A stretch of 64,000 bases of DNA from Saprospiraceae bacterium (lineage in GTDB: Bacteria > Bacteroidota > Bacteroidia > Chitinophagales > Saprospiraceae), in assembly GCA_016787415.1 (NCBI GenBank), contig JAEUUT010000228.1, forward strand, positions 1 through 64,000, read 5' to 3'. The number at the start of each line of letters is the position of its first letter. The first letter of the stretch is position 1. Below the pieces are notes generated by a model. The model had not been told where the DNA came from. It saw nothing but the letters and a program-made list of their open reading frames with translations, and ran no database searches. Made by a program: the position numbers and the translations under genes. Below, one piece after another: positions 1 through 64,000 of this stretch.

Positions 1-54
1 TTTTAATATGTCGTCTAAAATCACATAAATTGCGACCGTGAAGAAATTCATATT

Positions 55-110
55 GACCTCTGTGTTTTGTGTGTGGTAACCCAAAATAACAGAGGTCTTT
101 TTATTTTTTC
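55..110 (+). terminator. Intrinsic terminator of a gene lying upstream of the window
   Basis: A 9-bp stem (gacctctgt at 55-63 with acagaggtc at 89-97) is followed directly by a T-rich tract at 98-110. The T tract is on the + strand, so it would end a rightward transcript entering from outside the window. Positions 111-187 are AT-rich with no coding signal. Confidence 0.7.
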
Positions 111-187
111 TTCACATTCTATAGGTCACAACTTGAGTTAATTAACTCCATTCGATTGGAACATAAGCACTTTCATTTCTACCCCAA

Positions 188-256
188 TTTTATTAATTGC
201 ATCATCCCGTCGGGAATCCTTCTAATCCTTTAAATCCCCAAAATCCTGATTCAAAC
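188..256. repeat. Type A (9-bp unit) palindrome, half copy
   Basis: One arm of the type A element seen complete at 3095-3264. The right part reads as nonamers ending in aatcc (ggaatcc, ttctaatcc, tttaaatcc, ccaaaatcc) and closes with tgattcaa. The inner catcccgtcggg stem lacks a partner arm, so this is a truncated or decayed copy. Confidence 0.7.
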
Positions 257-281
257 ACCTCTTCTCACTTCTCACCTCTAC
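256..281. repeat. Type C heptamer array, single arm
   Basis: Tandem degenerate heptamers of the tctcacc type end 1-2 bp before the ATG at 283. The same unit forms both arms of the palindrome at 1269-1451, so the gene in between is bracketed by type C arrays. Confidence 0.7.
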
Positions 282-282
282 C

Positions 283-1269
283 ATGGATACCATCCGTTGG
301 GGCATCATAGGCCCCGGAAAAATTGCCAGAAAATTTGCCGACGACTTGCGCCTGGTTCCCGGCGCGCAGGTGCATGCCGTAGCCTCTACTTCGCTGGAGC
401 GGGCGCAGGCATTTGCGTCGGAATATGGTGCGCCGCATGCTTTTGGTCGCTACGAAGACATCGTACATTGCCCAGGGCTTGATATTGTATATGTGGCTAC
501 ACCACATGTTTTACACACGGAAAATGCACTGTTATGCCTTGAAAACGGTATTCCAGTTTTGTGTGAAAAACCGTTTGCCATGAACAGTGCCGAAGCGCGC
601 CGGATGGTAGCAGCCGCACGTCGGAATCGGGTATTCCTGATGGAAGCCTTGTGGTCGCGCTTTATTCCGGCAGTCGATAAAGCCATGCAACTCATGGAGG
701 AAGGCGCTATTGGCACGGTGCATACGGTCAAGTCTGATTTCGGATTTATGCTCCCGTTCGACCAGCATTCGCGGATTTACGACAAGGCGCTGGGCGGCGG
801 CTCATTGCTCGACATCGGCATTTACCCTGCCCTGCTCTCGCTCTTTGTTTTTGGCAAGCCGGATGCAGAAGACGTGCTGGCGGCGGCTACGTTCACCCGC
901 ACGGAAGTGGATGAATCCTGCGCTTTTACGTTTCGGTACCCGAACAACAAACTGGCGATCGGCCATTCCACCGTAGCCGCCACCACGCCTGTGGAGGCCT
1001 GGCTATACGGCACGGAAGGCACTATTTACTTGCACCCACGCTGGCATCACAGCCAGAAACTGACCGTGTCGAAATACGAAGGCCGACAGGAAATAAAACA
1101 CGATATCGACCTGCCCTACGAAGGCTGGGGTTATTCGTTCGAAGCGGCGCACGTGATGCAGTGCCTGCGCGAACAACGCCTTGAAAGCGATTTGATTCCG
1201 CTCGATTTTACGCTGGATCTGGTGGAAACACTGGATGTGATTCGGGAGAAAATTGGACTAGCTTATTAG
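283..1269 (+). CDS. Gfo/Idh/MocA family oxidoreductase (dihydrodiol-dehydrogenase-like)
   Basis: A 328-residue NAD(P)-dependent oxidoreductase. The N-terminal Rossmann fold carries GPGKIA at 10-15. The family's EKP motif is at 95-97, and GGGSLLDIGIYP at 171-182 lies in the substrate domain. The MEALWSRF segment near 120 and the DIGIYP motif are typical of the dimeric dihydrodiol dehydrogenase / 1,5-anhydrofructose reductase branch. The substrate cannot be read from sequence. Length is normal for the family and no signal peptide is seen, so it is cytoplasmic. The ATG follows a heptamer array by one base, and the TAG stop abuts the next array. It is monocistronic and convergent with the RDD gene. 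Confidence 0.9.
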   Translation: MDTIRWGIIGPGKIARKFADDLRLVPGAQVHAVASTSLERAQAFASEYGAPHAFGRYEDIVHCPGLDIVYVATPHVLHTENALLCLENGIPVLCEKPFAMNSAEARRMVAAARRNRVFLMEALWSRFIPAVDKAMQLMEEGAIGTVHTVKSDFGFMLPFDQHSRIYDKALGGGSLLDIGIYPALLSLFVFGKPDAEDVLAAATFTRTEVDESCAFTFRYPNNKLAIGHSTVAATTPVEAWLYGTEGTIYLHPRWHHSQKLTVSKYEGRQEIKHDIDLPYEGWGYSFEAAHVMQCLREQRLESDLIPLDFTLDLVETLDVIREKIGLAY

Positions 1270-1451
1270 AGGTGAGAAGCGAGAGGTGAGAAGTGAGAGG
1301 TGAGAAGCGAGAGGTGAGAAGCGAGAGGTGAGAATCCGTAGAGTACACCGCTTTGCTCATTGAATTTTTGGGAACAAAGCGGTGTACTCTACGGATTCTC
1401 ACCTCTCGCTTCTCACCTCTCACCTCTATCACCTCTATCACCTCTATCACC
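1269..1451. repeat. Type C heptamer palindrome filling a convergent gap
   Basis: The left arm is tandem 7-mers (ggtgaga / agcgaga / agtgaga). The inner stem gaatccgtagagtacacc... at 1332-1355 pairs perfectly over 24 bp with 1375-1398 around a 19-nt loop. The right arm consists of inverted heptamers (tctcacc, then tatcacc). The array begins at the TAG stop of the upstream gene and contains the TGA stop (1447-1449) of the opposing RDD gene. Confidence 0.9.
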
Positions 1452-2199
1452 TGGTGAGCACAATATAATCCCGCAGAACCGTCCTCAAAAAATCGGGCCG
1501 ATTAATAGGGCGTTGTTCTATGTTGAGGAGCGGCATGAGGTGTGTTACGAGGTCTTCCACCACTTCGTCGTGGGCCTGGTTGGGATAGCGCTGGCGGCGG
1601 GCCAGCACATTTTTTATAAACAGCATATCCTGCTCGTTGAGGTTGCGTACCTGTGGGTAAACAGGTTCGTAGTTATCAAGAGAGGAGATGTTGAGAATAT
1701 CCTTGAGCAAATACCGAAAGCGCGAACTATATACCTTTACCACCGTCGTGTGGGCAGCGAGGTCGCCGAGACGCTGGGATTTATTGGTTGTTTTGATGAA
1801 CAATATCCCGATCACACCCGCCGAAAACATGGTATCTACCAGGTGCAGGATAGACCGCACCACCACATCGCCCCACTCGGGGTCTTTGCCATCGAGGCGG
1901 ATCACGCGGATGTTGAGCGCCCGTTTGCCGGGTGTTTGGCCGACACTCCAGATTTCAAAAAAGATTTGATACAGGAAATAGGCCAAAAATGGCAGCAAGG
2001 CCAGCACAACGCCCCAGCCCATGCCTTCACTAATCCAGAAACTCCCGAAGATGGCCGCCAGCAACTGCGTGAGCAGCAGGTATCCGAACACCACAATCAC
2101 TACATCGAGCAGCCAGGCCAACATGCGTTCGCGCAATTCGGCCAGATCGTACTCGATGGTAACATTCTGTGTAGTGGTAATTTCTATCGTTTTCTGCAT
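1447..2199 (-). CDS. RDD family membrane protein
   Basis: A 250-residue RDD-domain protein. Two hydrophobic segments span about 27-51 and 61-82. The conserved features are the Arg/Asp pair around 25-32 (RMLAWLLD), a GQTPGKRALNIRVI stretch at 87-100 and SQRLGDLAAHTTVV at 141-154. RDD proteins are poorly characterised; some have been proposed as ion antiporters. The C-terminal ~95 residues are soluble and charged. It lies 31 bp downstream of dapD on the same strand, so co-transcription is likely. The stop codon TGA is inside the type C array. Confidence 0.88.
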   Translation of the reverse strand: MQKTIEITTTQNVTIEYDLAELRERMLAWLLDVVIVVFGYLLLTQLLAAIFGSFWISEGMGWGVVLALLPFLAYFLYQIFFEIWSVGQTPGKRALNIRVIRLDGKDPEWGDVVVRSILHLVDTMFSAGVIGILFIKTTNKSQRLGDLAAHTTVVKVYSSRFRYLLKDILNISSLDNYEPVYPQVRNLNEQDMLFIKNVLARRQRYPNQAHDEVVEDLVTHLMPLLNIEQRPINRPDFLRTVLRDYIVLTR

Positions 2200-2230
2200 A
2201 AAGACATGTGGTTGAAGGAGTTAGCGCAAC

Positions 2231-3040
2231 TTACACAGACACCTGAAATTCGCGCAAGGCATCGTTCAGCGACACTTTTTTGTCGGTGCTTTCCTGCCGT
2301 TGTCCGATAATCAGGGCACAGGCTACCTGGTATTCTCCCGCCGGAAATTGTCGGGTGTAGGTGCCGGGAATAACCACCGAACGAGGCGGCACTTTCCCTT
2401 TGTGTACAATCGGTTCGCTCCCCGTCACATCGATGATGTGTGTGCTTTGGGTGAGTACGACGTTGGCGCCAAGCACGGCTTCCCGGCCTACATGCACACC
2501 TTCCACAACGATACAACGCGAGCCGATAAAACATTCATCTTCAATGATGGTTGGCGTAGCCTGCGGTGGTTCGAGCACACCGCCGATGCCGACACCGCCG
2601 GCCAGGTGCACATTGCGTCCAATTTGCGCGCAGGAGCCTACTGTGGCCCAGGTGTCGACCATGGTGCCGCTACCGACCCATGCCCCAATATTTACGTAGG
2701 AAGGCATCAGAATAGCGCCTTTTTCTATAAATGCGCCAAAACGGGCCAGTGCCTGTGGCACCACGCGCACTCCTTTTTGAGCGAAACCTGTTTTCAGCGG
2801 AATTTTGTCGTAGTATTCAAACGGCCCCACTTCCATCGTCTGCATTTCCTGGATGGGAAAGTATAAAATCACCGCTTTTTTGACCCACTCGTGGGTGATC
2901 CACTTGCCCTCGGATGTGGGTTCTGCTACGCGCAATTCGCCTGCATCGAGGCGTGCTACCACCTCACGGATGGTCTTCTTTACATCGTCCTGCTGTAAAA
3001 GCGCCCGGTCGTTCCAGGCCGCTTCAATGGTTGATTGCAT
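2231..3040 (-). CDS. dapD: 2,3,4,5-tetrahydropyridine-2,6-dicarboxylate N-succinyltransferase
   Basis: DapD transfers succinyl from succinyl-CoA to tetrahydrodipicolinate in lysine/diaminopimelate synthesis. The 269-residue length is standard. An N-terminal helical domain (1-100) is followed by a left-handed beta-helix of hexapeptide repeats, seen as PSYVNIGAWVGSGTMVDTWA and VGSCAQIGRNVHLAGGVGIGG, then the C-terminal segment typical of DapD (PIVHKGKVPPRSVVIPGT). It probably forms a cytoplasmic trimer. It is the first gene of a two-gene unit with the RDD protein. No other dap genes lie in the window. Confidence 0.96.
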   Translation of the reverse strand: MQSTIEAAWNDRALLQQDDVKKTIREVVARLDAGELRVAEPTSEGKWITHEWVKKAVILYFPIQEMQTMEVGPFEYYDKIPLKTGFAQKGVRVVPQALARFGAFIEKGAILMPSYVNIGAWVGSGTMVDTWATVGSCAQIGRNVHLAGGVGIGGVLEPPQATPTIIEDECFIGSRCIVVEGVHVGREAVLGANVVLTQSTHIIDVTGSEPIVHKGKVPPRSVVIPGTYTRQFPAGEYQVACALIIGQRQESTDKKVSLNDALREFQVSV

Positions 3041-3075
3041 AGTTTGTTGAATTGTTTGGGCAAAAGTAAGGATAA

Positions 3076-3094
3076 AGGTTGATGAGGAGGGGTT
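3076..3094. repeat. Type F fragment (ttgatgagg units)
   Basis: A short run related to the longer array at 22679-22825. It is joined directly to the type A element that follows and lies about 36 bp upstream of the dapD start. Confidence 0.5.
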
Positions 3095-3264
3095 GAATCA
3101 GGATTGGTGGGATTTTAAGGATTAGAAGGATGCCCAACTGGATGTCGAAAATTAATAAAATTGGACTGAAAATAAGCCTCCAGAATCAATTGGAGTTAAT
3201 TATTAGAATTTCGACATCCAGTTGGGTATCCTTCTAATCCTTAAAATCCCACCAATCCTGATTC
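3095..3264. repeat. Type A (9-bp unit) palindrome, complete 170-bp copy
   Basis: A near-perfect inverted repeat. The outer arms are nonamers of the NNNNaatcc type, followed by the inner stem CCCAACTGGATGTCG pairing with CGACATCCAGTTGGG, then an AT-rich loop. The TGA stop of recX (3263-3265) sits on its right edge. The same 170-bp length recurs at 30875 and 48989. Confidence 0.92.
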
Positions 3265-3724
3265 AACCCCCATCCCCCATCCTCCCAAACACCAATTCCG
3301 GCTCAAAGCCCGCCCGAATCAATGCCGCAATGGTTTTGTCGCGGGCCTGTTCCTGCCCTTCGTAGTAAGCCTTTTTTTTCTTGATAAGTTGTTGCAGCAG
3401 ATCGAGGTATGCCGCTTCATCTATGCTAGCAAGCGCCTGTTCGATCAGGTGCGGTGCAATGCTGCGCATACGCAGTTCGATACGAATACGCACACGGCCC
3501 CAGTGGTTGACACGGAATTTGCCACCCGCAAAAGCCATCGCAAACCGCTCTTCATTAAAAAAACCGTCTTCCTGCAATACCTCGAAAATCTGTTCGGCAG
3601 CCCGGCCCCGCATACCGAGTGCAGCCAGTTTGGTGCGTACTTCTTTGGGGCAACGCTCGCGATAGGCGCAGAAATGCTCCATTTTGGCGAGGGCTTCGTC
3701 GGGGGTGGGTGTTTTTTTTATCAT
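3263..3724 (-). CDS. recX: Regulatory protein RecX
   Basis: RecX family, about 153 residues from the chosen start. It modulates RecA filament growth. It shows the family's three-helix repeats: CAYRERCPKEVRTKLAALG, then DGFFNEERFAMAFAGGKFRVNHWGRVRIRIEL, and a last repeat with AYYEGQEQARDKTIAALIRAGF. A longer reading to 3811 is open, but those 29 extra residues (FCPLPLAFCLLPLAP...) are only a translation of the ggggcaa heptamer array, so ATG 3724 is preferred. The stop lies in the type A element. recA is not in the window. Confidence 0.9.
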   Translation of the reverse strand: MIKKTPTPDEALAKMEHFCAYRERCPKEVRTKLAALGMRGRAAEQIFEVLQEDGFFNEERFAMAFAGGKFRVNHWGRVRIRIELRMRSIAPHLIEQALASIDEAAYLDLLQQLIKKKKAYYEGQEQARDKTIAALIRAGFEPELVFGRMGDGG

Positions 3725-3742
3725 GGGAAGGGATGTGTTTAT

Positions 3743-3800
3743 GGGCAAGGAGCAAGGGGCAAGGGGTAAGAGGCAAAAGGCAAGGGGCAAGGGGCAAAAG
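3743..3800. repeat. Type G heptamer array (ggggcaa)
   Basis: About eight tandem degenerate heptamers (gggcaag, gagcaag, gggtaag, aggcaaa) start 19 bp upstream of recX. No inverted partner is present. They account for the spurious N-terminal extension open on the minus strand. Confidence 0.85.
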
Positions 3801-3867
3801 TTGGAACTCAAAATTCAGTTATTTCAAATACATTTTTCAAAAAAATGATTCTGACTTCTCTTCACCA

Positions 3868-3990
3868 CCCAGGCCTGACTGTTGACTGATAACTGTAGAC
3901 TGTCGACTCAGAACCCAGGCCTGACTGTTGACTGACAACTGCAGACTGTCGACTCAGGACTTACGACTCAGGACTTACGACTCAGGACTC
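3868..3990. repeat. Type B heptamer array, single arm with a 46-bp duplication
   Basis: Heptamers fit the pattern CTNNNNA (ctgttga, ctgataa, ctgtaga, ctgtcga, ctcagga, cttacga). A 46-bp block starting at 3868 is repeated at 3914 with a few substitutions. The TAA stop of the flippase-glycosyltransferase gene (3975-3977) is inside it, so the last residues SPES are array-encoded. Confidence 0.85.
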
Positions 3991-6587
3991 TTAACAGTTT
4001 CCCACAGTTGCCGGATGCGCGCTTCCCAGGTATTCGACGCGGCACAATCAACACGTTGCTGCACCAAAGTCGGGTTGTTTTCCAGCAAAGCCTCTGAAAT
4101 TTGGCCTATAAATGACTGCTCGTTTTCCGCCAAATAAATCAGGTGAGAAAACGTGCGAATATCATCCGAAAAAGCGGTCGACACCACAGGTTTCCCGGCA
4201 GCCAGGTATTCATTTATTTTCAGGGGATAAATGCTTTTGGTCAGGGTGTTTTTCAAAAACGGAATCAGCACCACATCCATGTGCTGGAGCAGCGGCGGCA
4301 AATCCTGCAACGCTCTGCTGCCGGCAAAAACGACGTTGGGCAGACAATCGAGGCCGATGTCGTGTGGCTCCGGGCTGTTTACCGGCCCTACCAGCAAGAG
4401 CGTATGCTGCGGGTAAGCGAGGGCAATATTTTTCAGCAAAGGATAATCGATGCGCAATTCATCGAGGTTGCCGATAAACCCGATCACCTTGCCCGGGTGG
4501 CCCGCCAGTTCATTCGGGCGTGGGAATTGCTCTTCCAGGACGCGGCGGAATACCGCTATGTCGGCCGCATTGAAATACGTCGTAATCCGGCGGGCAAAAG
4601 GCGCTTTGAGTTTATATAAATTGGTAGAAGTTACAAATGTCAGGTCGGCGGTTCGGCAGGCTTCGTTTTCCAAGGCTGTGCCGTGCCGGTCGGTGTAGGC
4701 GTTTTGCGTAATATCATCGATGCAATGATAAATACGACAACGCGCGCCCATGCTATCCGGCAGCGAACCGGCATAAAACGGATCGTAGCAGTTGATATAC
4801 ACATAGTCCTGAACCTTGTGGTCGCGCAGGGTTTTGCGAATGGCGCGCAGAATAATACGGTTGTTCCACCGCTGAAAGAAGTTGTACAGGCGCCCTGGTG
4901 GCAGCCAGTTGATGGGCAAGGTGGCCGGTGGTTGAACGGCAATGAAATTTTTTGGAATACTCTCCAGCATTTCATAACGCACCCTCCCTGTCAGCAAGTG
5001 CGGCAAACGTTGGAGCAACATGGCATCGCCCGAACGCCAACCCTGTACGATGTCTTTGAGCGAATAGGGATGGTTGACGTAGAAAACGCGGTGGTTTTTC
5101 GCCAGTTCCTTCGCCATCGACAGGGAAATGGAAGAATACGGATTGTCGGTGCGAAACAGGGTGAAGAAGACGACATCATCGGGGCCTGGGGCCTCCGTTT
5201 TCGGAACATCGCCCCCTGGTTCGCGCTCTACATTGGAGAGAGGGGTTTGAGAGTTGGAGGCGAAAGTCAAAGCCATTCGCCGCACTTTCCTGTACATTTC
5301 AGGCACATACCCAAACGCCCTCAATGCATTGATTTTAAAATATTTATACAGAAAATACTGCATCACCACAAAACTAATGGAATAACCCGCCAGCGTAGCA
5401 AAAGCCGCCCCGAACAAGCCAAATGCGCGAACGAGCAGGATGCTCAGGCCCCAATTGATCAGGGCTGTAAACAAGGTACACACAAAATTCAGCGCAGGCC
5501 GACCTGTGGAGTCCATCACCGTACCAAACTGCACCGCAAACGGCATAAACAACCCGAAAAATGCCGTTAATCGCAATACATTCGCCGAATCGGCATACTG
5601 CGGCCCGGCAAAAACGGCAATAATCGGTTCCGCAAATAATAGTACGCCTATCAAAAAAGGCAGGATTATAGCCAGAATCGCCGCCACACTCTGTTCGTAC
5701 AAGGCTTTCACCCCCTGCGCTCCATCGAGGGCCATACGTTCCGCACTTTTGGGGAAAACCACTGCTGCAATACTGAATGAAGGCGCCTCCACCATTTGCG
5801 TCACCTTCCCGGCGGCATCGTACACGGCAAAGGCGGCGGGCCCGAGCAGGTAGCCAAGTGAAAGTTTATCGATGTTTTTGTAAAACATCGTGCTCAGGTT
5901 GGTACCCAGCACGTATTGCCCGTATCCGAGCAGGTGTTTGATCCATTTTATTCCCGGTCTGCCTGAAAACATCAGAAATGGACGGGCAAAATACCAGCCG
6001 GCACACGCACCCAGCAAAGCGCCGGCGAGCATGGCTATCGCCAGTTCGGGCAGCACTACAGGGCGACCACTCAGCCAGCAGCCAGCAATCCACGCAAACA
6101 AGGCGCCCCGGTAAAAAAAAGTGCTCCAGAAAATACCCCGAAATTCAAAGTTGGCCTGCTGCACAAAAGCAAAGTGCGCATACGGCGCCATGATGATATT
6201 GATGGCAAAATACACCGGCAGCAATTGCAGGAGTTGTGGCGCCTGGTATTGTCGGGCCAGCCAGGTAGCGATGCTCCACAACACGAGGCTCGACACCAGA
6301 GAAAAGCCGATATTGAGCGTAAAAGAAGCCGTGGAAATGTCGGCGTATGCTTTTTGGTCGTCTTTATGGACGGCCAGTGCGCGCACGAGGCCGTTCTGAA
6401 TCAGTCCGTTGCGGCCCATTTCCACAAAATAGCCGATGATGGTAAAAATGCCCCACGCAGCGAAGGTGGGTTTGTCAAGCAGCCGCAACAGCAACATGGC
6501 GGCGCCCAGGCTGAACACCAGGGCAGCGCCTTTTTCCAGCAGTGTGAAAAAGCCTGAACGAATCCAGTAATGAGCATTTGCCGACAT
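3975..6587 (-). CDS. Wzx-type flippase fused to a glycosyltransferase
   Basis: An 870-residue two-domain protein. Residues 1 to ~430 are a polytopic polysaccharide flippase of the Wzx/MATE-like superfamily: about 12-14 hydrophobic segments, beginning FFTLLEKGAALVFSLGAAML and with an early GRNGLIQNGLVRAL loop. A Pro-rich linker (~440-468) leads to a glycosyltransferase at ~470-870 with a Rossmann-like C-half (GKVIGFIGNLDELRIDYPLL) and a GT4-like nucleotide-sugar segment SIYPLKINEYLAAGKPVVST near 785-805. It probably flips and extends the same lipid-linked saccharide at the inner membrane. It starts one base after the stop of the chain-length gene, so the two form an operon. No frameshift is needed to join the domains. 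The stop lies in a heptamer array. Confidence 0.87.
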   Translation of the reverse strand: MSANAHYWIRSGFFTLLEKGAALVFSLGAAMLLLRLLDKPTFAAWGIFTIIGYFVEMGRNGLIQNGLVRALAVHKDDQKAYADISTASFTLNIGFSLVSSLVLWSIATWLARQYQAPQLLQLLPVYFAINIIMAPYAHFAFVQQANFEFRGIFWSTFFYRGALFAWIAGCWLSGRPVVLPELAIAMLAGALLGACAGWYFARPFLMFSGRPGIKWIKHLLGYGQYVLGTNLSTMFYKNIDKLSLGYLLGPAAFAVYDAAGKVTQMVEAPSFSIAAVVFPKSAERMALDGAQGVKALYEQSVAAILAIILPFLIGVLLFAEPIIAVFAGPQYADSANVLRLTAFFGLFMPFAVQFGTVMDSTGRPALNFVCTLFTALINWGLSILLVRAFGLFGAAFATLAGYSISFVVMQYFLYKYFKINALRAFGYVPEMYRKVRRMALTFASNSQTPLSNVEREPGGDVPKTEAPGPDDVVFFTLFRTDNPYSSISLSMAKELAKNHRVFYVNHPYSLKDIVQGWRSGDAMLLQRLPHLLTGRVRYEMLESIPKNFIAVQPPATLPINWLPPGRLYNFFQRWNNRIILRAIRKTLRDHKVQDYVYINCYDPFYAGSLPDSMGARCRIYHCIDDITQNAYTDRHGTALENEACRTADLTFVTSTNLYKLKAPFARRITTYFNAADIAVFRRVLEEQFPRPNELAGHPGKVIGFIGNLDELRIDYPLLKNIALAYPQHTLLLVGPVNSPEPHDIGLDCLPNVVFAGSRALQDLPPLLQHMDVVLIPFLKNTLTKSIYPLKINEYLAAGKPVVSTAFSDDIRTFSHLIYLAENEQSFIGQISEALLENNPTLVQQRVDCAASNTWEARIRQLWETVKSPES

Positions 6588-6588
6588 C

Positions 6589-8823
6589 TCAATTCATATT
6601 GCGCGCATCCACTTCGGTCAGAATGGCCCCGGCAAATTTTTCGCGCAGATCGCGTAGGTTGTCCAACGTTTCAGCGTCGGCATGTCCGATACTCGATTTG
6701 GCATTGAACACGGCGATCACCTTCTCGGCAAAAGGCACCAGTTCGTACGCATCGGAGTACTGCGTGAGCGAAGCCGCTTCCATAAAAATGTAGTCGTAGT
6801 GTTCCCCAAATGCTGAAAGAAGTTGCCTGAATTTTTTCTCATCCAGAATTTCTGAAGGGCTTTTGTGAATACCCACATTGCCAATAATATCCACCCGGCG
6901 TTCCTGTTTCAGGTCATCCGAAGGGTTTTTCATCAGGAAAACATTGGAAAACCCGTGTTCACGGATGAGTTTGTTGATCATGGCGCTGTTGGGCGTAGGG
7001 CTGTCGCTGTATTTTTCCGATAATGGCGTCTTGAAATTGGTATCGAGCATCAGCACTTTTTTGTGGTTGGCAGCCAGCGAGTGCGCCAGCGCATGCATGG
7101 TAAACGTTTTGCCTTCCATGCCTTTCAGGCTCACAAAAAGATAGGTTCGGTCGGGTGTTTGCAGCAGTGCCGAACGGAGTTTTCGCAGCCCTTCTCGGAA
7201 AGCAGATACCTGTTTGGCTGCATTTTTACCGGAAAACAGTTCTTCAAAATCCAGCCCTTTTACCGGCACGGCACTGATGGAGCCCAGTAGTGGCAACTGG
7301 TTGGTGTAGCGTTTGAATAGGTCGGGCGACTGCAAACTTTTATCCAGATAAGCCAGTACGAACAGGGCAATAATCGTCAGGGTGCCCACTACGATAGCCG
7401 CAAAAATGCTGATAAGCGTCTGGCGATTGGGTTCGGGCCATTCTGGCAATTGCGCGTTTTCCACAACAGACAACGGGTTTTCGGCATTTTCGAGGTTGAG
7501 TTTGGCATTGATGAGTTCGCCATTTACTTTATCGAATTCTTCCAGCGCCCGCTCTTCATCTTTTTCCATGCGGCTGGAAATTTCATCGTTGACCACCATG
7601 CTGCCGAGTTGGCCTTTGAGTTTCCAGATTTCACTGTTCAGGCGGTCGTAGTTTTCTTCGGCATCGATGCGGTCGAGGTCGGTTGATACACGTTCTTTAT
7701 ACAGGTCTTCGCGCGTGCGTTTGCCTTCGTCGGTGCGCAATTTGCCTTGCACCCGCGCCGAACTGCGCACAGCGTTGTTGAGTTCGGCTTTTGCTTCGGC
7801 CAGTTCGGCTTCCACATCGGCGTCTTTGCCTTTGGTTTCGAGGCTGCGCTGGGTGAGTTCGCGCACACGTTCCATCTGATCGATGGTGTTGTTTTTCTCT
7901 TCCACACGCGCCTGCACTTCGCGGGCGTCGCGCGATTCGCGGTTGTCTTCGTATTTTTTAATTCGCTCTACAGAGCCCGCAGCGGCTTTTTTGCGCGAAT
8001 CGGCGCGCTGGCGTTCTATTTCAAGTTTGGTAATCTGGCCCACCAGTTCCTCGCTTTGTTTGCCCAAAACGGGCAATCCTTTGGCTTTGAGGTATTCGAA
8101 GCGGACGTTGTTGATGGAGTCGACGATGAATTTTTTATCAGCCGCCAGTTTGGAATAGGTCTCCACGTTTTTCCGCTTTTCGCGCACCGAAATATTGTGG
8201 TAGTACGCAAGAAAACGGCTGGAAAATGTATTGGCCATGTACTGCGACAATTGCGGGTTTTCTGTCACCACGTCGATCGATAGATAGTCCGTTTCGCCTT
8301 TTCGTTTCACATCGATGCTGCGGCGCAGGGCATCGTGGTCGTAGCCGTATGCGCGGGCAATTTTGTCGAGCAGGTAATCAAATTGCTGGCTGAAAGAAGG
8401 GTCATTGATACTGTCGAGGTTGATTTTGGCAAGTTCACCCATCAACTCGTTTTGCTCTTCCTGGCTGAATTGGGACCATTTCGGGTTGGCTTTCCGAAAG
8501 GGTTGCTGCGGCTGGCTGGCGCTGGCCGACAGGTCGTGCTTGAGCATGTGAATGGTCAGAATTTTCATGCTCGACCGCGACAACACAAACTCTATGAGGT
8601 TGGAAAATGCGTTTTGTACCTGGTATTGCTGCACAAAAGCATCGGAATTATCTGAATTGATGCCCTTATAATTGACAATGCCCGTGGCGAGAATGACACT
8701 CGCCTTGTACTTTTCCGGTCGCAAGCCAATCAGCATAAAAGTGGCTACGGCAGCCGTGAGCATGGCGCCGGCAATCAGCCACTTGCGGCGGGCCAAAATG
8801 CGCAGGAGGTATCCGAAATCCAT
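6589..8823 (-). CDS. Wzc-like polysaccharide chain-length / degenerate BY-kinase protein
   Basis: A 744-residue protein with the layout of a Wzc-type co-polymerase: TM1 at ~14-34, a Wzz periplasmic domain, a long coiled coil at ~220-460, TM2 at ~484-508 (ISIFAAIVVGTLTIIALFVL), then a cytoplasmic P-loop ATPase domain from ~545. The Walker A is present in a variant form (SLKGMEGKT, 565-573) and a Walker A' can be seen (VLMLDTNFKTP, ~590-600). The Walker B Asp is replaced by Glu (YIFMEAAS, ~678-686), and the C-terminus (EVDARNMN) has no tyrosine cluster. Autokinase activity is therefore doubtful. It is the first gene of the operon with the flippase fusion, behind a promoter at 8878-8885. Confidence 0.87.
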   Translation of the reverse strand: MDFGYLLRILARRKWLIAGAMLTAAVATFMLIGLRPEKYKASVILATGIVNYKGINSDNSDAFVQQYQVQNAFSNLIEFVLSRSSMKILTIHMLKHDLSASASQPQQPFRKANPKWSQFSQEEQNELMGELAKINLDSINDPSFSQQFDYLLDKIARAYGYDHDALRRSIDVKRKGETDYLSIDVVTENPQLSQYMANTFSSRFLAYYHNISVREKRKNVETYSKLAADKKFIVDSINNVRFEYLKAKGLPVLGKQSEELVGQITKLEIERQRADSRKKAAAGSVERIKKYEDNRESRDAREVQARVEEKNNTIDQMERVRELTQRSLETKGKDADVEAELAEAKAELNNAVRSSARVQGKLRTDEGKRTREDLYKERVSTDLDRIDAEENYDRLNSEIWKLKGQLGSMVVNDEISSRMEKDEERALEEFDKVNGELINAKLNLENAENPLSVVENAQLPEWPEPNRQTLISIFAAIVVGTLTIIALFVLAYLDKSLQSPDLFKRYTNQLPLLGSISAVPVKGLDFEELFSGKNAAKQVSAFREGLRKLRSALLQTPDRTYLFVSLKGMEGKTFTMHALAHSLAANHKKVLMLDTNFKTPLSEKYSDSPTPNSAMINKLIREHGFSNVFLMKNPSDDLKQERRVDIIGNVGIHKSPSEILDEKKFRQLLSAFGEHYDYIFMEAASLTQYSDAYELVPFAEKVIAVFNAKSSIGHADAETLDNLRDLREKFAGAILTEVDARNMN

Positions 8824-8845
8824 AGTATTATATTAATCGGTTTGG

Positions 8846-8872
8846 GTGGAGTACCGGGGTGCGGTACTCCAC
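8846..8872 (-). promoter_or_regulatory. Leader hairpin of the exopolysaccharide operon
   Basis: An 11-bp perfect stem (gtggagtaccg at 8846-8856, cggtactccac at 8862-8872) with a 5-nt loop lies at the predicted transcription start of the chain-length gene. It could act as a 5' stabiliser or attenuator. No T tract follows on the minus strand, so a simple terminator is unlikely. Confidence 0.5.
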
Positions 8873-8877
8873 TCCGA

Positions 8878-8885
8878 CAAAGGTA
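8878..8885 (-). promoter_or_regulatory. Bacteroidota -7 promoter element (TACCTTTG)
   Basis: An exact TAnnTTTG on the minus strand, about 55 bp upstream of the chain-length gene ATG. The -33 position, about 20 bp upstream, is only TTTC-like. Confidence 0.55.
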
Positions 8886-8908
8886 ATGCCAAATACCCAG
8901 CAGTTGAA

Positions 8909-8971
8909 ATGTCGGCAGGGAACGTCGGCAGGGTTTCAAACGTCGGCAGGGTTTCAAACCCTGCCGACGTT
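8909..8971. repeat. REP-like hairpin (cgtcggcaggg) in the divergent region
   Basis: Three copies of cgtcggcaggg; the third forms a 16-bp perfect hairpin (8939-8971) that includes aaaccctgccgacgtt. It sits between the divergent genes at 8823 and 9298. A T run follows near 8976-8983, but there is no upstream rightward gene to terminate. The rest of the gap, 8972-9262, has no gene. Confidence 0.65.
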
Positions 8972-9262
8972 GAGCGCTTTTTTACTGTTGTTTGTCAGAA
9001 AGTCACGAGTTAGGCGTTTAAAAACTTACCAAAAACCGTTTCTTTCGTATGTTCGTAGAAAAAAAGGGAAACAATGCCAGAAATCGAACGTTCTTTTCGT
9101 TCTGTACGCTGTTTCACATAATATACGACGGAGTGGCAGCATTTGTATGAAATTTGTGATCTTTTGTCTGCCAGGCGTTACTCGGAAGGTTTTTGAGTGT
9201 CATTACGGACAGAACCCTCTGTTACCATCCTGTTAATCCTCTTTTTCACACGCATCATGGCT

Positions 9263-9270
9263 TATCTTTG
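9263..9270 (+). promoter_or_regulatory. -7 promoter element (TATCTTTG) of the prc gene
   Basis: An exact TAnnTTTG 28 bp upstream of ATG 9298. The predicted start site (~9276-9278) leaves a ~20-nt leader to 9298, which supports that start, or ~78 nt to the internal ATG at 9355. Confidence 0.6.
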
Positions 9271-9297
9271 TACATTCAAAAACGCATTTAACGAGCG

Positions 9298-11493
9298 ATG
9301 TTCCATTCCTTCAAGCCTTTCGGCAAATTTGATCCTGACAAATTCTTATTGGATATGAAATTAAAATCGTCCATCCTGCTGTTCTCCTTTGTAGGCATTG
9401 CAGGCCTCGCGATATTTACGGGAGCGCTCCGTCCTTTCGGCCAGCCAGAACCCAACCCTCAGAAAGAAGCCGCGCTGATGCGCGCCCTGTTGCAAGGCCT
9501 CGATCGCCTGCACTTCCAGCCGAAAGCCATCGACGACGCGTTCTCTAAAGAAGTATATGCCCTTTACCTGAAGGACATCGACAACAGCAAACGGCTCTTT
9601 ACACAAGACGACATTAACCTGTTGAAACCGTACGAGATGCAACTCGACGACCAGGCCAATGCCGGTACCTTCGAGTTTTTTAACCTCTCGCTGCAACTGT
9701 TCGACAAGGCCCTACCCAAAACACAAGCCTGGTACCAGGAAATCCTTTCCAAACCTATGGATTTCAGCAAAAATGAACTGCTGGAAACCGAAGGCGACAA
9801 ACTCCAGTGGGCAAAAGACGATACCGAACTACGCAGCCGCTGGGAAAAATGGCTGAAATTCGAAGTGCTCAGCCGCATCGTCGAGGAAGAACAAAAACAG
9901 GAAAAAGCCGACTTCAAAGGTGAAAAGAAAACCACCGCGCAACTCGAAGAGGACATGCGCAAAAAGGTGCTCGACACCTACGAAAAACGGCAAAAGCAAA
10001 TCCTGAAAATGGATCGCACACGCCGCCTGGAAGTGTACCTGAACGCCATTACCAACGTGTTTGATCCGCACACCGGCTACTTCTCGCCGCGTGAAAAAGA
10101 AAACTTCGACATCCAGATGTCGGGCAAACTCGAAGGCATCGGCGCTCGCCTGCAAAGCGACGGCGAAAAAACCACCGTTACCGAAATTGTACCCGGCGGC
10201 CCGGCCTGGAAAGAAGGTACGCTGCAACCCAAAGACGTGATCCTGAAAGTAGCACAAGGCACTACCGATGCCGAATCTGTAGATGTGATGGGCTGGGAAA
10301 TCGACGACGTGGTCAGCAAAATTCGCGGCCCGAAAGGTTCCAAAGTGACCCTCTCCGTACGCAAGGCCGATGGCATGGAAAAAACCATCACCATCACCCG
10401 CGACGTGGTGATTATGGAAGAAGGTTTTGCCAAATCGCTGATGCTCAACAGCGGCGACCCGCAAGATAAAGTGGGCTATATTTACCTGCCGAAATTCTAT
10501 GCCGACTTCACTCCGCAGGGCGTTACCTCCTGCGCTGCCGACGTAGCCAAAGAAGTGGAAAAACTGAAAAAAGAAGGCGCTAAAGGTATTATCCTTGACC
10601 TGCGTAACAACGGCGGCGGCTCGCTCCGCGATGTGGTGCAGATGTCGGGACTGTTTATCGAAAACGGCCCCATCGTACAAGTAAAAAGCCGCACCAAAAC
10701 GCCTGAAATCATGTCGGACAACGACCCGCGCGTACAATGGGGCGGCCCGCTGGTAGTGATGGTGAACAGTTTCAGCGCTTCGGCCTCCGAAATCCTCGCC
10801 GCTGCCATGCAGGACTACGGCCGCGCTGTCATCGTCGGTTCTTCCGGCACGTATGGCAAAGGCACTGTACAACGCTTTGTCGACCTCGACAACGCTACAG
10901 GCGACGACTCCGTGAAGCCGCTGGGTGAAATGAAACTGACCATCCAGAAGTTTTACCGCATCACCGGCAAAACCACACAACTGGACGGCGTAACGCCAGA
11001 CATCGTGCTGCCCGACTTCTACAATTTTATCGATTTGGGTGAACGCGAAAACGACTACCCGCTCGCCTCGACCACCATTGATGCTGTACCGTTCAAACAA
11101 AACGCCTACCGCATCAATAACCTGGATAAACTGAAATCGGACAGTGAAGCCCGCGTGAAATCGGACGACACATTCAAAAAAGTGAGCGACAACGCCGTTC
11201 GCCTGCGCAAACAAAAAGATCAGTCGCAGTATCCGCTCCAGCAGGAGAAATACCGCTCCTGGAACAAACGCCAGGACATGGAAGCCGAACAATTCGACAA
11301 CCTGTTCCAGCCGATTAACGGCTTCAATATCGAAAACCTGGCTGCCGATATTCCGCAAATCCAGAGCGACACTTCCCGTATCGCCCGCAACGAAGACTGG
11401 CTGAAAGACAAGAAAAAAGACATCCAACTGTATGAGTCATACCGCATTATGCAGGATATGATCCGGAATACGGTGGCAGTTGGGAAGAATTGA
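9298..11493 (+). CDS. prc: Carboxy-terminal processing protease (Prc/Tsp, peptidase S41)
   Basis: A 731-residue periplasmic tail-specific protease. A membrane anchor or signal at ~22-40 (SSILLFSFVGIAGLAIF) is followed by an N-terminal helical domain, a PDZ domain at ~275-360 (EGIGARLQ...EIVPGGPAWKEG) and the S41 core. The catalytic Ser is S495 in SFSASASEI and the Lys is K521 in TYGKGTVQ, both in the Tsp arrangement. A C-terminal DUF3340-like helical region follows. It degrades or trims envelope proteins from their C-termini. ATG 9355 would give a more typical signal peptide, but the promoter position also permits 9298. It is monocistronic and is followed by a terminator. Confidence 0.93.
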   Translation: MFHSFKPFGKFDPDKFLLDMKLKSSILLFSFVGIAGLAIFTGALRPFGQPEPNPQKEAALMRALLQGLDRLHFQPKAIDDAFSKEVYALYLKDIDNSKRLFTQDDINLLKPYEMQLDDQANAGTFEFFNLSLQLFDKALPKTQAWYQEILSKPMDFSKNELLETEGDKLQWAKDDTELRSRWEKWLKFEVLSRIVEEEQKQEKADFKGEKKTTAQLEEDMRKKVLDTYEKRQKQILKMDRTRRLEVYLNAITNVFDPHTGYFSPREKENFDIQMSGKLEGIGARLQSDGEKTTVTEIVPGGPAWKEGTLQPKDVILKVAQGTTDAESVDVMGWEIDDVVSKIRGPKGSKVTLSVRKADGMEKTITITRDVVIMEEGFAKSLMLNSGDPQDKVGYIYLPKFYADFTPQGVTSCAADVAKEVEKLKKEGAKGIILDLRNNGGGSLRDVVQMSGLFIENGPIVQVKSRTKTPEIMSDNDPRVQWGGPLVVMVNSFSASASEILAAAMQDYGRAVIVGSSGTYGKGTVQRFVDLDNATGDDSVKPLGEMKLTIQKFYRITGKTTQLDGVTPDIVLPDFYNFIDLGERENDYPLASTTIDAVPFKQNAYRINNLDKLKSDSEARVKSDDTFKKVSDNAVRLRKQKDQSQYPLQQEKYRSWNKRQDMEAEQFDNLFQPINGFNIENLAADIPQIQSDTSRIARNEDWLKDKKKDIQLYESYRIMQDMIRNTVAVGKN

Positions 11494-11499
11494 TTGAGA

Positions 11500-11520
11500 A
11501 GATGTTGATGAGGGTTGATA
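11500..11520. repeat. Type F fragment (ttgatgagg)
   Basis: A short single-arm run of ttgatgagg / ttgatag units just after the prc stop and before its terminator. Confidence 0.45.
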
Positions 11521-11525
11521 GTAGG

Positions 11526-11570
11526 GCGGCTCGCTTCGGAGGGATTCCGGGGCGAGCCGCTTGGTTTTTT
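11526..11570 (+). terminator. Intrinsic terminator of prc
   Basis: gcggctcgc (11526-11534) pairs with gcgagccgc (11552-11560) and encloses a second small stem (cgga/tccg). A T run follows at 11565-11570. Confidence 0.8.
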
Positions 11571-11572
11571 GG

Positions 11573-11731
11573 GGGGAGATTACCATAGGAAAGGTGATCC
11601 ATTTCATAGTGGCGGTTGTTTACACTGTGAGATATGGACTGATAAGGATAATATCTGCCAGACAAGCAAGAAAAAATGAAATCAACAACTACCTTGAAAA
11701 CAAGTTAAATAAGGAAAATAATGAGCAGTAA
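11573..11731 (+). pseudogene. brnT toxin remnant (C-terminal half only)
   Basis: An open frame with no usable start ends at TAA 11729-11731, overlapping the next gene's ATG. It translates as ITIGKVIHFIVAVVYTVRYG and then IRIISARQARKNEINNY. This matches the BrnT family C-terminal strand and the signature RIISAR, including the conserved position just upstream of brnA. The N-terminal half that carries part of the RNase fold is missing; the break falls right after the prc terminator. The match was made by recollection of the family; an HMM search was not possible. Confidence 0.7.
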
Positions 11732-12110
11732 AAAAATGACCTTGGCTGAGGCTCTAACCCTGTTAAGAAGCGGGGAAAAAATGGATAAGTTAACAATTGA
11801 CTTTAAGAAAGGTGATAAAGTCAAAGCACTCGATGCTTTCAAACTTGGCAAGGCAGGTATAATGGTACCCGAGGAGGTAATTGAATATGATGATTCAGAC
11901 ATTGCCTATGATCCAGACTTTGATGACTATGAATGGGTAAGAACAAATACTAACCCTAATAAAACCATTAAAGAAAAACTAACTATTGATATCGAACTGG
12001 AAAAAAATATTCAAATATGGCTTCAGAAGAATAATATAGAGATAAACATTCTCATAGAAAAATTGATCCATGATTTTTACTCGGCAGAACATATTGATGA
12101 GGCAAAATAG
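11721..12110 (+). CDS. BrnA-like antitoxin, orphaned
   Basis: A 129-residue acidic protein. The C-terminal part (~85-120; IKEKLTIDIELEKNIQIWLQ, then a helix ending LIEKLIHDFYSAE) has the strand-helix-helix pattern of a ribbon-helix-helix DNA-binding domain as in BrnA. The central DDSDIAYDPDFDDYEWV resembles the acidic toxin-neutralising linker of BrnA. The N-terminal MTLAEALTLLRSGE extension is unusual and recurs in the decayed copy downstream. The start overlaps the brnT remnant by 11 bp, which is typical of the operon order toxin then antitoxin. The local AT richness differs from the neighbours, suggesting acquisition by transfer. Confidence 0.7.
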   Translation: MSSKKMTLAEALTLLRSGEKMDKLTIDFKKGDKVKALDAFKLGKAGIMVPEEVIEYDDSDIAYDPDFDDYEWVRTNTNPNKTIKEKLTIDIELEKNIQIWLQKNNIEINILIEKLIHDFYSAEHIDEAK

Positions 12111-12176
12111 AAATTTTACGAGCCAGTCAGGATGAAAGACGCATCTATTTGTCTCACAAACTAAAAAACAAAAAAA

Positions 12177-12382
12177 ATGGCGAATCATAAAATATCTGTT
12201 TCGGAAGCACTTCGAAAATTAGAAGCCGGAGAATCTGTTACTAACTTTTCGATTGATTTTGGCCATATTAAAGTGGAAGCCCTTGATGTTATGAGGCCAA
12301 TAATGTTCCTCTTGAACACCTGATAGAACAACTATTGGAAGGGTTTTATCGAACCCAAAAATTACTTTTGGAGAAAATATAG
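12177..12382 (+). pseudogene. Decayed paralogue of the BrnA-like antitoxin
   Basis: The ATG at 12177 opens a 48-residue frame (MANHKISVSEALRKLEAGES, then FSIDFG...KVEALDV) that resembles the start of the preceding antitoxin (MTLAEALTLLRSGE...TIDFKKGDKVKALDA). It stops at 12323. Another frame from ~12299 to 12382 reads NNVPLEHLIEQLLEGFYRTQ, which resembles the antitoxin C-terminus (INILIEKLIHDFY). The acidic linker and part of the RHH strand are gone. This indicates an internal deletion with a frameshift. Confidence 0.65.
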
Positions 12383-12465
12383 TTTTCACCCTACCCACCC
12401 TTTACTACATTTTCAACGCGAACCCCCATCTTTGACGCGGCGACCACAACAATCACCGCCCGCGT

Positions 12466-13818
12466 ATGAAAAGAAGAATTTTTATCAAAAAAACCCTGAA
12501 AGGCGCCAGCATCGCCATCCTGTCGCCATCCCTGCTGACCGCCTGCGACAAGGAAACAACGCCAATCGACAAATCAGTCGTCGTGATCGGCGCCGGAATC
12601 GCCGGCCTCGCTGCTGCCAAAAAACTGAAGGAAAAAGGATTCACCGTTACCATACTGGAAGCGCAAGACAAAGTAGGCGGCCGCCTGCGCACCAATCGCT
12701 CGCTGGGCATTGCATTCGACGAAGGAGCCAGTTGGATACACGGCATTAGCGGCAACCCGATCACCGACCTGGCCCAACAGGCAGGTATGACCACCAGCCC
12801 TTCCGAGGATGCGAATTACGCCGCATACGACATCGGAGGGATCGGCATCAGCGATACGCTTTTTACCAATACAGAAAACGAACTCTACGACATTCTGGAC
12901 ACCCTTGCGGCCCACGGTACTGCCAACAAGAGTTTTGAAACTGTTTTTTTCGAGCAATACCCGCAATACGCCAGCAGCAGGCTGTGGCGCTTCTTTCTTT
13001 CCACGTATATCACCTTCGATTTGGGCGACCTCGACAAGGTTTCGTCCCTGTATTACAATGAAGGCGAGGAATATGGCGGCATCGAAAAAATCGCTACCAA
13101 TGGCTACGATAGCATCCCTTTGTTTCTGGCTTCAGGACTGGATGTGCAACTAAATCAGCGGGTATCGGCAGTGGATTATTCGGGTAGCAAGGTACGCGTA
13201 ACGCACAGCGGCGCTGTAACCGAAGCCGACTATGTCGTCGTAACGGCCCCGCTCGGGGTGTTAAAGAACAACAGCATTCAGTTTGCCCCCACCCTCCCCA
13301 TGGCCAAACAAACCGCCATTCAAAAAGTGGGCATGAATTGCGTCAATAAATTCCTGCTGACCTGGGACACAGCGTTTTGGGATGATGCGTTTTTCCTCAT
13401 TTACACGCCTGAAGCAAAAGACAAGTTCAACTACTTTGTCAATATAAAAAAATTGCATCCTTCAGTGAATGCGCTCATGACTTTTGCCTATGCCGACTAT
13501 GCCCGGCAGACGGAATCCATGTCGGATGCGCAGGTAATAAATGACATCATGACGCACCTGCGCGATATGTACGGAAGCAATATTCCCGAACCGACCCATC
13601 TGCTGCGCACGAAATGGAACAGCAATGAAAATACGTACGGTTCCTATTCCTATTTTGCGGTGGGCGCCGAACCACGTCATTTTGACGACCTGGCCGCCGA
13701 AGTCGACAACAAACTCTTTTTTGCAGGCGAACACACCGAGCCCGATTATTTTTCTACAGCCCACGGTGCGTATTTGAGCGGCATTCGGGAAGCCGACAAG
13801 ATCATTGACCTGCAATAA
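12466..13818 (+). CDS. Flavin-containing amine oxidase, probable lipoprotein
   Basis: A 450-residue FAD-dependent amine oxidase. The N-terminus is an export signal (KRRIFIKKTLKGASIAILS) ending in a lipobox LLTAC with Cys27, and an RR pair suggests possible Tat export of a pre-folded flavoprotein. The ADP-binding motif GAGIAGLAAAKKL is at 42-54 and is followed by EAQDKVGGRLRT. The C-terminal FAD clamp is FAGEHTEPDYFSTAHGAYLSG near 415-435. Substrates of this family include mono- and polyamines and amino acids; the specificity cannot be told. It probably acts in the periplasm or on the membrane. A -7-like CATCTTTG lies at 12427-12434. A hairpin follows the gene. Confidence 0.88.
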   Translation: MKRRIFIKKTLKGASIAILSPSLLTACDKETTPIDKSVVVIGAGIAGLAAAKKLKEKGFTVTILEAQDKVGGRLRTNRSLGIAFDEGASWIHGISGNPITDLAQQAGMTTSPSEDANYAAYDIGGIGISDTLFTNTENELYDILDTLAAHGTANKSFETVFFEQYPQYASSRLWRFFLSTYITFDLGDLDKVSSLYYNEGEEYGGIEKIATNGYDSIPLFLASGLDVQLNQRVSAVDYSGSKVRVTHSGAVTEADYVVVTAPLGVLKNNSIQFAPTLPMAKQTAIQKVGMNCVNKFLLTWDTAFWDDAFFLIYTPEAKDKFNYFVNIKKLHPSVNALMTFAYADYARQTESMSDAQVINDIMTHLRDMYGSNIPEPTHLLRTKWNSNENTYGSYSYFAVGAEPRHFDDLAAEVDNKLFFAGEHTEPDYFSTAHGAYLSGIREADKIIDLQ

Positions 13819-13851
13819 AATCCCGAACACGTTTTTATTGCCCCACAAACA

Positions 13852-13883
13852 AAAGCAGCGGTACACGTTTGTACCGCTGCTTT
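13852..13883. terminator. Bidirectional terminator hairpin between convergent genes
   Basis: A 14-bp perfect stem, aaagcagcggtaca (13852-13865) with its complement (13870-13883), and a 4-nt loop cgtt. A/T runs on both sides are short, so termination in either direction is plausible. Confidence 0.65.
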
Positions 13884-13959
13884 CTGGTTATGTTTCATGA
13901 ATGTAATCCTTGGTTGGGATGGCCTCGTAGTGCTCGGTGGGATTGTCAAGGGATTAGGG

Positions 13960-13991
13960 GTCTGTCCGAAACCGGAAAGTTTCGGACAGAC
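13960..13991. repeat. Hairpin gtctgtccgaaac in the convergent gap
   Basis: A 13-bp perfect stem (13960-13972 with 13979-13991) and a 6-nt loop. It may help end the leftward T9SS transcript. No T run follows, so a REP-like element is an alternative. Confidence 0.5.
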
Positions 13992-14007
13992 AACGTTGGG
14001 ATGTCGG

Positions 14008-16890
14008 TCATCGGACGAGCAGTTTCCCGGAGGCTACTGGCTTGCCATCGGCGGCAAGCCAGTAGAATAAGGTTCCAGCCGGGAGCTGAGGTCTGACTAA
14101 TCGGAAAGTGGGTTGATTAAAAGTTTGATTCACAAGTAATCGGCCTTGGATATCGTATACCTGCAGGGAGTATTGCCGGGCTTCTACCCCTGACAGTTCA
14201 AAATTCACCACATCTTTTGCCGGGTTGGGATACACGCGTAAATCGGCATTCGGCAAAAAGACTTCCTTGCTTTTTACAATCACAAAAGAGTCCTGTTGAC
14301 AAACAGTGTGGAGTGTCTGATTAGAAATTTCGGGCGCACCGAAATCAAAATAGATAGCAGCGCTGTTGAGGATCTGAGTGTGACAAGGCAGGTTTGGACG
14401 CTGCTTGACACGGAATTTCACGTACCCTTCACCTGCGCTGCTACCCGGCGCAAGATTAATGTTGGAAAGAGTAAACTGCACAATGCCTTCTCCGTAGATG
14501 TCGAATTGGTAGGGATGGCTGGCAGCACCCGGAAACACTGTTGCCGGGTCGAGTGCGGAAGAAAGCGTGTCGATAATGACTACTTCGTGCACTGCATCGG
14601 TTCCGGTGTTTTCAAACTGGATTAAAAATTCTAAATCGGTGTCAGGTGTTACAAAATGTTCTGCATTGTAACCTTTGGGATGACCTCTTTTTAATGCTAT
14701 GGGATGGTAATCGGTTTCAAAACTTTCCTGGCAATCGGACTCTACAAAGGCGTCCTGATCCCCTTCCGGGAACATTGTATAGAAGCCTGTAGAAATTATC
14801 GAGGTACTTGTATCTGATTGACAGCCTTCCACGGCCGCGGTCGGTATATTCAGGCCCGGATAACCAGGGCTTTGCTGAGCGATGATACGATAGGTGCTGC
14901 CATTGGCAATGGTGCTCCATACCAGGGTGTCCTTGCCTGCATCCAGTCGGAAACCATAGTTCGGATCTCCGGGCGCGGTTAGCATGATTACATCTTCTGT
15001 GATGACATAATCGAGCGTAGTACCCATGCTGCCCGGGCCGATATTGGCCAGGATCATCTTCACAGAGTCGTTCTCGCACACGCCTTGGGCTACGATGATA
15101 GCGCCGTCCCATTCGCTGGTATTGACATCGCAGAACGAGTCGGGGTAAATGTGCGCCGTTACGCAGTACGTGCCTCCGGGGATGGTATTGTCGCAACCCA
15201 GAAATGCTTTTACCTCAAAACTGCCACAGTTGCCATTTTGCAGCGTGCCCACATCGAATCGGTACTTGTTGTCGCCCATCGGCGTAGCGCCCGTCACCGA
15301 AGTGAAAGCCGGATCGAAGTCCATTTCCACCCAGGTATTCGAGGAGGTCACCGTACCGGAGTTGCAATAGCGGACGGTGTAGGTATTTTCAGTGCAACGA
15401 CGCAGAATGGGCGTCGAAATGTCTATTTCATTGCGGGGGCAGGCAGATTTTACCTGTACCGGAATTTCCGCAACTACCGTGTCATAAAATTCCGGGATGG
15501 TTACCGTAATGGCATCTTCGCAGGTTTGCCAGTAGTTGTTGGGCGTAATGAGCGTAATGTCGTACACACCCGTATCTACGGCCATGGAGAACGAACCATC
15601 TTCACGCGCTACAGCATAGCGTACAAAACCACCACTTTCCACTTTTACGATCCAGTTTTCCTGATTGCCTTCATTGTCGTCTTTCAGGCAGTTCTGGTTG
15701 TCGTCCTTAAAAATATGTCCTTCCAGATAACTTGTAAAAATGAGGCCGTTGGCGTCGATTTTCACCAGATAAACACTAGATACTGCGGTTGGGCCGATAA
15801 ACAATTCGCTGCGTCCTGCTACGGCAGCGCCACCGTCGGCAGTGGCTACTACACCAAGCCCGGAATCGAAACCACCTTTACCGATGCGTGGCTCCCAGAT
15901 TACTGTTCCGTCTGCGTCGGTATGCACCACGTACACGTCGTCGAGCCCGTTTACACTTTTATTGCCGCAAACAAAAAGGCTGTTGCTGGCGCCATTGGTT
16001 ATATCATTGAAATCGGCGTTCGGGAAAATCCGCGTCCACAAAGGATCGCTGGCGCCGCTGCCATCAATTTTCATGATGAATCCTGCGCCTCCGATCACCG
16101 AACTGGTAAATCCGGTCAGAACCAGATCGCCGGCAGCCGTGGACACTACGCCGCGCGGAATTTCTGTCGACGGGTCGCCATTGATGTCCGTTAGCCCGTA
16201 AGTATTGCTCCACAGTTGCGTACCATCCGTATCTGTGATACGCAGTACGAAAATGTTTTTATCGTCGGAAATGGTAACCTGCGATTCGGCTGCTACGATG
16301 ATATTTCCGTCGCTGGTATGCGTCAGGCTCATGCCTCTTTCGCTCACACCGGCCTGGCCATACACCTGATACCACTGCTGAGCGCCGTCGCCATCGAGTT
16401 TGAGTACCACTACATCGGCTTTGCCGTTGGGATTTACCTGATAACCGGAAATGACCAGGCTTCCATCGGTGAGTTCCAGGATGTCGGTACCGCGGTCGTC
16501 GAGGCCGGTTCCGAACGGTTTTTTCCACAAAAGGGTGCCTGCTGCATCGGTTTTCAGGACGTAGATATTATCGCCGCCGGGGCCTTCACCTTTTACATAC
16601 CCGACAACGGCATATCCGCCATCTTGCGTTACTATTACTTTATTGCCAGCGGCAAGCGGAGAACCGAAGAAGGTTTTAGACCATTGCAATTCGCCATTGG
16701 CATCCGTTTTCAACAGGTACACCCGCGTGTCGGCATTATAACTACCTGTCATAATGTAGCCGCCATCGGGCGTTTGTGTCACACCGTTTGCTGCATCCTG
16801 ACCGCTTCCACCATACACACGTTCCCAACCCTGGCCTGATGCCAGGCCGGCGAAAAGCATGATCGAAAAGGTGAAAAGGTACTTGTACAT
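14008..16890 (-). CDS. Large T9SS cargo protein with repeat domain and Por sorting domain
   Basis: About 960 residues from ATG 16890, which starts a clear signal peptide (MYKYLFTFSIMLFAGLASG). A longer open frame to 17025 has no signal and is not preferred. The N-terminal ~370 residues are beta-propeller-like repeats of the form 'GGY..TG....VYLLKTDANGELQW', as seen in secreted Bacteroidota proteins. A Cys-rich middle part and a beta-sandwich region with FENTGTDAVHEVVIIDTL (DUF11/conserved-repeat-like) follow. The last ~80 residues (LRVYPNPAKDVVNFELSG ... GTLFYWLAADGKPVASGKLL) form a type A Por secretion domain. It is expected to be secreted through T9SS and surface-anchored. The function is unknown. 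Confidence 0.88.
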   Translation of the reverse strand: MYKYLFTFSIMLFAGLASGQGWERVYGGSGQDAANGVTQTPDGGYIMTGSYNADTRVYLLKTDANGELQWSKTFFGSPLAAGNKVIVTQDGGYAVVGYVKGEGPGGDNIYVLKTDAAGTLLWKKPFGTGLDDRGTDILELTDGSLVISGYQVNPNGKADVVVLKLDGDGAQQWYQVYGQAGVSERGMSLTHTSDGNIIVAAESQVTISDDKNIFVLRITDTDGTQLWSNTYGLTDINGDPSTEIPRGVVSTAAGDLVLTGFTSSVIGGAGFIMKIDGSGASDPLWTRIFPNADFNDITNGASNSLFVCGNKSVNGLDDVYVVHTDADGTVIWEPRIGKGGFDSGLGVVATADGGAAVAGRSELFIGPTAVSSVYLVKIDANGLIFTSYLEGHIFKDDNQNCLKDDNEGNQENWIVKVESGGFVRYAVAREDGSFSMAVDTGVYDITLITPNNYWQTCEDAITVTIPEFYDTVVAEIPVQVKSACPRNEIDISTPILRRCTENTYTVRYCNSGTVTSSNTWVEMDFDPAFTSVTGATPMGDNKYRFDVGTLQNGNCGSFEVKAFLGCDNTIPGGTYCVTAHIYPDSFCDVNTSEWDGAIIVAQGVCENDSVKMILANIGPGSMGTTLDYVITEDVIMLTAPGDPNYGFRLDAGKDTLVWSTIANGSTYRIIAQQSPGYPGLNIPTAAVEGCQSDTSTSIISTGFYTMFPEGDQDAFVESDCQESFETDYHPIALKRGHPKGYNAEHFVTPDTDLEFLIQFENTGTDAVHEVVIIDTLSSALDPATVFPGAASHPYQFDIYGEGIVQFTLSNINLAPGSSAGEGYVKFRVKQRPNLPCHTQILNSAAIYFDFGAPEISNQTLHTVCQQDSFVIVKSKEVFLPNADLRVYPNPAKDVVNFELSGVEARQYSLQVYDIQGRLLVNQTFNQPTFRLVRPQLPAGTLFYWLAADGKPVASGKLLVR
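14034..14065. other. Perfect hairpin inside the last codons of the T9SS gene
   Basis: ctactggcttgcc (14034-14046) and ggcaagccagtag (14053-14065) form a 13-bp perfect stem with a 6-nt loop inside the sorting-domain coding region, about 9 codons before the stop. Confidence 0.6.
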
Positions 16891-17131
16891 GAGCTTTCGG
16901 ATTATTGATCGTTCCTGTGAATTACTATTGACAGTACAAAAGTGCAGTGGTACTTGTCGAGTTGTAAAGACAAAAAATCGCATTTGTTGAATATTTTTTT
17001 GAGCGTTCATTTTTGTAAAAAACAATCAATTCGATTGGTTTTATGAAATTTTTGTCAAAATTCTTTTTAAAATACCATAACACTTTGTTGCATTTCCCGT
17101 TACTTTGTTGAATAAATAAGCAATAACGTCT

Positions 17132-18541
17132 ATGCAAAAAAGTGTATTGCTGGAACTCATTCGCGCCCTTGGCAAAAAAGAGATTCGAGATCTGCATAAA
17201 TGGTTGCAATCTCCCTCCCACAATCAGCGGCAGGATGTAATAAGATTGTTTGATTACCTGACCAAAAACCTCCAGCAGGGTGATGAATCGGTAGAAAAAG
17301 AACGCGCCTGGGCGGCCGTTTTTAAGGGTGAGGACTATGACGATGCGTTCATGCGACAAGTGATGTACTTTTTGCTGAAAGCAGTGGAGGATTACATGGT
17401 TTTTACGGAAATCAACAATGAAAAGATCCAGTACCAACTCACCCTGATGCGTATTTACAGGCAAAGGAAACTGGATAAAGCCTATCGGCAGTCTCTAAGA
17501 ATCGCTAAAGACCTGCTGGAAAACCAACCCCTGCGCGACAACCGGTACCTCCGTTACAAGTTTTTGATTGAATACGATTACGGCCAACAGTCCAACATCG
17601 TGCAAAATGCTTCGGCCAATCTGCAAGAAACCTCTTCAGCCATGGAACGTTGGTTTTTTGCTGAAAAATTACACATTTCTTACGCAATGAAAGCGCACCA
17701 GACGGTGTATAAAACAGCAAAATACGATGAAGGCATTCTGGAAGAGGTGCTGCGGCAGTGCGAACAACAAAACCTGCTGGAAGAACCTGCCATTGCTGTG
17801 TACTATTACGCCTATATGGTAATTACCAATCCGCAAGAAGAAAAATACTATTTTGAATTTGAAGACCTCATCCAAAAAAACACCCACCTGTTCGACCCCT
17901 ACGAGATGCGCACATTGTACGTGGCGGCCATCAATTATTGTGTACCCAAGGTAAATCAGGGGCGGCAGGAGTTTGCCCATCGGGTGTTCGATTTATATCG
18001 CAGGGGTCTGGAAACCGGCTACCTCATGGAAAACAACCAACTGTCGCGCTACACTTTTGGCAACGCCGTGGGCGCCGCCCTGCGCAACAAGGAGTTTGCC
18101 TGGGCAGAACAGTTTATCGCTGATTTCAGGAAATACCTGCTCGAAAAAGAGGAAGACAGTATTGTCAATTTCAACCTTTCACGCTTGTATTTTGAAAAAG
18201 GCGACTACAGCAAGGCCCAGCAACTGCTCACCCGCTTCGAATACGACGACATGCTGTTCAATATCATTGCCAAAACCATGTTGTTGAAAATTTACTACGA
18301 ACGCAGCGACCTCGACGCGTTCGAGTCGCTGGTGGAAAGCCTGCGCATTTACCTGCAACGCAAGGAAGCGCTCGACCCGGCGCGCAAAGCTTCGTACAAA
18401 AATCTCGTCAGCCTGATGAAAAAACTGCTGCACCTGAATATTTACTCCAAACAGCAAAAAGATAAATTCCGCGAACTGGTGATGTCGACCAACCCGCTGA
18501 GCGAACGCGAGTGGTTTCTCAAACAACTCGACGGTAAATAA
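17132..18541 (+). CDS. Conserved helical protein of unknown function (TPR-like)
   Basis: A 469-residue, almost fully helical, soluble protein without a signal peptide. Charged and aromatic-rich helical pairs recur, e.g. FNLSRLYFEKGDYSKAQQLL (~345-365), which is a recognisable tetratricopeptide motif. The N-terminal ~60 residues (LLELIRALGKKEIRDLHKWL) look like a separate small domain. I do not recognise a named family. The protein is probably a scaffold. It is monocistronic: divergent from the T9SS gene and about 95 bp before lspA. Confidence 0.75.
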   Translation: MQKSVLLELIRALGKKEIRDLHKWLQSPSHNQRQDVIRLFDYLTKNLQQGDESVEKERAWAAVFKGEDYDDAFMRQVMYFLLKAVEDYMVFTEINNEKIQYQLTLMRIYRQRKLDKAYRQSLRIAKDLLENQPLRDNRYLRYKFLIEYDYGQQSNIVQNASANLQETSSAMERWFFAEKLHISYAMKAHQTVYKTAKYDEGILEEVLRQCEQQNLLEEPAIAVYYYAYMVITNPQEEKYYFEFEDLIQKNTHLFDPYEMRTLYVAAINYCVPKVNQGRQEFAHRVFDLYRRGLETGYLMENNQLSRYTFGNAVGAALRNKEFAWAEQFIADFRKYLLEKEEDSIVNFNLSRLYFEKGDYSKAQQLLTRFEYDDMLFNIIAKTMLLKIYYERSDLDAFESLVESLRIYLQRKEALDPARKASYKNLVSLMKKLLHLNIYSKQQKDKFRELVMSTNPLSEREWFLKQLDGK

Positions 18542-18636
18542 TTTTCCTGATTTCCCGCTGAAATGCGCCCAAAACACAACCTGTTTGAGGTAAATGGCGT
18601 TTCTTTGCAAACTTTTTCACACAAATACCTTTACCC

Positions 18637-19494
18637 TTGAAAAAAGGATATTTCGTTGCGCTGCTGATTTTCGTGGTGCTGTTGATCGACCAGGCTTCCA
18701 AGTTTTATATCAAAACACACTTCGAATACAATGAAGATGTGCTCATGGGTGGTCTCGACTGGGCTCGCCTGCACTTCGTGGAAAATGAAGGCATGGCATT
18801 TGGCATCACATTCGACTGGGAATACGGCAAACTGCTGCTGAGTTTGTTTCGCGTACTCATGGTGGCAGGCTTGATTTGGTACCTGCGTGTGCTGCTGGCA
18901 GCAGAGGTAGCATTCGGATTTACGCTCAGCATCGGACTCATCACGGCCGGCGCACTGGGCAATATTATTGACAGCGCTTTTTATGCTCTGATTTTTTCTG
19001 CCTCCGGATACCACGGCGGTGTGGCAGAACTGACGGCTTTCGGACAAGGGTATGGCATGACCCAGGAACTGCCGTTCAACGGATTTATGCACGGCCGCGT
19101 GGTGGATATGTTGTATTTTCCGATGACCTGGGTAAATATCCCTGAATGGGTGCCCGTTCTGGGTGGAGATCAGTACCTGTTTTTCAGCCCTATATTTAAT
19201 GTGGCCGATGCGTCCATTACCATTGGCGTATTGTGCATCGTGCTGTTCCAGCGCCGTTTTTTCCGCGATGGTTTTGTGCAAAACGAAACACCCGAACCCG
19301 CCGCACTCAACTGGGGAGATGCTGAAAAGCAGGATGAAGATGAAGCGCCCGCTTCTTCCGATTCGGATATGGAAATTCAGGAAGATACTACGCCGGAAGA
19401 AAAACAGCCTGAACAAAACCTGGAAGAACACCCGCCGCTGAGCGACCAGCCTTCGGAGAGCGCACCGAAGCCGAACAACCATAATTTGTTGTAA
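18637..19494 (+). CDS. lspA: Lipoprotein signal peptidase II with acidic C-terminal tail
   Basis: Cleaves prolipoprotein signal peptides at the inner membrane. LspA motifs are in order: LLIDQASKFYIK (~9-20), VENEGMAFGI (~49-58), GALGNIIDSAFY (~107-118, with a catalytic Asp), GRVVDMLYF (~152-160) and FNVADASITIG (~187-197, with the second catalytic Asp). The usual DR after GNxxD is DS here. The start is TTG at 18637 (TTG-AAA-AAA), as no ATG gives a complete first helix. Typical LspA has ~160-200 residues; this one has 285. The extra ~65 residues are acidic, Pro/Glu-rich and probably disordered. Periplasmic loops are also longer than usual. Confidence 0.9.
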   Translation: MKKGYFVALLIFVVLLIDQASKFYIKTHFEYNEDVLMGGLDWARLHFVENEGMAFGITFDWEYGKLLLSLFRVLMVAGLIWYLRVLLAAEVAFGFTLSIGLITAGALGNIIDSAFYALIFSASGYHGGVAELTAFGQGYGMTQELPFNGFMHGRVVDMLYFPMTWVNIPEWVPVLGGDQYLFFSPIFNVADASITIGVLCIVLFQRRFFRDGFVQNETPEPAALNWGDAEKQDEDEAPASSDSDMEIQEDTTPEEKQPEQNLEEHPPLSDQPSESAPKPNNHNLL

Positions 19495-19510
19495 TACTGC
19501 GTATTACAAC
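19488..19510. terminator. Hairpin at the lspA stop codon
   Basis: gttgtaatac (19488-19497) and gtattacaac (19501-19510) form a 10-bp perfect stem with a 3-nt loop. The TAA stop (19492-19494) is inside the stem, and a type B palindrome follows at once. Confidence 0.5.
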
Positions 19511-19645
19511 AGTCCTGAGTCGTAGGTCCTGAGTCCTGAGTCCGTAGAGTACACCTTCATTCCCTTGGTTATTCTAACAAATAATGTCAAGTGTATCAAG
19601 GTGTACTCTACGGACTCAGGACTCAGGACTTACGACTCAGGACTT
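19510..19645. repeat. Type B heptamer palindrome, complete copy
   Basis: The arms are gtcctga / gtcgtag heptamers. The inner core gtccgtagagtacacctt pairs with aaggtgtactctacggac around a ~40-nt loop resembling the inverted loop at 42007. It fills the lspA/prfA convergent gap and ends 2 bp from the prfA stop. Confidence 0.9.
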
Positions 19646-19647
19646 TA

Positions 19648-20715
19648 TTATTCTTGCATTTTCGCCGCATTGTCAGCAATGGTCAGCGCCTCGATCAGGC
19701 CGTCCAGATCGCCTTCAATTACTTTATCCAGGTTGAAATTTTTATTATCGCCTTCGAGTCGGTGGTCGGTCACGCGGTTTTGCGGCCAGTTGTAGGTGCG
19801 TATTTTTTCGGAGCGATCGCCGGAGCCTACAATACTTTTTCGTGCGGAAGCCAGGGCGGAGGCTTCTTTCTGGAGTTGGGCTTCCTGAATCTGCTGCACG
19901 AGGCGTCCCATGGCGATTTCCCGGTTTTTATGCTGCGAGCGGCTTTCCGTACTTTCCGCTACGGCGCCTGTTGGAAGGTGGGTAAAACGCACACCTGATT
20001 CCGTTCGGTTTACGTGCTGACCGCCTGCGCCGGATGCCCGGAACACATCGGTACGGATGTCTTCCTTGCGAATATTGATGTCTTCCGCTTCCATTTTAGG
20101 TAGTACGGCTACCGTAGCGGCAGAAGTATGTACGCGTCCTTTGGCTTCCGTTTCGGGGATACGTTGCACGCGGTGGGCGCCCGATTCATATTTTAGTTTG
20201 CCATACACATGGTCGCCCGACACTTCCAGCACTAATTTGGCATAACCACCAGCCGTACCGGGGCTTTCATCCAGCACTTCCACATCCCAGCCCTGGGTGT
20301 TGAAATATCGACTGTACATGCGGTAGAGGTCGCCCGCAAACAGCGCTGCCTCGTCGCCACCCGTACCTGAACGTATTTCAAAAATGACATCCTTTTCGTC
20401 CTCCGGGTCTTTCGGGGTAAGCAAGGTTTTCAGTTCGTCTTCCAGTGCGGTACACACAGGTTCGAGTTCGGCGATCTCTTCTTTCGCCAGTTCGCGCATA
20501 TCGGCGTCGCTTTCCATAGCCAAAACGGAGCGGGCGCTGTCCAAATCGGCCAGTGCTTTTTCGTAGCGAGCGGCGGTTTCCACCAGTGGCTGGAGTTTCT
20601 TGTACTCTTTATTCACCCGTTTGGATTTTTCCACATCGGAGGCGGTGGAAGGGTCAGACAATTGTTCTTCCAGGTGAATATATTTTTCGCGTATTGCTTG
20701 CAGTTTATCGAGCAT
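19648..20715 (-). CDS. prfA: Peptide chain release factor 1
   Basis: Recognises UAA and UAG stop codons and triggers peptide release. About 355 residues from ATG 20715 (MLDKLQAIREKY); the longer frame to 20745 adds ten non-conserved residues. Domain 1 is helical, the codon-recognition domain has RVQRIPETEAKGRVHTSAAT as in RF1 (not the SPF-type RF2), and the catalytic GGQ is in GAGGQHVNRTESG near residue 226. It is divergent from nothing and followed on the same strand by no close gene. RF2 and the methylase PrmC are not in the window. Confidence 0.96.
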   Translation of the reverse strand: MLDKLQAIREKYIHLEEQLSDPSTASDVEKSKRVNKEYKKLQPLVETAARYEKALADLDSARSVLAMESDADMRELAKEEIAELEPVCTALEDELKTLLTPKDPEDEKDVIFEIRSGTGGDEAALFAGDLYRMYSRYFNTQGWDVEVLDESPGTAGGYAKLVLEVSGDHVYGKLKYESGAHRVQRIPETEAKGRVHTSAATVAVLPKMEAEDINIRKEDIRTDVFRASGAGGQHVNRTESGVRFTHLPTGAVAESTESRSQHKNREIAMGRLVQQIQEAQLQKEASALASARKSIVGSGDRSEKIRTYNWPQNRVTDHRLEGDNKNFNLDKVIEGDLDGLIEALTIADNAAKMQE

Positions 20716-20776
20716 AATGCGGCAGTTTTGAAAAGCCGGCCGCAAAAATAGGTCAACTGCCGCATTTAAGCGTGTT

Positions 20777-22663
20777 TTATCGCACGATCAACACCGGAAT
20801 GTTCACGGCATGCCGTACGGCTCCGACGGTGGTGCCAAAAATCAGGTCTTTCAGCGCCCGGTGCCCGTGTGCGCCCATGACCAGCAGGTCGGCGTTTTTT
20901 TCGATCACCAGTTTAGGTATGGCCTTTTTGGCCAGGCCGTAGCCGATGACCGACTCGCACTTATAGCCCAGATCGGTCAATGCAAGGCGGTATTCTTCCA
21001 GGTATTTAAAGTCGGCATGGGTTTCATAATCCTGAATATCGCTGCCCAGAACCCATGCGCCTGCCGTTTCAACGGCATGAATCAGGTAATAGCGGGCATT
21101 CTTTCCGCCGATATGCAAAGCATGTTGCAGCGTTTTCTGATCGGCGGTGGAAAAGTCGACGGCTACGGCGATTTCTTTAAATTCCGGTTCCTGTGATGGT
21201 GCAAATGCTTTGAAATTGACGTGTGGAACGGGCGTTTTGGAACGGGGCAAATTGATCACAAGCGGCCTCAGCACGATATATACCAGCATGCCTGCTATGC
21301 CCAGCAGCGTTGGAATGACAATCCATTCCACCACCCATTTGTATTCACCGCTACCAGCCAGCCAGATGTGCGCCTGTTCATACACCAGGCGTACATTCAG
21401 ACCAACGATCACTGCTGCACTCAACCAGCCGCCTGCTTTTGTCCAGAAACCAATGGCATAATCGCCCATTCGTTTGCGGCTGCTGACGTAATGCAGCAGC
21501 GGAATGATTGCAAAACCCAGTTGCATACTCAGAATAACCTGACTCATCACGAGCATGTTGCCGGTAGAGGACTCTCCAAATACGGCAATTACCACGATGG
21601 CAGGCACCACAGCAAGCAGGCGTGTGATGAGCCTGCGCAGCCAGGGGGCAATGCGCAGGTGCAGGTAGCCTTCCATGACGATCTGCCCGGCCAGCGTACC
21701 CGTTACCGTGCTGCTTTGCCCGGCAGCAATAAGTGCGATGGCAAAAAGGGCCGGCGCATAACTTTTTCCCAGCAATGGCTCCAGCAGGCGGTGCGCATCC
21801 TGTATTTCCGACACGCCATTGTATCCGTTTTTATGGAAAACGGCGGCAGCCAGAATCAGGATAGCGGCATTGACAAACAAAGCGAGGTTGAGTGCAATGG
21901 CCGAATCAATTACATTAAACCGGATGGCGCGACGCAGGCCTTCGCTTGTGCGTTCCACCTTGCGGGATTGTACCAGCGCCGAATGCAGGTACAAATTGTG
22001 GGGCATCACCGTTGCACCAATGATGCCGATGGCAATAAACAGCGCTTCAGTATTGGGAATGCCAGGCACAAACCCGAAGGCGACCTCGCTCAAATCCGGT
22101 TTGGCAAGTACCATTTGAATGGCAAATGCGCCGCCGATAATCAGGATCAGGGCCAGAATGATGGCTTCCAGCCGCCGAATGCCCAGTTGCATCAAAAACA
22201 GTATCAGAAATGCATCGAGCACGCTCAAGCCTACGCCCCAGATCAGCGGTATGTGAAAAAGCAACTGCAAACCGATGGCCATGCCCAATACTTCTGCCAG
22301 GTCGCAGGAGGCTATGGCAATTTCCGCCAGTACATAATTAAATATGTTGGCTGCCGGATGGTAGAGTTCGCGAGATGCCTGTGCCAGGTCGCGCTGCGCT
22401 ACCACGCCAAGTCGTGCGCACATGCTTTGCAGCAGCAATGCTATGAGGTTGGACATGAGTAATACCCATAGCAGGGAATACCCAAAACGGCTACCACCAG
22501 CCAGGTCGGTGGCCCAGTTGCCAGGATCCATGTAGCCTACACTTACGAGATAGGCCGGACCTAAAAAAACGAATAAGCGCCTCCAGAATCCACCTTTTAC
22601 ATTGGTTTCTACGGTACTGTGTACCTCGGAGAGCGAACGCTCGGGATGTATATTTGGATGCAT
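20777..22663 (-). CDS. mntH: Nramp-type Mn2+/divalent metal transporter fused to a UspA domain
   Basis: 628 residues. Residues ~25-450 form an Nramp proton-coupled metal transporter with about 11-12 TM helices. The metal-site DPGN is at 46-49 (VGYMDPGNWATDL) and the second half-site MPHNLYLHSALVQSR is near 220. Residues ~485-628 are a universal stress protein domain with the nucleotide-binding pattern G2xG9xGT (GAHGHRALKDLIFGT). Nramp alone is ~410-450 residues, so the UspA part is a true extension in the same frame and may sense ATP or stress at the cytoplasmic face. It follows mntR on the same strand, with a type F array in between. Confidence 0.92.
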   Translation of the reverse strand: MHPNIHPERSLSEVHSTVETNVKGGFWRRLFVFLGPAYLVSVGYMDPGNWATDLAGGSRFGYSLLWVLLMSNLIALLLQSMCARLGVVAQRDLAQASRELYHPAANIFNYVLAEIAIASCDLAEVLGMAIGLQLLFHIPLIWGVGLSVLDAFLILFLMQLGIRRLEAIILALILIIGGAFAIQMVLAKPDLSEVAFGFVPGIPNTEALFIAIGIIGATVMPHNLYLHSALVQSRKVERTSEGLRRAIRFNVIDSAIALNLALFVNAAILILAAAVFHKNGYNGVSEIQDAHRLLEPLLGKSYAPALFAIALIAAGQSSTVTGTLAGQIVMEGYLHLRIAPWLRRLITRLLAVVPAIVVIAVFGESSTGNMLVMSQVILSMQLGFAIIPLLHYVSSRKRMGDYAIGFWTKAGGWLSAAVIVGLNVRLVYEQAHIWLAGSGEYKWVVEWIVIPTLLGIAGMLVYIVLRPLVINLPRSKTPVPHVNFKAFAPSQEPEFKEIAVAVDFSTADQKTLQHALHIGGKNARYYLIHAVETAGAWVLGSDIQDYETHADFKYLEEYRLALTDLGYKCESVIGYGLAKKAIPKLVIEKNADLLVMGAHGHRALKDLIFGTTVGAVRHAVNIPVLIVR

Positions 22664-22678
22664 GGATGTTTTTTTTTG

Positions 22679-22825
22679 GTTGATAAGGTTGATGAGGGGT
22701 TGATGAGGGTTGATAAAGGGTTGATAAATGGCGGCTCGGGGTAAGTTAGGATTTCCCGTTCATCGAGCGGCTGAATATCAACCCTCATCAACATTCATCA
22801 ACCCTCATCAACATTTATCAGCCCC
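22679..22825. repeat. Type F palindrome (ttgatgagg units) between mntR and mntH
   Basis: The left arm has repeated ggttgatgagg / gggttgataaa units (22679-22732). The right arm carries the inverse (caaccctcatcaac, 22776-22825), with a ~43-nt loop. The TGA stop of mntR (22818-22820) is inside the right arm. As it lies within a probable transcript, it may affect mntR/mntH coupling. Confidence 0.85.
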
Positions 22826-23480
22826 TAATCACAAACAAATTCTGCGCTACCTTTTCGCTCAATGTAACTTCTGTTTTTCCGCTGATGCGTACCTGCACCG
22901 ATTGATCGTATTCGGTACGGTGGAGGAGCAGCAGTTCAATGCCGAGCGCTACGCCGATTTGATCGAGGTATTGCAAAAAAGGTGTAGCATGGTCATCCAC
23001 ACCAGTTAATATTCCTTTCTCGCCGGGTTGCAGCAGCGATACACGCACTTGCTGCCGGAAAGTCCAGCGGCCTTGTGCATCCGGTATGGGATCGCCGTGG
23101 GGGTCGAAGCGGGGGTGTCCCAGGAAATTATCGAGTCGATCAATCAGGGCCTCGCCTTGTACGTGCTCGAGTTGTTCGGCCAGATCATGTACTTCATCCC
23201 AGGCAAATCCGAGTTTTTCGACCAGAAAAACCTCCCAAAGCCGGTGTTTTCTGATCAATATGGTAGCAAGTCTATTGCCTTCTTCGGTGAGTTCCACACC
23301 GCGATACTTCTCATATTTGATCAGATGTTTTTCCGCCAGTCGTTTGAGCATATCGGTCACCGAAGCGGCAGCGGTATTCATGGCTGCCGCGATAGAATTG
23401 GTGAGCACAGCCTTGTCTTCTTTTTCGGCAATTTTGAAAATGGCTTTCAGGTAATTTTCTTCTGCGGTAGTGATGGTCAT
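22818..23480 (-). CDS. mntR: MntR/DtxR-family metal-dependent repressor
   Basis: 220 residues. An N-terminal winged helix (SIAAAMNTAAASVTDMLKRL and HLIKYEKYRGVELTEEG) is followed by the DtxR dimerisation domain (HRLWEVFLVEKLGFAWDEVHDLAEQLEHV, holding the metal ligands Glu, His, Asp) and a C-terminal FeoA/SH3-like domain (~150-220). With Mn2+ or Fe2+ bound it should repress its own operon and the Nramp gene downstream. A DtxR-type operator half-site overlaps its promoter. The neighbourhood with mntH favours a manganese role, but iron cannot be excluded. Confidence 0.93.
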   Translation of the reverse strand: MTITTAEENYLKAIFKIAEKEDKAVLTNSIAAAMNTAAASVTDMLKRLAEKHLIKYEKYRGVELTEEGNRLATILIRKHRLWEVFLVEKLGFAWDEVHDLAEQLEHVQGEALIDRLDNFLGHPRFDPHGDPIPDAQGRWTFRQQVRVSLLQPGEKGILTGVDDHATPFLQYLDQIGVALGIELLLLHRTEYDQSVQVRISGKTEVTLSEKVAQNLFVIRG

Positions 23481-23526
23481 GGCGGAAAGTGGTTACTGTA
23501 TTTTTTCCGGAAAAATATTTTCAATG

Positions 23527-23534
23527 CAAATGTA
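23527..23534 (-). promoter_or_regulatory. -7 promoter element (TACATTTG) of mntR-mntH
   Basis: An exact TAnnTTTG on the minus strand, 47 bp upstream of the mntR ATG. The -33 region about 20 bp further up is T-rich and overlaps the operator-like site. Confidence 0.6.
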
Positions 23535-23537
23535 TAA

Positions 23538-23556
23538 AATATTTAGACTAACCTAA
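23538..23556. promoter_or_regulatory. DtxR/MntR-type operator
   Basis: The right half CTAACCTAA (23548-23556) is identical to the half-site of the DtxR consensus TTAGGTTAGnCTAACCTAA. The left half keeps only the inner TTAG. It lies in the spacer of the mntR promoter, where bound repressor would block polymerase. Confidence 0.65.
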
Positions 23557-23644
23557 AAATAATTTCAAAAATAAAAATGGCTGGCTTCGGATTTTTCAGA
23601 CCCTGTCCAGGCATTATCTGGCAAAAATGCATGATGTATGGAGC

Positions 23645-23840
23645 GTGCAGATTTTCCCGCAGAGTAATTTCCCGCAGAACTCGCAGATTTACCCGCAGAA
23701 TTCGCAGAACGTAGCGTACACAATAACATTAGCAGAAAATAGTAGGTGTACTCTACGTTCTGCGAAAATCTGCGTGTATTCTGCGAGTTCTGCGGGAAAT
23801 TACTCTACGGGAAATTACTCTACGGGAAATTACTTTGCGG
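23645..23840. repeat. Type E palindrome (cgcagaa units)
   Basis: Irregular 9-15 bp units beginning cgcaga form both arms. The inner core cgtagcgtacac pairs, with one mismatch, with gtgtactctacg around a ~25-nt loop. The right arm ends with three copies of a gggaaattact unit. It fills most of the gap between mntR's promoter and the next gene; a second copy is at 54691-54890. Confidence 0.88.
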
Positions 23841-23908
23841 AAAAGCCGTTCCCAAATGCTGGCTCTCACCAATATTCGGAATGGCTCCTGCGTTAAAATT
23901 TTCAGTAT

Positions 23909-24931
23909 TTACATTGCATTTTCATCGATATGCAACAAAATTCGCTGCTTTACCCGCTCAATTTTGCGGGTTAGTTCGCGGAAAAACCAGTCGCGCGTTT
24001 TTTCAGATGTTTGGGTAAGTGGGCTGGATTTGGCGATCACATTCCGGAACCAGTCGTCGGTATAGTCGCAAAGTTTAGGGTCAGTGCTTTTGATATAATT
24101 CGGGTTGCAAAAGGCTGCAAATACGAATTTCCCGATGTCGCTCGTCACAATAGCCGTATTATTGGTGTGTACCATTTCATTGTGGTACACATGCAATTGC
24201 CCCATTCCATGCTCCGGTTTTTCGCCTATGCGGAATTTTTTGCCGGCCCCTGCCAGCGCTTTCATGTGCGTTGCCCAGTCGACGAGTCGATCGCAAAGCG
24301 TTACTGCCTCTTGCGGATCGCGGAAACCGCCAGAATAGACGTGGTATTCAATCTGGGCCAGGGTGTTGTCTACGATATTCACACTCCACAACTCCGTACT
24401 GTCGAGCGCGATATAGTGATCGAGCAGTTTTTGGCTAAGTTGCACTACCGGTTGTGTTACCAATTGAAAATCAAATGGTCTGTCGCGCAAAAATTCGAGG
24501 TTCCAGGTAGTTCTGCCCCAAACGTACAGTTTGAAACAAATCAGTTCCGGTATGAAATTGTAGGTAAATACCGGGATTTCTACCGTGGCATAATTGAAAT
24601 GCACATTGGGCAGTCTTCGGATTTGCTCCAGTGTGGTGATATAATCGGTGAGATATTGCGAGAAATCAGATATTTTCTGTGAAAATGCATTGAAATTGCA
24701 CATCACATTGTCGCTGGGACCTACAATGAGTGCATCCAGGGATATTCGATAGTGCAATGCGAGGGTGCTGAGTTCCTGTGGCGACAAAAAAGTATCGCCC
24801 CGTAAACGGCGGTAAACCGGATCTTTTCCCAGGTGTAGAATATTGGCTAAATCCTCCACTGCGTCGGCGCGGCGTGGGTAGCGCGATAGAATTAATTCAA
24901 AAAGTTGGTCTTGCAAATTTTGTGGCGCCAT
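23909..24931 (-). CDS. Predicted HTH-containing protein of unknown function
   Basis: 340 residues. The N-terminal ~70 residues (DAVEDLANILHLGKDPVYRRL, then FLSPQELSTLALHYRISLDAL) look like an unusual helix-turn-helix: an XRE-like helix pair followed by a second recognition-like segment. The remaining ~270 residues are mixed alpha/beta with no TM segment; I do not recognise a family. The aromatic-rich middle and the C-terminal helix (RDWFFRELTRKIERVKQRI) suggest a ligand-binding or dimerisation domain. No partner gene is adjacent: the type E palindrome separates it from mntR and 161 bp separates it from the T9SS gene. Confidence 0.7.
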   Translation of the reverse strand: MAPQNLQDQLFELILSRYPRRADAVEDLANILHLGKDPVYRRLRGDTFLSPQELSTLALHYRISLDALIVGPSDNVMCNFNAFSQKISDFSQYLTDYITTLEQIRRLPNVHFNYATVEIPVFTYNFIPELICFKLYVWGRTTWNLEFLRDRPFDFQLVTQPVVQLSQKLLDHYIALDSTELWSVNIVDNTLAQIEYHVYSGGFRDPQEAVTLCDRLVDWATHMKALAGAGKKFRIGEKPEHGMGQLHVYHNEMVHTNNTAIVTSDIGKFVFAAFCNPNYIKSTDPKLCDYTDDWFRNVIAKSSPLTQTSEKTRDWFFRELTRKIERVKQRILLHIDENAM

Positions 24932-25092
24932 GAGTTGGAAGGGTTACACAGGGCCGAAAATAGGCAAGATTTTTTATTTGGCAGGATTCCTGATTTGTGT
25001 AAACAACATATCTACTGCAAATTTCAGTACCACCAGGGGCGTGCACGTTGTTGTTGTAAGGGTGCTGCAAAAAATGAACGAATATTCATACG

Positions 25093-26547
25093 CTATTGCC
25101 GCATCAACCGCAGGGTTTTTGTACCTTTTTTACTTCTGATTTGAAGCAAATACACGCCGGCAGGTAAATTTTCGCCTGACAGCCGGTATTCGGATTGCCC
25201 TGTGCGCATCACATCACTGGCAAGCAGCTTGCCATTAGTATCAATCAGGCTGAACTGGAGTGTTTCGAGTAACGGCTCCGGAAAAAACAGGCGCCAGGAG
25301 TCGGCACTCGGATTGGGCATGACCACAACGGGTAATACCAACGGTTCGTTTTTTACCGATACCAGAAAAAAAGAATCCGGCGTGATAATGCCGGTGGTAT
25401 CGCCGTTTTTTACCCATGCCCGCAACTCCCCATAGTCCCACACTTCAAAACAGGAAATTGCATGACGCACCAGCCCAAGCCCGACGGCATGCTGGCGATA
25501 AAACACCGAACCACAGGGATCACAGGCAAGTACCTGTTCCTGGCCGCCATCGGGCGCCGCATATAAGGCACAACCGCCCCATTGAAAAGGAGTACTCAGG
25601 ATGCCCAGCGTATGACTGAGCCCATACAGGGTGTCGGTCAGCCAGCGCACTTGGCTGCCCTGGGCGCCATTGGGCACATCGGGCACTTGAAAAAACTGCC
25701 CAGGATAGCCGACTGTCCAGGGTTCCGCCAAACCAGGATGGATGCGCCATTGCCCGATGCTGTGGCTGTAGGAAGGAAGCGGCGGCCCCGACCATTGTAA
25801 AACATGCCGGACAAAAGTCTCGACCGTGTACACCAGTGTATCCGCATCAGTAGAACGCTGAATAATACGGCGTTTCACCACGGTATTGCGGTTGGAGGCA
25901 GTGCCGGGTTCCCAGGAAATGTTGCTTTCATATTCCAGTATATCGCCTGAGTTAAAATCGTACAGGGCCTTCCAGTCTGGCAGATTTTCTCCCAGGTTGC
26001 GTGTTGGAATACCTGTGAGCAGATAAGCAGCACCTTCATTTCCATCGGGAAAGCGAAGCAGACCGTGGTTCTTACTGAGAATGATCTGCCGCCCGTCCGA
26101 CAACTGGATGGTTTTGATGGAATCCTGTTCGCCAAATACATCGAATGGAAAGATGCCTTGCACTGTAGCACTCACGTTTTGCAAAGTGTCAAATATCCAG
26201 GTATCGCCTGGCTGGGCCAGTGGAAACAGGACAAACGTAGTTTTTCCGGAAAATATCCAGCTGTTATCCTGCTTGCGCGTGGCTGTTTTTTGCAAAAACT
26301 GCCCCTGATTGGCCAATTTTCCTGGTTGTAGCGCGCAAGTGTCACAATTCATAACAACCTTGTTTAGAAAAAGTAACAAGTCGCCCGAGGGAAGTATTTG
26401 CTGGGAGTCGGCCTGAATGATATTGGAAATTAACAGAGAATCAGATTGTCTGAAACTGTATTGATCGGCAGGAGTTAGGGGCAACCAGTTTTGTGCGTGG
26501 GCTACACAGGCATACACACATAATGTAAATAGTAATCGGTATTTCAT
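25093..26547 (-). CDS. Secreted protein with T9SS type A sorting domain
   Basis: 484 residues. It has a signal peptide MKYRLLFTLCVYACVAHA and a middle region without recognised domains but with beta-strand-like, Trp-rich segments. A C-terminal Por domain spans ~405-484 (VVMPNPSADSWRLFFPEPLL ... NLPAGVYLLQIRSKKGTKTLRL). It is expected to be exported through Sec and T9SS. The function is unknown; the QLSDGRQIILSKNHGLLRFP stretch is common in Bacteroidota extracellular proteins that I cannot name. It is monocistronic. Confidence 0.82.
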   Translation of the reverse strand: MKYRLLFTLCVYACVAHAQNWLPLTPADQYSFRQSDSLLISNIIQADSQQILPSGDLLLFLNKVVMNCDTCALQPGKLANQGQFLQKTATRKQDNSWIFSGKTTFVLFPLAQPGDTWIFDTLQNVSATVQGIFPFDVFGEQDSIKTIQLSDGRQIILSKNHGLLRFPDGNEGAAYLLTGIPTRNLGENLPDWKALYDFNSGDILEYESNISWEPGTASNRNTVVKRRIIQRSTDADTLVYTVETFVRHVLQWSGPPLPSYSHSIGQWRIHPGLAEPWTVGYPGQFFQVPDVPNGAQGSQVRWLTDTLYGLSHTLGILSTPFQWGGCALYAAPDGGQEQVLACDPCGSVFYRQHAVGLGLVRHAISCFEVWDYGELRAWVKNGDTTGIITPDSFFLVSVKNEPLVLPVVVMPNPSADSWRLFFPEPLLETLQFSLIDTNGKLLASDVMRTGQSEYRLSGENLPAGVYLLQIRSKKGTKTLRLMRQ

Positions 26548-26642
26548 CGCAGGGTCGGTTTCGGTTTGACTCTTGCAAAGTAATCCGCTTACGACATAAA
26601 AAACTGAAAAAACTGCCAGAGTGCCTATTTCAGGCTGAAAAG

Positions 26643-27221
26643 TCAGGGTTGGAATGGCGCCGTCCCGTACACTTTTCCCTGTCGGGTCATCTTGATCAAG
26701 TAATTAAGTCTTTTCTGTGCTTCCGGCTGGCGACTGGCGCCACGGACTTCGGCAATCCAGCCAATTTTGAGCCGTTTATAATGGTGCGGAAATGCCTGAA
26801 ATGTTGCCCACACTGATTCCTCGGCCTGCAATTGTTCCAGCACCCAGTCGGGGATGTGTAGCGGGTCGTCGGGGGAGCCGATTTGCGACTCGATGGCCGC
26901 AATACCGGCAGGCATTATTAGGCCCTGTCGTTGCAATTTCCATACGCGCTGGCGGTTCAGTTCGGATAAAAATGATTTTTTTCTTCGTGGCGTGGTGCGC
27001 TGCACCATGCTGTCTTCATCGTATTTCTTGACAGCACCGTCTATCCAGCCGAAACACAGGCATTCTTCCACCAGTTCGTCGTAGGTGATACAAGGCATGC
27101 CGGAGGCTTTTCGGAAGGTGCGCACCCACACTTCCGTTTGTGACTGGTGGTTGGCTTCGAGCCAGGCGCGCCATTCGGTGCGGTTGAGGGGATAGACGAC
27201 GGAGGAGATTTCCATGGGCAT
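26643..27221 (-). CDS. YdeI/OmpD-associated family protein
   Basis: 192 residues. It shows the family core: EWRAWLEANHQSQTEVWVRT (~15-34), YDELVEECLCFGWIDGAVKK (~47-66) with the conserved FGWIDG, then RRKKSFLSELNRQRVWKL and a C-terminal EAQKRLNYLIKMTRQGKVYG. The family is linked to bacteriocin or peptide resistance in Proteobacteria; its biochemical role is not known. ATG 27221 (MPMEISS) lies inside the type A half element; the second ATG at 27215 is an alternative start just at its border. It is 4 bp from the msrB stop, so it is translationally coupled. Confidence 0.83.
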   Translation of the reverse strand: MPMEISSVVYPLNRTEWRAWLEANHQSQTEVWVRTFRKASGMPCITYDELVEECLCFGWIDGAVKKYDEDSMVQRTTPRRKKSFLSELNRQRVWKLQRQGLIMPAGIAAIESQIGSPDDPLHIPDWVLEQLQAEESVWATFQAFPHHYKRLKIGWIAEVRGASRQPEAQKRLNYLIKMTRQGKVYGTAPFQP

Positions 27222-27260
27222 CCTTCTAATCCTTAAAATCCTGCCAATCCTGATTCAACC
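27216..27260. repeat. Type A half element shared by msrB end and ydeI-like start
   Basis: One nonamer arm (ttctaatcc, ttaaaatcc, tgccaatcc, tgattcaa). Read on the minus strand it encodes the last msrB residues (LNQDWQDFKD and TAG), and its ggatgccc edge supplies the ATG of the next gene. Confidence 0.85.
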
Positions 27261-27834
27261 CTCCACTCAACACATCCGGTTCAAAATCCAGCACAACTGA
27301 ATTCATGCAAAATCGCTTGCCTGTGGGTGGCGGTCCATCGTCGAACAGGTGACCCAGGTGGCTGCCGCAGCGTCCGCACAGCACCTCTACGCGTTCCATG
27401 TTGTAGGAGTGATCGTCTTGATAAGCGACGCTATTGGGGCGAACGGTTTCAAAAAAACTCGGCCAGCCGCATTCGCTGGCAAATTTACTGTCCGAACGAA
27501 ACAATGCATTGCCACAAACCGCACAATAATAGGTGCCGATGCCGGTGTAATTCCAGTATTTGCCTGTAAAAGCATATTCCGTGTCTTTTTCGCGGGCTAC
27601 CTGGTAAATACTGTCGGGCAGAATTTTTTTCCACTCCGCATCCGACACATGGAGTACAGTAGTGTCGGAACGGGAATAGTATGGGTTGGTAGCAGGGGAG
27701 TTGCCCTCGGCAGGGGGGGCGGAGGAGGCTACCTGTCCTGCTTTGGGTCGGCAAGATGTCAAAATGGCAAGTATGGCAAACAATAATACGCGCATTGTAA
27801 AAAGGATATTTGGTGTGTAATATGTACGGGTCAT
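27226..27834 (-). CDS. msrB: Peptide-methionine (R)-S-oxide reductase, lipoprotein
   Basis: Reduces methionine-R-sulfoxide in proteins. 202 residues from the longest start; the second Met (MRVLLFAILAILTSC, residue 14) gives a clear lipoprotein signal with lipobox ILTSC, so ATG 27795 is probably the real start and the enzyme is anchored in the periplasm. The MsrB domain has two zinc CxxC pairs (CAVC and CGRC), the GWPSF substrate motif and the catalytic Cys in KRFCMNSVVLDF (usually RYCINS). The C-terminal ten residues are encoded by the type A repeat. The neighbour downstream is the ydeI-like gene. Confidence 0.92.
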   Translation of the reverse strand: MTRTYYTPNILFTMRVLLFAILAILTSCRPKAGQVASSAPPAEGNSPATNPYYSRSDTTVLHVSDAEWKKILPDSIYQVAREKDTEYAFTGKYWNYTGIGTYYCAVCGNALFRSDSKFASECGWPSFFETVRPNSVAYQDDHSYNMERVEVLCGRCGSHLGHLFDDGPPPTGKRFCMNSVVLDFEPDVLSGGLNQDWQDFKD

Positions 27835-27944
27835 AAGGTTTTGAAGTTTTTAAAACAGCCAGATGTGTTATTTGTTGGGGTTGTGAATGTGGCCAAACAG
27901 ATAAAAAGTTCCAATTTTACCGCTAATTGAAAACCTGCTTGTCT

Positions 27945-29081
27945 ATGCGTCTCTTGTTGTTGTTGTTGTTGTTGTTTTGTTTTTCCTGCAACATCGCGTT
28001 ACAAAATCCATCGCCCAGTGCCGATATTTCCGGGCAGAGTTCCAGTCCGGTACACACCTGGTGGCTGATTCTGGTATCGGGTTTTTCTGCCTCTATCCTG
28101 TTTTTTATCTGGAAAAACCTGGCTGGCTACCACCGCATTCGCTGGCTCCAATTGTGGCATATCATCATCAGGCAAGTGGGCAACGAGCAGTATGACCTGG
28201 GCGTGCTGGCTCTGTCGCTGGCCATACTCTGCTGGTTGGTGTCGGGCTTGTTTTCTCTGGTGCAGGCGCCTTTTGTGCAGTTGCTGGCTACCAGTGTGTG
28301 TTCTTCGCTTAATTCGGGGTTTTTGCTGCTTTTTTTGCGGCATCTCGACAAAGAAGACCTGCCCCCATCGTTCAGTGCTTATTTTCCTACCCGGCACACC
28401 ATCTGGACGGTTTTTATCATGGTGGTGCTGGTAACAGGTAGCCTTGCGGTTTGTGTACACACGGTTGGTTTGCCAGATTTTGCCATGCTGATACCCGACC
28501 TGGCATTTTCACTGTACACCTTGTATTTCATCGGATTCAGTTTTTTTTACCTGCTGGAAACACGCCTCAAAAGTGTTGAAATCGCAGTGCTTTCATGGGT
28601 ACCCATTGTTATTACCCTGCTGGCCGAGGTATTCCAACTGGTTTCTTCAAAACAAAACGGCCTGTCCGACCCCGTTCTGAAAATGTGGCATGAAACGCTG
28701 CTATTTTCCTATAAACCGCTGCTGATTATCTCCTATTTCGTACTGATTTATTCCTGGCAATTAAAACGCATCAACCGGAAAGAAATGCTACCATCTGCCA
28801 AACCCGGCCGGCCTGCGCCGGACACCGTCAGCGCAGATGTACAGGCGGGCCGGGAACAATACCGCTTGCTGGGCCCCAAGGACTGGATGATACTGGAAGC
28901 CCTGGTGCGGGGTGAAAAAACCACGGCCATTGCAGCCGCCTACCCTGCCGATTTTCCCAACGGCGCCAAGGGGGTCGACGACCGCATTGGCGCCATTGCC
29001 CGGGAGTTTCAGTTGAGCGGGCAATCGCAAATAAAAATTGTGGTGACGGCGCTGAAGCGAGGGCTGCTGGCGTATCCTTGA
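27945..29081 (+). CDS. 7TM membrane protein with C-terminal LuxR-like HTH
   Basis: About 378 residues from ATG 27945 (a TTG six codons earlier is also open). A signal-like leader (MRLLLLLLLLFCFSC, a probable lipobox) is followed by about seven hydrophobic segments between ~45 and 280 (e.g. LGVLALSLAILCWLVSGLFS, TIWTVFIMVVLVTGSLAVCV). The last ~75 residues follow a LuxR/GerE pattern: LGPKDWMILEALVRGEKTTAIA ... VDDRIGAIAREFQL ... VVTALKRGLL. This matches L..kd..iL..l..G..t..IA and an Alk.GLL ending. It is probably a membrane-bound transcription regulator; the signal is unknown. Ending 2 bp after the stop is a type C array arm. Confidence 0.75.
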   Translation: MRLLLLLLLLFCFSCNIALQNPSPSADISGQSSSPVHTWWLILVSGFSASILFFIWKNLAGYHRIRWLQLWHIIIRQVGNEQYDLGVLALSLAILCWLVSGLFSLVQAPFVQLLATSVCSSLNSGFLLLFLRHLDKEDLPPSFSAYFPTRHTIWTVFIMVVLVTGSLAVCVHTVGLPDFAMLIPDLAFSLYTLYFIGFSFFYLLETRLKSVEIAVLSWVPIVITLLAEVFQLVSSKQNGLSDPVLKMWHETLLFSYKPLLIISYFVLIYSWQLKRINRKEMLPSAKPGRPAPDTVSADVQAGREQYRLLGPKDWMILEALVRGEKTTAIAAAYPADFPNGAKGVDDRIGAIAREFQLSGQSQIKIVVTALKRGLLAYP

Positions 29082-29082
29082 C

Positions 29083-29114
29083 AGAGGTGAGAGGTGAGAG
29101 GTGAGAAGTGAGAG
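29083..29114. repeat. Type C heptamer array, single arm
   Basis: Tandem gaggtga / gaagtga heptamers start 2 bp after the upstream stop. No inverted partner is seen. Confidence 0.75.
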
Positions 29115-29184
29115 ATTCCCCCAAATTTCCGGTCTTTTCCCCCAAATCGACTTTTTGCGGTTTTTCCCTGCATAGGTCGGCTTC

Positions 29185-29192
29185 TACTTTTG
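29185..29192 (+). promoter_or_regulatory. -7 promoter element (TACTTTTG) of the amino-acid permease
   Basis: An exact TAnnTTTG. The start site would be near 29198, downstream of the in-frame ATG at 29194, which argues for the ATG at 29242. Confidence 0.5.
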
Positions 29193-29241
29193 AATGCAGG
29201 CGTCGGAATATCCCGGCGTCGGGTTTCAAAAGAAAAGACAG

Positions 29242-30906
29242 ATGCCGAACAACCTTTTTCGCAGGAAAACAATCGACTCCATTTTACAGGATGCCTACAA
29301 CAAAAGCGCAGATCATGAAGCGCATGGCCTCAAACGTGTATTAAGTCTGCGCGACCTTACTTTTTTCGGGATAGCAGCCATCATCGGCGCCGGAAGTTTC
29401 AGTGCGCTGGGCCCGGCCATTTACAACGGCGGCCCCGGCGTATCGATATTATTCGTATTATGTGGTATAGCCTGTGCCTTCACGGCCTTGTGCTACTCCG
29501 ATTTTGCGAGCCGCATCCCGGTGGCCGGCAGTGCTTACACCTATGCATACGCATCGCTGGGTGAAATTGTGGCCTGGATCATCGGCTGGGCATTGCTCAT
29601 GGAATACGCCATCGGAAATGTGTACGTGGCATTTTCCTGGAGTGATTATTTCACCTCGTTGTTGTCGAGGCTGCATGTACCCTTGCCGGAATTTCTGACC
29701 TGTAGTTACAGCGAAGCAGCCGGTAGCAGCCGCGCCGATCTCGTACGCGCCTGGGAGTCGGCGCCGCAAGTGGGTGGCCTGCGCCTGATTGTCGACCTGC
29801 CTGCATTGGTGATCAATGCACTGATTACCTGGCTAGTGTACATCGGCATCCGCGAATCGCGCAATTTCAGCAATGTAATGGTGATGATGAAATTGTCGAT
29901 TATTGCCCTGATCCTGCTCATTACCGGATATTTGATTTTCCATAACGGACTCACTTACAACTGGACGCCGCCGAATGCCGCAGGCGAACACAGTTTTTTC
30001 CCCAATCAGTTCAGTGGCGTGATGAAAGCGGTGAGTGGCGTTTTTTTTGCCTACATCGGCTTCGATGCCGTGAGTATTCTGGCAGAAGAAAGCAAAAACC
30101 CGCAACGCGACCTGCCGCGCGGTATGATTTTGTCGCTGGTAATTTGCACCATTATTTACATCCTGCTGTCGCTGGCGCTCACCGGCGTAGTGCCATACGA
30201 CCGCTTTATGAATGTAAACGACCCGCTGGCGTTCATTTTTGAGCCGCAAAACCTGAATATCGGCTGGATGCAGTTCATTGTTGCTGTGTGTGCGGTCATT
30301 GCCATGAGCAGTGTCATGCTGGTGATGCAAATGGGCCAGCCGCGCATCTGGATGAGCATGAGCCGCGACGGGCTGATGCCTGCTGCATTTCAAAAAATTC
30401 ATCCCAAATACAAAACACCGCATATTGCCACGCTGATGACGGGCCTGGTGGTGGGCTCCATGATCGTGTTGAGCAACAGCCGCTTTGTACTCGATTTTAC
30501 GAGCACAGGTACTTTGTTTGCTTTTGTGATTGTTTGTGCCGGCGTATTATTCCTGCCGCGCAAGAAAAAGACGCCCGGGCAGTTTCATATGCCTTACTGG
30601 AACGGGAAATACGTGTACCCTTTACTGGTGCTGGGTGGATTTGTGGCATTTGCCATTTTTAATTGGAGCGCACTGTTCGGCCATGTACCCACCATTCTGT
30701 TTTGGCTGATTTGCGGTGCCCTGGCAGTGCTGACTTTTTTGAAAAACCTGTCCATGATCCCCCTGATGGGGCTTACGTCCTGCCTCTACCTGCTTACGGG
30801 CATCCAGGAAAGCAACTGGAAATGGTTTTTTATCTGGTTCGGCGTAGGGCTGGTGGTGTATGGGGTGGGGAGGTTGAATCAGGATTTTAAGGATAAGAAG
30901 GATTAG
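29242..30906 (+). CDS. APC-family amino-acid permease
   Basis: About 554 residues from ATG 29242 (MPNNLFRRKTIDSIL). An upstream ATG at 29194 overlaps the promoter. There are about 12-13 TM helices with the APC consensus GIAAIIGAGSFSALG in TM1 and PVAGSAYTYAYASLGEIVAW in TM3, and YIGFDAVSILAEESKNPQRDLP after TM6. It resembles the cationic/branched amino-acid (CAT-type) exchangers. The substrate is unknown. The final residues LNQDFKDKKD and the TAG stop are encoded by the type A palindrome, so its natural C-terminus has been replaced. Confidence 0.9.
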   Translation: MPNNLFRRKTIDSILQDAYNKSADHEAHGLKRVLSLRDLTFFGIAAIIGAGSFSALGPAIYNGGPGVSILFVLCGIACAFTALCYSDFASRIPVAGSAYTYAYASLGEIVAWIIGWALLMEYAIGNVYVAFSWSDYFTSLLSRLHVPLPEFLTCSYSEAAGSSRADLVRAWESAPQVGGLRLIVDLPALVINALITWLVYIGIRESRNFSNVMVMMKLSIIALILLITGYLIFHNGLTYNWTPPNAAGEHSFFPNQFSGVMKAVSGVFFAYIGFDAVSILAEESKNPQRDLPRGMILSLVICTIIYILLSLALTGVVPYDRFMNVNDPLAFIFEPQNLNIGWMQFIVAVCAVIAMSSVMLVMQMGQPRIWMSMSRDGLMPAAFQKIHPKYKTPHIATLMTGLVVGSMIVLSNSRFVLDFTSTGTLFAFVIVCAGVLFLPRKKKTPGQFHMPYWNGKYVYPLLVLGGFVAFAIFNWSALFGHVPTILFWLICGALAVLTFLKNLSMIPLMGLTSCLYLLTGIQESNWKWFFIWFGVGLVVYGVGRLNQDFKDKKD

Positions 30907-31044
30907 AAGGATTCCCGACGAGATATCGAAATTAATAAAATTGGACTGAAAATAAGCCTTCTGGACCAATTGAAATTAATTATTGGAATTTCGACATCTC
31001 GTTGGGAATCCTTCTAATCCTTAAAATCCTGCCAATCCTGATTC
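30875..31044. repeat. Type A palindrome, complete 170-bp copy
   Basis: The same architecture and length as 3095-3264. The inner stem reads CCCGACGAGATATCG paired with CGACATCTCGTTGGG and so differs from the other copies while remaining paired apart from single mismatches. It encodes the permease C-terminus on its left arm and lies 100 bp upstream of carA. Confidence 0.92.
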
Positions 31045-31144
31045 ATCCCTTCACCTTCCCTTTGAAAACCCCATTAATTAACCGACCTTTGCGCCCGGTT
31101 TCAGCGCAACAGATTGTTCCGCTCTCATTATTCAATCTTTTACC

Positions 31145-32227
31145 TTGAAAGCGATTCTCCTTCTCGAAGACGGCACCGTGTTTCACGGCAAGGCAGCCGG
31201 CAAAATCGGTACAACTACCGGTGAAATTTGTTTCAACACCGGCATGACCGGTTACCAGGAAATTTTTACAGACCCATCCTATACCGGCCAGGTGCTCGTG
31301 GCTACCAATGTCCATATAGGCAATTATGGTATTAAAAAGGATGAGGTGGAGAGTGAAAGCGTCAAGATTGCCGGATTTATCTGCCGCAATTTTAACGTGC
31401 CATTTAGCCGGCAAGTGGCCGACCAGAGCATTCAGGACTATTTCGAAGCGGAAGGGCTGGTGGCTATTCACGACCTCGACACCCGCGCCATTGTGCAGCA
31501 CATCCGCGAGCGGGGCGCCCAGAACTGCATTATTTCTTCGGAAACTGACGATGTGGAAGAACTAAAAAAACGACTGGCTGCCACTCCTGGCATGGCCGGG
31601 CTCGAACTTTCCAGCCACATCACTACCCGCGAGCCTTATTTTATCGGCGATGAAAATGCAAAATACCGCATTGCCGTGATGGATTATGGGGTAAAAAAGA
31701 ATATCCTGCGCTGTTTCGACGAACGCGACTGCTACCTGAAAGTTTTTCCCGCCAAAACGGATTTCAGCGAAGTAAAAGCCTGGAACCCACACGGCTATTT
31801 TTTGTCCAACGGCCCCGGCGACCCCTCCTCCATGCCTTACGCGGTGGAAAATGTAAAGAAAATGCTGGCCGATGGAAAGCCGCTGTTCGGCATTTGCCTA
31901 GGACAACAATTGCTGGCCCTGGCTGCCGGACTGCCTACCTACAAACTGCACCACGGCCACCGCGGCCTCAACCACCCGGTGAAAAATCTGGTGACCGGCC
32001 TCTCCGAAATCACCAGCCAGAACCACGGTTTTGGCGTACTCGAACAAGCCGTCTATGACAGCCCTTCTATCGTGGAGGCTACGCACCTCAATCTGAACGA
32101 CCAGACTATCGAAGGTATTCGCCTGAAAAACTATCCGGCCTTCAGCGTACAATACCACCCGGAAGCCAGCCCGGGCCCGCACGATGCGCGGTATTTGTTT
32201 GATCAGTTTGTGACCCAAATGAGTTAG
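31145..32227 (+). CDS. carA: Carbamoyl-phosphate synthase small subunit
   Basis: The glutaminase subunit that delivers ammonia to CarB for arginine and pyrimidine synthesis. 360 residues, normal. Start TTG 31145 (TTG-AAA-GCG-ATT). The N-domain has the family's AILLLEDGTVFHGKAAG. The class I glutaminase carries the nucleophile Cys in PLFGICLGQQLLALAAG (~245) and the His/Glu pair in SVQYHPEASPGPHD (~333-346). The conserved KLHHGHRGLNHPV is present. carB is not adjacent, which is common in Bacteroidota. The stop TAG is at the edge of a type D array. Confidence 0.96.
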   Translation: MKAILLLEDGTVFHGKAAGKIGTTTGEICFNTGMTGYQEIFTDPSYTGQVLVATNVHIGNYGIKKDEVESESVKIAGFICRNFNVPFSRQVADQSIQDYFEAEGLVAIHDLDTRAIVQHIRERGAQNCIISSETDDVEELKKRLAATPGMAGLELSSHITTREPYFIGDENAKYRIAVMDYGVKKNILRCFDERDCYLKVFPAKTDFSEVKAWNPHGYFLSNGPGDPSSMPYAVENVKKMLADGKPLFGICLGQQLLALAAGLPTYKLHHGHRGLNHPVKNLVTGLSEITSQNHGFGVLEQAVYDSPSIVEATHLNLNDQTIEGIRLKNYPAFSVQYHPEASPGPHDARYLFDQFVTQMS

Positions 32228-32438
32228 TTATTGGTTATCAGTTATCTGTTATCGGGGGTGGTAAGGAGACCCATTTGTACAATTTATTGGCTACTCGATA
32301 AGGCATGCTAAACAATTGTACAAATGGTCTCCTTACCACCCCTGATAACTAATAACCGATAACTGATAACACGTACAGATGGTCTCCTTATCACCCCCGA
32401 TAACAGATAACTGATAACTGATAACTGATAACCAACTA
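32225..32438. repeat. Type D heptamer palindrome between convergent genes
   Basis: The arms are ttatcag / ttatctg / ttatcgg heptamers. The inner stem gtaaggagacc (32261-) pairs with ggtctccttac (32327-) and continues as atttgtacaa / ttgtacaaat. A second partial copy of the inner stem is at 32381-32390. Both TAG stops (carA at 32225-32227 and enoyl-CoA hydratase at 32436-32438) lie exactly on its outer edges in the sequence agttag. Confidence 0.9.
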
Positions 32439-33206
32439 ACTTTTCTTAAACGCCGCAATCGCCTCTTTCGAAAACGAGGTAAGCGCCAGTCGGCCGCTGA
32501 TAGCGGCACGTTCGTGCAGCAATGTATCCCAGTGATCGGTGCCCTGCCAGAATACCTTTTTGAGTTCGGCCAGCGCTTCCGGACTGTAGGAGCACAGGTT
32601 TTTGCAAAAATGGTCGAGGTAGGCGTCCAGTTGCTCTACAGTATCAAACACTTCCTGATACAGGTTGTGGGCCTTGCCCCATTCGGCTGTTTGCCATTCG
32701 GAAGGTGTAAGAGACAGTTGGGAAAATGCCGCCACACCGACTTTGCGCTCCACGGCCGGGCCGATGACAAATGGGCCGAAACCCACCGCCAGTTCACTCA
32801 ACCGAAAAGTAGCATAATGTGATGCCATACAAAAATCCGTCGCAGCCGATAGCCCTACCCCGCCGCCTACGGATTTGCCATGAATACGACCCACCACGAT
32901 TTTCGGGCATTTGCGCATGGCATTGATCACATTTCCAAAACCGGAAAAGAACGCCTTTCCCGTCTCGAAGTCATTGATCGCCATCAACTCGTCGAAACTG
33001 GCGCCTGCACAAAATGTCTTGTGCTCGGCGCTGCGCAATACCACAATTTTGGCAGCGGCATTTCGGCCCGCAGCCTCGAATGCCGCAGCCAGTTCTGCCA
33101 GCAAACGACTGGGCAGGCTGTTGTGGTTGGGGTGGTAAAATATAATGTGCAGGGCTCCTTCGGGTGTCAGTTCGGAGCGAACGTAGCCTTGTTGTGTAAT
33201 ATCCAT
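32436..33206 (-). CDS. Enoyl-CoA hydratase/isomerase family protein
   Basis: 256 residues of the crotonase superfamily. It shows the first oxyanion-hole region VVLRSAEHKTFCAGASFDEL (~54-73) and the second GRIHGKSVGGGVGLSAATDF (~105-124), in which the usual catalytic Glu positions must be checked. Family members hydrate or isomerise acyl-CoA thioesters in fatty-acid or aromatic catabolism; the reaction cannot be assigned. The C-terminal residues FKKS abut a type D array. It is divergent from the nitrilase gene, with a type B palindrome between the two start codons. Confidence 0.87.
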   Translation of the reverse strand: MDITQQGYVRSELTPEGALHIIFYHPNHNSLPSRLLAELAAAFEAAGRNAAAKIVVLRSAEHKTFCAGASFDELMAINDFETGKAFFSGFGNVINAMRKCPKIVVGRIHGKSVGGGVGLSAATDFCMASHYATFRLSELAVGFGPFVIGPAVERKVGVAAFSQLSLTPSEWQTAEWGKAHNLYQEVFDTVEQLDAYLDHFCKNLCSYSPEALAELKKVFWQGTDHWDTLLHERAAISGRLALTSFSKEAIAAFKKS

Positions 33207-33223
33207 GGGGCGAAGATAAATAA

Positions 33224-33362
33224 GAGTCCTGAGTCCGGAGTCGTAAGTCCTGAGTCGGGCATCGTTCGTGGAGAATGTGTATGTTGAAAATCAATCGTAC
33301 CTTTCGACCAACCAATACCTGATCGCCGTCGACTCAGGACTTACGACTCAGGACTCCGGACT
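33224..33362. repeat. Type B heptamer palindrome in a divergent promoter region
   Basis: The left arm (33224-33257) and right arm (33330-33362) are the same heptamers, but one gactcca unit has swapped position between the arms. The usual gtagagtacac core is absent; a 72-bp loop holds a TACCTTTC promoter-like element (33298-33305). It lies between the starts of two divergent genes and so cannot be a terminator for them. Confidence 0.85.
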
Positions 33363-33363
33363 T

Positions 33364-34158
33364 ATGAAAGTATCCATTCTTCAATCTTCCCTCTTTTGGG
33401 AGCATGCCGAACAAAACCGGGCCAATTTTGGCCGAAAAACGGACGAACTCATTGGCAAAACCGATCTGATCGTGTTGCCGGAAATGTTTACCACCGGCTT
33501 TTCCATGCGGGCAACCGACCTGGCGGAAACCATGACAGGCCCGACCATGGCATGGCTGGCCGGCACAGCCGAAAAAACGGGCGCAGCGGTCGTCGGAAGT
33601 TTTATTTGTACCGAAGCCGGTCAGTACTATAATCGCCTGGTGTTTATGCGGCCCGATGGAAAGTTTGATACCTATGACAAAAGACATTTATTCGGCCTGG
33701 CAGGAGAAAACGAGCATTATGCTGCCGGAAAAAATCGCCTCATTGTGGAATGGAAAGGCTGGCGAATTTGCCCGCTGATTTGTTATGATTTACGCTTCCC
33801 AGCCTGGAGCAGAAACGGCATTAGCAATTCTTTAACAAGAGAAAATTCGCCGTACGACCTGTTGATTTATGTGGCCAACTGGCCTAGTCGTCGTTCGCAC
33901 CATTGGAAATCACTTTTAATGGCAAGAGCCATTGAAAATCAATCGTTTACACTTGGTGTAAATATTTTTGGAACCGATGGAACCGGTCTGGAATACAGCG
34001 GTGACTCCGCCATTATTGATTTTGGAGGACAGGTAATTTGTCAAATTTCAGGGCAGGAAGGCGCCCATACCGCCGAACTATCATTGGCAGATCAGCAGCA
34101 ATACCGCCAACAATTGCCTTTTTTGCAGGATGCAGACTTTTTTACGTTGCACGAGTAA
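33364..34158 (+). CDS. Nitrilase-superfamily amidase (omega-amidase-like)
   Basis: About 265 residues from ATG 33364. A longer open frame starts inside the repeat and is not preferred. The C-N hydrolase catalytic triad is visible: Glu in VLPEMFTTGFSM (~42), Lys in YDKRHLFGLAGENEHYAAG (~105), Cys in ICYDLRFPAWSRN (~140). The GENEHYAAG and RFPAW motifs are typical of the omega-amidase/Nit2 and YafV branch, which hydrolyses 2-oxoglutaramate or 2-oxosuccinamate. It is cytoplasmic. The array immediately upstream separates it from the divergent hydratase gene. Confidence 0.9.
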   Translation: MKVSILQSSLFWEHAEQNRANFGRKTDELIGKTDLIVLPEMFTTGFSMRATDLAETMTGPTMAWLAGTAEKTGAAVVGSFICTEAGQYYNRLVFMRPDGKFDTYDKRHLFGLAGENEHYAAGKNRLIVEWKGWRICPLICYDLRFPAWSRNGISNSLTRENSPYDLLIYVANWPSRRSHHWKSLLMARAIENQSFTLGVNIFGTDGTGLEYSGDSAIIDFGGQVICQISGQEGAHTAELSLADQQQYRQQLPFLQDADFFTLHE

Positions 34159-34207
34159 CTTTTTTCCACTTTTTATTCCAAAAGCATTGTTTTTTCAAAT
34201 GCATTGT

Positions 34208-34215
34208 TACCTTTG
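34208..34215 (+). promoter_or_regulatory. -7 element (TACCTTTG) of the NlpC/P60 gene
   Basis: An exact TAnnTTTG, with TTG at 34187-34189 (18-bp spacer) as the -33 element. It implies a ~195-nt untranslated leader to ATG 34419, with no riboswitch that I recognise. Confidence 0.6.
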
Positions 34216-34418
34216 CCACCGGCTTGCAGCAGTTTTAACCTTTTTTTAAGGCTTCGTTATAATCCTTTCCATCCGGGAACCCTCCCCCTTCGAGCAAGCC
34301 ACGAAGCCCGTTCGGCCCCCACCGAAACCAGTTTAATCTTCACCACACAGTGAACCCTTTTGATAGGGAATTTCAGGTTTTTTATTCATTGCCTGACTTG
34401 AACTGTAAACTTACACAC

Positions 34419-34964
34419 ATGATTACAATTGAACCTTCCAGTCGACCCCAAGGCCAGCTTACTCGTCCATTTGTATCACTCCTACTGCTCGTTGTTATTG
34501 CCTGCTCTTCGTTTAAGAGCATCGGCCGCCGTCCGACGGATCGTGCCGAAGACCCAGAGGCTATGCAACTTCGTTGCGACATCACCGGATATGCCCAGAA
34601 TTTCCTGGGACTTCGCTACCGCTACGCAGGCATCACGCCTAAAACCGGTTTTGACTGCTCCGGATTCACCAGTTACATCCTGAAGGAATTCGACATGAAA
34701 GTGTCTTCCTGCTCCTCTTCCCAATCGCGCCAGGGCAAACGCATTTCTCTCGATGAAGTGCTGCCAGGCGACCTCGTGTTCTTCGGTCGTAAAGGCCATA
34801 TCCAACACGTAGCGATGGTGGTGGAAAAAACCGTAGACGGCATCATGTGCGTACACAGCACTTGCAGCCGCGGTATTATCGTAGAGAATATTTCAACCTC
34901 CAAATACTGGAAACCTAAAATCCTGTTCGCACGCGATGTGATCAGTAGCCAAACGGCCGGCTAA
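34419..34964 (+). CDS. NlpC/P60 family lipoprotein (peptidoglycan endopeptidase)
   Basis: About 181 residues from ATG 34419; a GTG at 34350 is also open but would bury the signal peptide. The N-terminus has a lipobox LLLVVIAC (C29). The NlpC/P60 domain runs from ~55 with the catalytic Cys in KTGFDCSGF (C80), His in GHIQHVAMV (H130) and the third residue His in MCVHSTCSR (H146). It should cleave the D-Glu-DAP bond or similar of peptidoglycan at the envelope. The terminator at 35001 follows. Confidence 0.9.
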   Translation: MITIEPSSRPQGQLTRPFVSLLLLVVIACSSFKSIGRRPTDRAEDPEAMQLRCDITGYAQNFLGLRYRYAGITPKTGFDCSGFTSYILKEFDMKVSSCSSSQSRQGKRISLDEVLPGDLVFFGRKGHIQHVAMVVEKTVDGIMCVHSTCSRGIIVENISTSKYWKPKILFARDVISSQTAG

Positions 34965-35000
34965 CAAGCGCCGTCGCAACACAACAAAACGTACCATGAG

Positions 35001-35036
35001 AAGGGTCGTCCCGCAGCAGCAGGATGACCCTTTTTG
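35001..35036 (+). terminator. Intrinsic terminator of the NlpC/P60 gene
   Basis: aagggtcgtcc (35001-35011) pairs with ggatgaccctt (35022-35032), allowing one G-T pair, and is followed by a T tract. Confidence 0.8.
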
Positions 35037-35080
35037 TTTGTGACAAGATGGCATTTCAAACAAAAGGTTTACTTTCGCCA

Positions 35081-35145
35081 TTAGTTATTGGTTATCTGTT
35101 ATCTGTTATCAGGGGTGATAACTGATAACTGATAACTGATAACCG
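35081..35145. repeat. Type D heptamer hairpin upstream of recG
   Basis: ttatctg / ttatcag heptamers, a ggggt loop, then ctgataa heptamers, ending 13 bp before the recG ATG. It probably forms a stable hairpin in the recG leader; a TACTTTCG element at 35070-35077 could be its promoter. Confidence 0.8.
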
Positions 35146-35158
35146 GCAACCCATTTTC

Positions 35159-37270
35159 ATGCCCAATCTCGACTCCAACATCGAATACCTCAAAGGCGTC
35201 GGCCCACAGCGGGCCGAAGTGCTTAAGAAGGAATTGGGTATTTTTACCTGCCGGGATCTGCTGTTTCACTTCCCGTTCCGCTACATCGACCGGACGCAGT
35301 TTCACCGCATTCGCGACATCCACAACGAAGGCGAACAAGTGCAGATTCGAGGCATTCTCCGCCGACTCGAAACGCTGGGCGAAGGCCGGGCGCGCCGTAT
35401 GGTAGGAAGTCTGCGCGATGAAACGGGCGTCATGGAACTGGTGTGGTTTCAGGCCATACAGTGGCTCGAAAAATCGCTGCAAGTGGGCAAGGAATATGTG
35501 GTATTCGGGCGGGTCAATGAATTCAACGGCCGTTTCAACATTACCCACCCCGAAATGGAAGAAACCGCCGCCACAGAAAACGGCGGCGCACCGGCCCGCA
35601 CCTATGATCCCGTTTACCCCAGCACCGATAAACTCACCCAGAAAGGGCTGGATGCCAAAGGGCTGCGCAAACTCCTGCGCGCCCTGATTGATCAGGTTGC
35701 ACCGACAGAATTGCCTGAAAACCTGCCCGATTATCTGCTGGCACAGTACAAACTCATCGGGCGCTGGCAGGCATTGTCCAAAATACATTTTCCGGAAAAC
35801 CGCGCCGAACTCGATGCCGCTACCCGCCGACTGAAATTCGAAGAACTGTTTTTCCTGCAATTGCGGTTGCTGCAAATCAGAACCCGCCGAAAAGACACCA
35901 TGCGCGGTTTTGTATACAGCAAAATCGGGGAGTATTTCAACCGTTTTTTCCAGGAAAAACTGCCCTTCGAACTGACCGGCGCCCAAAAGCGCGTGCTCAA
36001 GGAAATCCGCTCCGACCTGGCTTCCGGCAAGCACATGAACCGACTGGTGCAAGGCGACGTAGGCTCGGGCAAAACCGTGGTGGCCCTGATGACCATGCTC
36101 ATGGCCATCGACAACGGATTTCAGGCTACCCTGATGGCGCCTACCGAGATACTGGCCCAGCAGCATTTTGCCAATATCAGCGAACTGGTGGGCGATCTCG
36201 GCATTCAGGTGGGCTTTTTGTCGGGCACAGTAAAAGGCAAAAAGCGCGAAGCAATCCTGGCCCAACTGGCTTCCGGCGATATGCACATCGTGGTAGGCAC
36301 CCATGCGCTCATCGAAGACTGGGTGAAATTTAAAAACCTCGGTATCAGTGTTATCGACGAGCAGCACCGTTTTGGCGTGGAACAACGCGCCCGCCTTTGG
36401 GCCAAAAACCCAGCAGGGCCGCCGCATGTGCTTGTGATGACTGCCACGCCCATTCCGCGCACCCTGGCCATGACGCTCTACGGTGACCTCGACGTGTCAG
36501 TGATAGACGAATTGCCGCCAGGCCGCAAACCCATCACCACCAAACACTACACCGAACACCATCGCCTGCGCGTGCAGGGATTCATGCGCGAGGAAATTGC
36601 AAAAGGTCGTCAGGTGTATGTGGTGTATCCCATGATCGAGGAAACGGAAACGATGGATCTGCAAAACCTCATGTCAGGTTTCGAAGCGCTCAGCCGCGAT
36701 TTTCCTATGCCGGAATACCAGATTTCTATCGTGCATGGGAAAATGAAAGCCGCCGATAAAGACTATGAAATGCAGCGCTTTATCAAACGCGAAACGCAGA
36801 TCATGGTAGCTACTACCGTCATTGAAGTGGGGGTAAATGTGCCCAACGCCTCTGTCATGGTGATTGAAAACGCCGAGCGCTTCGGGCTGTCGCAATTGCA
36901 CCAGTTGCGAGGCCGCGTGGGCCGTGGCGCCGAACAGTCGTACTGCCTGCTACTCACGAGTTTCAAACTCAGCACAGAAGGCCGCGAACGCATCCGAACC
37001 ATGTGCGAAACCAACGACGGCTTCGTCATTGCCGAAGTCGATCTGCGCCTCCGAGGGCCGGGCAATATTGAAGGCACACAGCAAAGCGGCATGCTGCATT
37101 TCCGCCTCGCCGATCTGGCCCGCGACGGGCAAATACTCTCCGCCGCCCGCGACATTGCCCTTGATATTCTGGAAAAAGACCCCGCGCTGGCAGCTCCGGA
37201 ACATGCCCGGTTGAAACAACACCTGGCATCAGAAGCAAAAGATGCGAAAGTGTGGAGCAGGATTTCGTAA
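35159..37270 (+). CDS. recG: ATP-dependent DNA helicase RecG
   Basis: Remodels stalled replication forks and Holliday junctions. 703 residues, as expected. The N-terminal OB-fold 'wedge' domain (SNIEYLKGVGPQRAEVLKKE at 5-24) leads to helicase motif I (QGDVGSGKTVVAL at ~298-310), the DExH box VIDEQHRFGVEQRARL (~398-413), motif III MTATPIPRTLAM (~427-438), and motifs IV-VI with QLHQLRGRVGRG. The C-terminal TRG-type hairpin (PGNIEGTQQSGMLHFRLA) is intact. The ATG follows a type D hairpin. It is convergent with gatA, with only 15 bp between the stops. Confidence 0.97.
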   Translation: MPNLDSNIEYLKGVGPQRAEVLKKELGIFTCRDLLFHFPFRYIDRTQFHRIRDIHNEGEQVQIRGILRRLETLGEGRARRMVGSLRDETGVMELVWFQAIQWLEKSLQVGKEYVVFGRVNEFNGRFNITHPEMEETAATENGGAPARTYDPVYPSTDKLTQKGLDAKGLRKLLRALIDQVAPTELPENLPDYLLAQYKLIGRWQALSKIHFPENRAELDAATRRLKFEELFFLQLRLLQIRTRRKDTMRGFVYSKIGEYFNRFFQEKLPFELTGAQKRVLKEIRSDLASGKHMNRLVQGDVGSGKTVVALMTMLMAIDNGFQATLMAPTEILAQQHFANISELVGDLGIQVGFLSGTVKGKKREAILAQLASGDMHIVVGTHALIEDWVKFKNLGISVIDEQHRFGVEQRARLWAKNPAGPPHVLVMTATPIPRTLAMTLYGDLDVSVIDELPPGRKPITTKHYTEHHRLRVQGFMREEIAKGRQVYVVYPMIEETETMDLQNLMSGFEALSRDFPMPEYQISIVHGKMKAADKDYEMQRFIKRETQIMVATTVIEVGVNVPNASVMVIENAERFGLSQLHQLRGRVGRGAEQSYCLLLTSFKLSTEGRERIRTMCETNDGFVIAEVDLRLRGPGNIEGTQQSGMLHFRLADLARDGQILSAARDIALDILEKDPALAAPEHARLKQHLASEAKDAKVWSRIS

Positions 37271-37285
37271 ACCGCTTGGAACCTG

Positions 37286-38692
37286 TTATTTCCCTGCAAA
37301 TTCCAGCAATCCATCCTCTTTCCACGCATCGGCCATCAACTGTACCCCCACCGGCATACCATTATCAGGATGTTGGCCCGCAGGAATGGAAATAGCCGGA
37401 ATACCCGCTAGATTGGCTAGCACCGTATAAATATCAGACAGATACATGGCTACCGGATCTTCCGATTGTTCGCCAAAACGGCCCGCTACATCCGGCGCAA
37501 CGGGCAACAGAATAAAGTCGTATTCTTTGAAAATTGCCTGAATGCGGTCGCGAATCAGTCGGCGCGCCTGCTGCGCCTTGGTGTAGTAAGCATCATAATA
37601 GCCGCTGCTAAGCACAAAAGTGCCGAGCAGGATGCGGCGTTTCACTTCCTCGCTAAAACCTTCACTCCGGCTGAGCACATAGGTTTCTTCCAGGTTGTGC
37701 GCATGGGGGCTTCGATAGCCATAGCGTATGCCGTCGTAGCGCGAAAGATTAGAACTGGCTTCGGCCGTGGTAAGCACGTAATAAGCCGGAATGATGTAAT
37801 CGAGCAGGTCAAAACCAACCGGTTCTACCGTGTGCCCTGCCGTTTGCAGTGAGTCGATGTACTGTCGGGTAACGGCTCGTACGCCTGCATCCACACTGTC
37901 ATTGTCTACTGTTTGTGGGAAAAAGGCAATACGGGCCTTTGCCGGAGCCGGCCATTTTTCGGCGGGCAAAACTGGCGCAGTGCTGTCAAAATCGTCGGGG
38001 CCTTGCATGATCTCCAGCAGCAAGGCAATATCGCCGGGATTGTGCGCCAGCACGCCTACCTGATCGAAAGAGGAACCGTACGCCAGCAACCCATGCCGCG
38101 AAATGCGGCCGTAAGTAGGTTTGAACCCCCACAACCCACAGAAACCCGCGGGTTGCCGCACCGAGCCGCCGGTATCCGTACCCAGCGCCGCAATACACGT
38201 ATCTGCCTGTACCGATACGGCTGCTCCGCCGGAAGAGCCTCCGGGAATTCGTTCCGGGTCGAGGGCATTGTGTACAGGGCCATACACCGAGTTTTCGTTG
38301 GTGGAACCCATGCCAAACTGGTCGCAATTGGTACGGCCAATCAGAATAGCATCTTCTGCCAACAGGCGCTCCACTGCCGTGGCTGAATACAGCGACCGAA
38401 AGCCTTCCAGGATTTTTGCAGCGCCCGTCACCTCATGCCCCGCATAACATATATTGTCTTTGATGCTGATGACTGCGCCAAACAGCCTGCCCATGGAATC
38501 GGGATTTTCTTTCCATTTCCGGTCGAGCGCGTCGGCGCGTTCCAGCGCTTCCTCTGTCCACACTTCTACGTAGGCATTGAGTGCCTTGTTGGCTGCTGCA
38601 TTTTCCAGATAATGTTCTACAATAGATCGGCAGGTACTGCTACCCGAACGAATGGCGCGCTGTATATCGCTGATGGAGTTGAATTTGGGCAT
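37286..38692 (-). CDS. gatA: Glutamyl/aspartyl-tRNA amidotransferase subunit A
   Basis: The glutaminase subunit of GatCAB, which converts misacylated Glu-tRNA(Gln) or Asp-tRNA(Asn). About 468 residues from ATG 38692 (MPKFNSISDIQRAI); the frame to 38728 adds 12 residues that are not conserved. The amidase signature triad is Lys in GAVISIKDNICYAG (K78), the cis-Ser in GGSSGG (~153-154) and the nucleophile Ser in GTDTGGSVRQP (S177). The YG[RS]xSRxG segment TYGRISRHGLLAYGSSFDQVG is present. gatB and gatC are elsewhere. It is divergent from the TonB receptor. Confidence 0.95.
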   Translation of the reverse strand: MPKFNSISDIQRAIRSGSSTCRSIVEHYLENAAANKALNAYVEVWTEEALERADALDRKWKENPDSMGRLFGAVISIKDNICYAGHEVTGAAKILEGFRSLYSATAVERLLAEDAILIGRTNCDQFGMGSTNENSVYGPVHNALDPERIPGGSSGGAAVSVQADTCIAALGTDTGGSVRQPAGFCGLWGFKPTYGRISRHGLLAYGSSFDQVGVLAHNPGDIALLLEIMQGPDDFDSTAPVLPAEKWPAPAKARIAFFPQTVDNDSVDAGVRAVTRQYIDSLQTAGHTVEPVGFDLLDYIIPAYYVLTTAEASSNLSRYDGIRYGYRSPHAHNLEETYVLSRSEGFSEEVKRRILLGTFVLSSGYYDAYYTKAQQARRLIRDRIQAIFKEYDFILLPVAPDVAGRFGEQSEDPVAMYLSDIYTVLANLAGIPAISIPAGQHPDNGMPVGVQLMADAWKEDGLLEFAGK

Positions 38693-38850
38693 TTCCGCAA
38701 AAAATGAATGATGTGCAAAGGTAGTCAACCTGCCCTGTCATGGAAGGATGGGACAACGGATAAAAAAACTTAACCCTAACTTAAACTGCTTTTTTCGTCC
38801 ATCCGGGGGCGCCTGCCTGACCTTTGCAGGCGAAAATCTGTACCAAGATC

Positions 38851-41637
38851 ATGAAACGAATTTCTAACCTCCCCCTTGCACTCCTGTGCTTTCTTCCACT
38901 TTTCCTTTCTGCCCAAACGGGTAGCATTTCCGGAAAAATCATTGACGCCAAACTGGCAGAGGGCCTGATCGGCGCTTCCATTCGCCTCGATGAGGGCGCA
39001 GGCGGAGCGGTTACCGACCTCGACGGTTTTTTCACCATCAGAAACGTGGAGCCCGGACAACACAAAATTACCATCAACTACACCGGTTATCAGGCCAAAA
39101 CCATTGAAGACATTCTCGTAAAATCTTCAGAAACGGCTACTGTGGATGTGGCCATGGAAGAACCTTCAATAGGCACCACCATTTCGGAAGTGGTGGTAGT
39201 AGCCAAGGCCAGCCGCGAAAGCATGAGCGCGCTGACGATCCTGCAAAAAACAAGCCCGGTAATTGCCGATGGCATTAGTGCCGAGAGCATCAAACGCACG
39301 CCTGACCGCACGACCAGCGATGTGATTCGTCGGGTAAGTGGCGCCAGTATTCAGGACAATAAATTTGCCATTATCCGTGGCCTCAGCGACCGTTACAACA
39401 TTGCCATGCTGAATGGCGCCCTGCTGAGCAGCACAGAGCCCGATCGCAAGGCGTTTTCGTTCGATCTTTTCCCATCGTCGATGCTCGACAACCTGATGAT
39501 TATGAAAACGGCCAGCGCCGACCTGCCAGGTGAATTTGCCGGAGGCGCTATCCTGATCAATACCCGCGACATTCCGGATCGCAATTACCTCAGTGTAAAT
39601 GTAAGTGGCGGCATCAACAATGTGACCACTTTCCAGCCTTACCTGACCAGCGCAGGCGGTAAAACCGACTGGCTCGGCCTCGACAACGGCACACGCGCAC
39701 TGCCGCAGGGCTACCCTGCTTCCGATGCTTTTATCGGCGCTACCCGCCAGGAAAAAATCGGTTATTCCAAACTGTTCGACAACGACTGGGCCATCACAGA
39801 AGGTAGCAGCGCCCGCCCGAACATGGGCGTGCAACTGGCAGGTGGCCTGGTGAAAGACCTGAGTGAAAAAACGCAGTTCGGCGCTACGTTCGGCATTTCC
39901 TACAACAACAGCAACCGCCTGCAAGACGCTGACCGCTACGATTTCGACACACAAAGCCAGTTGTTCGAGTTCAACGACAAGCAATTCCGCAACAACGTAC
40001 TCTGGGGCGCTCTGCTCAACACTTCGTTGAGAATCAACAACCTGCATAAAATATCCCTGCAAGGCACCTACTCTACCAATACGGACAACAGCATCACACA
40101 ACGCGATGGTAGCGACTTCGAACAACAGCGCTATATCCGTGCGACGGCTATTGAATACACGGAAAACCATTTGCTCACAACCCGCCTCAGCGGCGAACAT
40201 TCCCTCACAGACAGCGGCATTAAATTCAACTGGGGCGGCGGCTACAACCGCAGTTCGCGCAATGTGCCTTCGCTGCGCCGTATGTTTTACACCAAAAATT
40301 TCGATGCCGAAGAAAGCGAGCCTTTCCGCGCGTTTGTGCCGATTCAGGCCGACCCTTTCCGCAGCGGCCGTTTCTACTCCGATCTGGGCGAAGATGTGTA
40401 CAATGGCAATGCCGATTTCACCTTGCCATTTGCTGTGAAAGGCTACAAACAGTCGATCAAAATCGGCGGATTGTATCAGAAAAAAGACCGCAGTTTCGAT
40501 GCCCGCGTGATGGGCTGGACGCGCAAGGCCGCCGGTTTTAACAGCAGCCTGCTGTTGCTGCCACAAGACCGGATTTTTGCCGATTCCAACATCACCGACC
40601 GCGGTTTTGTAATGGGTGAAATCACCAACAAAAGCGACGCCTACCTGGCTCATTCGCAGTTGAGTGCCGCGTTTATCCTGTTCGACAATAAAATTGGTGA
40701 AAAACTTCGCGCATCTTGGGGCGTTCGGGTGGAAAATTTCCAGCAGCAAATGAACACCTACGACTACTCGCAAAACGCGGTGAACGTCGACCTGAAATCA
40801 ACCGACTGGCTGCCGTCGATCAACCTGACCTACGCATTTAACGCCAAACACCAACTGCGTTTGTCGGCCTCGCAAACGGTTACACGCCCTGAATTCCGCG
40901 AGTTGTCGCCATTCGCTTTCTACGATTTCTACCTGAATGCCGGTATCATTGGCAATCCGTCCCTGACGCGCGGTACCATCAAAAACCTCGACCTGCGCTA
41001 CGAATTGTACCCGGGCCAGAACCAGTTGTTCAGCGCCAGCCTGTTCTATAAAAAATTCGACAACCCGATCGAATTTACATTCAGCAGCCAGGGCGCCGGT
41101 ACCCGCACCTTTACTTTCCAAAACGTGCCGGGCGCTACCAACTACGGCGCTGAACTGGAAATTCGCAAAAACCTGGCTTTCATCGATGAACGCCTCGACA
41201 ACCTGACGATTTTTGCCAACGGCGCACTCATCCGCTCTACCATCGACCTGTCGAATACCGCTTCGTACGACACCACTCGTGCCCTGCAAGGCCAGTCGCC
41301 CTACATCATCAATGCAGGTGTTACCTGGACGTTGCCCGACTGGGGCCTCGCTACCACACTGGTATACAATGTCATCGGCGATCGCGTAGCGCAAGTCGGC
41401 ACAGTTGGCTACGCCGATGTGTACGAACGCCACCGCAACCTGCTCGATTTCCAGTTGAGCAAACGTTTCGGCGACCGCGGAGAGGTAAAACTGACCTGGA
41501 GCGACATCCTGCGCCCGTATTTCCTGTACTACCAGGACAACGACTCCAACCACCGCTACAACGAAGACAAGGATAATATCATGCAGCGCATCAACTACGG
41601 CAGCACGGTGACGCTGAGCCTGGGATACCGGTTTTAA
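38851..41637 (+). CDS. TonB-dependent outer-membrane receptor
   Basis: About 928 residues from ATG 38851 (MKRISNLPLALLCFLPLFLSA, a signal peptide). A carboxypeptidase-regulatory-like domain (GSISGKIIDAKLAEGLIGAS, ~25-100) is followed by the plug (~115-225, ISAESIKRTPDRTTSDVIRRVSGASIQDNKFAIIRGLSDRY) and a 22-strand barrel that ends in a terminal Phe (VTLSLGYRF). No SusD-like partner is adjacent, so it is not a SusCD pair; the ligand is unknown and could be a siderophore or other compound. The TAA stop immediately precedes a type D arm. Confidence 0.92.
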   Translation: MKRISNLPLALLCFLPLFLSAQTGSISGKIIDAKLAEGLIGASIRLDEGAGGAVTDLDGFFTIRNVEPGQHKITINYTGYQAKTIEDILVKSSETATVDVAMEEPSIGTTISEVVVVAKASRESMSALTILQKTSPVIADGISAESIKRTPDRTTSDVIRRVSGASIQDNKFAIIRGLSDRYNIAMLNGALLSSTEPDRKAFSFDLFPSSMLDNLMIMKTASADLPGEFAGGAILINTRDIPDRNYLSVNVSGGINNVTTFQPYLTSAGGKTDWLGLDNGTRALPQGYPASDAFIGATRQEKIGYSKLFDNDWAITEGSSARPNMGVQLAGGLVKDLSEKTQFGATFGISYNNSNRLQDADRYDFDTQSQLFEFNDKQFRNNVLWGALLNTSLRINNLHKISLQGTYSTNTDNSITQRDGSDFEQQRYIRATAIEYTENHLLTTRLSGEHSLTDSGIKFNWGGGYNRSSRNVPSLRRMFYTKNFDAEESEPFRAFVPIQADPFRSGRFYSDLGEDVYNGNADFTLPFAVKGYKQSIKIGGLYQKKDRSFDARVMGWTRKAAGFNSSLLLLPQDRIFADSNITDRGFVMGEITNKSDAYLAHSQLSAAFILFDNKIGEKLRASWGVRVENFQQQMNTYDYSQNAVNVDLKSTDWLPSINLTYAFNAKHQLRLSASQTVTRPEFRELSPFAFYDFYLNAGIIGNPSLTRGTIKNLDLRYELYPGQNQLFSASLFYKKFDNPIEFTFSSQGAGTRTFTFQNVPGATNYGAELEIRKNLAFIDERLDNLTIFANGALIRSTIDLSNTASYDTTRALQGQSPYIINAGVTWTLPDWGLATTLVYNVIGDRVAQVGTVGYADVYERHRNLLDFQLSKRFGDRGEVKLTWSDILRPYFLYYQDNDSNHRYNEDKDNIMQRINYGSTVTLSLGYRF

Positions 41638-41670
41638 GGTTATCAGTTATCTGTTATTGGTTATCGGGGG
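41638..41670. repeat. Type D left arm (outer part of a nested element)
   Basis: ttatcag / ttatctg / ttattgg / ttatcgg heptamers directly after the TonB gene stop. The matching right arm is at 41848-41867, and a complete type A palindrome lies between them. Confidence 0.85.
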
Positions 41671-41674
41671 AGTT

Positions 41675-41841
41675 GAATCAGGATTTATGGGATTTTAAGA
41701 ATTAGAAGAATGCTCTACTGGATGTCGAAATTAATAAAATCAGAGCGTAAACATGCCACAGATCAATTTGAATTAATCTGTTGAATTTCGACATCCCGTT
41801 GAGCATCCTTCTAATCCTTAAAATCCCAAAAATCCTGATTC
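41675..41841. repeat. Type A palindrome, complete 167-bp copy nested inside type D
   Basis: Nonamer arms with the inner stem GCTCTACTGGATGTCG paired with CGACATCCCGTTGAGC. It is flanked on both sides by type D arms, as if inserted in a type D loop. Confidence 0.9.
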
Positions 41842-41847
41842 TCCCTC

Positions 41848-41867
41848 CCTGATAACCGATAACCAAC
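41848..41867. repeat. Type D right arm (outer part of a nested element)
   Basis: ctgataa and ccgataa heptamers, the inverted partner of 41638-41670. Confidence 0.75.
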
Positions 41868-41879
41868 AAAGAATTTGGA

Positions 41880-41954
41880 TACAGATTTCAGTAGTTTAAA
41901 GGTTAGGAATTTTAACTACGGAGGCCCGGGCGACGAAAGTTGTCCGGGTTTTTT
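41880..41954 (+). ncRNA. Candidate small structured RNA with terminator
   Basis: Two adjacent stems: gtagtt (41891-41896) with aactac (41914-41919), and cccgggcgac (41925-41934) with gttgtccggg (41939-41948), the latter closed by a GAAA tetraloop, then six Ts. The segment lies outside the repeat arms. It could be the 3' end of the TonB transcript or an independent small RNA; there is no exact promoter element upstream. Confidence 0.35.
41925..41954 (+). terminator. Strong intrinsic terminator (GNRA loop)
   Basis: A 10-bp stem including two G-T pairs, a GAAA loop and TTTTTT at 41949-41954. It is the only classical terminator after the TonB receptor gene. Confidence 0.85.
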
Positions 41955-42090
41955 AAGTCCTGAGTCCTAAGTCCTGAGTCCTAAGTCCGTAGAGTACACG
42001 TTGTTACTCTTGAAATTTGTTATGATAGATTACCAAGCGTAACAACGTGTACTCTACGGACTTAGGACTTAGGACTTACGACTCAGGACT
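41955..42090. repeat. Type B heptamer palindrome, complete copy
   Basis: gtcctga / gtcctaa heptamers with the inner stem agtccgtagagtacacgttg... paired over 24 bp with its complement (42039-42062). The loop (42007-42038) is homologous, inverted, to that at 19557. It ends 28 bp before the next start codon. Confidence 0.92.
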
Positions 42091-42106
42091 GTCTTCAGGA
42101 CTTCTC

Positions 42107-42114
42107 TATCTTTG
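42107..42114 (+). promoter_or_regulatory. -7 element (TATCTTTG) abutting the start codon
   Basis: An exact TAnnTTTG ends 4 nt before ATG 42119. A start site 5-7 nt downstream of the -7 element would be at the ATG itself, which suggests a leaderless transcript. Confidence 0.55.
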
Positions 42115-42118
42115 CAGC

Positions 42119-42811
42119 ATGCTTCCTTTCGAAATCATCTACGACGACGAACACATCATCGCCATTAATAAGCCACCAGGAATACTGGTACACAGGAGCC
42201 GCCTGAGCGAAGACAAAGTGTTTGTGCTGCAATTGTTGCGCGACCAGATAGGGCAACGACTTTTCCCGGCGCATCGCCTCGACCGCGCTACTTCGGGTGT
42301 ATTGCTGTTTGGAAAAACAACAGAAGCAGCAGCGGCGCTGGGCGTGCAGTTTATGGACAAGTCGCTCGACAAAAAATACATCGCCATTGTGCGCGGGTTT
42401 GTGCCGGAACAAGACACCGTAAATTATCCGCTGGCCGACGAAGAATCAGGGAAAGGACTGGTGGATGCCGTAACGCATTACAAACGCATTCAGCAAGTTA
42501 CCTGCGACATGGCCATCGGCCTGCGCTACCCCACTGCACGCTTTTCGCTGGTGGAAGTAATGCCCGAAACGGGGCGTCGGCACCAGATTCGCAAGCATTT
42601 TGCCCACCTGCGCCACCCCATCATCGGCGACCCACGCCACGGCGATGTGAAACACAACAAATATTTCCGTGAACAATTCGGTATCACCCGCTTGTTGTTG
42701 CATGCGCAGCAATTGTCGGTCCAACACCCGGATACTGGCGAACTCCTATTGCTGGAAGCGGCGCCGGATGCGGAGTTTGTGCGGGCGCGACACCTGATTT
42801 TTAGTGATTAG
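42119..42811 (+). CDS. RluA/TruC-type pseudouridine synthase
   Basis: About 230 residues from ATG 42119; the longer open frame is a translation of the heptamer array. It has the RluA-family motif I region EHIIAINKPPGILVHRS (~11-27), the catalytic motif HRLDRATSGVLLFGK with Asp55, and motif III RFSLVEVMPETGRRHQIRKH (~140-160). There is no S4 domain, and the small size and sequence suggest TruC-like (tRNA U65) specificity, but 23S rRNA targets are not excluded. It is cytoplasmic. A MITE-like palindrome separates it from the next gene. Confidence 0.9.
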   Translation: MLPFEIIYDDEHIIAINKPPGILVHRSRLSEDKVFVLQLLRDQIGQRLFPAHRLDRATSGVLLFGKTTEAAAALGVQFMDKSLDKKYIAIVRGFVPEQDTVNYPLADEESGKGLVDAVTHYKRIQQVTCDMAIGLRYPTARFSLVEVMPETGRRHQIRKHFAHLRHPIIGDPRHGDVKHNKYFREQFGITRLLLHAQQLSVQHPDTGELLLLEAAPDAEFVRARHLIFSD

Positions 42812-42833
42812 TGGTGAATCAACTTAGTTTCTA

Positions 42834-42997
42834 AGAAGTTGTTTGAGTTAATTTGTCGAGGGCAGAAAGAGCGGATTTTGTTGGCAGGCAAGGCTTATTT
42901 TGGAGGGAATAGCCGAAGGCTATTGCCGAGAAAATAGCCGCAGCATGCCGACAAAAGACGGTTTTCTGCTCCGATAAAATTAACTCAAACAACTTCT
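42834..42997. mobile_element. MITE-like complex palindrome, 164 bp
   Basis: The terminal inverted repeats agaagttgtttgagttaat (42834-42852) and attaactcaaacaacttct are perfect over 19 bp. The inner stretches ggattttgttggca / tgccgacaaaagacg and an aatagccgaaggctatt hairpin also pair. There is no coding capacity. It is probably a non-autonomous element unrelated to types A-G. Confidence 0.75.
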
Positions 42998-43053
42998 AAA
43001 AAATCAGCGGCTAAATTGGTTCACCACTAGCGCATTTTGCCTCTTGCCGCTTG

Positions 43054-43061
43054 TATTTTTG
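43054..43061 (+). promoter_or_regulatory. -7 element (TATTTTTG) of the epimerase gene
   Basis: An exact TAnnTTTG 18 bp before ATG 43080; the TTTG at 43036-43039 gives a rather short 14-bp spacer. Confidence 0.45.
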
Positions 43062-43079
43062 CCCTTTGATGTACAAAAC

Positions 43080-44081
43080 ATGGCAGTAAAAACCTTTTTC
43101 TGTATCGATGCCCACACCTGCGGCAATCCTGTGCGACTCGTTGCCGGAGGTGGCCCTTTGCTGGAAGGCGCCAATATGAGTGAAAAACGCCAGCATTTCC
43201 TGCGCGAATACGACTGGATTCGGCGTGGCCTCATGTTCGAGCCGCGTGGGCATGACATGATGAGTGGCAGCATTCTTTACCCGCCACACGATCCTGCCAA
43301 CGATATTGCGGTGTTGTTTATCGAAACCAGCGGCTGCCTGCCCATGTGCGGCCACGGACTGATTGGTACAGTCACCATTGCCATTGAGCAGGGACTGGTG
43401 TCGCCCGCAACACCGGGCCGATTGCGGGTGGAAACGCCCGCAGGCTTGATAAACGTACAGTATGTGCAGGAAGGTAAAAAGGTGAAATCGGTCAGGCTTA
43501 CCAATATCGCGGCGTATCTGGCTGCCGAAAAAATCGAGGTAGAATGCCCCGATCTTGGCATGTTGCAGGTAGATGTAGCGTATGGAGGCAATTTTTATGC
43601 AATTGTAGATCCACAGCCGAATTTTAAGGGCTTGCAACATTTCCGGGCCGAGCAACTGATTGCCTGGAGCCGGGCACTGCGCGAACGCATCAATGAAGGC
43701 CATTCATTTGTGCATCCCGACAACCCTACCATTCGGGGCTTGAGCCATATTTTGTGGACGGGCGAGCCCCTGGATGCAGGTTCGACGGCCAGAAATGCCG
43801 TTTTTTATGGCGACAAAGCCATCGACCGCTCTCCCTGCGGCACCGGCACGAGCGCGCGCATGGCGCAGTGGTATGTACAGGGCCGACTACGCCCGGGGCA
43901 GGAATTTGTACACGAAAGCATCATTGGTTCCCGTTTTATCGGCCGCATTGAGGAAGAAACAAGCGTGGCTGGTCGGCCTGCCATTCGGCCATCCATTGAA
44001 GGCTGGGCGATGGTAACCGGGTACAACACGATTATGCTGGACGACGACGACCCGTATGTACACGGATTTCAGGTTATTTAA
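43080..44081 (+). CDS. Proline-racemase superfamily enzyme (4-hydroxyproline 2-epimerase-like)
   Basis: About 333 residues from ATG 43080. Both catalytic cysteines are present: C90 in CLPMCGHGLIG and C253 in DRSPCGTGTSARMA. Two cysteines, in contrast to Thr in the first position of trans-3-hydroxyproline dehydratases, indicate an epimerase or racemase of proline or 4-hydroxyproline. FCIDAHTCGNPVRLV at 7-21 and GRIEEET near 290 are family features. Collagen-like hydroxyproline use is typical of the family. The metallo-beta-lactamase gene follows 10 bp downstream, so they form a short operon. Confidence 0.9.
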   Translation: MAVKTFFCIDAHTCGNPVRLVAGGGPLLEGANMSEKRQHFLREYDWIRRGLMFEPRGHDMMSGSILYPPHDPANDIAVLFIETSGCLPMCGHGLIGTVTIAIEQGLVSPATPGRLRVETPAGLINVQYVQEGKKVKSVRLTNIAAYLAAEKIEVECPDLGMLQVDVAYGGNFYAIVDPQPNFKGLQHFRAEQLIAWSRALRERINEGHSFVHPDNPTIRGLSHILWTGEPLDAGSTARNAVFYGDKAIDRSPCGTGTSARMAQWYVQGRLRPGQEFVHESIIGSRFIGRIEEETSVAGRPAIRPSIEGWAMVTGYNTIMLDDDDPYVHGFQVI

Positions 44082-44091
44082 ATGAAAAAAT

Positions 44092-44730
44092 ATGACGCAG
44101 GTACAGGCTTTTGAATTCAGTCCGTTTGCAGAAAACACCTATATAGTATACGACGACACGGGCGAATGCGCCATTTTTGATCCGGGTTGCTTTACAGAAG
44201 CCGAACGACAGACGCTGGCAGGTTTTATCCGCGAAAAGAACCTGCGGCCGGTGCGGCTCATCAATACGCATTGCCACCTCGACCACGTTTTTGGCAATGC
44301 ATTCGCAGCACGCACCTGGGGCCTGACGCTGGAAGCGCACGCCGAGGAAGTTTTTTTTCTGGAACGTTTTCCCATGACCTGCCAGATGTATGGCATCGTC
44401 GGGGCCGAAGAATCGCCCATGCCTGGGAAATTTTTGCAAGGCGGCGATACCGTCCAGTTTGGCAACACTCGATTCGATATTCTTTTTACCCCCGGGCACT
44501 CGCCGGCAAGCCTGTCGTTTTATTGCAAGGAAGCCGAATTCGTACTGGCTGGGGATGTACTTTTTATGGAAAGTATCGGCCGCACCGACCTACCTGGGGG
44601 CAACATGGAAACCTTGCTACAAAGCATTCGTAGTCAATTGTTTACATTACCCGATCACACGGTGGTTTACCCTGGCCACGGCCCTGCTACCACCATCAGG
44701 CATGAAAAAGAGTACAACCCTTTTTTGTAA
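44092..44730 (+). CDS. Metallo-beta-lactamase fold hydrolase (glyoxalase II-like)
   Basis: 212 residues. The zinc motif is NTHCHLDHVFGN (H60, H62, D64, H65). More distal ligands are LFTPGHSPASLSF (His ~140), VLAGDVLF (Asp ~160) and VYPGHGPATT (His ~200). This is the compact glyoxalase-II-like / YcbL-type thioesterase arrangement. The start is ATG 44092, ten bases after the epimerase stop. The substrate is unknown. Co-operonic with the epimerase; the next gene is 44 bp downstream on the same strand. Confidence 0.9.
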   Translation: MTQVQAFEFSPFAENTYIVYDDTGECAIFDPGCFTEAERQTLAGFIREKNLRPVRLINTHCHLDHVFGNAFAARTWGLTLEAHAEEVFFLERFPMTCQMYGIVGAEESPMPGKFLQGGDTVQFGNTRFDILFTPGHSPASLSFYCKEAEFVLAGDVLFMESIGRTDLPGGNMETLLQSIRSQLFTLPDHTVVYPGHGPATTIRHEKEYNPFL

Positions 44731-44774
44731 GAATTGTATAGATTTGATCCTTTTGCAACGGTTCCTGGCTCGAA

Positions 44775-45446
44775 ATGAATTATTTACCTGCATACCGGCT
44801 CAAAATTTACCGCAACTTCAAGGCCATAGAAGCGGTGGATTTTCATGGTATTGTGCGGTATTATGAACGTTACGAACAGGATATTCATCAACTCGATTTC
44901 GAGGAGTATTTTGATTGCCTGGCTTCCTATACACAAGCCTTGTACGAAATTGGCGACTACCGCAAGCACCTGGTCATGTGTGATTTTCTGCTGGAAACCA
45001 TCATTATTCAGAATGTGGAAACCTGGGGCGGCGAAGACCTGTATACCAGAACCTTGCTGGCAAAAGCCACTTCGCAGTACTACGAACAGGAGTACCAATC
45101 GGCCGAACACATTTTAATGGAATTTGTCAAAATCACTCCCGAGAATACCCTACCGGCACAAAAACTGTGGAAAAAATGTCTGTTGTGCCAAAAACCTGTC
45201 TGGCTCATGCGTATACGCGCACTGGGGGTGGGGATTTTGCTTTTTACAGCCCTCTTTATTGCCATTGAAATATTTGTAGTAGCCCCTTTTTTCAGCGAAT
45301 ACCATGCACGCGTACAGCAGGCACATAATGTACTGCTTGTGCTGGGGTTATTCATCCTGTTTGCCGGAGAACTTCGGCATATATGGATTTGTCATCATTC
45401 CGTGAATCGTTTTGTCCAGCACGCACGACAAAAAAAATCCGCCTGA
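44775..45446 (+). CDS. Hypothetical protein with two C-terminal TM helices
   Basis: 223 residues. The first ~140 are soluble and helical, with a TPR-like pair (EEYFDCLASYTQALYEIGDYR and TLLAKATSQYYEQEYQSAEH). Two hydrophobic segments follow (~147-170, LGVGILLFTALFIAIEIFVV; ~183-205, LLVLGLFILFAGELRHIWI), so the C-terminus anchors it in the inner membrane. I do not recognise a family. It belongs to the run of same-strand genes from the epimerase to the M20 enzyme; it could be an accessory scaffold. Confidence 0.7.
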   Translation: MNYLPAYRLKIYRNFKAIEAVDFHGIVRYYERYEQDIHQLDFEEYFDCLASYTQALYEIGDYRKHLVMCDFLLETIIIQNVETWGGEDLYTRTLLAKATSQYYEQEYQSAEHILMEFVKITPENTLPAQKLWKKCLLCQKPVWLMRIRALGVGILLFTALFIAIEIFVVAPFFSEYHARVQQAHNVLLVLGLFILFAGELRHIWICHHSVNRFVQHARQKKSA

Positions 45447-45473
45447 ACACCGACGCCTTCATCTGATAGAACC

Positions 45474-46676
45474 ATGGATATTAAAGAACGCATACTGGAA
45501 CTTGCCCGCCAATACCACCCGTACAGCATCGAGCAGCGCCGATACCTGCACCAACACCCGGAATTGTCGTTCGAAGAAATAGAAACCAGCCGTTACATCG
45601 CCGCACAACTGCGCGATGCGGGCATCGAGCATCGGCAGGGCGTGGGCGGGCATGGCATTGTTGCCCTTGTAAAAGGCCGCCAGCCCAATAAACGTGTGGT
45701 GGCGTTGCGCGCCGATATGGACGCGCTACCGATACAGGAAGCCAACAATGTGCCGTATAAAAGTCAGCACAATGGTGTCATGCATGCATGCGGACACGAT
45801 GTTCATTCGGCTTCATTGCTCGGTGTGGCTCGTATCCTGCACGACCTGCGCGACTCATTTGAGGGCAGTATCAAATGTATTTTTCAACCTGGCGAAGAAA
45901 GGCTCCCCGGCGGGGCATCCATTATGATCAAAGACGGCGTACTGGAAAAGCCTAAACCAGCAAGCATTTTTGCCCAGCACGTACATCCGCCGCTCCGTGC
46001 AGGTATGGTTGGATTCAGAGCCGGTATCTACATGGCTTCTTCCGACGAATTGTTTGTCACCGTAAAAGGGAAAGGCGGGCATGGCGCTATGCCACACGAA
46101 TGTATTGACCCAATCGTCATCACGTCGCAGATCGTGCTGGCTCTCCAGCAAATCATCAGCCGCTATTGTGATCCGGCTATTCCGGCAGTATTGACTTTTG
46201 GTAAAATCAACTCAACCGGTGGCGCTACCAATGTCATCCCCAATGAAGTAAAATTGGAGGGCACTTTCCGCACTATGAATGAGAAATGGCGGAACGAAGC
46301 CCACAAACGCATGAAAAAAATGGCGGAAAGCATCGCCAAAAGTATGGGTGGCGCTTGCGAATTCAATATTGTCCGGGGCTATCCAGTATTGCACAACCAC
46401 CCGGAATTGACCGCCCGTGCAAAAAAATGGGCCATCGAATTGCTGGGGAAAGACCGCGTAGCCGACCTGCCACTCCGAATGACCTCCGAAGATTTTTCTT
46501 ATTTCGCGCAAGCCATGCCCGCCTGTTTTTATCGGCTGGGCACCAGCAATCCGGAGCGCGGCATCCAGTCGGCCCTGCACACCAGTACTTTCGATATTGA
46601 TGAAAAAGCACTGGAAACGGGATTGGGGCTGATGAGTTGGCTGGCCCTGATGGAAGTCGTGAGTCCTAAGTCCTGA
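45474..46676 (+). CDS. M20 family metallopeptidase / N-acyl-amino-acid amidohydrolase
   Basis: 400 residues. Metal ligands are visible in RADMDALPIQE (~77-87), HACGHDVHSASLLG (~105-118), GEERLPGGA (~143-151), HVHPPLRAG and the C-terminal TSEDFSYF. The sequence is closest to the aminoacylase/carboxypeptidase (AbgB/HipO-like) group that removes N-acyl groups from amino acids. The last residues VVSPKS and the TGA stop (46674-46676) are array-encoded, so the ancestral C-terminus is unknown. It is cytoplasmic. Confidence 0.92.
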   Translation: MDIKERILELARQYHPYSIEQRRYLHQHPELSFEEIETSRYIAAQLRDAGIEHRQGVGGHGIVALVKGRQPNKRVVALRADMDALPIQEANNVPYKSQHNGVMHACGHDVHSASLLGVARILHDLRDSFEGSIKCIFQPGEERLPGGASIMIKDGVLEKPKPASIFAQHVHPPLRAGMVGFRAGIYMASSDELFVTVKGKGGHGAMPHECIDPIVITSQIVLALQQIISRYCDPAIPAVLTFGKINSTGGATNVIPNEVKLEGTFRTMNEKWRNEAHKRMKKMAESIAKSMGGACEFNIVRGYPVLHNHPELTARAKKWAIELLGKDRVADLPLRMTSEDFSYFAQAMPACFYRLGTSNPERGIQSALHTSTFDIDEKALETGLGLMSWLALMEVVSPKS

Positions 46677-46790
46677 GTCCTAAGTCCGTAGAGTACACCT
46701 TATTACCTTCGGCGTTACTGAATATCAATACCAAGAGTAGTAAGGTGTACTCTACGGACTTAGGACTCAGGACTCAGGACTTACGACTCA
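46655..46790. repeat. Type B heptamer palindrome shared by two convergent gene ends
   Basis: gtcctaa / gtcctga heptamers, the core ccgtagagtacacctta paired with taaggtgtactctacgg, and a ~40-nt loop. The TGA stops of both the M20 gene (46674-46676) and the O-antigen ligase gene (46774-46776) lie inside. The loop is homologous, inverted, to the one at 50008. Confidence 0.93.
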
Positions 46791-48084
46791 GTAGGCCCCA
46801 CACCAGCCACGCCACCCGCCCGTCGTGCCAGAAATTGTTGAAAAGGGCGTGGATGAAAAATGTAAGCAGGGCGAAAGTAACAGCCAGTGCCAGCCATTGT
46901 TGCTCCTTGGAAGGTGCAGAATGCCAGGCTTGGATACCCGTAACCGCTGCTGCTATGATAAGTAGAGCCCGCCACAACAACCCCGGCCACCCCGTTTCGG
47001 CCAGCGCCTGAAAGTACTCCGAATGCGCGCCGCCGCCACGCCCCATCTGGTCGGGCCGCAGGTCCCGGGCTGGGTCTGTAATGCTAATGCGGGTCATTTC
47101 TTCCGGTTGCTGAAAAGACAGGTATTGAAATTGAAACGTTCCGGGCCCCCATCCCGTGAGTGGCCGCTGTTCGGCCATGCGCCAGGCACAGGCATACCGA
47201 TTGAGGCGTTCGAGGGAAGAAACATCCCTGTCTATTTTTTCCTTAAAAAATGGAAGTAGCGCTACAATTACCCCTGCACCAGCAACATAGACCAGCCCTG
47301 CCACACTTCTTTTTTTCATAAACACCGCCGGCGCCAGACATCCGAATGCAAGTGCCAAAGAGAGCCACGCCGCCCGGCAAGAAGCCAATATAAGAGCAGC
47401 AATAAACAATATGGTGAAAAAGCAGGCCACACGTGGCCTGAATACGATCCACACAATGGGTAACAACATCACCAGCACGGCGCTATACAGGGTATGATCG
47501 GGGAAAAAAGGCAACGTCGCGAGCATAGACTGGTCGGCCCGAAAATGGTAGAACGCATGGTGCCCCATTATAAAAACGACCACGCCTGCCATCGAAATAG
47601 TAAATAATGCCAGCAATCGTAGCCGCCAGGTGCTAAAACCCGAAAGTCCGATAAAAAACACAAAAAACTGTCCGGTTTCCACAACCCAGTATTTCAGAGA
47701 AACCAGCGGCATCGAAGAAAAAAACACACAGACACTCAGCCACAACCACCACAGCAGTGCCAGCCGGGAAATGCTGTCTGTCGGGAAAAACGATTTCCTG
47801 GCGCCGGCGTTTTTCCAAAGATACCAGACCAGGCCTATGCCTGCTGCCATGGTGAACACCTCCGACGGAAGCCGGATCAGTCCCATGTCGCCCAAGGTTA
47901 CTTCCACAGACCACGGCAAAAAAAAAGTCAGCAAGGCATACAGGAAGAATAACCAGCCTGGGGCTGCTGAACTTACTTCAGGCTTTTGAGAGATGCTTGC
48001 CCACTCACTTACCCATTTGTCATAGTAAACTGACAGAGCAGCGACCAACTTTTTTAATCGTTTCTTCATCTTGAATGCATTCAT
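46774..48084 (-). CDS. O-antigen ligase family membrane protein
   Basis: About 436 residues from ATG 48084 (MNAFKMKKRLKK); the frame to 48186 is open but the extra N-terminus is not conserved-looking. Roughly 10-12 TM helices, and a large periplasmic loop near 300-380 ending in the ligase-type RLNRYACAWRMAEQRPLTGWGPGTFQ motif. WaaL-family enzymes transfer polysaccharide from a lipid carrier to an acceptor at the periplasmic face. It may act with the exopolysaccharide operon at 3975-8823, but it is 40 kb away. The last residues LSRKS come from the type B array. Confidence 0.85.
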   Translation of the reverse strand: MNAFKMKKRLKKLVAALSVYYDKWVSEWASISQKPEVSSAAPGWLFFLYALLTFFLPWSVEVTLGDMGLIRLPSEVFTMAAGIGLVWYLWKNAGARKSFFPTDSISRLALLWWLWLSVCVFFSSMPLVSLKYWVVETGQFFVFFIGLSGFSTWRLRLLALFTISMAGVVVFIMGHHAFYHFRADQSMLATLPFFPDHTLYSAVLVMLLPIVWIVFRPRVACFFTILFIAALILASCRAAWLSLALAFGCLAPAVFMKKRSVAGLVYVAGAGVIVALLPFFKEKIDRDVSSLERLNRYACAWRMAEQRPLTGWGPGTFQFQYLSFQQPEEMTRISITDPARDLRPDQMGRGGGAHSEYFQALAETGWPGLLWRALLIIAAAVTGIQAWHSAPSKEQQWLALAVTFALLTFFIHALFNNFWHDGRVAWLVWGLLSRKS

Positions 48085-48320
48085 TCGGAACAAGTGCTTG
48101 TCATTGGTCTTAAAGCACAAATTTGAGGCATTTTTACTCAAAAACACAGCCTGAGACTGAATGAACAAACTGTAAACATCTTTCAAATTTTACTGAAAAA
48201 TGTTTTTTTGTAGATTTTGTCAAAATAACATAAATATTTGATTGTCAATTTTTTACGAACAAAAACCGTGTTTCAACATTTAATTTTGCTAATTATTAGC
48301 ATTTTTTTGTTGAACTAGTA

Positions 48321-48352
48321 TTTGGATTGAGTTAAACAAGTTTGTAACTTTG
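48321..48352 (+). promoter_or_regulatory. Promoter of the ECF sigma-factor gene
   Basis: TTTG (48321-48324), a 20-bp spacer and TAACTTTG (48345-48352) match the Bacteroidota -33/-7 consensus exactly. The start site would be near 48358, giving a ~27-nt leader. The preceding 48085-48320 is AT-rich with no other signal. Confidence 0.75.
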
Positions 48353-48372
48353 AGGCATCAAATTAAATAAAC

Positions 48373-48379
48373 AAGGAGG
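48373..48379 (+). promoter_or_regulatory. Strong Shine-Dalgarno sequence AAGGAGG
   Basis: A full-length Shine-Dalgarno 5 nt upstream of ATG 48385. Most genes in this window have no recognisable one, so this initiation site is exceptional. Confidence 0.7.
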
Positions 48380-48384
48380 CAGCC

Positions 48385-48903
48385 ATGACACCCATGGAAT
48401 TCAATACCAAACTGAATACGTTGACGACGCTACTACACTCCTTCGCCTATAACCTGACGAAGAATGTGGAGGATGCCAAGGACTTGTATCAGGAGACCGC
48501 TTATCGTGCTTTGTTCAACCGCGATAAGTTCCAGCCGGACACGAACTTTAAAGCGTGGATGTTTACGATCATGAAAAACATCTTCATCAACAACTACCGC
48601 AAAAAAGTTAAGTCCAATACGATTCTGGATACCACCGACAACCAGTACTACCTCAATTCCGGCAGCCATGCTACCAACAATGCAGCGGAAGGCGGAATTA
48701 TGCTGAAAGAACTGAATGCCATGGTATCATCGCTCGACGACAGCATTCGCGTGCCCTTCCTGATGCATTTCGAAGGATTCAAATACCAGGAAATTGCTGA
48801 CGAACTGGAACTGCCGCTGGGTACCGTAAAAAGCCGGATATTTTTCGCCCGCAAGGAACTGAAAGATAAAATCCTTTCTAATTACGGTTTCCACCCGAAC
48901 TAA
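48385..48903 (+). CDS. ECF-type RNA polymerase sigma factor
   Basis: 172 residues. Region 2 is YNLTKNVEDAKDLYQETAYRALFN (~25-48) with FKAWMFTIMKNIFINNYRKK (~60-79). Region 4 is SIRVPFLMHFEGFKYQEIADELELPLGTVKSRIFFARKEL (~117-157), an HTH with the GTVKSRIFFAR recognition helix. No anti-sigma gene is adjacent (the downstream genes are on the other strand beyond a type A palindrome). A strong promoter and Shine-Dalgarno precede it. It likely directs a stress or envelope regulon; the target set is not visible. Confidence 0.92.
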   Translation: MTPMEFNTKLNTLTTLLHSFAYNLTKNVEDAKDLYQETAYRALFNRDKFQPDTNFKAWMFTIMKNIFINNYRKKVKSNTILDTTDNQYYLNSGSHATNNAAEGGIMLKELNAMVSSLDDSIRVPFLMHFEGFKYQEIADELELPLGTVKSRIFFARKELKDKILSNYGFHPN

Positions 48904-48927
48904 GGTTTAGCAGGTGCGCCTACAACG

Positions 48928-48969
48928 ATCCCGAATTTTTCACTCGTGAAAAATTCGGGATTTTTTTTG
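48928..48969 (+). terminator. Intrinsic terminator of the sigma-factor gene
   Basis: A 16-bp perfect stem, atcccgaatttttcac with its complement (48928-48943, 48946-48961), a 2-nt gap and eight Ts. Confidence 0.85.
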
Positions 48970-48988
48970 CGAAAGTGGTTTGGGGGAT

Positions 48989-49158
48989 GAATCAGGATTT
49001 TGAGGATTTAAAGGATTAGAAGGATTCCTACCTCGATGTCGAAATTAACAAAATTTGATTCGAAATAAACCCACTTGTAGCGTATTCAATTAATTGGAAG
49101 AATTTCGACATCGAGGTAGGAATCCTTCTAATCCTTTAAATCCTCAAAATCCTGATTC
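48989..49158. repeat. Type A palindrome, complete 170-bp copy
   Basis: Same length and layout as the other type A copies. The inner stem is CCTACCTCGATGTCG paired with CGACATCGAGGTAGG, a different sequence from the other copies but perfectly paired. It fills the gap between the sigma-factor terminator and the SDR gene stop (49168). Confidence 0.93.
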
Positions 49159-49167
49159 TCCCCTCCC

Positions 49168-49953
49168 TCACAAACTCCGCGTCCTCCCGCCATCTACCGG
49201 CAAGTTGATGCCATTGATATATGCCGCCGCCGGGCTGGCCAGGAATGCCACGGCCGCAGCCACTTCGGCAGGTGCAGCAAAACGTCGGGCCGGCACATGG
49301 CTTTTAAACTGTTGTTCTACAGCCTCTTGTGAAAGTCCTGAAGCGGCAGCGCGTTTTTCTATGATTTCTGTCAGCCGCCCTGTAAGCGTGTAGCCAGGTA
49401 GTACATTATTCACCGTAATACCAAACTGCGCGGTTTCATTGGCCCATGTTTTTGCCCAGCCAGCCACTGCCCAGCGCGTGGTATTGGAAACGCCCAGGTT
49501 GTCGAGCGGTTCCTTTACCGAGGTACTGATGATGTTAATGATGCGACCAAATCCCACATTTTTCATACCGGGCAACACAGCCTGCGCCAATAAGTGATTG
49601 CACAACAAATGATTGTGCCAGGCCTGCACAAATGCCGCCTCAGTCGCCTCTGTAATAGGGCCTCCGGGCGGGCCACCAGTGTTGTTCACCAGGATGTGTA
49701 TTTCCTGCTGCGCCAGTAGTGCCTGTACTTTTTGCTGCAAATCGGCACTGTTCGAAAAATCGACCGCCAGATAGCCGTGTACTTGCCCCTGGCTGGTGTC
49801 CATTGATCGTACTGCCTCTTGCAACGTACTTTCCGTACGCGCCATCAGGGTTACGTTGGCGCCAAGCGCCGCCAGTTCAGTTGCTACCGCCCGGCCGATT
49901 CCGGCACTGGCGCCGCCTACTAGGGCATTTTTGTGAAGTAGAGATAGATTCAT
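49168..49953 (-). CDS. SDR family oxidoreductase lacking the canonical Tyr/Lys
   Basis: About 261 residues from ATG 49953 (MNLSLLHKNALVGGASAGIGRA); the frame to 50079 adds residues translated from the heptamer array. It has the Rossmann GGASAGIGRAVATELAALGA and NNTGGPPGGPI. Where classical SDRs have YxxxK, the segment LGVSNTTRWAVAGWAKTWANE has Ser and Arg, as in the atypical FabG-like group. Substrate and activity are unknown. It is transcribed after tetR on the same strand, with a type B palindrome between them. Confidence 0.87.
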   Translation of the reverse strand: MNLSLLHKNALVGGASAGIGRAVATELAALGANVTLMARTESTLQEAVRSMDTSQGQVHGYLAVDFSNSADLQQKVQALLAQQEIHILVNNTGGPPGGPITEATEAAFVQAWHNHLLCNHLLAQAVLPGMKNVGFGRIINIISTSVKEPLDNLGVSNTTRWAVAGWAKTWANETAQFGITVNNVLPGYTLTGRLTEIIEKRAAASGLSQEAVEQQFKSHVPARRFAAPAEVAAAVAFLASPAAAYINGINLPVDGGRTRSL

Positions 49954-49962
49954 GGTGGAAAA

Positions 49963-50090
49963 GAGTCCTGAGTCGTGAGTCCTGAGTCCTAAGTCCGTAG
50001 CGTACACCGTACTACTCTTGGCATTGATATTCAGGAATGCCGAAGGTAACAAGGTGTACACTACGGACTTAGGACTCACGACTTAGGACT
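49963..50090. repeat. Type B heptamer palindrome between tetR and the SDR gene
   Basis: gtcctga / gtcgtga / gtcctaa heptamers with the core gtccgtagcgtacacc paired with ggtgtacactacggac. The tetR stop TAA (50083-50085) is inside it. Its loop (50008-50050) is the inverted homologue of that at 46705-46745. Confidence 0.9.
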
Positions 50091-50673
50091 TTAAAATGAG
50101 TTTTAATACGTGTTCCATTCGTTCCACCGCTTTCGAAAAATCCTGGTCGCGGGATTGCAGTCGGCGGCCTTTAAATATGGTTTCATGTTTGAGGGCGTCT
50201 GAAAGATCAAAGAGGCATTCTCCAATGGAAGCGGAAGGTTCGGAAAAAGAAAAAATATTGGCAGCCACCCCTCTTTTGAGCAAGTCGACCAAAAAAGCAA
50301 GTTCAAGGGCCTTGATTTCTTCTTGCGCCGTTTCTAGTGCCTGTGCCAGCACAGGGGCATCTTGTGGCAAGGAGGTCAGGTGTTGCACTTCCGGTGCGCG
50401 CCGAATACGTTCGGTCAGGAAAAACCGTATTTGGCGGCGAACGTCCGGAAATGCCTGCGTTTTTGTTTTCAGGTCGGCCACGAAAGCCTGTGCATCCGAC
50501 AAAAATACGGCCGCAAATATCTCTTCCTTGTTTTTAAAATAGTAATACAAACTGGCTTTGTTGAGGCCGGCACGGCGGCCGATATCGTCAAGCGTTGTTT
50601 TATCAAAACCATATCGTGCAAAACACTCACTTCCGGCATGTAAGATAAGGTCCTTCTTCGGGTTGTTTTTCAT
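50083..50673 (-). CDS. TetR/AcrR family transcriptional regulator
   Basis: 196 residues. The N-terminal HTH is LILHAGSECFARYGFDKTTLDDIGRRAGLNKASLYYYFKNKEEIF (~9-53), a clear TetR signature. The ligand-binding C-domain (~60-190) is not diagnostic. It probably represses its own unit with the adjacent SDR gene; an operator-like inverted repeat overlaps the promoter. The C-terminal KS and the stop come from the type B array. Confidence 0.93.
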   Translation of the reverse strand: MKNNPKKDLILHAGSECFARYGFDKTTLDDIGRRAGLNKASLYYYFKNKEEIFAAVFLSDAQAFVADLKTKTQAFPDVRRQIRFFLTERIRRAPEVQHLTSLPQDAPVLAQALETAQEEIKALELAFLVDLLKRGVAANIFSFSEPSASIGECLFDLSDALKHETIFKGRRLQSRDQDFSKAVERMEHVLKLILKS

Positions 50674-50705
50674 GTCGTGGGTTTACTTCAAATTTTTCTG
50701 TATTT

Positions 50706-50768
50706 TTAAAACAAGGCCAAAGATAATTTGAAAACCCTTGTACAAGCAGCGTAATAGCCTTGTTTTAA
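50706..50768. promoter_or_regulatory. Inverted repeats over the tetR promoter
   Basis: TTAAAACAAGGC (50706-50717) and GCCTTGTTTTAA (50757-50768) are a perfect 12-bp inverted repeat spanning the tetR promoter; the palindrome CTTGTACAAG (50737-50746) lies at its centre. All share CCTTGT/ACAAGG, so these are candidate autoregulatory operators. Confidence 0.55.
50718..50725 (-). promoter_or_regulatory. -7 element (TATCTTTG) of tetR
   Basis: An exact TAnnTTTG on the minus strand about 45 bp before the ATG, with TTG 17 bp upstream as the -33 element. Confidence 0.6.
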
Positions 50769-50940
50769 GACGTACAGGCGACACTTTTGCAGCGTTTTTC
50801 AAAAAAAAACTGTTTTAAACTGCAAACATTCGTTTCATCCATTGTTCCATCCTGTAAGTGTGGCTTGACGCGTCTGAAAATTCGGGCTGTATCACAAACT
50901 TTTGTATTGGAACTCCTTCGGATTTCATGCGTAAATCAAC

Positions 50941-50948
50941 TACATTTG
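50941..50948 (+). promoter_or_regulatory. -7 element (TACATTTG) of the aconitase gene
   Basis: An exact TAnnTTTG about 110 bp upstream of ATG 51057, giving a ~100-nt leader. No -33 TTTG at the standard spacing. Confidence 0.45.
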
Positions 50949-51056
50949 CCGACTTTTTAATGAATTTCATTCCACCTGTTGAATCGCAGATTTTTTCGGT
51001 GTATGCATAATGGCCGTTGGCAAAATTTGGGATTCAATCATTATTTTGTTTGAAAG

Positions 51057-53321
51057 ATGATCTTTGACCTGAAAATGATCCGGGAATTCTACAAGAATTT
51101 CCCCGTCCGTGTAGACGAAGCGAAAGCAAAACTCAAACGCCCGCTTACGCTGTCTGAAAAAATCCTCTTTGCTCACTTGCACTCCGACAACCCACTGGCC
51201 GATTACCAGCGCGGTTCGGATTATGTGTTTTTTCAGGTAGACCGTGTTGCCATGCAGGATGCTACGGCTCAAATGGCCCTGCTTCAGTTCATGACCTGCG
51301 GCCGCAAAAAAGTGGCTGTTCCCAGCACTGTTCACTGCGACCACCTGATTACCGCCGAAGTAGGCGCTGAAAAAGACATGGTGGTAGCCCTGAACAAGAA
51401 CAAGGAAGTATTCGACTTTCTGTCTACCGTTTCCCAGAAATACGGCATCGGATTCTGGAAACCGGGCGCAGGTATCATTCACCAGATCGTACTCGAAAAC
51501 TACGCCTTCCCGGGCGGTATGATGATCGGTACCGACTCGCACACCGTAAACGCCGGCGGCCTCGGTATGGTAGCCATCGGTGTTGGTGGCGCCGACGCCG
51601 TAGACGCCATGAGCGGCATGGCCTGGGAACTGCAAATGCCTAAACTGATCGGCGTAAAACTCACCGGCAAACTGCGCGGCTGGGCTTCTCCCAAAGACGT
51701 GATCCTGAAAGTAGCAGGTATCCTGACCGTAAAAGGTGGTACCGGCGCTATCGTGGAATATTTCGGCCCTGGCGCACAAAGCATGAGCGCTACAGGTAAA
51801 GGCACCATTTGTAATATGGGCGCCGAAATCGGCGCTACCACGTCCACATTCGGCTACGACAAAAGCATGGCGCGCTACCTGAAAGCCACCGGCCGTAGCA
51901 AAGTAGCCAATATGTGCAACAAGGTAGCATCTTACCTCACCGGCGATGCCGAATGCTATGCCAATCCGGAGAAATATTTCGACCAGGTGATCGAAATCGA
52001 CCTGTCGAAACTGGAGCCGCACATCAACGGACCATTTACGCCCGACCTGGCATGGCCGCTGTCCAAATTTGCCGCTGCCGTTAAAAAGAACAAGTACCCG
52101 GCCAAACTGGAAGTGGGCCTCATCGGCTCCTGCACCAACTCCAGTTATGAAGACCTCACCCGCGCTGCATCTGTGGCACGCCAGGCCCGTGAGAAAAACC
52201 TGGAGGTAAAAGCAGAATTTACCATCACACCGGGTTCCGAACTGATTCGTTATACCGCCCACCGCGACGGACTGCTCGACGATTTTAACAACATCGGTGG
52301 CGTGGTAATGGCCAATGCCTGCGGCCCTTGCATCGGTCAGTGGGCACGCCACATGGACGACATGAAGCGCCCGAACTCGATCATGACCTCGTTCAACCGC
52401 AACTTTACCAGCCGGAATGATGGCAACCCGAATACCCACGCATTCGTGGCATCACCCGAAATCGTAACCGCATTCGCCATCGCCGGCGACCTGACTTTCA
52501 ACCCGAAAAAAGGCCTGCTGATAAACCGCAAAGGCGAATCCGTCAAACTCGACCCGCCCAAAGGCATCGAACTGCCCAAAGCAGGTTTCGCTGTGGAAGA
52601 CGCCGGTTACATCGCACCGGCCAAAGGCGCTATCAAAGTAGCCGTAGATAAAAACTCGGAACGCCTGCAACTGCTCAAGCCGTTCAAACCTATTCAGAAC
52701 GACGAACTGCAAAACATGCGCGTGCTGATCAAGGCAAAAGGCAAATGTACCACCGACCACATTTCCATGGCCGGCCCCTGGCTCAAATACCGCGGTCACC
52801 TGGAAAATATTTCCAACAACTGCTACATCGGCGCTGAAAACGCTTTCAACGGCGAACGCAACAAGGTGCTCAACTTCGAATCGGGCCAGTACATGGAAGT
52901 GCCTGCTTCGGCGCGTCTGTATCAGAAAAAAGGAATCAGCACCATCATTTTCGGGGAAGAAAACCTCGGCGAAGGCTCCAGCCGCGAACACGCCGCTATG
53001 GAACCACGCTACCTCGGTGTGAAAGCAGTGGTGGTAAAATCCTTTGCGCGCATTCACCAGACCAACCTGAAAAAACAGGGTATGCTGGCGCTGACTTTTG
53101 CCAATCCGGCCGACTACGACAAGGTGCGTCAGGACGACCAGGTGAGCATCCTCGGTTTTCAGTCGTTCGCACCGGGTCGCCAACTGACCATCGTGCTGCA
53201 CCACAGCGACGGTACGCAGGAGCAATTTGCGGTCAATCACACGTACAATGACCAACAGATCGAGTGGGTACATGCCGGTTCGGCGCTCAACAAAATCCGC
53301 AAGGATTTTGGCGTCAAATAA
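51057..53321 (+). CDS. acn: Aconitate hydratase (mitochondrial-type)
   Basis: Interconverts citrate and isocitrate in the TCA cycle. 754 residues, as in mitochondrial-type aconitases (bacterial AcnA is ~890). The [4Fe-4S] cysteines are in [14 protein letters not shown] (~C360) and [11 protein letters not shown] (~C423, C426). The active-site segments [28 protein letters not shown] (~160-187) and [17 protein letters not shown] (~637-653) are intact. It is monocistronic with its own terminator (53351-53386). Confidence 0.95.
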
Positions 53322-53350
53322 GCAGCCTCGTTTATCTCGTTGAATAAATC

Positions 53351-53386
53351 ATTCCCGAATACCTGATGGGTGTTCGGGAATTTTTT
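53351..53386 (+). terminator. Intrinsic terminator of the aconitase gene
   Basis: attcccgaatacc (53351-53363) pairs with gggtgttcgggaat, one G-T pair included, and is followed by TTTTTT. The attcccgaa stem also occurs in the terminators at 48928 and 54645. Confidence 0.85.
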
Positions 53387-53478
53387 ATGCCCGATAGCGC
53401 AGGCTCAAGAAGTTTATTCGATTTTAGCGGCCTGTAAAAACCAACATCTACAGATCACAGTCAACCGATATCAAAAAG

Positions 53479-54630
53479 ATGAAACAAAAAATACGCATGG
53501 GTATGGTCGGCGGCGGCGCGGGCGCCTTTATCGGCGCCGTACACCGCATGGCTGCCGCCCTCGATGGCGAAATTGAACTCGTTTGCGGCGCTTTCAGCAG
53601 CGACCCCGAACGCTCCCGCGCATCGGGCGCCCAGTTGTGCCTGCCGCCCGAACGCTGCTACGGCACTTTTCAGGAAATGATCAAAGCCGAAAAAAGGCTC
53701 AAACCTGAAAAACGCATGCAGATTGTCAGCATCGTAACGCCCAACCACGTGCACTTCGCGCCAGCAAAAATGGCCCTCGAAAACGGCTTCCATGTCATTT
53801 GCGACAAACCGTTGGCCTTCAATATGAAAGAAGCCCTCGCGCTGGAAAAAATTGTAGAAAAAACCGGACTCCTATTTGCCCTCACGCACAACTATACGGG
53901 CTACCCGATGGTGAAACAGGCCCGCCAGATGATTCGCCATGGTGAACTCGGCAAAATCCGAAAAGTAGTGGTCGAGTACCCGCAGGGCTGGCTCAGCACG
54001 AAAGCCGAAGACACCGGCTCCAAACAAGCCGCCTGGCGTACCGATCCGCAGCGCAGCGGCATCGCGGGTGCTATGGGCGACATCGGTACACACGCTGAAA
54101 ACCTGGCGGAGTACATCACCGGACTACACATCACCGAACTCTGTGCCGACATCAGCACGTTCGTACCCGGTCGCCTGCTCGATGACGACGGCAATGTACT
54201 GCTACATTTCAACAATGGCGCAAAAGGTATTCTGCATGCCAGCCAGATTTCTGCCGGCGAGGAAAACAACCTCAACATCCGCGTGTATGGTGAAAAAGGT
54301 GGCCTGGAGTGGCGTCAAATGGAACCTAATACACTGATTGTCAAGTGGCTCGACAAGCAGACACAGATTTTCCGCACCGGTATCGCGCCGTTGTATCAGG
54401 AATCGCTGGCGCATACGCGCATCCCGGGCGGTCACCCGGAAGGATACCTGGAGGCTTTTGCCAATATCTATCGCAATTTTGCCTACTGTGTGCGCGCCCG
54501 CCTGGAAGGCAAGGAGCCCGATCCGGTTTATAAGGATTTTCCCAGTGTGCAGGATGGCGTGCGCGGCATGAAATTTATTGAAAAAGTAATCGCCAGCGGA
54601 AAGAGCAAGAGTAAGTGGGTGGCGATGTAA
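53479..54630 (+). CDS. Gfo/Idh/MocA family oxidoreductase
   Basis: 383 residues. The N-terminal NAD(P)-binding GMVGGGAGAFIGAVHRMAA (~7-25), EKP-like CDKPLAFN (~112-119, K conserved) and the C-terminal substrate domain with GAMGDIGTHAENLAEYITGL (~196-215) are typical of the IolG-like/sugar oxidoreductase branch. The His in GTHAEN is at the position of the catalytic His in this family. The substrate is probably a sugar or inositol. It is unrelated in detail to the paralogue at 283-1269 (different motif set). Monocistronic, terminator at 54645. Confidence 0.9.
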   Translation: MKQKIRMGMVGGGAGAFIGAVHRMAAALDGEIELVCGAFSSDPERSRASGAQLCLPPERCYGTFQEMIKAEKRLKPEKRMQIVSIVTPNHVHFAPAKMALENGFHVICDKPLAFNMKEALALEKIVEKTGLLFALTHNYTGYPMVKQARQMIRHGELGKIRKVVVEYPQGWLSTKAEDTGSKQAAWRTDPQRSGIAGAMGDIGTHAENLAEYITGLHITELCADISTFVPGRLLDDDGNVLLHFNNGAKGILHASQISAGEENNLNIRVYGEKGGLEWRQMEPNTLIVKWLDKQTQIFRTGIAPLYQESLAHTRIPGGHPEGYLEAFANIYRNFAYCVRARLEGKEPDPVYKDFPSVQDGVRGMKFIEKVIASGKSKSKWVAM

Positions 54631-54644
54631 TTACAAGGTGACTC

Positions 54645-54684
54645 ATCCCGAATTTTGGTCAAGGCCAGGATTCGGGATTTTTTT
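54645..54684 (+). terminator. Intrinsic terminator of the Gfo/Idh/MocA gene
   Basis: atcccgaattttgg (54645-54658) pairs with ccaggattcgggat (54665-54678) and is followed by TTTTTT. A second half of this stem recurs inverted at 54922-54934, outside the type E palindrome. Confidence 0.8.
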
Positions 54685-54690
54685 GTGGCT

Positions 54691-54890
54691 ATTTCCCGCA
54701 GAGATTAATTCCCGTAGAGTAATTTCCCGCAGAACTCGCAGAATACACGCAGATTTCCGCAGAACGTAGAGTACACATTATTAGAAAAGCAGGTGTACGC
54801 TACGTTCTGCGGAAATCTGCGTGTATTCTGCGAGTTCTGCGGGAAACTACTCTACGGTATAATCTGCGGGAAAATACTCTGCGGAAAATA
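54691..54890. repeat. Type E palindrome, second copy
   Basis: cgcagaa units on both arms; inner core cgtagagtacac pairs with gtgtacgctacg. It starts with the same gagNNtaatt units as the copy at 23645. It is nested inside the duplicated terminator halves. Confidence 0.88.
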
Positions 54891-54957
54891 ACGCTATTGT
54901 AATCAATCTGTTTCAGGCCGAAAAATTCGGGATGACTCATGTTTTTTTATGTGAGCG

Positions 54958-56670
54958 TCAATGCTGCACCATCAACTTTTCCCGGAAGATTTTCCCTTGC
55001 CTATCCTGACACTCCACGAGATACAACCCGGAAGGCCAGTTTTCTACCTGCAAGGACAGATTTGACTGTATCGCAGCATCCATCATCATTTTGCCCGTTG
55101 CAGCATAAATGCGGCATTGTCCGAACGTATCGTCCGGAAAAGCAATTTGAACCAGCCCGCCGGAAGGATTTGGACGGATGGAAATGCCGCCGAACAGTCC
55201 CGGCTCATCCGTGGCGACCACTCCTGTGTACATTTTAGCCAGCCACAATCCGTTGCCGTTGTAATTCTCGGAGCCGAAAGAGCCGCCATTTTCAAAAACG
55301 CCGCCCACGATCATATTGCCTTCCCCATCGGGCGCCATCATAGAGCCGAAATAGATATTGTCGATGCGTTCACAGCCGCTGCCACCGACATTGCCAAAAA
55401 TGGGGGAAGGCAACCCGCCTCCATTGCCCACGATGACAGCATCGAGGCATCCATTGTTGTTCAGGGAGCCCAGGTTGGGTACCGACAATTGCTCACCGGA
55501 TAATCCGCCCATAAAAAGAGAATTGGGAGGCCCCAGGGTCAGGGTGTTGGCTGGAAGTGCCGCTGTGGTATGAGGGATAATATTCCCCACACCCGTAGAG
55601 CCATCCGGCGACATCAATAACAAGGCCGAGGTTCGTTCAGAGGACGAGGTGTGCAAAGTATTGCCTGATTTGTCTTTCAGTGTGCCTGAAAATGTACACG
55701 CAGCAAACACATTGTAGGCTGGGCCGACTGCGATGTCGAATATTTCCACAAATGGATCGGAATTGACGGAGTGTATGTAGGAGGGCTGACCAGCAGCCGT
55801 ATACACCAATACAAACCGATTTTCTGTGGCAGCGCTGTTGACGATTGCACCGTTGCCAAAATTAATCATGCCTGCGCCATGGTGGCCCGACATTGCGATC
55901 CGCTCACCGTCAGGCGATACCTCTATTGCCTGAGTGGTTGGCACCAGTGTATTATCGGCCGGGAAACCAATCCAGTTGCTGTTTCCATTGGGATAGTAAG
56001 CCGCCAGGAAAAAACCCTGCGTGGTGAGTCCGCCGATATTGCCACCGCCTTGCAGCCACAACTCGGTTCCGGTGTAAGAACCTGTGAGGTAGTGGCGGCC
56101 CAAGGAATCGGCAGCCACGCCGGCCAGGTGCAATTGTTCGCCAAGTTTGGCGCGGATGTTTTTCTGAAATACAAGATTGCCGGAAGGGTCAAATTTGAGT
56201 AGAAATCCTTCCTGACAAGCATTCGCGCAACTACGTGTGACGATCACATTGTTACCAAAATCAACTGAATTGGAAACGTAATCGCCACACCAATAGACAC
56301 CTCCGGCGCCATCCGTGGCGATTTTGGAGGCATGATGAAAGGTGTTCGCATCCGCCGGGCTGGCTGGCGAGCCTTTTTTAGCCCAGAGGGGTGTGCCATC
56401 GTAGCCATATTTTGCCAGAAAAAGCGTAGGGTCGCTTCCATTGCCACTAAGAGAAACGCCCGAACCGAAGTTGAGTTGGCCTACAAACTCGCCTGTGATG
56501 TAAGTATTGCCGAATGGGTCGGTTTCCAGATCGGTAATGGCGGCTTGAAGGGGTGATGTCGGGGTGGCGCCGAAGACGGGTTTTACCCAGTCGAAAGCAG
56601 GCGCTGATTGTGCCCACAGGCAGGAGGCGCTGCTGAGCAGCAAAGCAGAAATCAGGTTGAATTTGTTCAT
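54958..56670 (-). CDS. Secreted repeat protein with T9SS sorting domain
   Basis: About 570 residues from ATG 56670 (MNKFNLISALLLSSASCLWA, signal peptide); the long frame above it has no export signal. The body is made of ~90-residue beta repeats of the type DPFGNTYITGEFVGQLNFGSG, as in SBBP/NHL-like propellers. The C-terminal ~80 residues (GISIRPNPSGGLVQIAFPDDTF ... LPSGLYLVECQDRQGKIFREKLMV, read approximately) are a type A Por domain. It would be exported by T9SS and perhaps anchored outside. The role is unknown. Confidence 0.86.
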   Translation of the reverse strand: MNKFNLISALLLSSASCLWAQSAPAFDWVKPVFGATPTSPLQAAITDLETDPFGNTYITGEFVGQLNFGSGVSLSGNGSDPTLFLAKYGYDGTPLWAKKGSPASPADANTFHHASKIATDGAGGVYWCGDYVSNSVDFGNNVIVTRSCANACQEGFLLKFDPSGNLVFQKNIRAKLGEQLHLAGVAADSLGRHYLTGSYTGTELWLQGGGNIGGLTTQGFFLAAYYPNGNSNWIGFPADNTLVPTTQAIEVSPDGERIAMSGHHGAGMINFGNGAIVNSAATENRFVLVYTAAGQPSYIHSVNSDPFVEIFDIAVGPAYNVFAACTFSGTLKDKSGNTLHTSSSERTSALLLMSPDGSTGVGNIIPHTTAALPANTLTLGPPNSLFMGGLSGEQLSVPNLGSLNNNGCLDAVIVGNGGGLPSPIFGNVGGSGCERIDNIYFGSMMAPDGEGNMIVGGVFENGGSFGSENYNGNGLWLAKMYTGVVATDEPGLFGGISIRPNPSGGLVQIAFPDDTFGQCRIYAATGKMMMDAAIQSNLSLQVENWPSGLYLVECQDRQGKIFREKLMVQH

Positions 56671-56756
56671 GTTGTCTTTTTGGATTGAGAGTGAGTGAGT
56701 AATCGTTTTTCTGGTTAAATATCTACTTTTTGATTGAATTTGATAGAAAAATGGAA

Positions 56757-56797
56757 TAAAAAAACCCGAATCCCTTCCGGTCGGAAAGAATTCGGGT
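56757..56797 (-). terminator. Intrinsic terminator of the pnt operon
   Basis: On the minus strand, acccgaat (56790-56797) pairs with attcgggt (56764-56771) around an inner ttcc/ggaa stem, followed by a U run (the A tract 56757-56763 on the plus strand). Confidence 0.8.
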
Positions 56798-56822
56798 CGA
56801 TATACCGAGAAGTATCGGATAG

Positions 56823-58208
56823 TTACAAGTCTTTGAGTTCGCCGACGAGTTTTTGCAAGGTGTCCTTTGCGTCTCCGAACAACATCTTCGTTTTGGGCAG
56901 GAAAAACAGTTCGTTTTCGATACCTGCATAACCTGCACGCATACTGCGTTTGAGTACGATGGTGCTTTTGGCGTCCCACACTTTCAGTACCGGCATGCCG
57001 TAAATGGGGCTGCCCGGGTCGTTTTCTGCGGCTGGGTTCACCACGTCGTTGGCGCCTACTACGATCACCACATCGGTGTTGGACATGCCTGGGTTGGCCT
57101 CTTCCATTTCCACCAATTTCGGGTATGGTACGTCGGCTTCTGCGAGCAATACGTTCATGTGGCCCGGCATACGGCCTGCTACGGGGTGAATGGCATAGAT
57201 GACTTCCACCCCTTTTTCTTCCAGTTTTTTCTCCAGTTCATGGCAGATGTGCTGCGCCTGTGCCACCGCCAGGCCATAACCCGGTACGATGCACACCTTT
57301 CCAGCATAGGCGCACAAAATGGCCGTATCGGTCAGGGTGATTTCGCGCACCGTCTGGTCGCCCGAGGCAGCCTTGCTGGAAGCGGAGCCTCCAAAAGAAC
57401 CGATAATTACATTGAGCAACGAGCGGTTCATGGCCTTGCACATCAGCACCGTGAGGATGGTACCCGCCGAACCGACGAGAATACCGCCGGTGAGCATCAC
57501 CTGGTTGCCATACAAGAAACCGCCGAAAGCCGCTGCCATACCTGTAAAGGAGTTGAGCAGCGAAATCACGACAGGCATATCCGCGCCGCCAATAGGCATC
57601 ACGAACAACACGCCATAGAGGAATGAAAGACCAAGGAGAATCCAGAGCGCTGAATGGCCAAAAGTTTCCGGAGTAAGTACCGACATGGCAGTCACCACGG
57701 CGATCAGCGCCAGCAAGGCCAGATTGAGATACGTCAGGTAACGACCTCCCAGGTCTTTGATTTTTTCATCCAGTTTGCCGTACGCCACGATACTGCCGCT
57801 AAACGACACGGTACCGATGACCAGTCCGAGGAATACGATGAGCAGATACCCTGCCGAGCCTTCTGGGTGGCTGTGGTATTCTACGAGCGAAATGATGGCC
57901 GCACAAGCGCCACCCATACCATTGAAAAAAGAAACCATTTGTGGCATGGCTGTCATTTTCACCTTCATAGCCATCAGCCAGCCTACTACGGTGCCGATGC
58001 CCATGGCCGCCAGAATCCACGGAATGTTGCCGATGGGAGCGCCTTCTTTTTCATGAAATAATATGGTACCGGCAATAGCAAGCGCCATACCTGCCGCTGC
58101 CACCAGGTTGCCCTTGCGGGCGCGGTCGGGGCTGGCCAGCATCTTGAGGCCGAGAATAAAGGTGATGGAGCCTATCAGATAAGATAGTTCGAGTAGGAAT
58201 TTAGACAT
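56823..58208 (-). CDS. pntB: NAD(P) transhydrogenase subunit beta
   Basis: Proton-translocating transhydrogenase, beta subunit, ~461 residues from ATG 58208 (MSKFLLELSYLIG). About 9 TM helices (~1-260) precede the NADP(H)-binding dIII domain (~290-461), with the characteristic VCIVPGYGLAVAQAQH (~310-325), and near the C-terminus GMPVLKVWDAKSTIVLKRSM and KTKMLFGDAKDTL. Seven bases separate it from pntAB upstream. Together with pntAA and pntAB it makes a three-gene operon with its own terminator. It couples proton influx to NADPH formation. Confidence 0.96.
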   Translation of the reverse strand: MSKFLLELSYLIGSITFILGLKMLASPDRARKGNLVAAAGMALAIAGTILFHEKEGAPIGNIPWILAAMGIGTVVGWLMAMKVKMTAMPQMVSFFNGMGGACAAIISLVEYHSHPEGSAGYLLIVFLGLVIGTVSFSGSIVAYGKLDEKIKDLGGRYLTYLNLALLALIAVVTAMSVLTPETFGHSALWILLGLSFLYGVLFVMPIGGADMPVVISLLNSFTGMAAAFGGFLYGNQVMLTGGILVGSAGTILTVLMCKAMNRSLLNVIIGSFGGSASSKAASGDQTVREITLTDTAILCAYAGKVCIVPGYGLAVAQAQHICHELEKKLEEKGVEVIYAIHPVAGRMPGHMNVLLAEADVPYPKLVEMEEANPGMSNTDVVIVVGANDVVNPAAENDPGSPIYGMPVLKVWDAKSTIVLKRSMRAGYAGIENELFFLPKTKMLFGDAKDTLQKLVGELKDL

Positions 58209-58215
58209 TGTAGGA

Positions 58216-58515
58216 TTACTTCTTTTTCTTAAACATTTCCAGCATACGATTGGTGACGACAAAACCGCCTACCACATTGAGCGTGCCGAGCAAAACGGCC
58301 AGGAATCCCAGTATCAGCGCCAGGTAATCGTCGGAATGTGCATGCCCCATCACGATAATAGCGCCGATAATCACCACCCCGTGGATGGCATTGGCGCCCG
58401 ACATAAGGGGGGTATGCAGGATTGCAGGCACATTGGAAATCACTTCGATGCCCAGCAAAATGGACAGAATTACGATGTAAATGATTTCCTGGTGCTGTAG
58501 AAAAAAATCTGCCAT
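58216..58515 (-). CDS. pntAB: NAD(P) transhydrogenase subunit alpha part 2 (membrane domain)
   Basis: 99 residues: the membrane dII part of the alpha subunit as a separate gene, with about three TM helices (IVILSILLGIEVISNVPAILHTPLMSGANAIHGVVIIGAI is the conserved region around 15-55). The split of alpha in two genes is known in many bacteria (Rhodospirillum-type) and is not a frameshift. It overlaps neither neighbour: 40 bp after pntAA and 7 bp before pntB. Confidence 0.95.
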   Translation of the reverse strand: MADFFLQHQEIIYIVILSILLGIEVISNVPAILHTPLMSGANAIHGVVIIGAIIVMGHAHSDDYLALILGFLAVLLGTLNVVGGFVVTNRMLEMFKKKK

Positions 58516-58555
58516 GGAAATTAGATAGTTGAATGTGTTTGGTTAAGTCGGAAAA

Positions 58556-59686
58556 TCAGGCGGTTTGCATCACTTGTTTCAACCGTTCACTGACCACCTC
58601 GCCGTTGTGGGCAATACAGGTAGCCGCCACGATATCGTCGCTGAAATTGAGGTTCAATTCGCCTTTAATCGCGATCAGTTTGATGAAGTTGATGACATTT
58701 TTGCCAAACATCACGCTGGCATCTTTCGGCATGGAAGCCGCCAGGTTGGAATCTCCAACAATGGTAACTCCTTGATAGCGAATAGTTTGCCCGTTTTCCG
58801 TGGCTTCGCAGTTGCCGCCGCTAGATGCCGCCATATCGACGATCACTGCACCGGGTTTCATGGCAGCCACCGTTTCCTTGCGGAGCAGCACAGGCGCCTT
58901 GCGGCCCGGTATCTGAGCAGTGCAAATGATCACATCCGCAGCCGCAGCGTGGTCGTGGATGAGTTGCGCCTGTCGTTGCTTGAATTCTTCGGTTTGCTCC
59001 ACGGCGTACCCGCCGGCTGCTTTGTCGTCGCGGGCGCCTTCTACTTCCACGAATTTAGCGCCCAGGCTGAGCACCTCTTCTTTGGCAGCAGCCCGCACGT
59101 CGAAGGCTTCTACTACTGCGCCGAGGCGGCGTGCCGTAGCAATGGACTGAAGACCGGCTACTCCTGCGCCGAGTATGAGTACTTTAGCCGGTTTGATGGT
59201 ACCGGCAGCGGTCATACTCATCGGGAAAAAAGTGGGCAATAGGTTGGCAGCGGTCAGCACAGCCTTGTAACCCGCAACAGTAGCCATCGAAGACAAAACA
59301 TCGAGCGCCTGTGCCCTTGTTGAGCGCGGCGCCAGATCGAGGCTGAAAGCAGATACGCCCGCTTTGAGCATATCTTCCACCATGGCATGTTGTGCAAGCG
59401 GGTTGAATTGTCCGATCAGGATCTGACCGGTTTTAAGTTTGCCCAATACGGATTTGGCAGGAGCCTGAATAGATACAAGAACGGAGGCCTGTTTTAAAAC
59501 GCCATCCTGATCGGCCACTTGCGCCCCTTGTTTTTCAAAGGCGGCATCATCAAAAGATGCCTTTTCACCTGCGCCGCGTTCTACCCATACGTTTTGAAAA
59601 CCCAATTTCAACAGTCCCGGAATGGCATCGGGCGTGATGGCGACCCGATTTTCGTCGCCACTCTCTTTCAAAATACCAAGCGTCAT
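58556..59686 (-). CDS. pntAA: NAD(P) transhydrogenase subunit alpha part 1 (NAD-binding)
   Basis: 376 residues: the soluble NAD(H)-binding domain dI. It has the alanine-dehydrogenase-like N-domain (GILKESGDENRVAITPDAIPGLLKLG), and the Rossmann GAGVAGLQSIATARRLGAVVEAFDVR (~174-199). The RQAQLIHDHAAAADVIICTAQIPGRKAPVL motif and GAVIVDMAASSGGNCE are conserved in dI. First gene of the operon; a D-type fragment lies just upstream of its start and may overlap its leader. Confidence 0.95.
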   Translation of the reverse strand: MTLGILKESGDENRVAITPDAIPGLLKLGFQNVWVERGAGEKASFDDAAFEKQGAQVADQDGVLKQASVLVSIQAPAKSVLGKLKTGQILIGQFNPLAQHAMVEDMLKAGVSAFSLDLAPRSTRAQALDVLSSMATVAGYKAVLTAANLLPTFFPMSMTAAGTIKPAKVLILGAGVAGLQSIATARRLGAVVEAFDVRAAAKEEVLSLGAKFVEVEGARDDKAAGGYAVEQTEEFKQRQAQLIHDHAAAADVIICTAQIPGRKAPVLLRKETVAAMKPGAVIVDMAASSGGNCEATENGQTIRYQGVTIVGDSNLAASMPKDASVMFGKNVINFIKLIAIKGELNLNFSDDIVAATCIAHNGEVVSERLKQVMQTA

Positions 59687-59692
59687 AGTTTG

Positions 59693-59712
59693 GTGTTAGT
59701 TATTGGTTAGTA
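59693..59712. repeat. Type D fragment (ttattgg) upstream of pntAA
   Basis: A short single-arm run (ttagttattggttag) just before the pntAA start. Confidence 0.4.
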
Positions 59713-60042
59713 GTTTTTGGCGGCACGCGCTCTTTTGCGGCTACCCTCCAACGCCTCCGATTGGAGCGCCGAAAGTAAATATTTTTGAAAAGAGAAGGCT
59801 TGAATCGAATGCATATTTTTTTATTCAGACGGACTCTATTCAAGGGAGGCAATTTTCTAATTTAAGCGGTCAGCCTTGTCGATTTATCTACTTGCCTTTT
59901 CAATGCCCGTAAGCAAACCCTGACTCCTGGTTCAGGCAGTATTTTCGTCCGGAAGCGAACACCCCCGTTCGGCTTCGGACATTTTATTTTTAAAAAATAG
60001 CACGCAATTCCCTAACTATCAACCATATACAAAAATGGCGTA

Positions 60043-60058
60043 TTAGTTGACCAACTAA
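60043..60058. promoter_or_regulatory. Operator-like palindrome TTAGTTGACCAACTAA
   Basis: Two 7-bp half-sites with a 2-bp spacer, ~90 bp upstream of the first permease ATG. The size and symmetry fit a TetR- or MarR-type site. The rest of 59713-60042 has no gene; a stem around tggagg/cctcca at 59746-59768 and a T-rich stretch are the only other features seen. Confidence 0.45.
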
Positions 60059-60146
60059 AAACGGTCGACCGCATCTTTCACGCCGACAATAATTTGTCTG
60101 TGGAGCGGCGGTGAAACCACCGGTTATCTACCTTCAAAATACAATT

Positions 60147-62534
60147 ATGCTGTCGAGTTATTTCAAAATCGCATTCCGGGGTCTTGTAAAAAACAAAATC
60201 TATACCGCCATCAACATCGGCGGGCTTTCCACAGGTATGGCTGTTGCCATGCTCATCGGGCTTTGGGTGTGGGATGAAATAACGTACAACCAATACCATA
60301 AAAATTCTGACAGGATCGCACAAGTTTATGTGACTGGAAACGCCAACGGCGAGCCTTTTACCAGTGGTTACCTGCCAATTCCGCTGGGCGAGGAACTCCG
60401 GAATACCTTTGCGGAGAATTTTAGCCACGTCGTGATGTCGTCCTGGACCGGAGCGCATATTCTGGCTTCCGGGGAAAACAAATTTACCGTAAACGGCAAC
60501 TTTTTAAGTCCGGAAGGCCCCGAAATGCTGGGGCTGAACATGATCAGCGGTTTACAGTCCGGATTAAAGGAACATTCGGCTATTCTCCTCTCAGCATCCG
60601 CGTCAAAAAACCTCTTTGGCGATGCCGACCCGCTGGGAAAAACGGTAAAAATCGACCATAAACTGGATGTGAGGGTAGCCGGCGTATATGAAGACTTGCC
60701 TGCCAATTCCGAGTTCAGGGAGATGGCATTTGTGGCGCCTTGGGAATTATACGTTTCTACCGAGTCGTCGGCAAGCGATGCGCGCAACAACACGGACTGG
60801 AACAATAATTCCTGGCAGGTACTCGTCCAGATCGCTCCCCATACTGATTTTGAGAAAGTGGCTTCAAAAATAGAAAATGTCATCTCTAGCCACTCCGTAC
60901 AGGCAGCCAGAGCGGAGAAGAAGGCATTCCTGCATCCTATGGAACAGTGGCATTTGTATACCGCCTGGGGCAGCGACGGCAAACCGGCATCCGGTCGGAT
61001 TCAGTATGTCTGGTTGTTCACGTTGATTGGTTTTTTTGTATTGCTGCTGGCCTGTATCAATTTTATGAATCTGAGTACAGCCCAATCAGAAAAACGTGCA
61101 CGGGAAGTAGGTATCCGCAAAGCCATCGGCTCGGGGCGCGAACATTTGATCGGCCAGTTTTACAGCGAATCTCTTCTGCTTTCAATATTTGCTTTTGTAG
61201 TATCACTCTTGTTGGTGCAGATCACTTTGCCGTGGTTCAATGACATCGCTGACAAGCAGTTGCACATCTGGTGGAGCCAGCCTTTATTCTGGTTGTCCGG
61301 TTTGGGGTTTTGCTTCGTCACAGCACTGCTGGCGGGAAGTTACCCGGCACTGTATTTATCTTCGTTCAAACCTCTCCGCGTATTAAAAGGCACATTCAAG
61401 GCAGGGCGTTTTGCGGCCATTCCAAGAAAAGCCCTCGTAATGGTGCAGTTTACAGCATCTGTGGCGCTTATTATAGGCACTATACTCGTTTACCAGCAAA
61501 TTCAGTTTGCCAAAAATCGCCCGATCGGCTATAGCCGGCAAGGTTTGATCTCCGTGCCCATTAATACTTCTGAATTGCTGGCCCATTATCGCGCACTGAA
61601 AAACGATTTGCTTGGTAGCGGCGCAGTAGCGGAGATGTCGACCGCTTCCAGTCCTACAACCGATGTAAATTCTAATACCAGTCTCGAATGGGAGGGCAAA
61701 GACCCGGATTTTAACGCTAACTTCGGCACCATCGCGGTGACGCATGATTATGGAAAAACAGTCGGTTGGCAATTCACCGAAGGCCGCGATTTTTCGAGAG
61801 ATTTTTCCACGGATAGCCTGGGCCTCGTGATCAACGAAACAGCCGTACGCTACATGGGTATTCAGCACCCCATTGGATTGACCATGAAATGGGGAAGCAC
61901 TTCCTACAAGGTGATCGGGGTGATTCGGGATATGATCATGGAATCACCTTTCAAACCCGTCACGCCCACCGTTTTTTTGCTGGATTACCAATGGGCCAAA
62001 GTGATTACGCTGAAAATAAATCCTTCAATGAGCGCCCATGAGGCACTGCCGAAAATCGCAGCGGTTTTTGGCTTGCACAATCCCGGCGCTCCTTTCGATT
62101 ACACCTTTGTAGACGAGGCATACAGCGCGAAATTCTCCACGGAGGAACGTATCGGAAAACTGGCCTCTTTCTTTGCACTGCTGGCAATCCTCCTCAGTAT
62201 TGTAGGCTTATTCGGGCTGGCTTCATACGTCACAGTGCAACGCACCAAAGAAATCGGCGTACGGAAAGTGATGGGAGCCACCGTTTTTAGCGTATGGTAC
62301 CTGTTATCAAAAGAATTCACCAGTCTGGTGCTGATGGCATGTTTGATTGCAGCGCCGATTGCCTATTATTACCTCTACGGCTGGTTGCAGCAATACGAAT
62401 ACCGGATGGACATATCCGTATGGGTTTTTATTGGAACAGGCCTGGGCACATTGCTGATTGCATTGCTGACGGTCAGTTATCAGGCAATTCGGGCAGCGCT
62501 GGCGAATCCAGTCAAGTCCCTGCGAAGCGAGTGA
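60147..62534 (+). CDS. MacB/FtsX-type ABC transporter permease
   Basis: About 795 residues from ATG 60147 (MLSSYFKIAFRGLVKNKIYTAINIGG); a 12-residue extension is possible but not preferred. It has the MacB periplasmic core domain after TM1 (~25-45) and two sets of FtsX helices: RIQYVWLFTLIGFFVLLLACINFMNLSTAQSEKRAREVGIRKAIG (~278-322), then a duplicated half with TVQRTKEIGVRKVMGATVFSVW near 703-724. This 'DUF/ABC permease with two core domains' type is common in Bacteroidota; no ATPase gene is in the window. It is probably for export of a lipid or peptide, or an envelope-signalling complex. Downstream is a second, similar permease. Confidence 0.88.
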   Translation: MLSSYFKIAFRGLVKNKIYTAINIGGLSTGMAVAMLIGLWVWDEITYNQYHKNSDRIAQVYVTGNANGEPFTSGYLPIPLGEELRNTFAENFSHVVMSSWTGAHILASGENKFTVNGNFLSPEGPEMLGLNMISGLQSGLKEHSAILLSASASKNLFGDADPLGKTVKIDHKLDVRVAGVYEDLPANSEFREMAFVAPWELYVSTESSASDARNNTDWNNNSWQVLVQIAPHTDFEKVASKIENVISSHSVQAARAEKKAFLHPMEQWHLYTAWGSDGKPASGRIQYVWLFTLIGFFVLLLACINFMNLSTAQSEKRAREVGIRKAIGSGREHLIGQFYSESLLLSIFAFVVSLLLVQITLPWFNDIADKQLHIWWSQPLFWLSGLGFCFVTALLAGSYPALYLSSFKPLRVLKGTFKAGRFAAIPRKALVMVQFTASVALIIGTILVYQQIQFAKNRPIGYSRQGLISVPINTSELLAHYRALKNDLLGSGAVAEMSTASSPTTDVNSNTSLEWEGKDPDFNANFGTIAVTHDYGKTVGWQFTEGRDFSRDFSTDSLGLVINETAVRYMGIQHPIGLTMKWGSTSYKVIGVIRDMIMESPFKPVTPTVFLLDYQWAKVITLKINPSMSAHEALPKIAAVFGLHNPGAPFDYTFVDEAYSAKFSTEERIGKLASFFALLAILLSIVGLFGLASYVTVQRTKEIGVRKVMGATVFSVWYLLSKEFTSLVLMACLIAAPIAYYYLYGWLQQYEYRMDISVWVFIGTGLGTLLIALLTVSYQAIRAALANPVKSLRSE

Positions 62535-62592
62535 ATAACCATCGTTTATCCGTTATTTAAACCAATATACTGATAACGAATAACCAATAACG
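62535..62592. repeat. Type D-like palindrome between the two permease genes
   Basis: ataacc / ttatcc units, a short loop, then ctgataa / ataaccaat units. It abuts the TGA stop of the first permease and ends 4 bp before the next ATG. It lies inside a probable operon. Confidence 0.7.
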
Positions 62593-62596
62593 TACT

Positions 62597-64000
62597 ATGC
62601 TGACCAATTACCTGAAAATTGCCTTTCGCAGCCTTTGGAAAAACAAGGGCCAGTCTGTCATCCTCATCGGCGGGCTGGCTGCCGGTATGAGCGCCTGCAT
62701 GCTTTTGCTTCAATATGTTGGTTATGAACTGAGTTTCGATCATTTTCATAGCAAGGCTGATCGGATTTACCGTGTCGTCAACGAACGAATTCAGGAAGGC
62801 AAACGCATTCAGAAAGGCACCATTACGTATCCGACCATTGGCGACGCCATGGGCCGCGATTTTCCGGAAGTAGCCAATCATACCCGTCTGATGGCCGGCG
62901 GAGATGTTTTTATCCGTGTTGGCGAAAAACTGGAAGAGCAGGAAGGATTCCTTTGGGCAGACGAGCATTTTCTGGAAATATTCGATTTTCCGGTGCTGGC
63001 AAAAAATGGCACTCAGTTGTTGGGGCTGCCCGATGAAATGGTGATTACACGCTCGGTTGCCGACGCCTATTTCCCCTGGGCCAAAGGCGATTACCAGGCG
63101 ATTATTGGCAAGGAATTGCTTGTGGGCGCCCAAGGCACGGTTTTCCGGGTGTCGGCCGTACTGGATGATGTGCCGCACAACTCGCTGTTGAAATTCAGGG
63201 TACTGGGTGCGTTTTCCCACCTCATTCAGGAGCGCGGCAAGGAAGCCTTTGAGAGTTGGAACTGGTCTGATTTCTGGCATTTCCTCGAACTGAAACCCGG
63301 CGCTGATGCTGCCGCGCTGGAGGCCAAATTTCCGGCGTTCAGCGAGCGGTATTTTCAGCGCAGCAAAGAGTCGGGCAGTGAGGAAATTTTCAGTTTGCAA
63401 GCGCTGAAAGACGCGCATTTGTACTCCCGTGATCTGGAATACGAAATCGGAGAAACTGTAAACGGCCGGGCTGTGTGGTCGCTCCTGATTGTCGCTTTTT
63501 TTATTCTGGTGATTGCATGGATCAATTATGTCAATCTTTCCTCGGTGCGGGCCATGGAACGGGCGCGGGAGGTAGGCGTGCGCAAGGCAATCGGCGCAGA
63601 CAGGAGCCAACTGATCGGCCAATTTATGACCGAGGCTTTGCTGGTGAACCTGACAGCCCTGGCACTGGCATTTCCGCTAGTGCAATTGATCAAGCCCTGG
63701 TTTGCCAATAATTTCGATCTGGAGCCCGAGGCGTTGCAGGTATTTTCGGGAGGCAACCACCTGCTTTGGCCTGTTTTGGCAGGCCTTCTGGTGCTGGGGG
63801 TACTCGTTTCTGGCGTTTACCCGGCCTGGTTGCTGTCGGCATCGCCGGTAGCAGGCATTCTGAAAGGTTTTTTCCAGAAACAACTTGGCGGCGGAGGCCT
63901 GCGCAAAGGACTGGTGGTATTTCAGTTTACGGCATCTATTGCCCTCATTACCGCCACCTGGCTCGTGACGCAACAAATCCGGTACATGAACCGGCAGGAT
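62597..64000 (+). CDS. MacB/FtsX-type ABC transporter permease, C-terminus beyond the window
   Basis: Open from ATG 62597 to the end of the window (468 codons, no stop). N-terminus MLTNYLKIAFRSLWKNKGQS followed by a TM helix, then the MacB core domain and an FtsX helix set (WSLLIVAFFILVIAWINYVN, with the family motif ERAREVGVRKAIGADRSQLIGQF after it). It is a paralogue of the previous gene with ~35% identity by eye in the conserved segments. Only the first half is present here; the second FtsX block should lie to the right. Confidence 0.88.
   Translation, partial: MLTNYLKIAFRSLWKNKGQSVILIGGLAAGMSACMLLLQYVGYELSFDHFHSKADRIYRVVNERIQEGKRIQKGTITYPTIGDAMGRDFPEVANHTRLMAGGDVFIRVGEKLEEQEGFLWADEHFLEIFDFPVLAKNGTQLLGLPDEMVITRSVADAYFPWAKGDYQAIIGKELLVGAQGTVFRVSAVLDDVPHNSLLKFRVLGAFSHLIQERGKEAFESWNWSDFWHFLELKPGADAAALEAKFPAFSERYFQRSKESGSEEIFSLQALKDAHLYSRDLEYEIGETVNGRAVWSLLIVAFFILVIAWINYVNLSSVRAMERAREVGVRKAIGADRSQLIGQFMTEALLVNLTALALAFPLVQLIKPWFANNFDLEPEALQVFSGGNHLLWPVLAGLLVLGVLVSGVYPAWLLSASPVAGILKGFFQKQLGGGGLRKGLVVFQFTASIALITATWLVTQQIRYMNRQD

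Follow-up and report, generated by a model that had tools for sequence, protein, structure and literature searches.

BrnT belongs to the RelE/ParE superfamily and acts as an RNase (PMC11980606), and a lysine and a histidine in its N-terminal half are required for toxicity (PMC10714953, PMC13284704). The BrnT/BrnA type II toxin-antitoxin system (PF04365/PF14384; COG2929 with COG5304/COG3514) is the closest described relative of the locus examined here, which shares with it a BrnT toxin that is an RNase by homology, a toxin-first gene order, and an overlapping antitoxin gene. The antitoxins may also have a strand-helix-helix at the C-terminus in common; however, the antitoxin described here lacks a BrnA profile match and carries an N-terminal domain of about 75 residues that is absent from Pfam and NCBIfam. 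The RelS-RelI system of M. tuberculosis (PMC13284704) likewise combines a BrnT-fold toxin with a non-BrnA antitoxin and places the toxin gene first. RelI contains an HTH and has a different sequence, and RelS is only distantly BrnT-like, whereas the toxin here is a clear PF04365 member. Decay that leaves antitoxins without toxins is known from chromosomal modules such as ccdO157 in E. coli (PMC2654758) and from orphan antitoxins (reviewed in PMC7354431). What differs here is that the one-sidedness of decay is counted across a single BrnT module family with many different lesions.

The window, a 64,000-nucleotide stretch of a Saprospiraceae bacterium contig, belongs to a 6.1-Mb draft genome. 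At 11579-12381 it holds two BrnT-type modules in tandem, with both toxins truncated and one antitoxin gene whole. The locus very probably represents two decayed tandem modules in which the toxin was lost first and an orphan antitoxin was left as a relic. A decayed BrnT locus with an orphan antitoxin had been proposed in the initial annotation, and the BrnT profile match and intact antitoxin reading frame described below bear this out.

Truncated modules behind prc

The prc gene (9298-11493), which encodes an S41 tail-specific protease, lies directly upstream of the toxin-antitoxin segment and is followed by an intrinsic terminator on the plus strand (11524-11571). This terminator consists of a stem-loop (11524-11562), also present in the sister genome, and a T-run; the terminator scan gives a stem of 18 pairs, and RNA folding gives -32.4 kcal/mol with a z of -4.9. 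The segment behind it is a sharp-edged island of low G+C (34% versus 51-52% in the flanking genes).

BrnT remnant 1 (11579-11731, plus strand) comprises the C-terminal ~50 codons and stop of a toxin gene. Its open frame from 11579 reads ITIGKVIHFIVAVVYTVRYGLIRIISARQARKNEINNYLENKLNKENNEQ and then the stop. In a profile search the frame 11573-11731 matches PF04365, as the initial annotation anticipated, at profile positions 44-77 with an E-value of 3.6e-7 and 30.8 bits. This score is under the 34.5-bit cut-off because the C-terminal half alone is present; the intact relative L005 scores 89.8 bits over its full length. Remnant 1 aligns to residues 48-97 of intact 97-residue BrnTs (L005, L006) with 70-72% identity and a tblastn E-value of ~1e-20. 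It retains the arginine of the IISAR motif, and its first ~47 codons are absent, including the catalytic Lys-His pair (EKHG in relatives). Without the Lys-His half the product should be inactive, and by its sequence remnant 1 is a remnant of the BrnT family rather than a working member. A search of the 6.1-Mb genome returns no BrnT match besides remnant 1.

Antitoxin 1 (11721-12110, plus strand) is an intact open reading frame of 129 residues, 57% identical to the antitoxin behind the intact BrnT in L005, and its start overlaps the end of remnant 1 by 11 nucleotides. It is an orphan, with no toxin remaining elsewhere in its own genome. A frame that stays open over 50 codons and is 70-72% identical to intact toxins could mean that the toxin tail is itself a functional small protein, for example one that acts as a co-repressor or, as a decoy, helps the antitoxin stay folded. 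This is very improbable, since the tails in relatives vary in length (profile starts from ~28 to 76) or are absent, and remnant 1 has no start codon in a conserved context, the nearest start being a TTG at 11561 within the terminator. The overlap offers a geometric reason for survival: because the toxin tail covers the start of the antitoxin gene, an antitoxin that survives will tend to retain the tail in any case.

The missing part of toxin 1 had been placed exactly where the prc terminator begins and attributed to a deletion that fused the locus to the terminator. Truncation did come from the 5′ side and right behind the terminator, but homology to intact BrnTs begins at 11579, past the terminator's end. 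A deletion is plausible; the order of events is inferred, and an intact BrnT was not found at the prc site in any genome examined.

The second module begins with BrnT remnant 2 (12113-12190, plus strand), a short tail of the last 25 codons and stop that reads ILRASQDERRIYLSHKLKNKKNGES, matches the BrnT profile with an E-value of 0.016, and recurs in the sister locus (L081). It overlaps the start of antitoxin 2 at 12177. Antitoxin 2 survives as an N-terminal part (residues 1 to ~39; 12177-12296, plus strand) and a C-terminal part with stop (residues ~98-123; 12293-12381, plus strand); residues ~40-97 are deleted and the two ends are joined out of frame. The two ends are respectively 70% and 65% identical to the L011 antitoxin, and 72% and 85% identical to the sister's intact 124-residue antitoxin, in which the second comparison covers residues 98-123. 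Judged from these identities, antitoxin 2 belongs to another subtype than antitoxin 1. The initial annotation recognized a broken paralogue of antitoxin 1 here and overlooked its own BrnT tail.

The same genome has a third copy of the antitoxin elsewhere (C30:11602-12022; L003:1501-1930); its subtype differs from those of the other two, and a frameshift lies near its C-terminal half. This copy has no BrnT in front and contains 37% G+C compared with 53% in its surroundings.

The sister species (G311) carries at the same prc site the conserved terminator, a short BrnT tail, an intact 124-residue antitoxin, and then the same amine oxidase gene. Its antitoxin is the orthologue of antitoxin 2 and is also without a whole toxin; the type-1 module is lacking. 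Among 42 genomes of the genus, with loci examined in 30 and several contigs ending soon after prc, the window shares an antitoxin at the prc site only with G311. The sister locus also bears on whether faulty assembly or binning produced the truncated toxin and the second wreck. The genome is a draft of 299 contigs, which leaves room for such errors, but the prc-flanked site of the sister independently holds a BrnT tail and an antitoxin, the genes flanking the segment are intact and syntenic, and similar lesions occur in many genomes. An artefact is therefore extremely improbable.

Differences between the type-2 remnants and the sister gene are mostly synonymous (dN 0.145 and dS 0.91 for the N-terminal part), which indicates that the type-2 gene was constrained for much of the time since the split from the sister. 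DNA identity between the two species is 74-78% for the type-2 gene and 92% for prc, and this gap makes allele exchange at the site possible. The type-2 differences lean toward host-like G+C in the sister (29 versus 8). The type-2 antitoxin contains 49% G+C in the sister (L081, 5834-5463) and 35% in the window remnant (12177-12381), while prc composition is equal in both species.

The antitoxin family and its relation to BrnA

Antitoxin 1 had been assigned to BrnA, possibly as a distinct subfamily, and this assignment is not supported. The BrnA profile PF14384 matches neither antitoxin 1 nor any of the 22 family members. Profile-profile alignment to real BrnA sequences covers only the C-terminal 59 columns of the family profile, with 19% probability; with a larger alignment the score is above all 60 column-shuffled controls at a probability below 3%. 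The C-terminal part, possibly a strand-helix-helix, may be a ribbon-helix-helix.

In the 22-member alignment the N-terminal ~75 residues are the best conserved part and end in an acidic motif and Trp-72, whereas the C-terminal half is more variable. The N-terminal extension noted in the initial annotation is thus distinctive and conserved, but the conserved stretch spans ~75 residues and not ~40. Pfam, NCBIfam, PADLOC, and PHROGs contain no name for the family, and individual Pfam and NCBIfam models match at most one or two of the 22 members, weakly. An XisI match (E 0.006) was dropped since it is present in one of the 22 members. A sequence search of solved structures with the family profile gave one match, which was judged to be chance. 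An AlphaFold model built from three sequences is of low confidence (mean pLDDT 69, pTM 0.42), and a PDB fold search with it returned nothing at E ≤1.

Intact homologues, for which the initial annotation had suggested a search, were found. The same antitoxin gene overlaps the ends of intact BrnT genes in relatives. Two public relatives of the 129-residue antitoxin, one of them in Saprospiraceae bacterium DHS20C18, each sit behind an intact 97-residue BrnT gene with a similar overlap. In Saprospiraceae, a member of this antitoxin family comes directly after 20 of the 21 intact BrnT genes and overlaps the toxin end; the exception (L054) is an intact BrnT followed by a diverged BrnA-like protein. 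By gene order and sequence, this family is the partner of BrnT in Saprospiraceae.

Antitoxin relatives occur in 30 of 298 sampled Saprospiraceae genomes (~10%), and a BrnT match in 25. No Saprospiraceae genome among the 298 has a PF14384 match above the cut-off, against 28 of the 198 genomes of a phylum-wide sample; the antitoxin family is absent from the phylum-wide sample except for its own genome. It occurs in one further family of the same order, so that in the samples searched it is restricted to one order. A separate antitoxin family that replaces BrnA beside BrnT in Saprospiraceae fits this evidence better than BrnA membership does.

Some relatives are reduced to the N-terminal domain (75-91 residues), which suggests that this domain can stand alone. 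A bolder reading makes the ~75-residue domain a new fold that neutralises the toxin with no need for the C-terminal part. On that view, the relatives cut short directly behind this domain, and the one fused to a glyoxalase-like domain after an intact BrnT, are minimal antitoxins that work, and the orphans are domesticated immunity to BrnT modules; taken as a whole, this proposal is unlikely, at a chance that is still appreciable.

In L033-L036, a 78-residue protein consisting of the N-terminal domain only, with no toxin, is almost the same in four congeneric species. In L006:2992-3606 (= L010), the antitoxin continues after its N-terminal 86 residues into a glyoxalase/VOC domain (PF00903) instead of the C-terminal half, behind an intact BrnT. 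In L030, an N-terminal-domain-only antitoxin gene is followed by a VOC-like gene.

One-sided decay of BrnT modules

Modules were sorted by how much of the toxin and antitoxin profiles they cover, with sorting and counting by hand; 39 modules retain one or both genes whole. Both genes are intact in 18 of the 39, one of which is the toxin-antitoxin fusion frame of G204:C3. The antitoxin is intact and the toxin broken or gone in 19, including the window and its sister; the toxin lesions comprise internal, 5′, and 3′ deletions, a ~1.2 kb insertion, and frameshifts or stops. The converse, an intact toxin with a broken antitoxin, is seen in two modules. One of these (L029) has an early frameshift in the antitoxin and a changed toxin motif, and in the other (L006/L010) the C-terminal half of the antitoxin is swapped for the glyoxalase-like domain.

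The imbalance of 19 versus 2 losses gives a sign-test p of 2.2e-4. It becomes 7.3e-4 when three loci of the same genus are counted once, and 5.2e-4 without single frameshifts and stops, some of which may be errors in what are mostly draft assemblies. Loci were retrieved with both toxin and antitoxin queries and the neighbour of each intact toxin was inspected, so the excess of toxin losses does not come from antitoxin-only searching. An antitoxin that protects against its toxin would be expected to leave such an excess.

Two of the loci have unusual structures. In L053 (G204:C3:25476-26183, minus strand), BrnT and antitoxin form one continuous frame of 278 residues, either a natural fusion or a start/stop read-through. 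In L015/L065 (G236:C16:62341-63882), the BrnT gene is split by an insert of ~1.2 kb, the size of an insertion sequence, and the antitoxin behind it is whole.

Relic or retained immunity

The proposed history begins with two tandem type II modules, probably acquired horizontally, that would have entered the genome behind prc in a recent ancestor of the species. In the intact module the toxin gene would come first, with the antitoxin start inside the toxin end; BrnT would act as an RNase, and the antitoxin, a lineage-restricted protein whose N-terminal domain of ~75 residues is conserved and whose C-terminal part may be a ribbon-helix-helix, would neutralise the toxin by binding to it. Module 1 would have lost the first ~47 toxin codons, the Lys-His pair among them, in a deletion that reached as far as the prc terminator's end and left the antitoxin whole. 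In module 2, the toxin would have been cut to 25 codons before the antitoxin middle was lost. The toxin is placed first in both cases because loss of the antitoxin beside a whole toxin would poison the cell. Members of this family presumably neutralise BrnT, and the bias in losses gives this indirect support. Antitoxin 1 is now presumably for the most part a passenger.

Alternatively, selection may have kept the orphan as an anti-addiction gene against the BrnT of incoming elements, with the toxin shed since the antitoxin alone pays. For ccd, a chromosomal antitoxin is known to act in anti-addiction (PMC2654758). The orphans in the window and the sister are both full-length, and the type-2 gene has diverged from its sister counterpart chiefly at synonymous sites. 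In another genus, two orphan antitoxins (dN 0.030, dS 0.296) are as constrained as two paired ones (dN 0.023, dS 0.286). However, this constraint may predate the toxin loss, and the second and third antitoxin copies of the same genome are themselves broken. Searches of plasmids, phages, and viral contigs found no antitoxin relative. A simple scan found no Bacteroidota-type promoter in front of antitoxin 1, and sigma-70-like matches there are not above chance. Retained immunity is thus a serious contender with a chance well short of even, and for the window locus a passive relic is somewhat more likely.

The relic reading leaves in place an antitoxin family, lineage-restricted and defined from sequence, that is BrnA's substitute beside a widespread RNase toxin. 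Since the family is unnamed in the profile libraries searched, automatic annotation would probably label the products of its genes hypothetical. Losses that begin with the toxin are in counted excess, which is natural evidence that this unnamed gene is an antitoxin, and the loci collected here provide a test set for telling whether an orphan antitoxin is a passenger or serves in immunity.

Follow-up and report, generated by a model that had tools for sequence, protein, structure and literature searches.

The regulator gene and its neighbours

The window, by which is meant the whole stretch of 64,000 nucleotides that was analysed, comes from a genome (G000) whose assembly is incomplete and totals 6.1 Mb over 299 contigs. 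Positions 27945-29081 of its forward strand hold an open frame of 378 codons that encodes a predicted membrane protein of 378 residues (P0001), in which a leader, a seven-helix domain and a LuxR-like tail follow one another. Its ATG start was preferred over an in-frame TTG located 18 nt upstream because the N-termini of the homologues support it. A gene for an APC-family amino-acid permease follows on the same strand at 29242-30906 (PF13520, E 3e-51); the best NCBIfam model of this permease is BcaP, below its cut-off. The divergent gene at 27226-27834 on the reverse strand encodes MsrB, a methionine-R-sulfoxide reductase (TIGR00357, above cut-off), and is regarded as a neighbour only. A frame closely similar to it was seen by eye to adjoin the regulator gene in G034, another genome of the genus.

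Proteins with the same tail were found in four of the 42 genomes of the genus, G000 included. The homologues of G034 and G033 are intact, similar in length and 88% and 66% identical to P0001 respectively; that of G040 is 37% identical and its N-terminus is missing at a contig end. Between G000 and G034, dN and dS were 0.006 and 0.38 in the tail and 0.066 and 0.86 in the seven-helix part. Synonymous change therefore exceeds non-synonymous change, most strongly in the tail, which is the best-conserved part of the protein. Since homologues occur in the same genus and dS exceeds dN, as is expected under purifying selection, the frame is a real gene.

No Pfam or NCBIfam model matched P0001, even at E 10, and no significant sequence match in the PDB was found for the protein or its tail. 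RNA families were not found in the window. A promoter scan was near chance (2 found, 1.2 expected), and terminator-like sites numbered 5 with 2.0 expected. A separate observation, made by eye, concerns the reverse strand at 20777-23480, where a 628-residue protein resembling NRAMP-type metal transporters has a C-terminal UspA-like domain and adjoins a DtxR/MntR-like regulator of 220 residues.

Leader and seven-helix domain

Residues 1-34 (27945-28046, forward strand) form a leader that reads MRLLLLLLLLFCFSC and was modelled with low pLDDT. Its Cys15 stands at a lipobox-like site, and a cysteine after the hydrophobic run was observed in all three genomes with a complete N-terminus, within CCCSC in G034 and LFSSC in G033. 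The lipobox rule of the Bacteroidota is a lax one. As the leader cysteine is retained after the hydrophobic run, a lax lipobox of this type is plausible in P0001, which remains an unproven inference.

Seven helices follow the leader with the N-terminus outside and the C-terminus inside, as read by hand from overlapping windows of hydropathy and the positive-inside rule. An AlphaFold model built on a 27-sequence alignment (mean pLDDT 82.4, pTM 0.68) placed the membrane helices at residues 35-60, 85-103, 109-132, 151-172, 178-208, 218-236 and 243-281. The two approaches agree on the same seven helices, all of which lie within residues 35-281 (28047-28787, forward strand). The original prediction had proposed a signal-like leader followed by about seven membrane helices, which both approaches bear out, and it would have been refuted by a C-terminus outside the cytoplasm; that outcome was not seen, the C-terminus being predicted as cytoplasmic from hydropathy and the positive-inside rule. 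As to its putative lipobox, the cysteine is retained in G034 and G033, and the motif is plausible but unproven.

A set of polar residues in the seven-helix domain was found to be common to the family members. Ser120 and Asn123 do not vary among the 26 rows of the 27-row alignment that have a residue there, Asp185 and Arg207 are present in 27 of 27 rows, and lysine or arginine occupies position 257 in 26 of 27. P0001 itself meets this test for the family, having the seven helices together with the full set. The conserved polar residues could form a ligand site within the bundle, although this is an inference. We also considered an identity as rhodopsin, as the model has rhodopsins and GPCRs among its structural matches (VIA Z 12-14) and a conserved lysine in helix 7. 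This reading was dropped because the lysine, Lys257, is arginine or valine in the kinase-type relatives and because such Z values are common for helical bundles. A Foldseek search with the whole model returned nothing below E 0.001.

The C-terminal tail

Residues 306-378 (28860-29078, forward strand) were modelled by AlphaFold with four helices, at 311-321, 326-332, 341-354 and 362-371. When the tail was modelled alone (79 residues, 4 sequences), the same helices were obtained with a pLDDT of 80.1. A Foldseek search of the PDB with the tail gave 88 matches, and 48 of the best 50 are DNA-binding domains of the LuxR/NarL/FixJ type, including DosR, VraR, FixJ, DegU, LiaR, GerE, NarL, CviR and RhlR; the other two are chains of one LysR-type protein. 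The E values were modest (best 0.14), with probabilities up to 1.00. In VIA-align all 50 listed matches are LuxR-type, with Z up to 9.8 for SdiA (2.1 A over 70 residues). The tail thus has a LuxR/NarL-type four-helix HTH fold in the predicted model, which is not an experimental structure.

The evidence from sequence is weaker. A profile search of PDB sequences with the tail at E up to 10 returned two distinct sequences, a molybdate-binding protein (E 0.83) and 7ve4, a DNA-binding response regulator of the LuxR type (E 1.2). A comparison by hhalign with the 14 GerE domains of G000 ran end to end over 67 columns, scoring 20.4 at a probability of only 14.6%, while 200 column shuffles reached a maximum score of 17.9. 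The curated cut-off of Pfam GerE (PF00196) was not met by P0001, for which no family was matched at E 10. Owing to the lack of a Pfam match and the low hhalign probability, the tail is described here as LuxR-HTH-like by fold and is not filed as GerE by sequence. A tail-only search gave matches in 13 of 398 genomes, namely G000, G034 and 11 weak matches with E from 0.003 to 0.05. Seven of the weak matches were inspected by eye, where six were found to resemble penicillin-binding proteins and one PurH; none was LuxR-like and they were set aside as chance.

The recognition helix of P0001, aligned by eye on the conserved valine, reads AKGVDDRIGAIAREF and does not meet the consensus TV..H...I..KL of the 14 GerE domains of G000. 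The valine is retained, with arginine in place of histidine, Glu-Phe in place of Lys-Leu and two aspartates after the valine. Histidine occupies the arginine position in 10 of the 14 GerE domains and tyrosine in 4, and lysine is found at the glutamate position in all 14. The consecutive Asp345 and Asp346 have no counterpart in these domains, six of which have one acidic residue there and none two. The turn before the recognition helix also appears longer by eye in P0001 than in the GerE domains. The two aspartates and the missing Lys-Leu count against DNA binding, whereas the region of the recognition helix is identical between G000 and G034 (dN 0). The divergent LuxR/GerE-like HTH of the original prediction, which had been matched by pattern only, is accordingly confirmed at the level of predicted fold by AlphaFold, Foldseek and VIA-align, the sequence having diverged too far to be recognised by Pfam GerE. 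Structure prediction had been named as a test that would refute the HTH if no such fold appeared, and this was not the case.

The neighbouring permease and repeats in the gap

The APC permease was observed directly downstream of the regulator in all four genomes that have the LuxR-like version, and it is the probable target. Its identity to the window copy is 94% in G034, 77% in G033 and 35% in G040. The genes beyond the permease differ in G033, where the regulator-permease pair is still present, and in G040 the regulator adjoins a different permease paralogue, the 35% identical one. Further paralogues with 51-56% identity occur elsewhere in the genus (loci L060-L086) without such a regulator in the locus, and the genomes of two of these loci (L077 and L086) carry it at another site. 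This genomic context suggests that P0001 functions as a regulator of the neighbouring amino-acid permease.

The gap between the two genes contains a direct repeat, TTCCCCC-N14-TTCCCCC, with a period of 21 bp (29116-29144, forward strand), which we regard as a candidate operator. G034 and G033 have this repeat at the corresponding position, and in all three genomes a third TTCCC lies 27 nt past the second. In the alignment of these genomes the third copy is conserved as TTTTTCCC (29161-29168, forward strand); it is absent in G040. The gap of G040 has a shorter form, TTCCC-N16-TTCCC, with an identical period, so that the pattern TTCCC-N16-TTCCC is present in four of four regulator-permease gaps. 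The short form of G040 was spotted by eye and one of its copies overlaps a terminator-like hairpin. Upstream of the permease ATG, the two copies lie at 126 and 105 nt in both G000 and G034, at 123 and 102 nt in G033 and at 117 and 96 nt in G040.

Dinucleotide shuffles of the gap gave the pattern in 0 of 5000 cases for G000, 0 of 5000 for G034 and 1 of 5000 for G033, and the short form of G040 in 20 of 20000. The long form was found in 3 of the 42 genomes of the genus at four sites, three of which are the regulator locus. Among loci L057-L086 the short form was present only at the three regulator loci and at none of the 27 paralogue loci (L060-L086) that have no regulator beside them. Other sites in G000 comprise one exact copy on contig C139 and two with 1 mismatch. 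A regulon defined by the repeat was considered for G000 and none was clear; the exact C139 site lies between sensor-kinase-like and CotH-like frames (by eye).

The Bacteroidota -7 element reads TAnnTTTG. The sequence TACTTTTG (29185-29192, forward strand) resembles this element, which is weak evidence as there is no TTTG of the -33 type at the usual distance and one mismatch occurs in G033. Short tandem AGAGGTG-like units were also noticed at 29083-29110, right after the stop codon of the regulator, where they have the look of a variable microsatellite. This array is longer in G034 (L006, 11082-11137) and was not seen in G033.

A wider family of seven-helix receptors

When the four proteins were turned into a profile, the membrane domain was recovered, joined to other tails, in 32 of 398 genomes of the same taxonomic family at E 0.01, with some of the matches weak. 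Across the phylum, the membrane-domain profile matched in 6 of 395 genomes; two of these belong to a different family within the class, and one match is weak and not a family member. An order-wide search gave 8 of 396 genomes, where the sole match outside the family is weak and has stops (L054), and a plasmid search for the seven-helix family returned no match. As scoring in the large searches was confined to the top 4 to 13 candidates of each genome, these genome counts are lower bounds.

Three outputs were found on the seven-helix domain, namely a LuxR-like tail, a histidine kinase and a wing-like tail. The LuxR-like output occurs at the four loci of the genus and at L122, which belongs to another taxonomic family. 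The tail of L122 is matched by Sigma70_r4_2 (E 0.0008) and by GerE (E 0.0022), in each case below the cut-off, and its hhalign comparison with the GerE domains of G000 reaches 98.1% (E 1.2e-13, score 65.5; maximum 18.7 in 200 shuffles). Tails of the P0001 type gave no direct match to the L122 tail (0.18%). The gene downstream of L122 encodes a Na/alanine symporter. Histidine-kinase outputs are present at L009 and L029, with weak HATPase_c/HisKA_2 matches, and by eye at L015 and L027, and response-regulator-like frames follow L015, L027 and L029. The wing-like tail is found in most of the remaining members. Its hhalign comparison with OmpR-type domains gave 46% over only 23 columns, and 100 shuffles reached at most 2.5%; judged from sequence, a winged-helix nature of this sister-group tail is likely but not shown.

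A tree of the seven-helix domain, from which the truncated L004 was omitted, left the deep forks unresolved and placed L122 and L124 on long branches. PF07695 was matched by only 1 of 27 relatives, weakly (E 2.8e-4), and 5TMR-LYT was not among the best 25 of the 28 Pfam families matched by these 27 relatives. Two members may be noted on their own account. The kinase-type relative at L015 (403-2814, genome G377) has 804 residues and seemingly two tandem membrane domains before the kinase (by eye). L124 is a second seven-helix member in G000 itself (contig C19, about 31557-32240), with a different tail and beside a POT peptide transporter.

Transporter neighbours and a second repeat element

In 21 of 30 non-kinase loci the next gene on the same strand encodes an importer of amino acids or peptides; 4 of these are APC permeases, 12 Na/alanine symporters (PF01235) and 5 POT peptide transporters (PF00854). 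None of the 26 LuxR- or OmpR-type regulator loci of G000 used as a control, with similar flanks, is next to such importers, and none of the four kinase-type loci has an importer downstream. The count of 21 in 30 excludes the kinase-type loci L009, L015, L027 and L029, which were counted separately; repeats of the same place (L004, L006-L008, L011, L055-L059, L099, L100, L112, L116, L117 and L120); weak or non-family matches (L031, L033, L036, L054 and L123); the matches in G257, G171 and G289:C22; and loci taken for other queries. L020, which has an in-frame stop, and L035, which ends 591 nt past its gene, were kept as misses. Since a transporter neighbour is absent within the examined flank at 9 of the 30 loci, a downstream importer is a typical rather than a strict feature of the family, and because the loci share descent, 21 is not a number of independent events. 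The link spans three transporter families and two taxonomic families. Two closely similar seven-helix proteins of one genus (L005 and L012) were seen to differ in this respect, with a symporter after one and none in the examined flank of the other. The neighbour may have been lost or gained recently, and the pair lends itself to a natural comparison.

A second element, the palindrome TGTCAGTA-N7-TACTGACA, precedes the symporter gene in 9 of 11 loci with the wing-like tail, with no more than 3 mismatches and five perfect copies. Its spacer is 7 nt in all nine loci, which represent nine genera. The palindrome is absent from L010, L018 and the LuxR-tailed L122, L010 having a look-alike with 5 mismatches. 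In a background of 96 other loci, which total 352,764 bases on a single strand and overlap in part, no copy with 2 or fewer mismatches and 12 with 3 were found. Among other seven-helix loci it occurs with 3 mismatches once each in L005 and L030, outside the gap. As the motif was first spotted by eye, these counts are descriptive and do not amount to a blind test.

For the POT loci, palindrome-like elements with TTGTAAC were seen by eye; they are inconsistent and no operator is claimed. Elements of the form TTGTAAC/TTGTTAC lie before POT genes in L028 (2640-2760), L025 (800-930) and L124 (980-1135), and are perhaps a third operator type.

Proposed mechanism and alternative explanations

We propose that P0001 is an amino-acid-sensing one-component regulator of the membrane which acts on the neighbouring permease by means of the TTCCCCC repeats, and we assign this reading a probability of about 0.72, with the ligand and DNA binding inferred. 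The seven-helix bundle would bind an extracellular ligand, most likely the amino acid carried by the adjacent permease, through the conserved Ser120, Asn123, Asp185 and Lys257. The signal would then run along the long last helix (243-281), which in this reading continues into the cytoplasm, to the LuxR/NarL-type HTH. This tail would act at the direct repeats (29116-29144) and so set transcription of the permease gene, of which it is probably an activator. Topology, tail fold and the conservation of neighbour and repeats were all computed; that the repeats are used, and for activation rather than repression, is inferred in the same way as the ligand and DNA binding. The one-component membrane regulator put forward in the original prediction is supported to this extent, and the conserved permease neighbour and the gap repeats fit it. 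The link to the permease, the repeats and the wider family with its other tails go beyond what that prediction had noticed.

The divergence of the tail leaves room for a different role, in which the HTH shape is retained but DNA binding has been lost, and the tail docks on a LuxR-type regulator, on RNA polymerase or on the permease, as a membrane co-regulator. HTH folds can serve as protein-interaction modules, and the two aspartates, the lack of Lys-Leu and a sequence beyond the reach of Pfam GerE would all suit such a role. Nevertheless, the region of the recognition helix has not changed between G000 and G034, the gap repeats go with the regulator in four of four genomes and the sister loci have their own palindrome at the same place, so that we consider this explanation unlikely. 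The repeats themselves could instead be termination or attenuation signals between the genes, unrelated to a regulator that may act elsewhere. Such a role is suggested by the TTCCC copy of G040 that lies within a hairpin followed by a T-run, and by T-rich DNA after some copies of the palindrome. Terminators, however, keep structure and not sequence, whereas here both words and exact spacers (14 and 7) are kept, the palindrome is conserved over nine genera and the repeat found in the window is direct rather than inverted; this too appears improbable.

Frequent adjacency to transporters, at 21 of 30 loci, would also be expected if the seven-helix protein bound the permease in the membrane and tuned its activity as a transceptor or partner subunit, without a role in transcription. 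APC permeases and Na/alanine symporters have distantly related folds, and it is therefore conceivable that 16 of the 21 partners have an interface in common. The POT transporters, which make up the other five (PF00854), have the unrelated MFS fold, and the relatives with histidine-kinase outputs and response-regulator-like genes point to signalling outputs, while conserved non-coding repeats indicate transcription. A partner subunit is therefore regarded as very unlikely. That P0001 is an ordinary membrane protein whose HTH is an artefact of prediction could be argued from its lack of any match in the family libraries, but two AlphaFold runs agree with a mean pLDDT above 80 and independent relatives of the seven-helix domain bear recognisable signalling tails, which makes an artefact scarcely tenable.

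Beyond the architecture, on which the original prediction was right, the larger result is a modular family of seven-helix receptors tied to amino-acid and peptide transporters, for which the operators are putative and DNA binding and ligand are inferred. With somewhat better than even confidence, we consider P0001 to be one branch of an undescribed receptor family for amino-acid and peptide uptake whose sensor domain has acquired, in the course of evolution, at least three different outputs and whose non-kinase forms act from the membrane on an operator of their own, located before the adjacent transporter gene, so that a prokaryotic nutrient receptor would serve as its own transcription factor.

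Relation to known systems

7TMR-DISM (PF07695) is a bacterial seven-helix domain with interchangeable intracellular outputs, and the P0001 family resembles it in this swapping of outputs. P0001 differs in having no PF07695 match and a leader of 34 residues, which is too short for an extracellular DISMED domain. ToxR and CadC have a single membrane helix, an N-terminal cytoplasmic winged helix and a periplasmic sensor. They share with P0001 a membrane-anchored DNA-binding regulator (DNA binding being inferred for P0001) without a phosphorelay; P0001 has the reverse orientation, seven membrane helices and a LuxR-type HTH.

DadR, HcdR and CadR of Eggerthella lenta are LuxR regulators with 10-12 membrane helices, and nearby genes are activated in response to a small molecule (PMC9734109). 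They are alike with P0001, for which this is a prediction, in combining within a single chain a polytopic membrane domain at the N-terminus and a LuxR-type HTH at the C-terminus. They differ in that their 10-12 helices are combined with a LuxR DNA-binding domain recognised by Pfam, whereas P0001 has seven helices and a divergent HTH without a Pfam match; P0001 also has a lipobox-like leader, belongs to the Bacteroidota and has transporters rather than enzymes as neighbours. With DadR there is an earlier example of a polytopic LuxR protein that acts as an activator (PMC9734109). BtsS/BtsR of E. coli comprises a LytS-type seven-helix pyruvate receptor with a periplasmic N-terminus; the small nutrient is bound within the bundle, and the receptor governs the matching transporter (PMC10653868). 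BtsS has the 5TMR-LYT Pfam domain, a GAF domain and a histidine kinase, and its response regulator is a protein of its own, while P0001 has its DNA-binding-like tail in the same chain and a seven-helix domain without a Pfam match. BtsS likewise provides a precedent for a seven-helix receptor that binds a nutrient in the membrane and controls a transporter (PMC10653868). Neither BtsS nor DadR belongs to the P0001 family by the tests made.

Among the matches listed, and within the extracts provided, the open-licence literature on membrane LuxR proteins, bacterial seven-helix proteins and Saprospiraceae seven-helix regulators was found to give no account of the P0001 family, and the same holds, with the same limits, for that on seven-helix one-component regulators of transporters. 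LuxR regulators with a polytopic membrane domain are scarcely documented; within the open-licence literature searched, they appear only in the work on 12-TM LuxR proteins of E. lenta and in one other paper, on a gut bacterium. If true, the reading proposed here would add a seven-helix sensor domain without a Pfam description that has exchanged its outputs, together with three types of transporter partner and a pair of candidate operators. It would also provide a simple system for how ligand binding within the bundle reaches a DNA-binding tail of the same chain, and one for how membrane-bound regulators find their DNA sites. For the Saprospiraceae, it would suggest classes of ligand (amino acids, alanine-type substrates and peptides) for several membrane proteins whose membrane domain is not described in Pfam.
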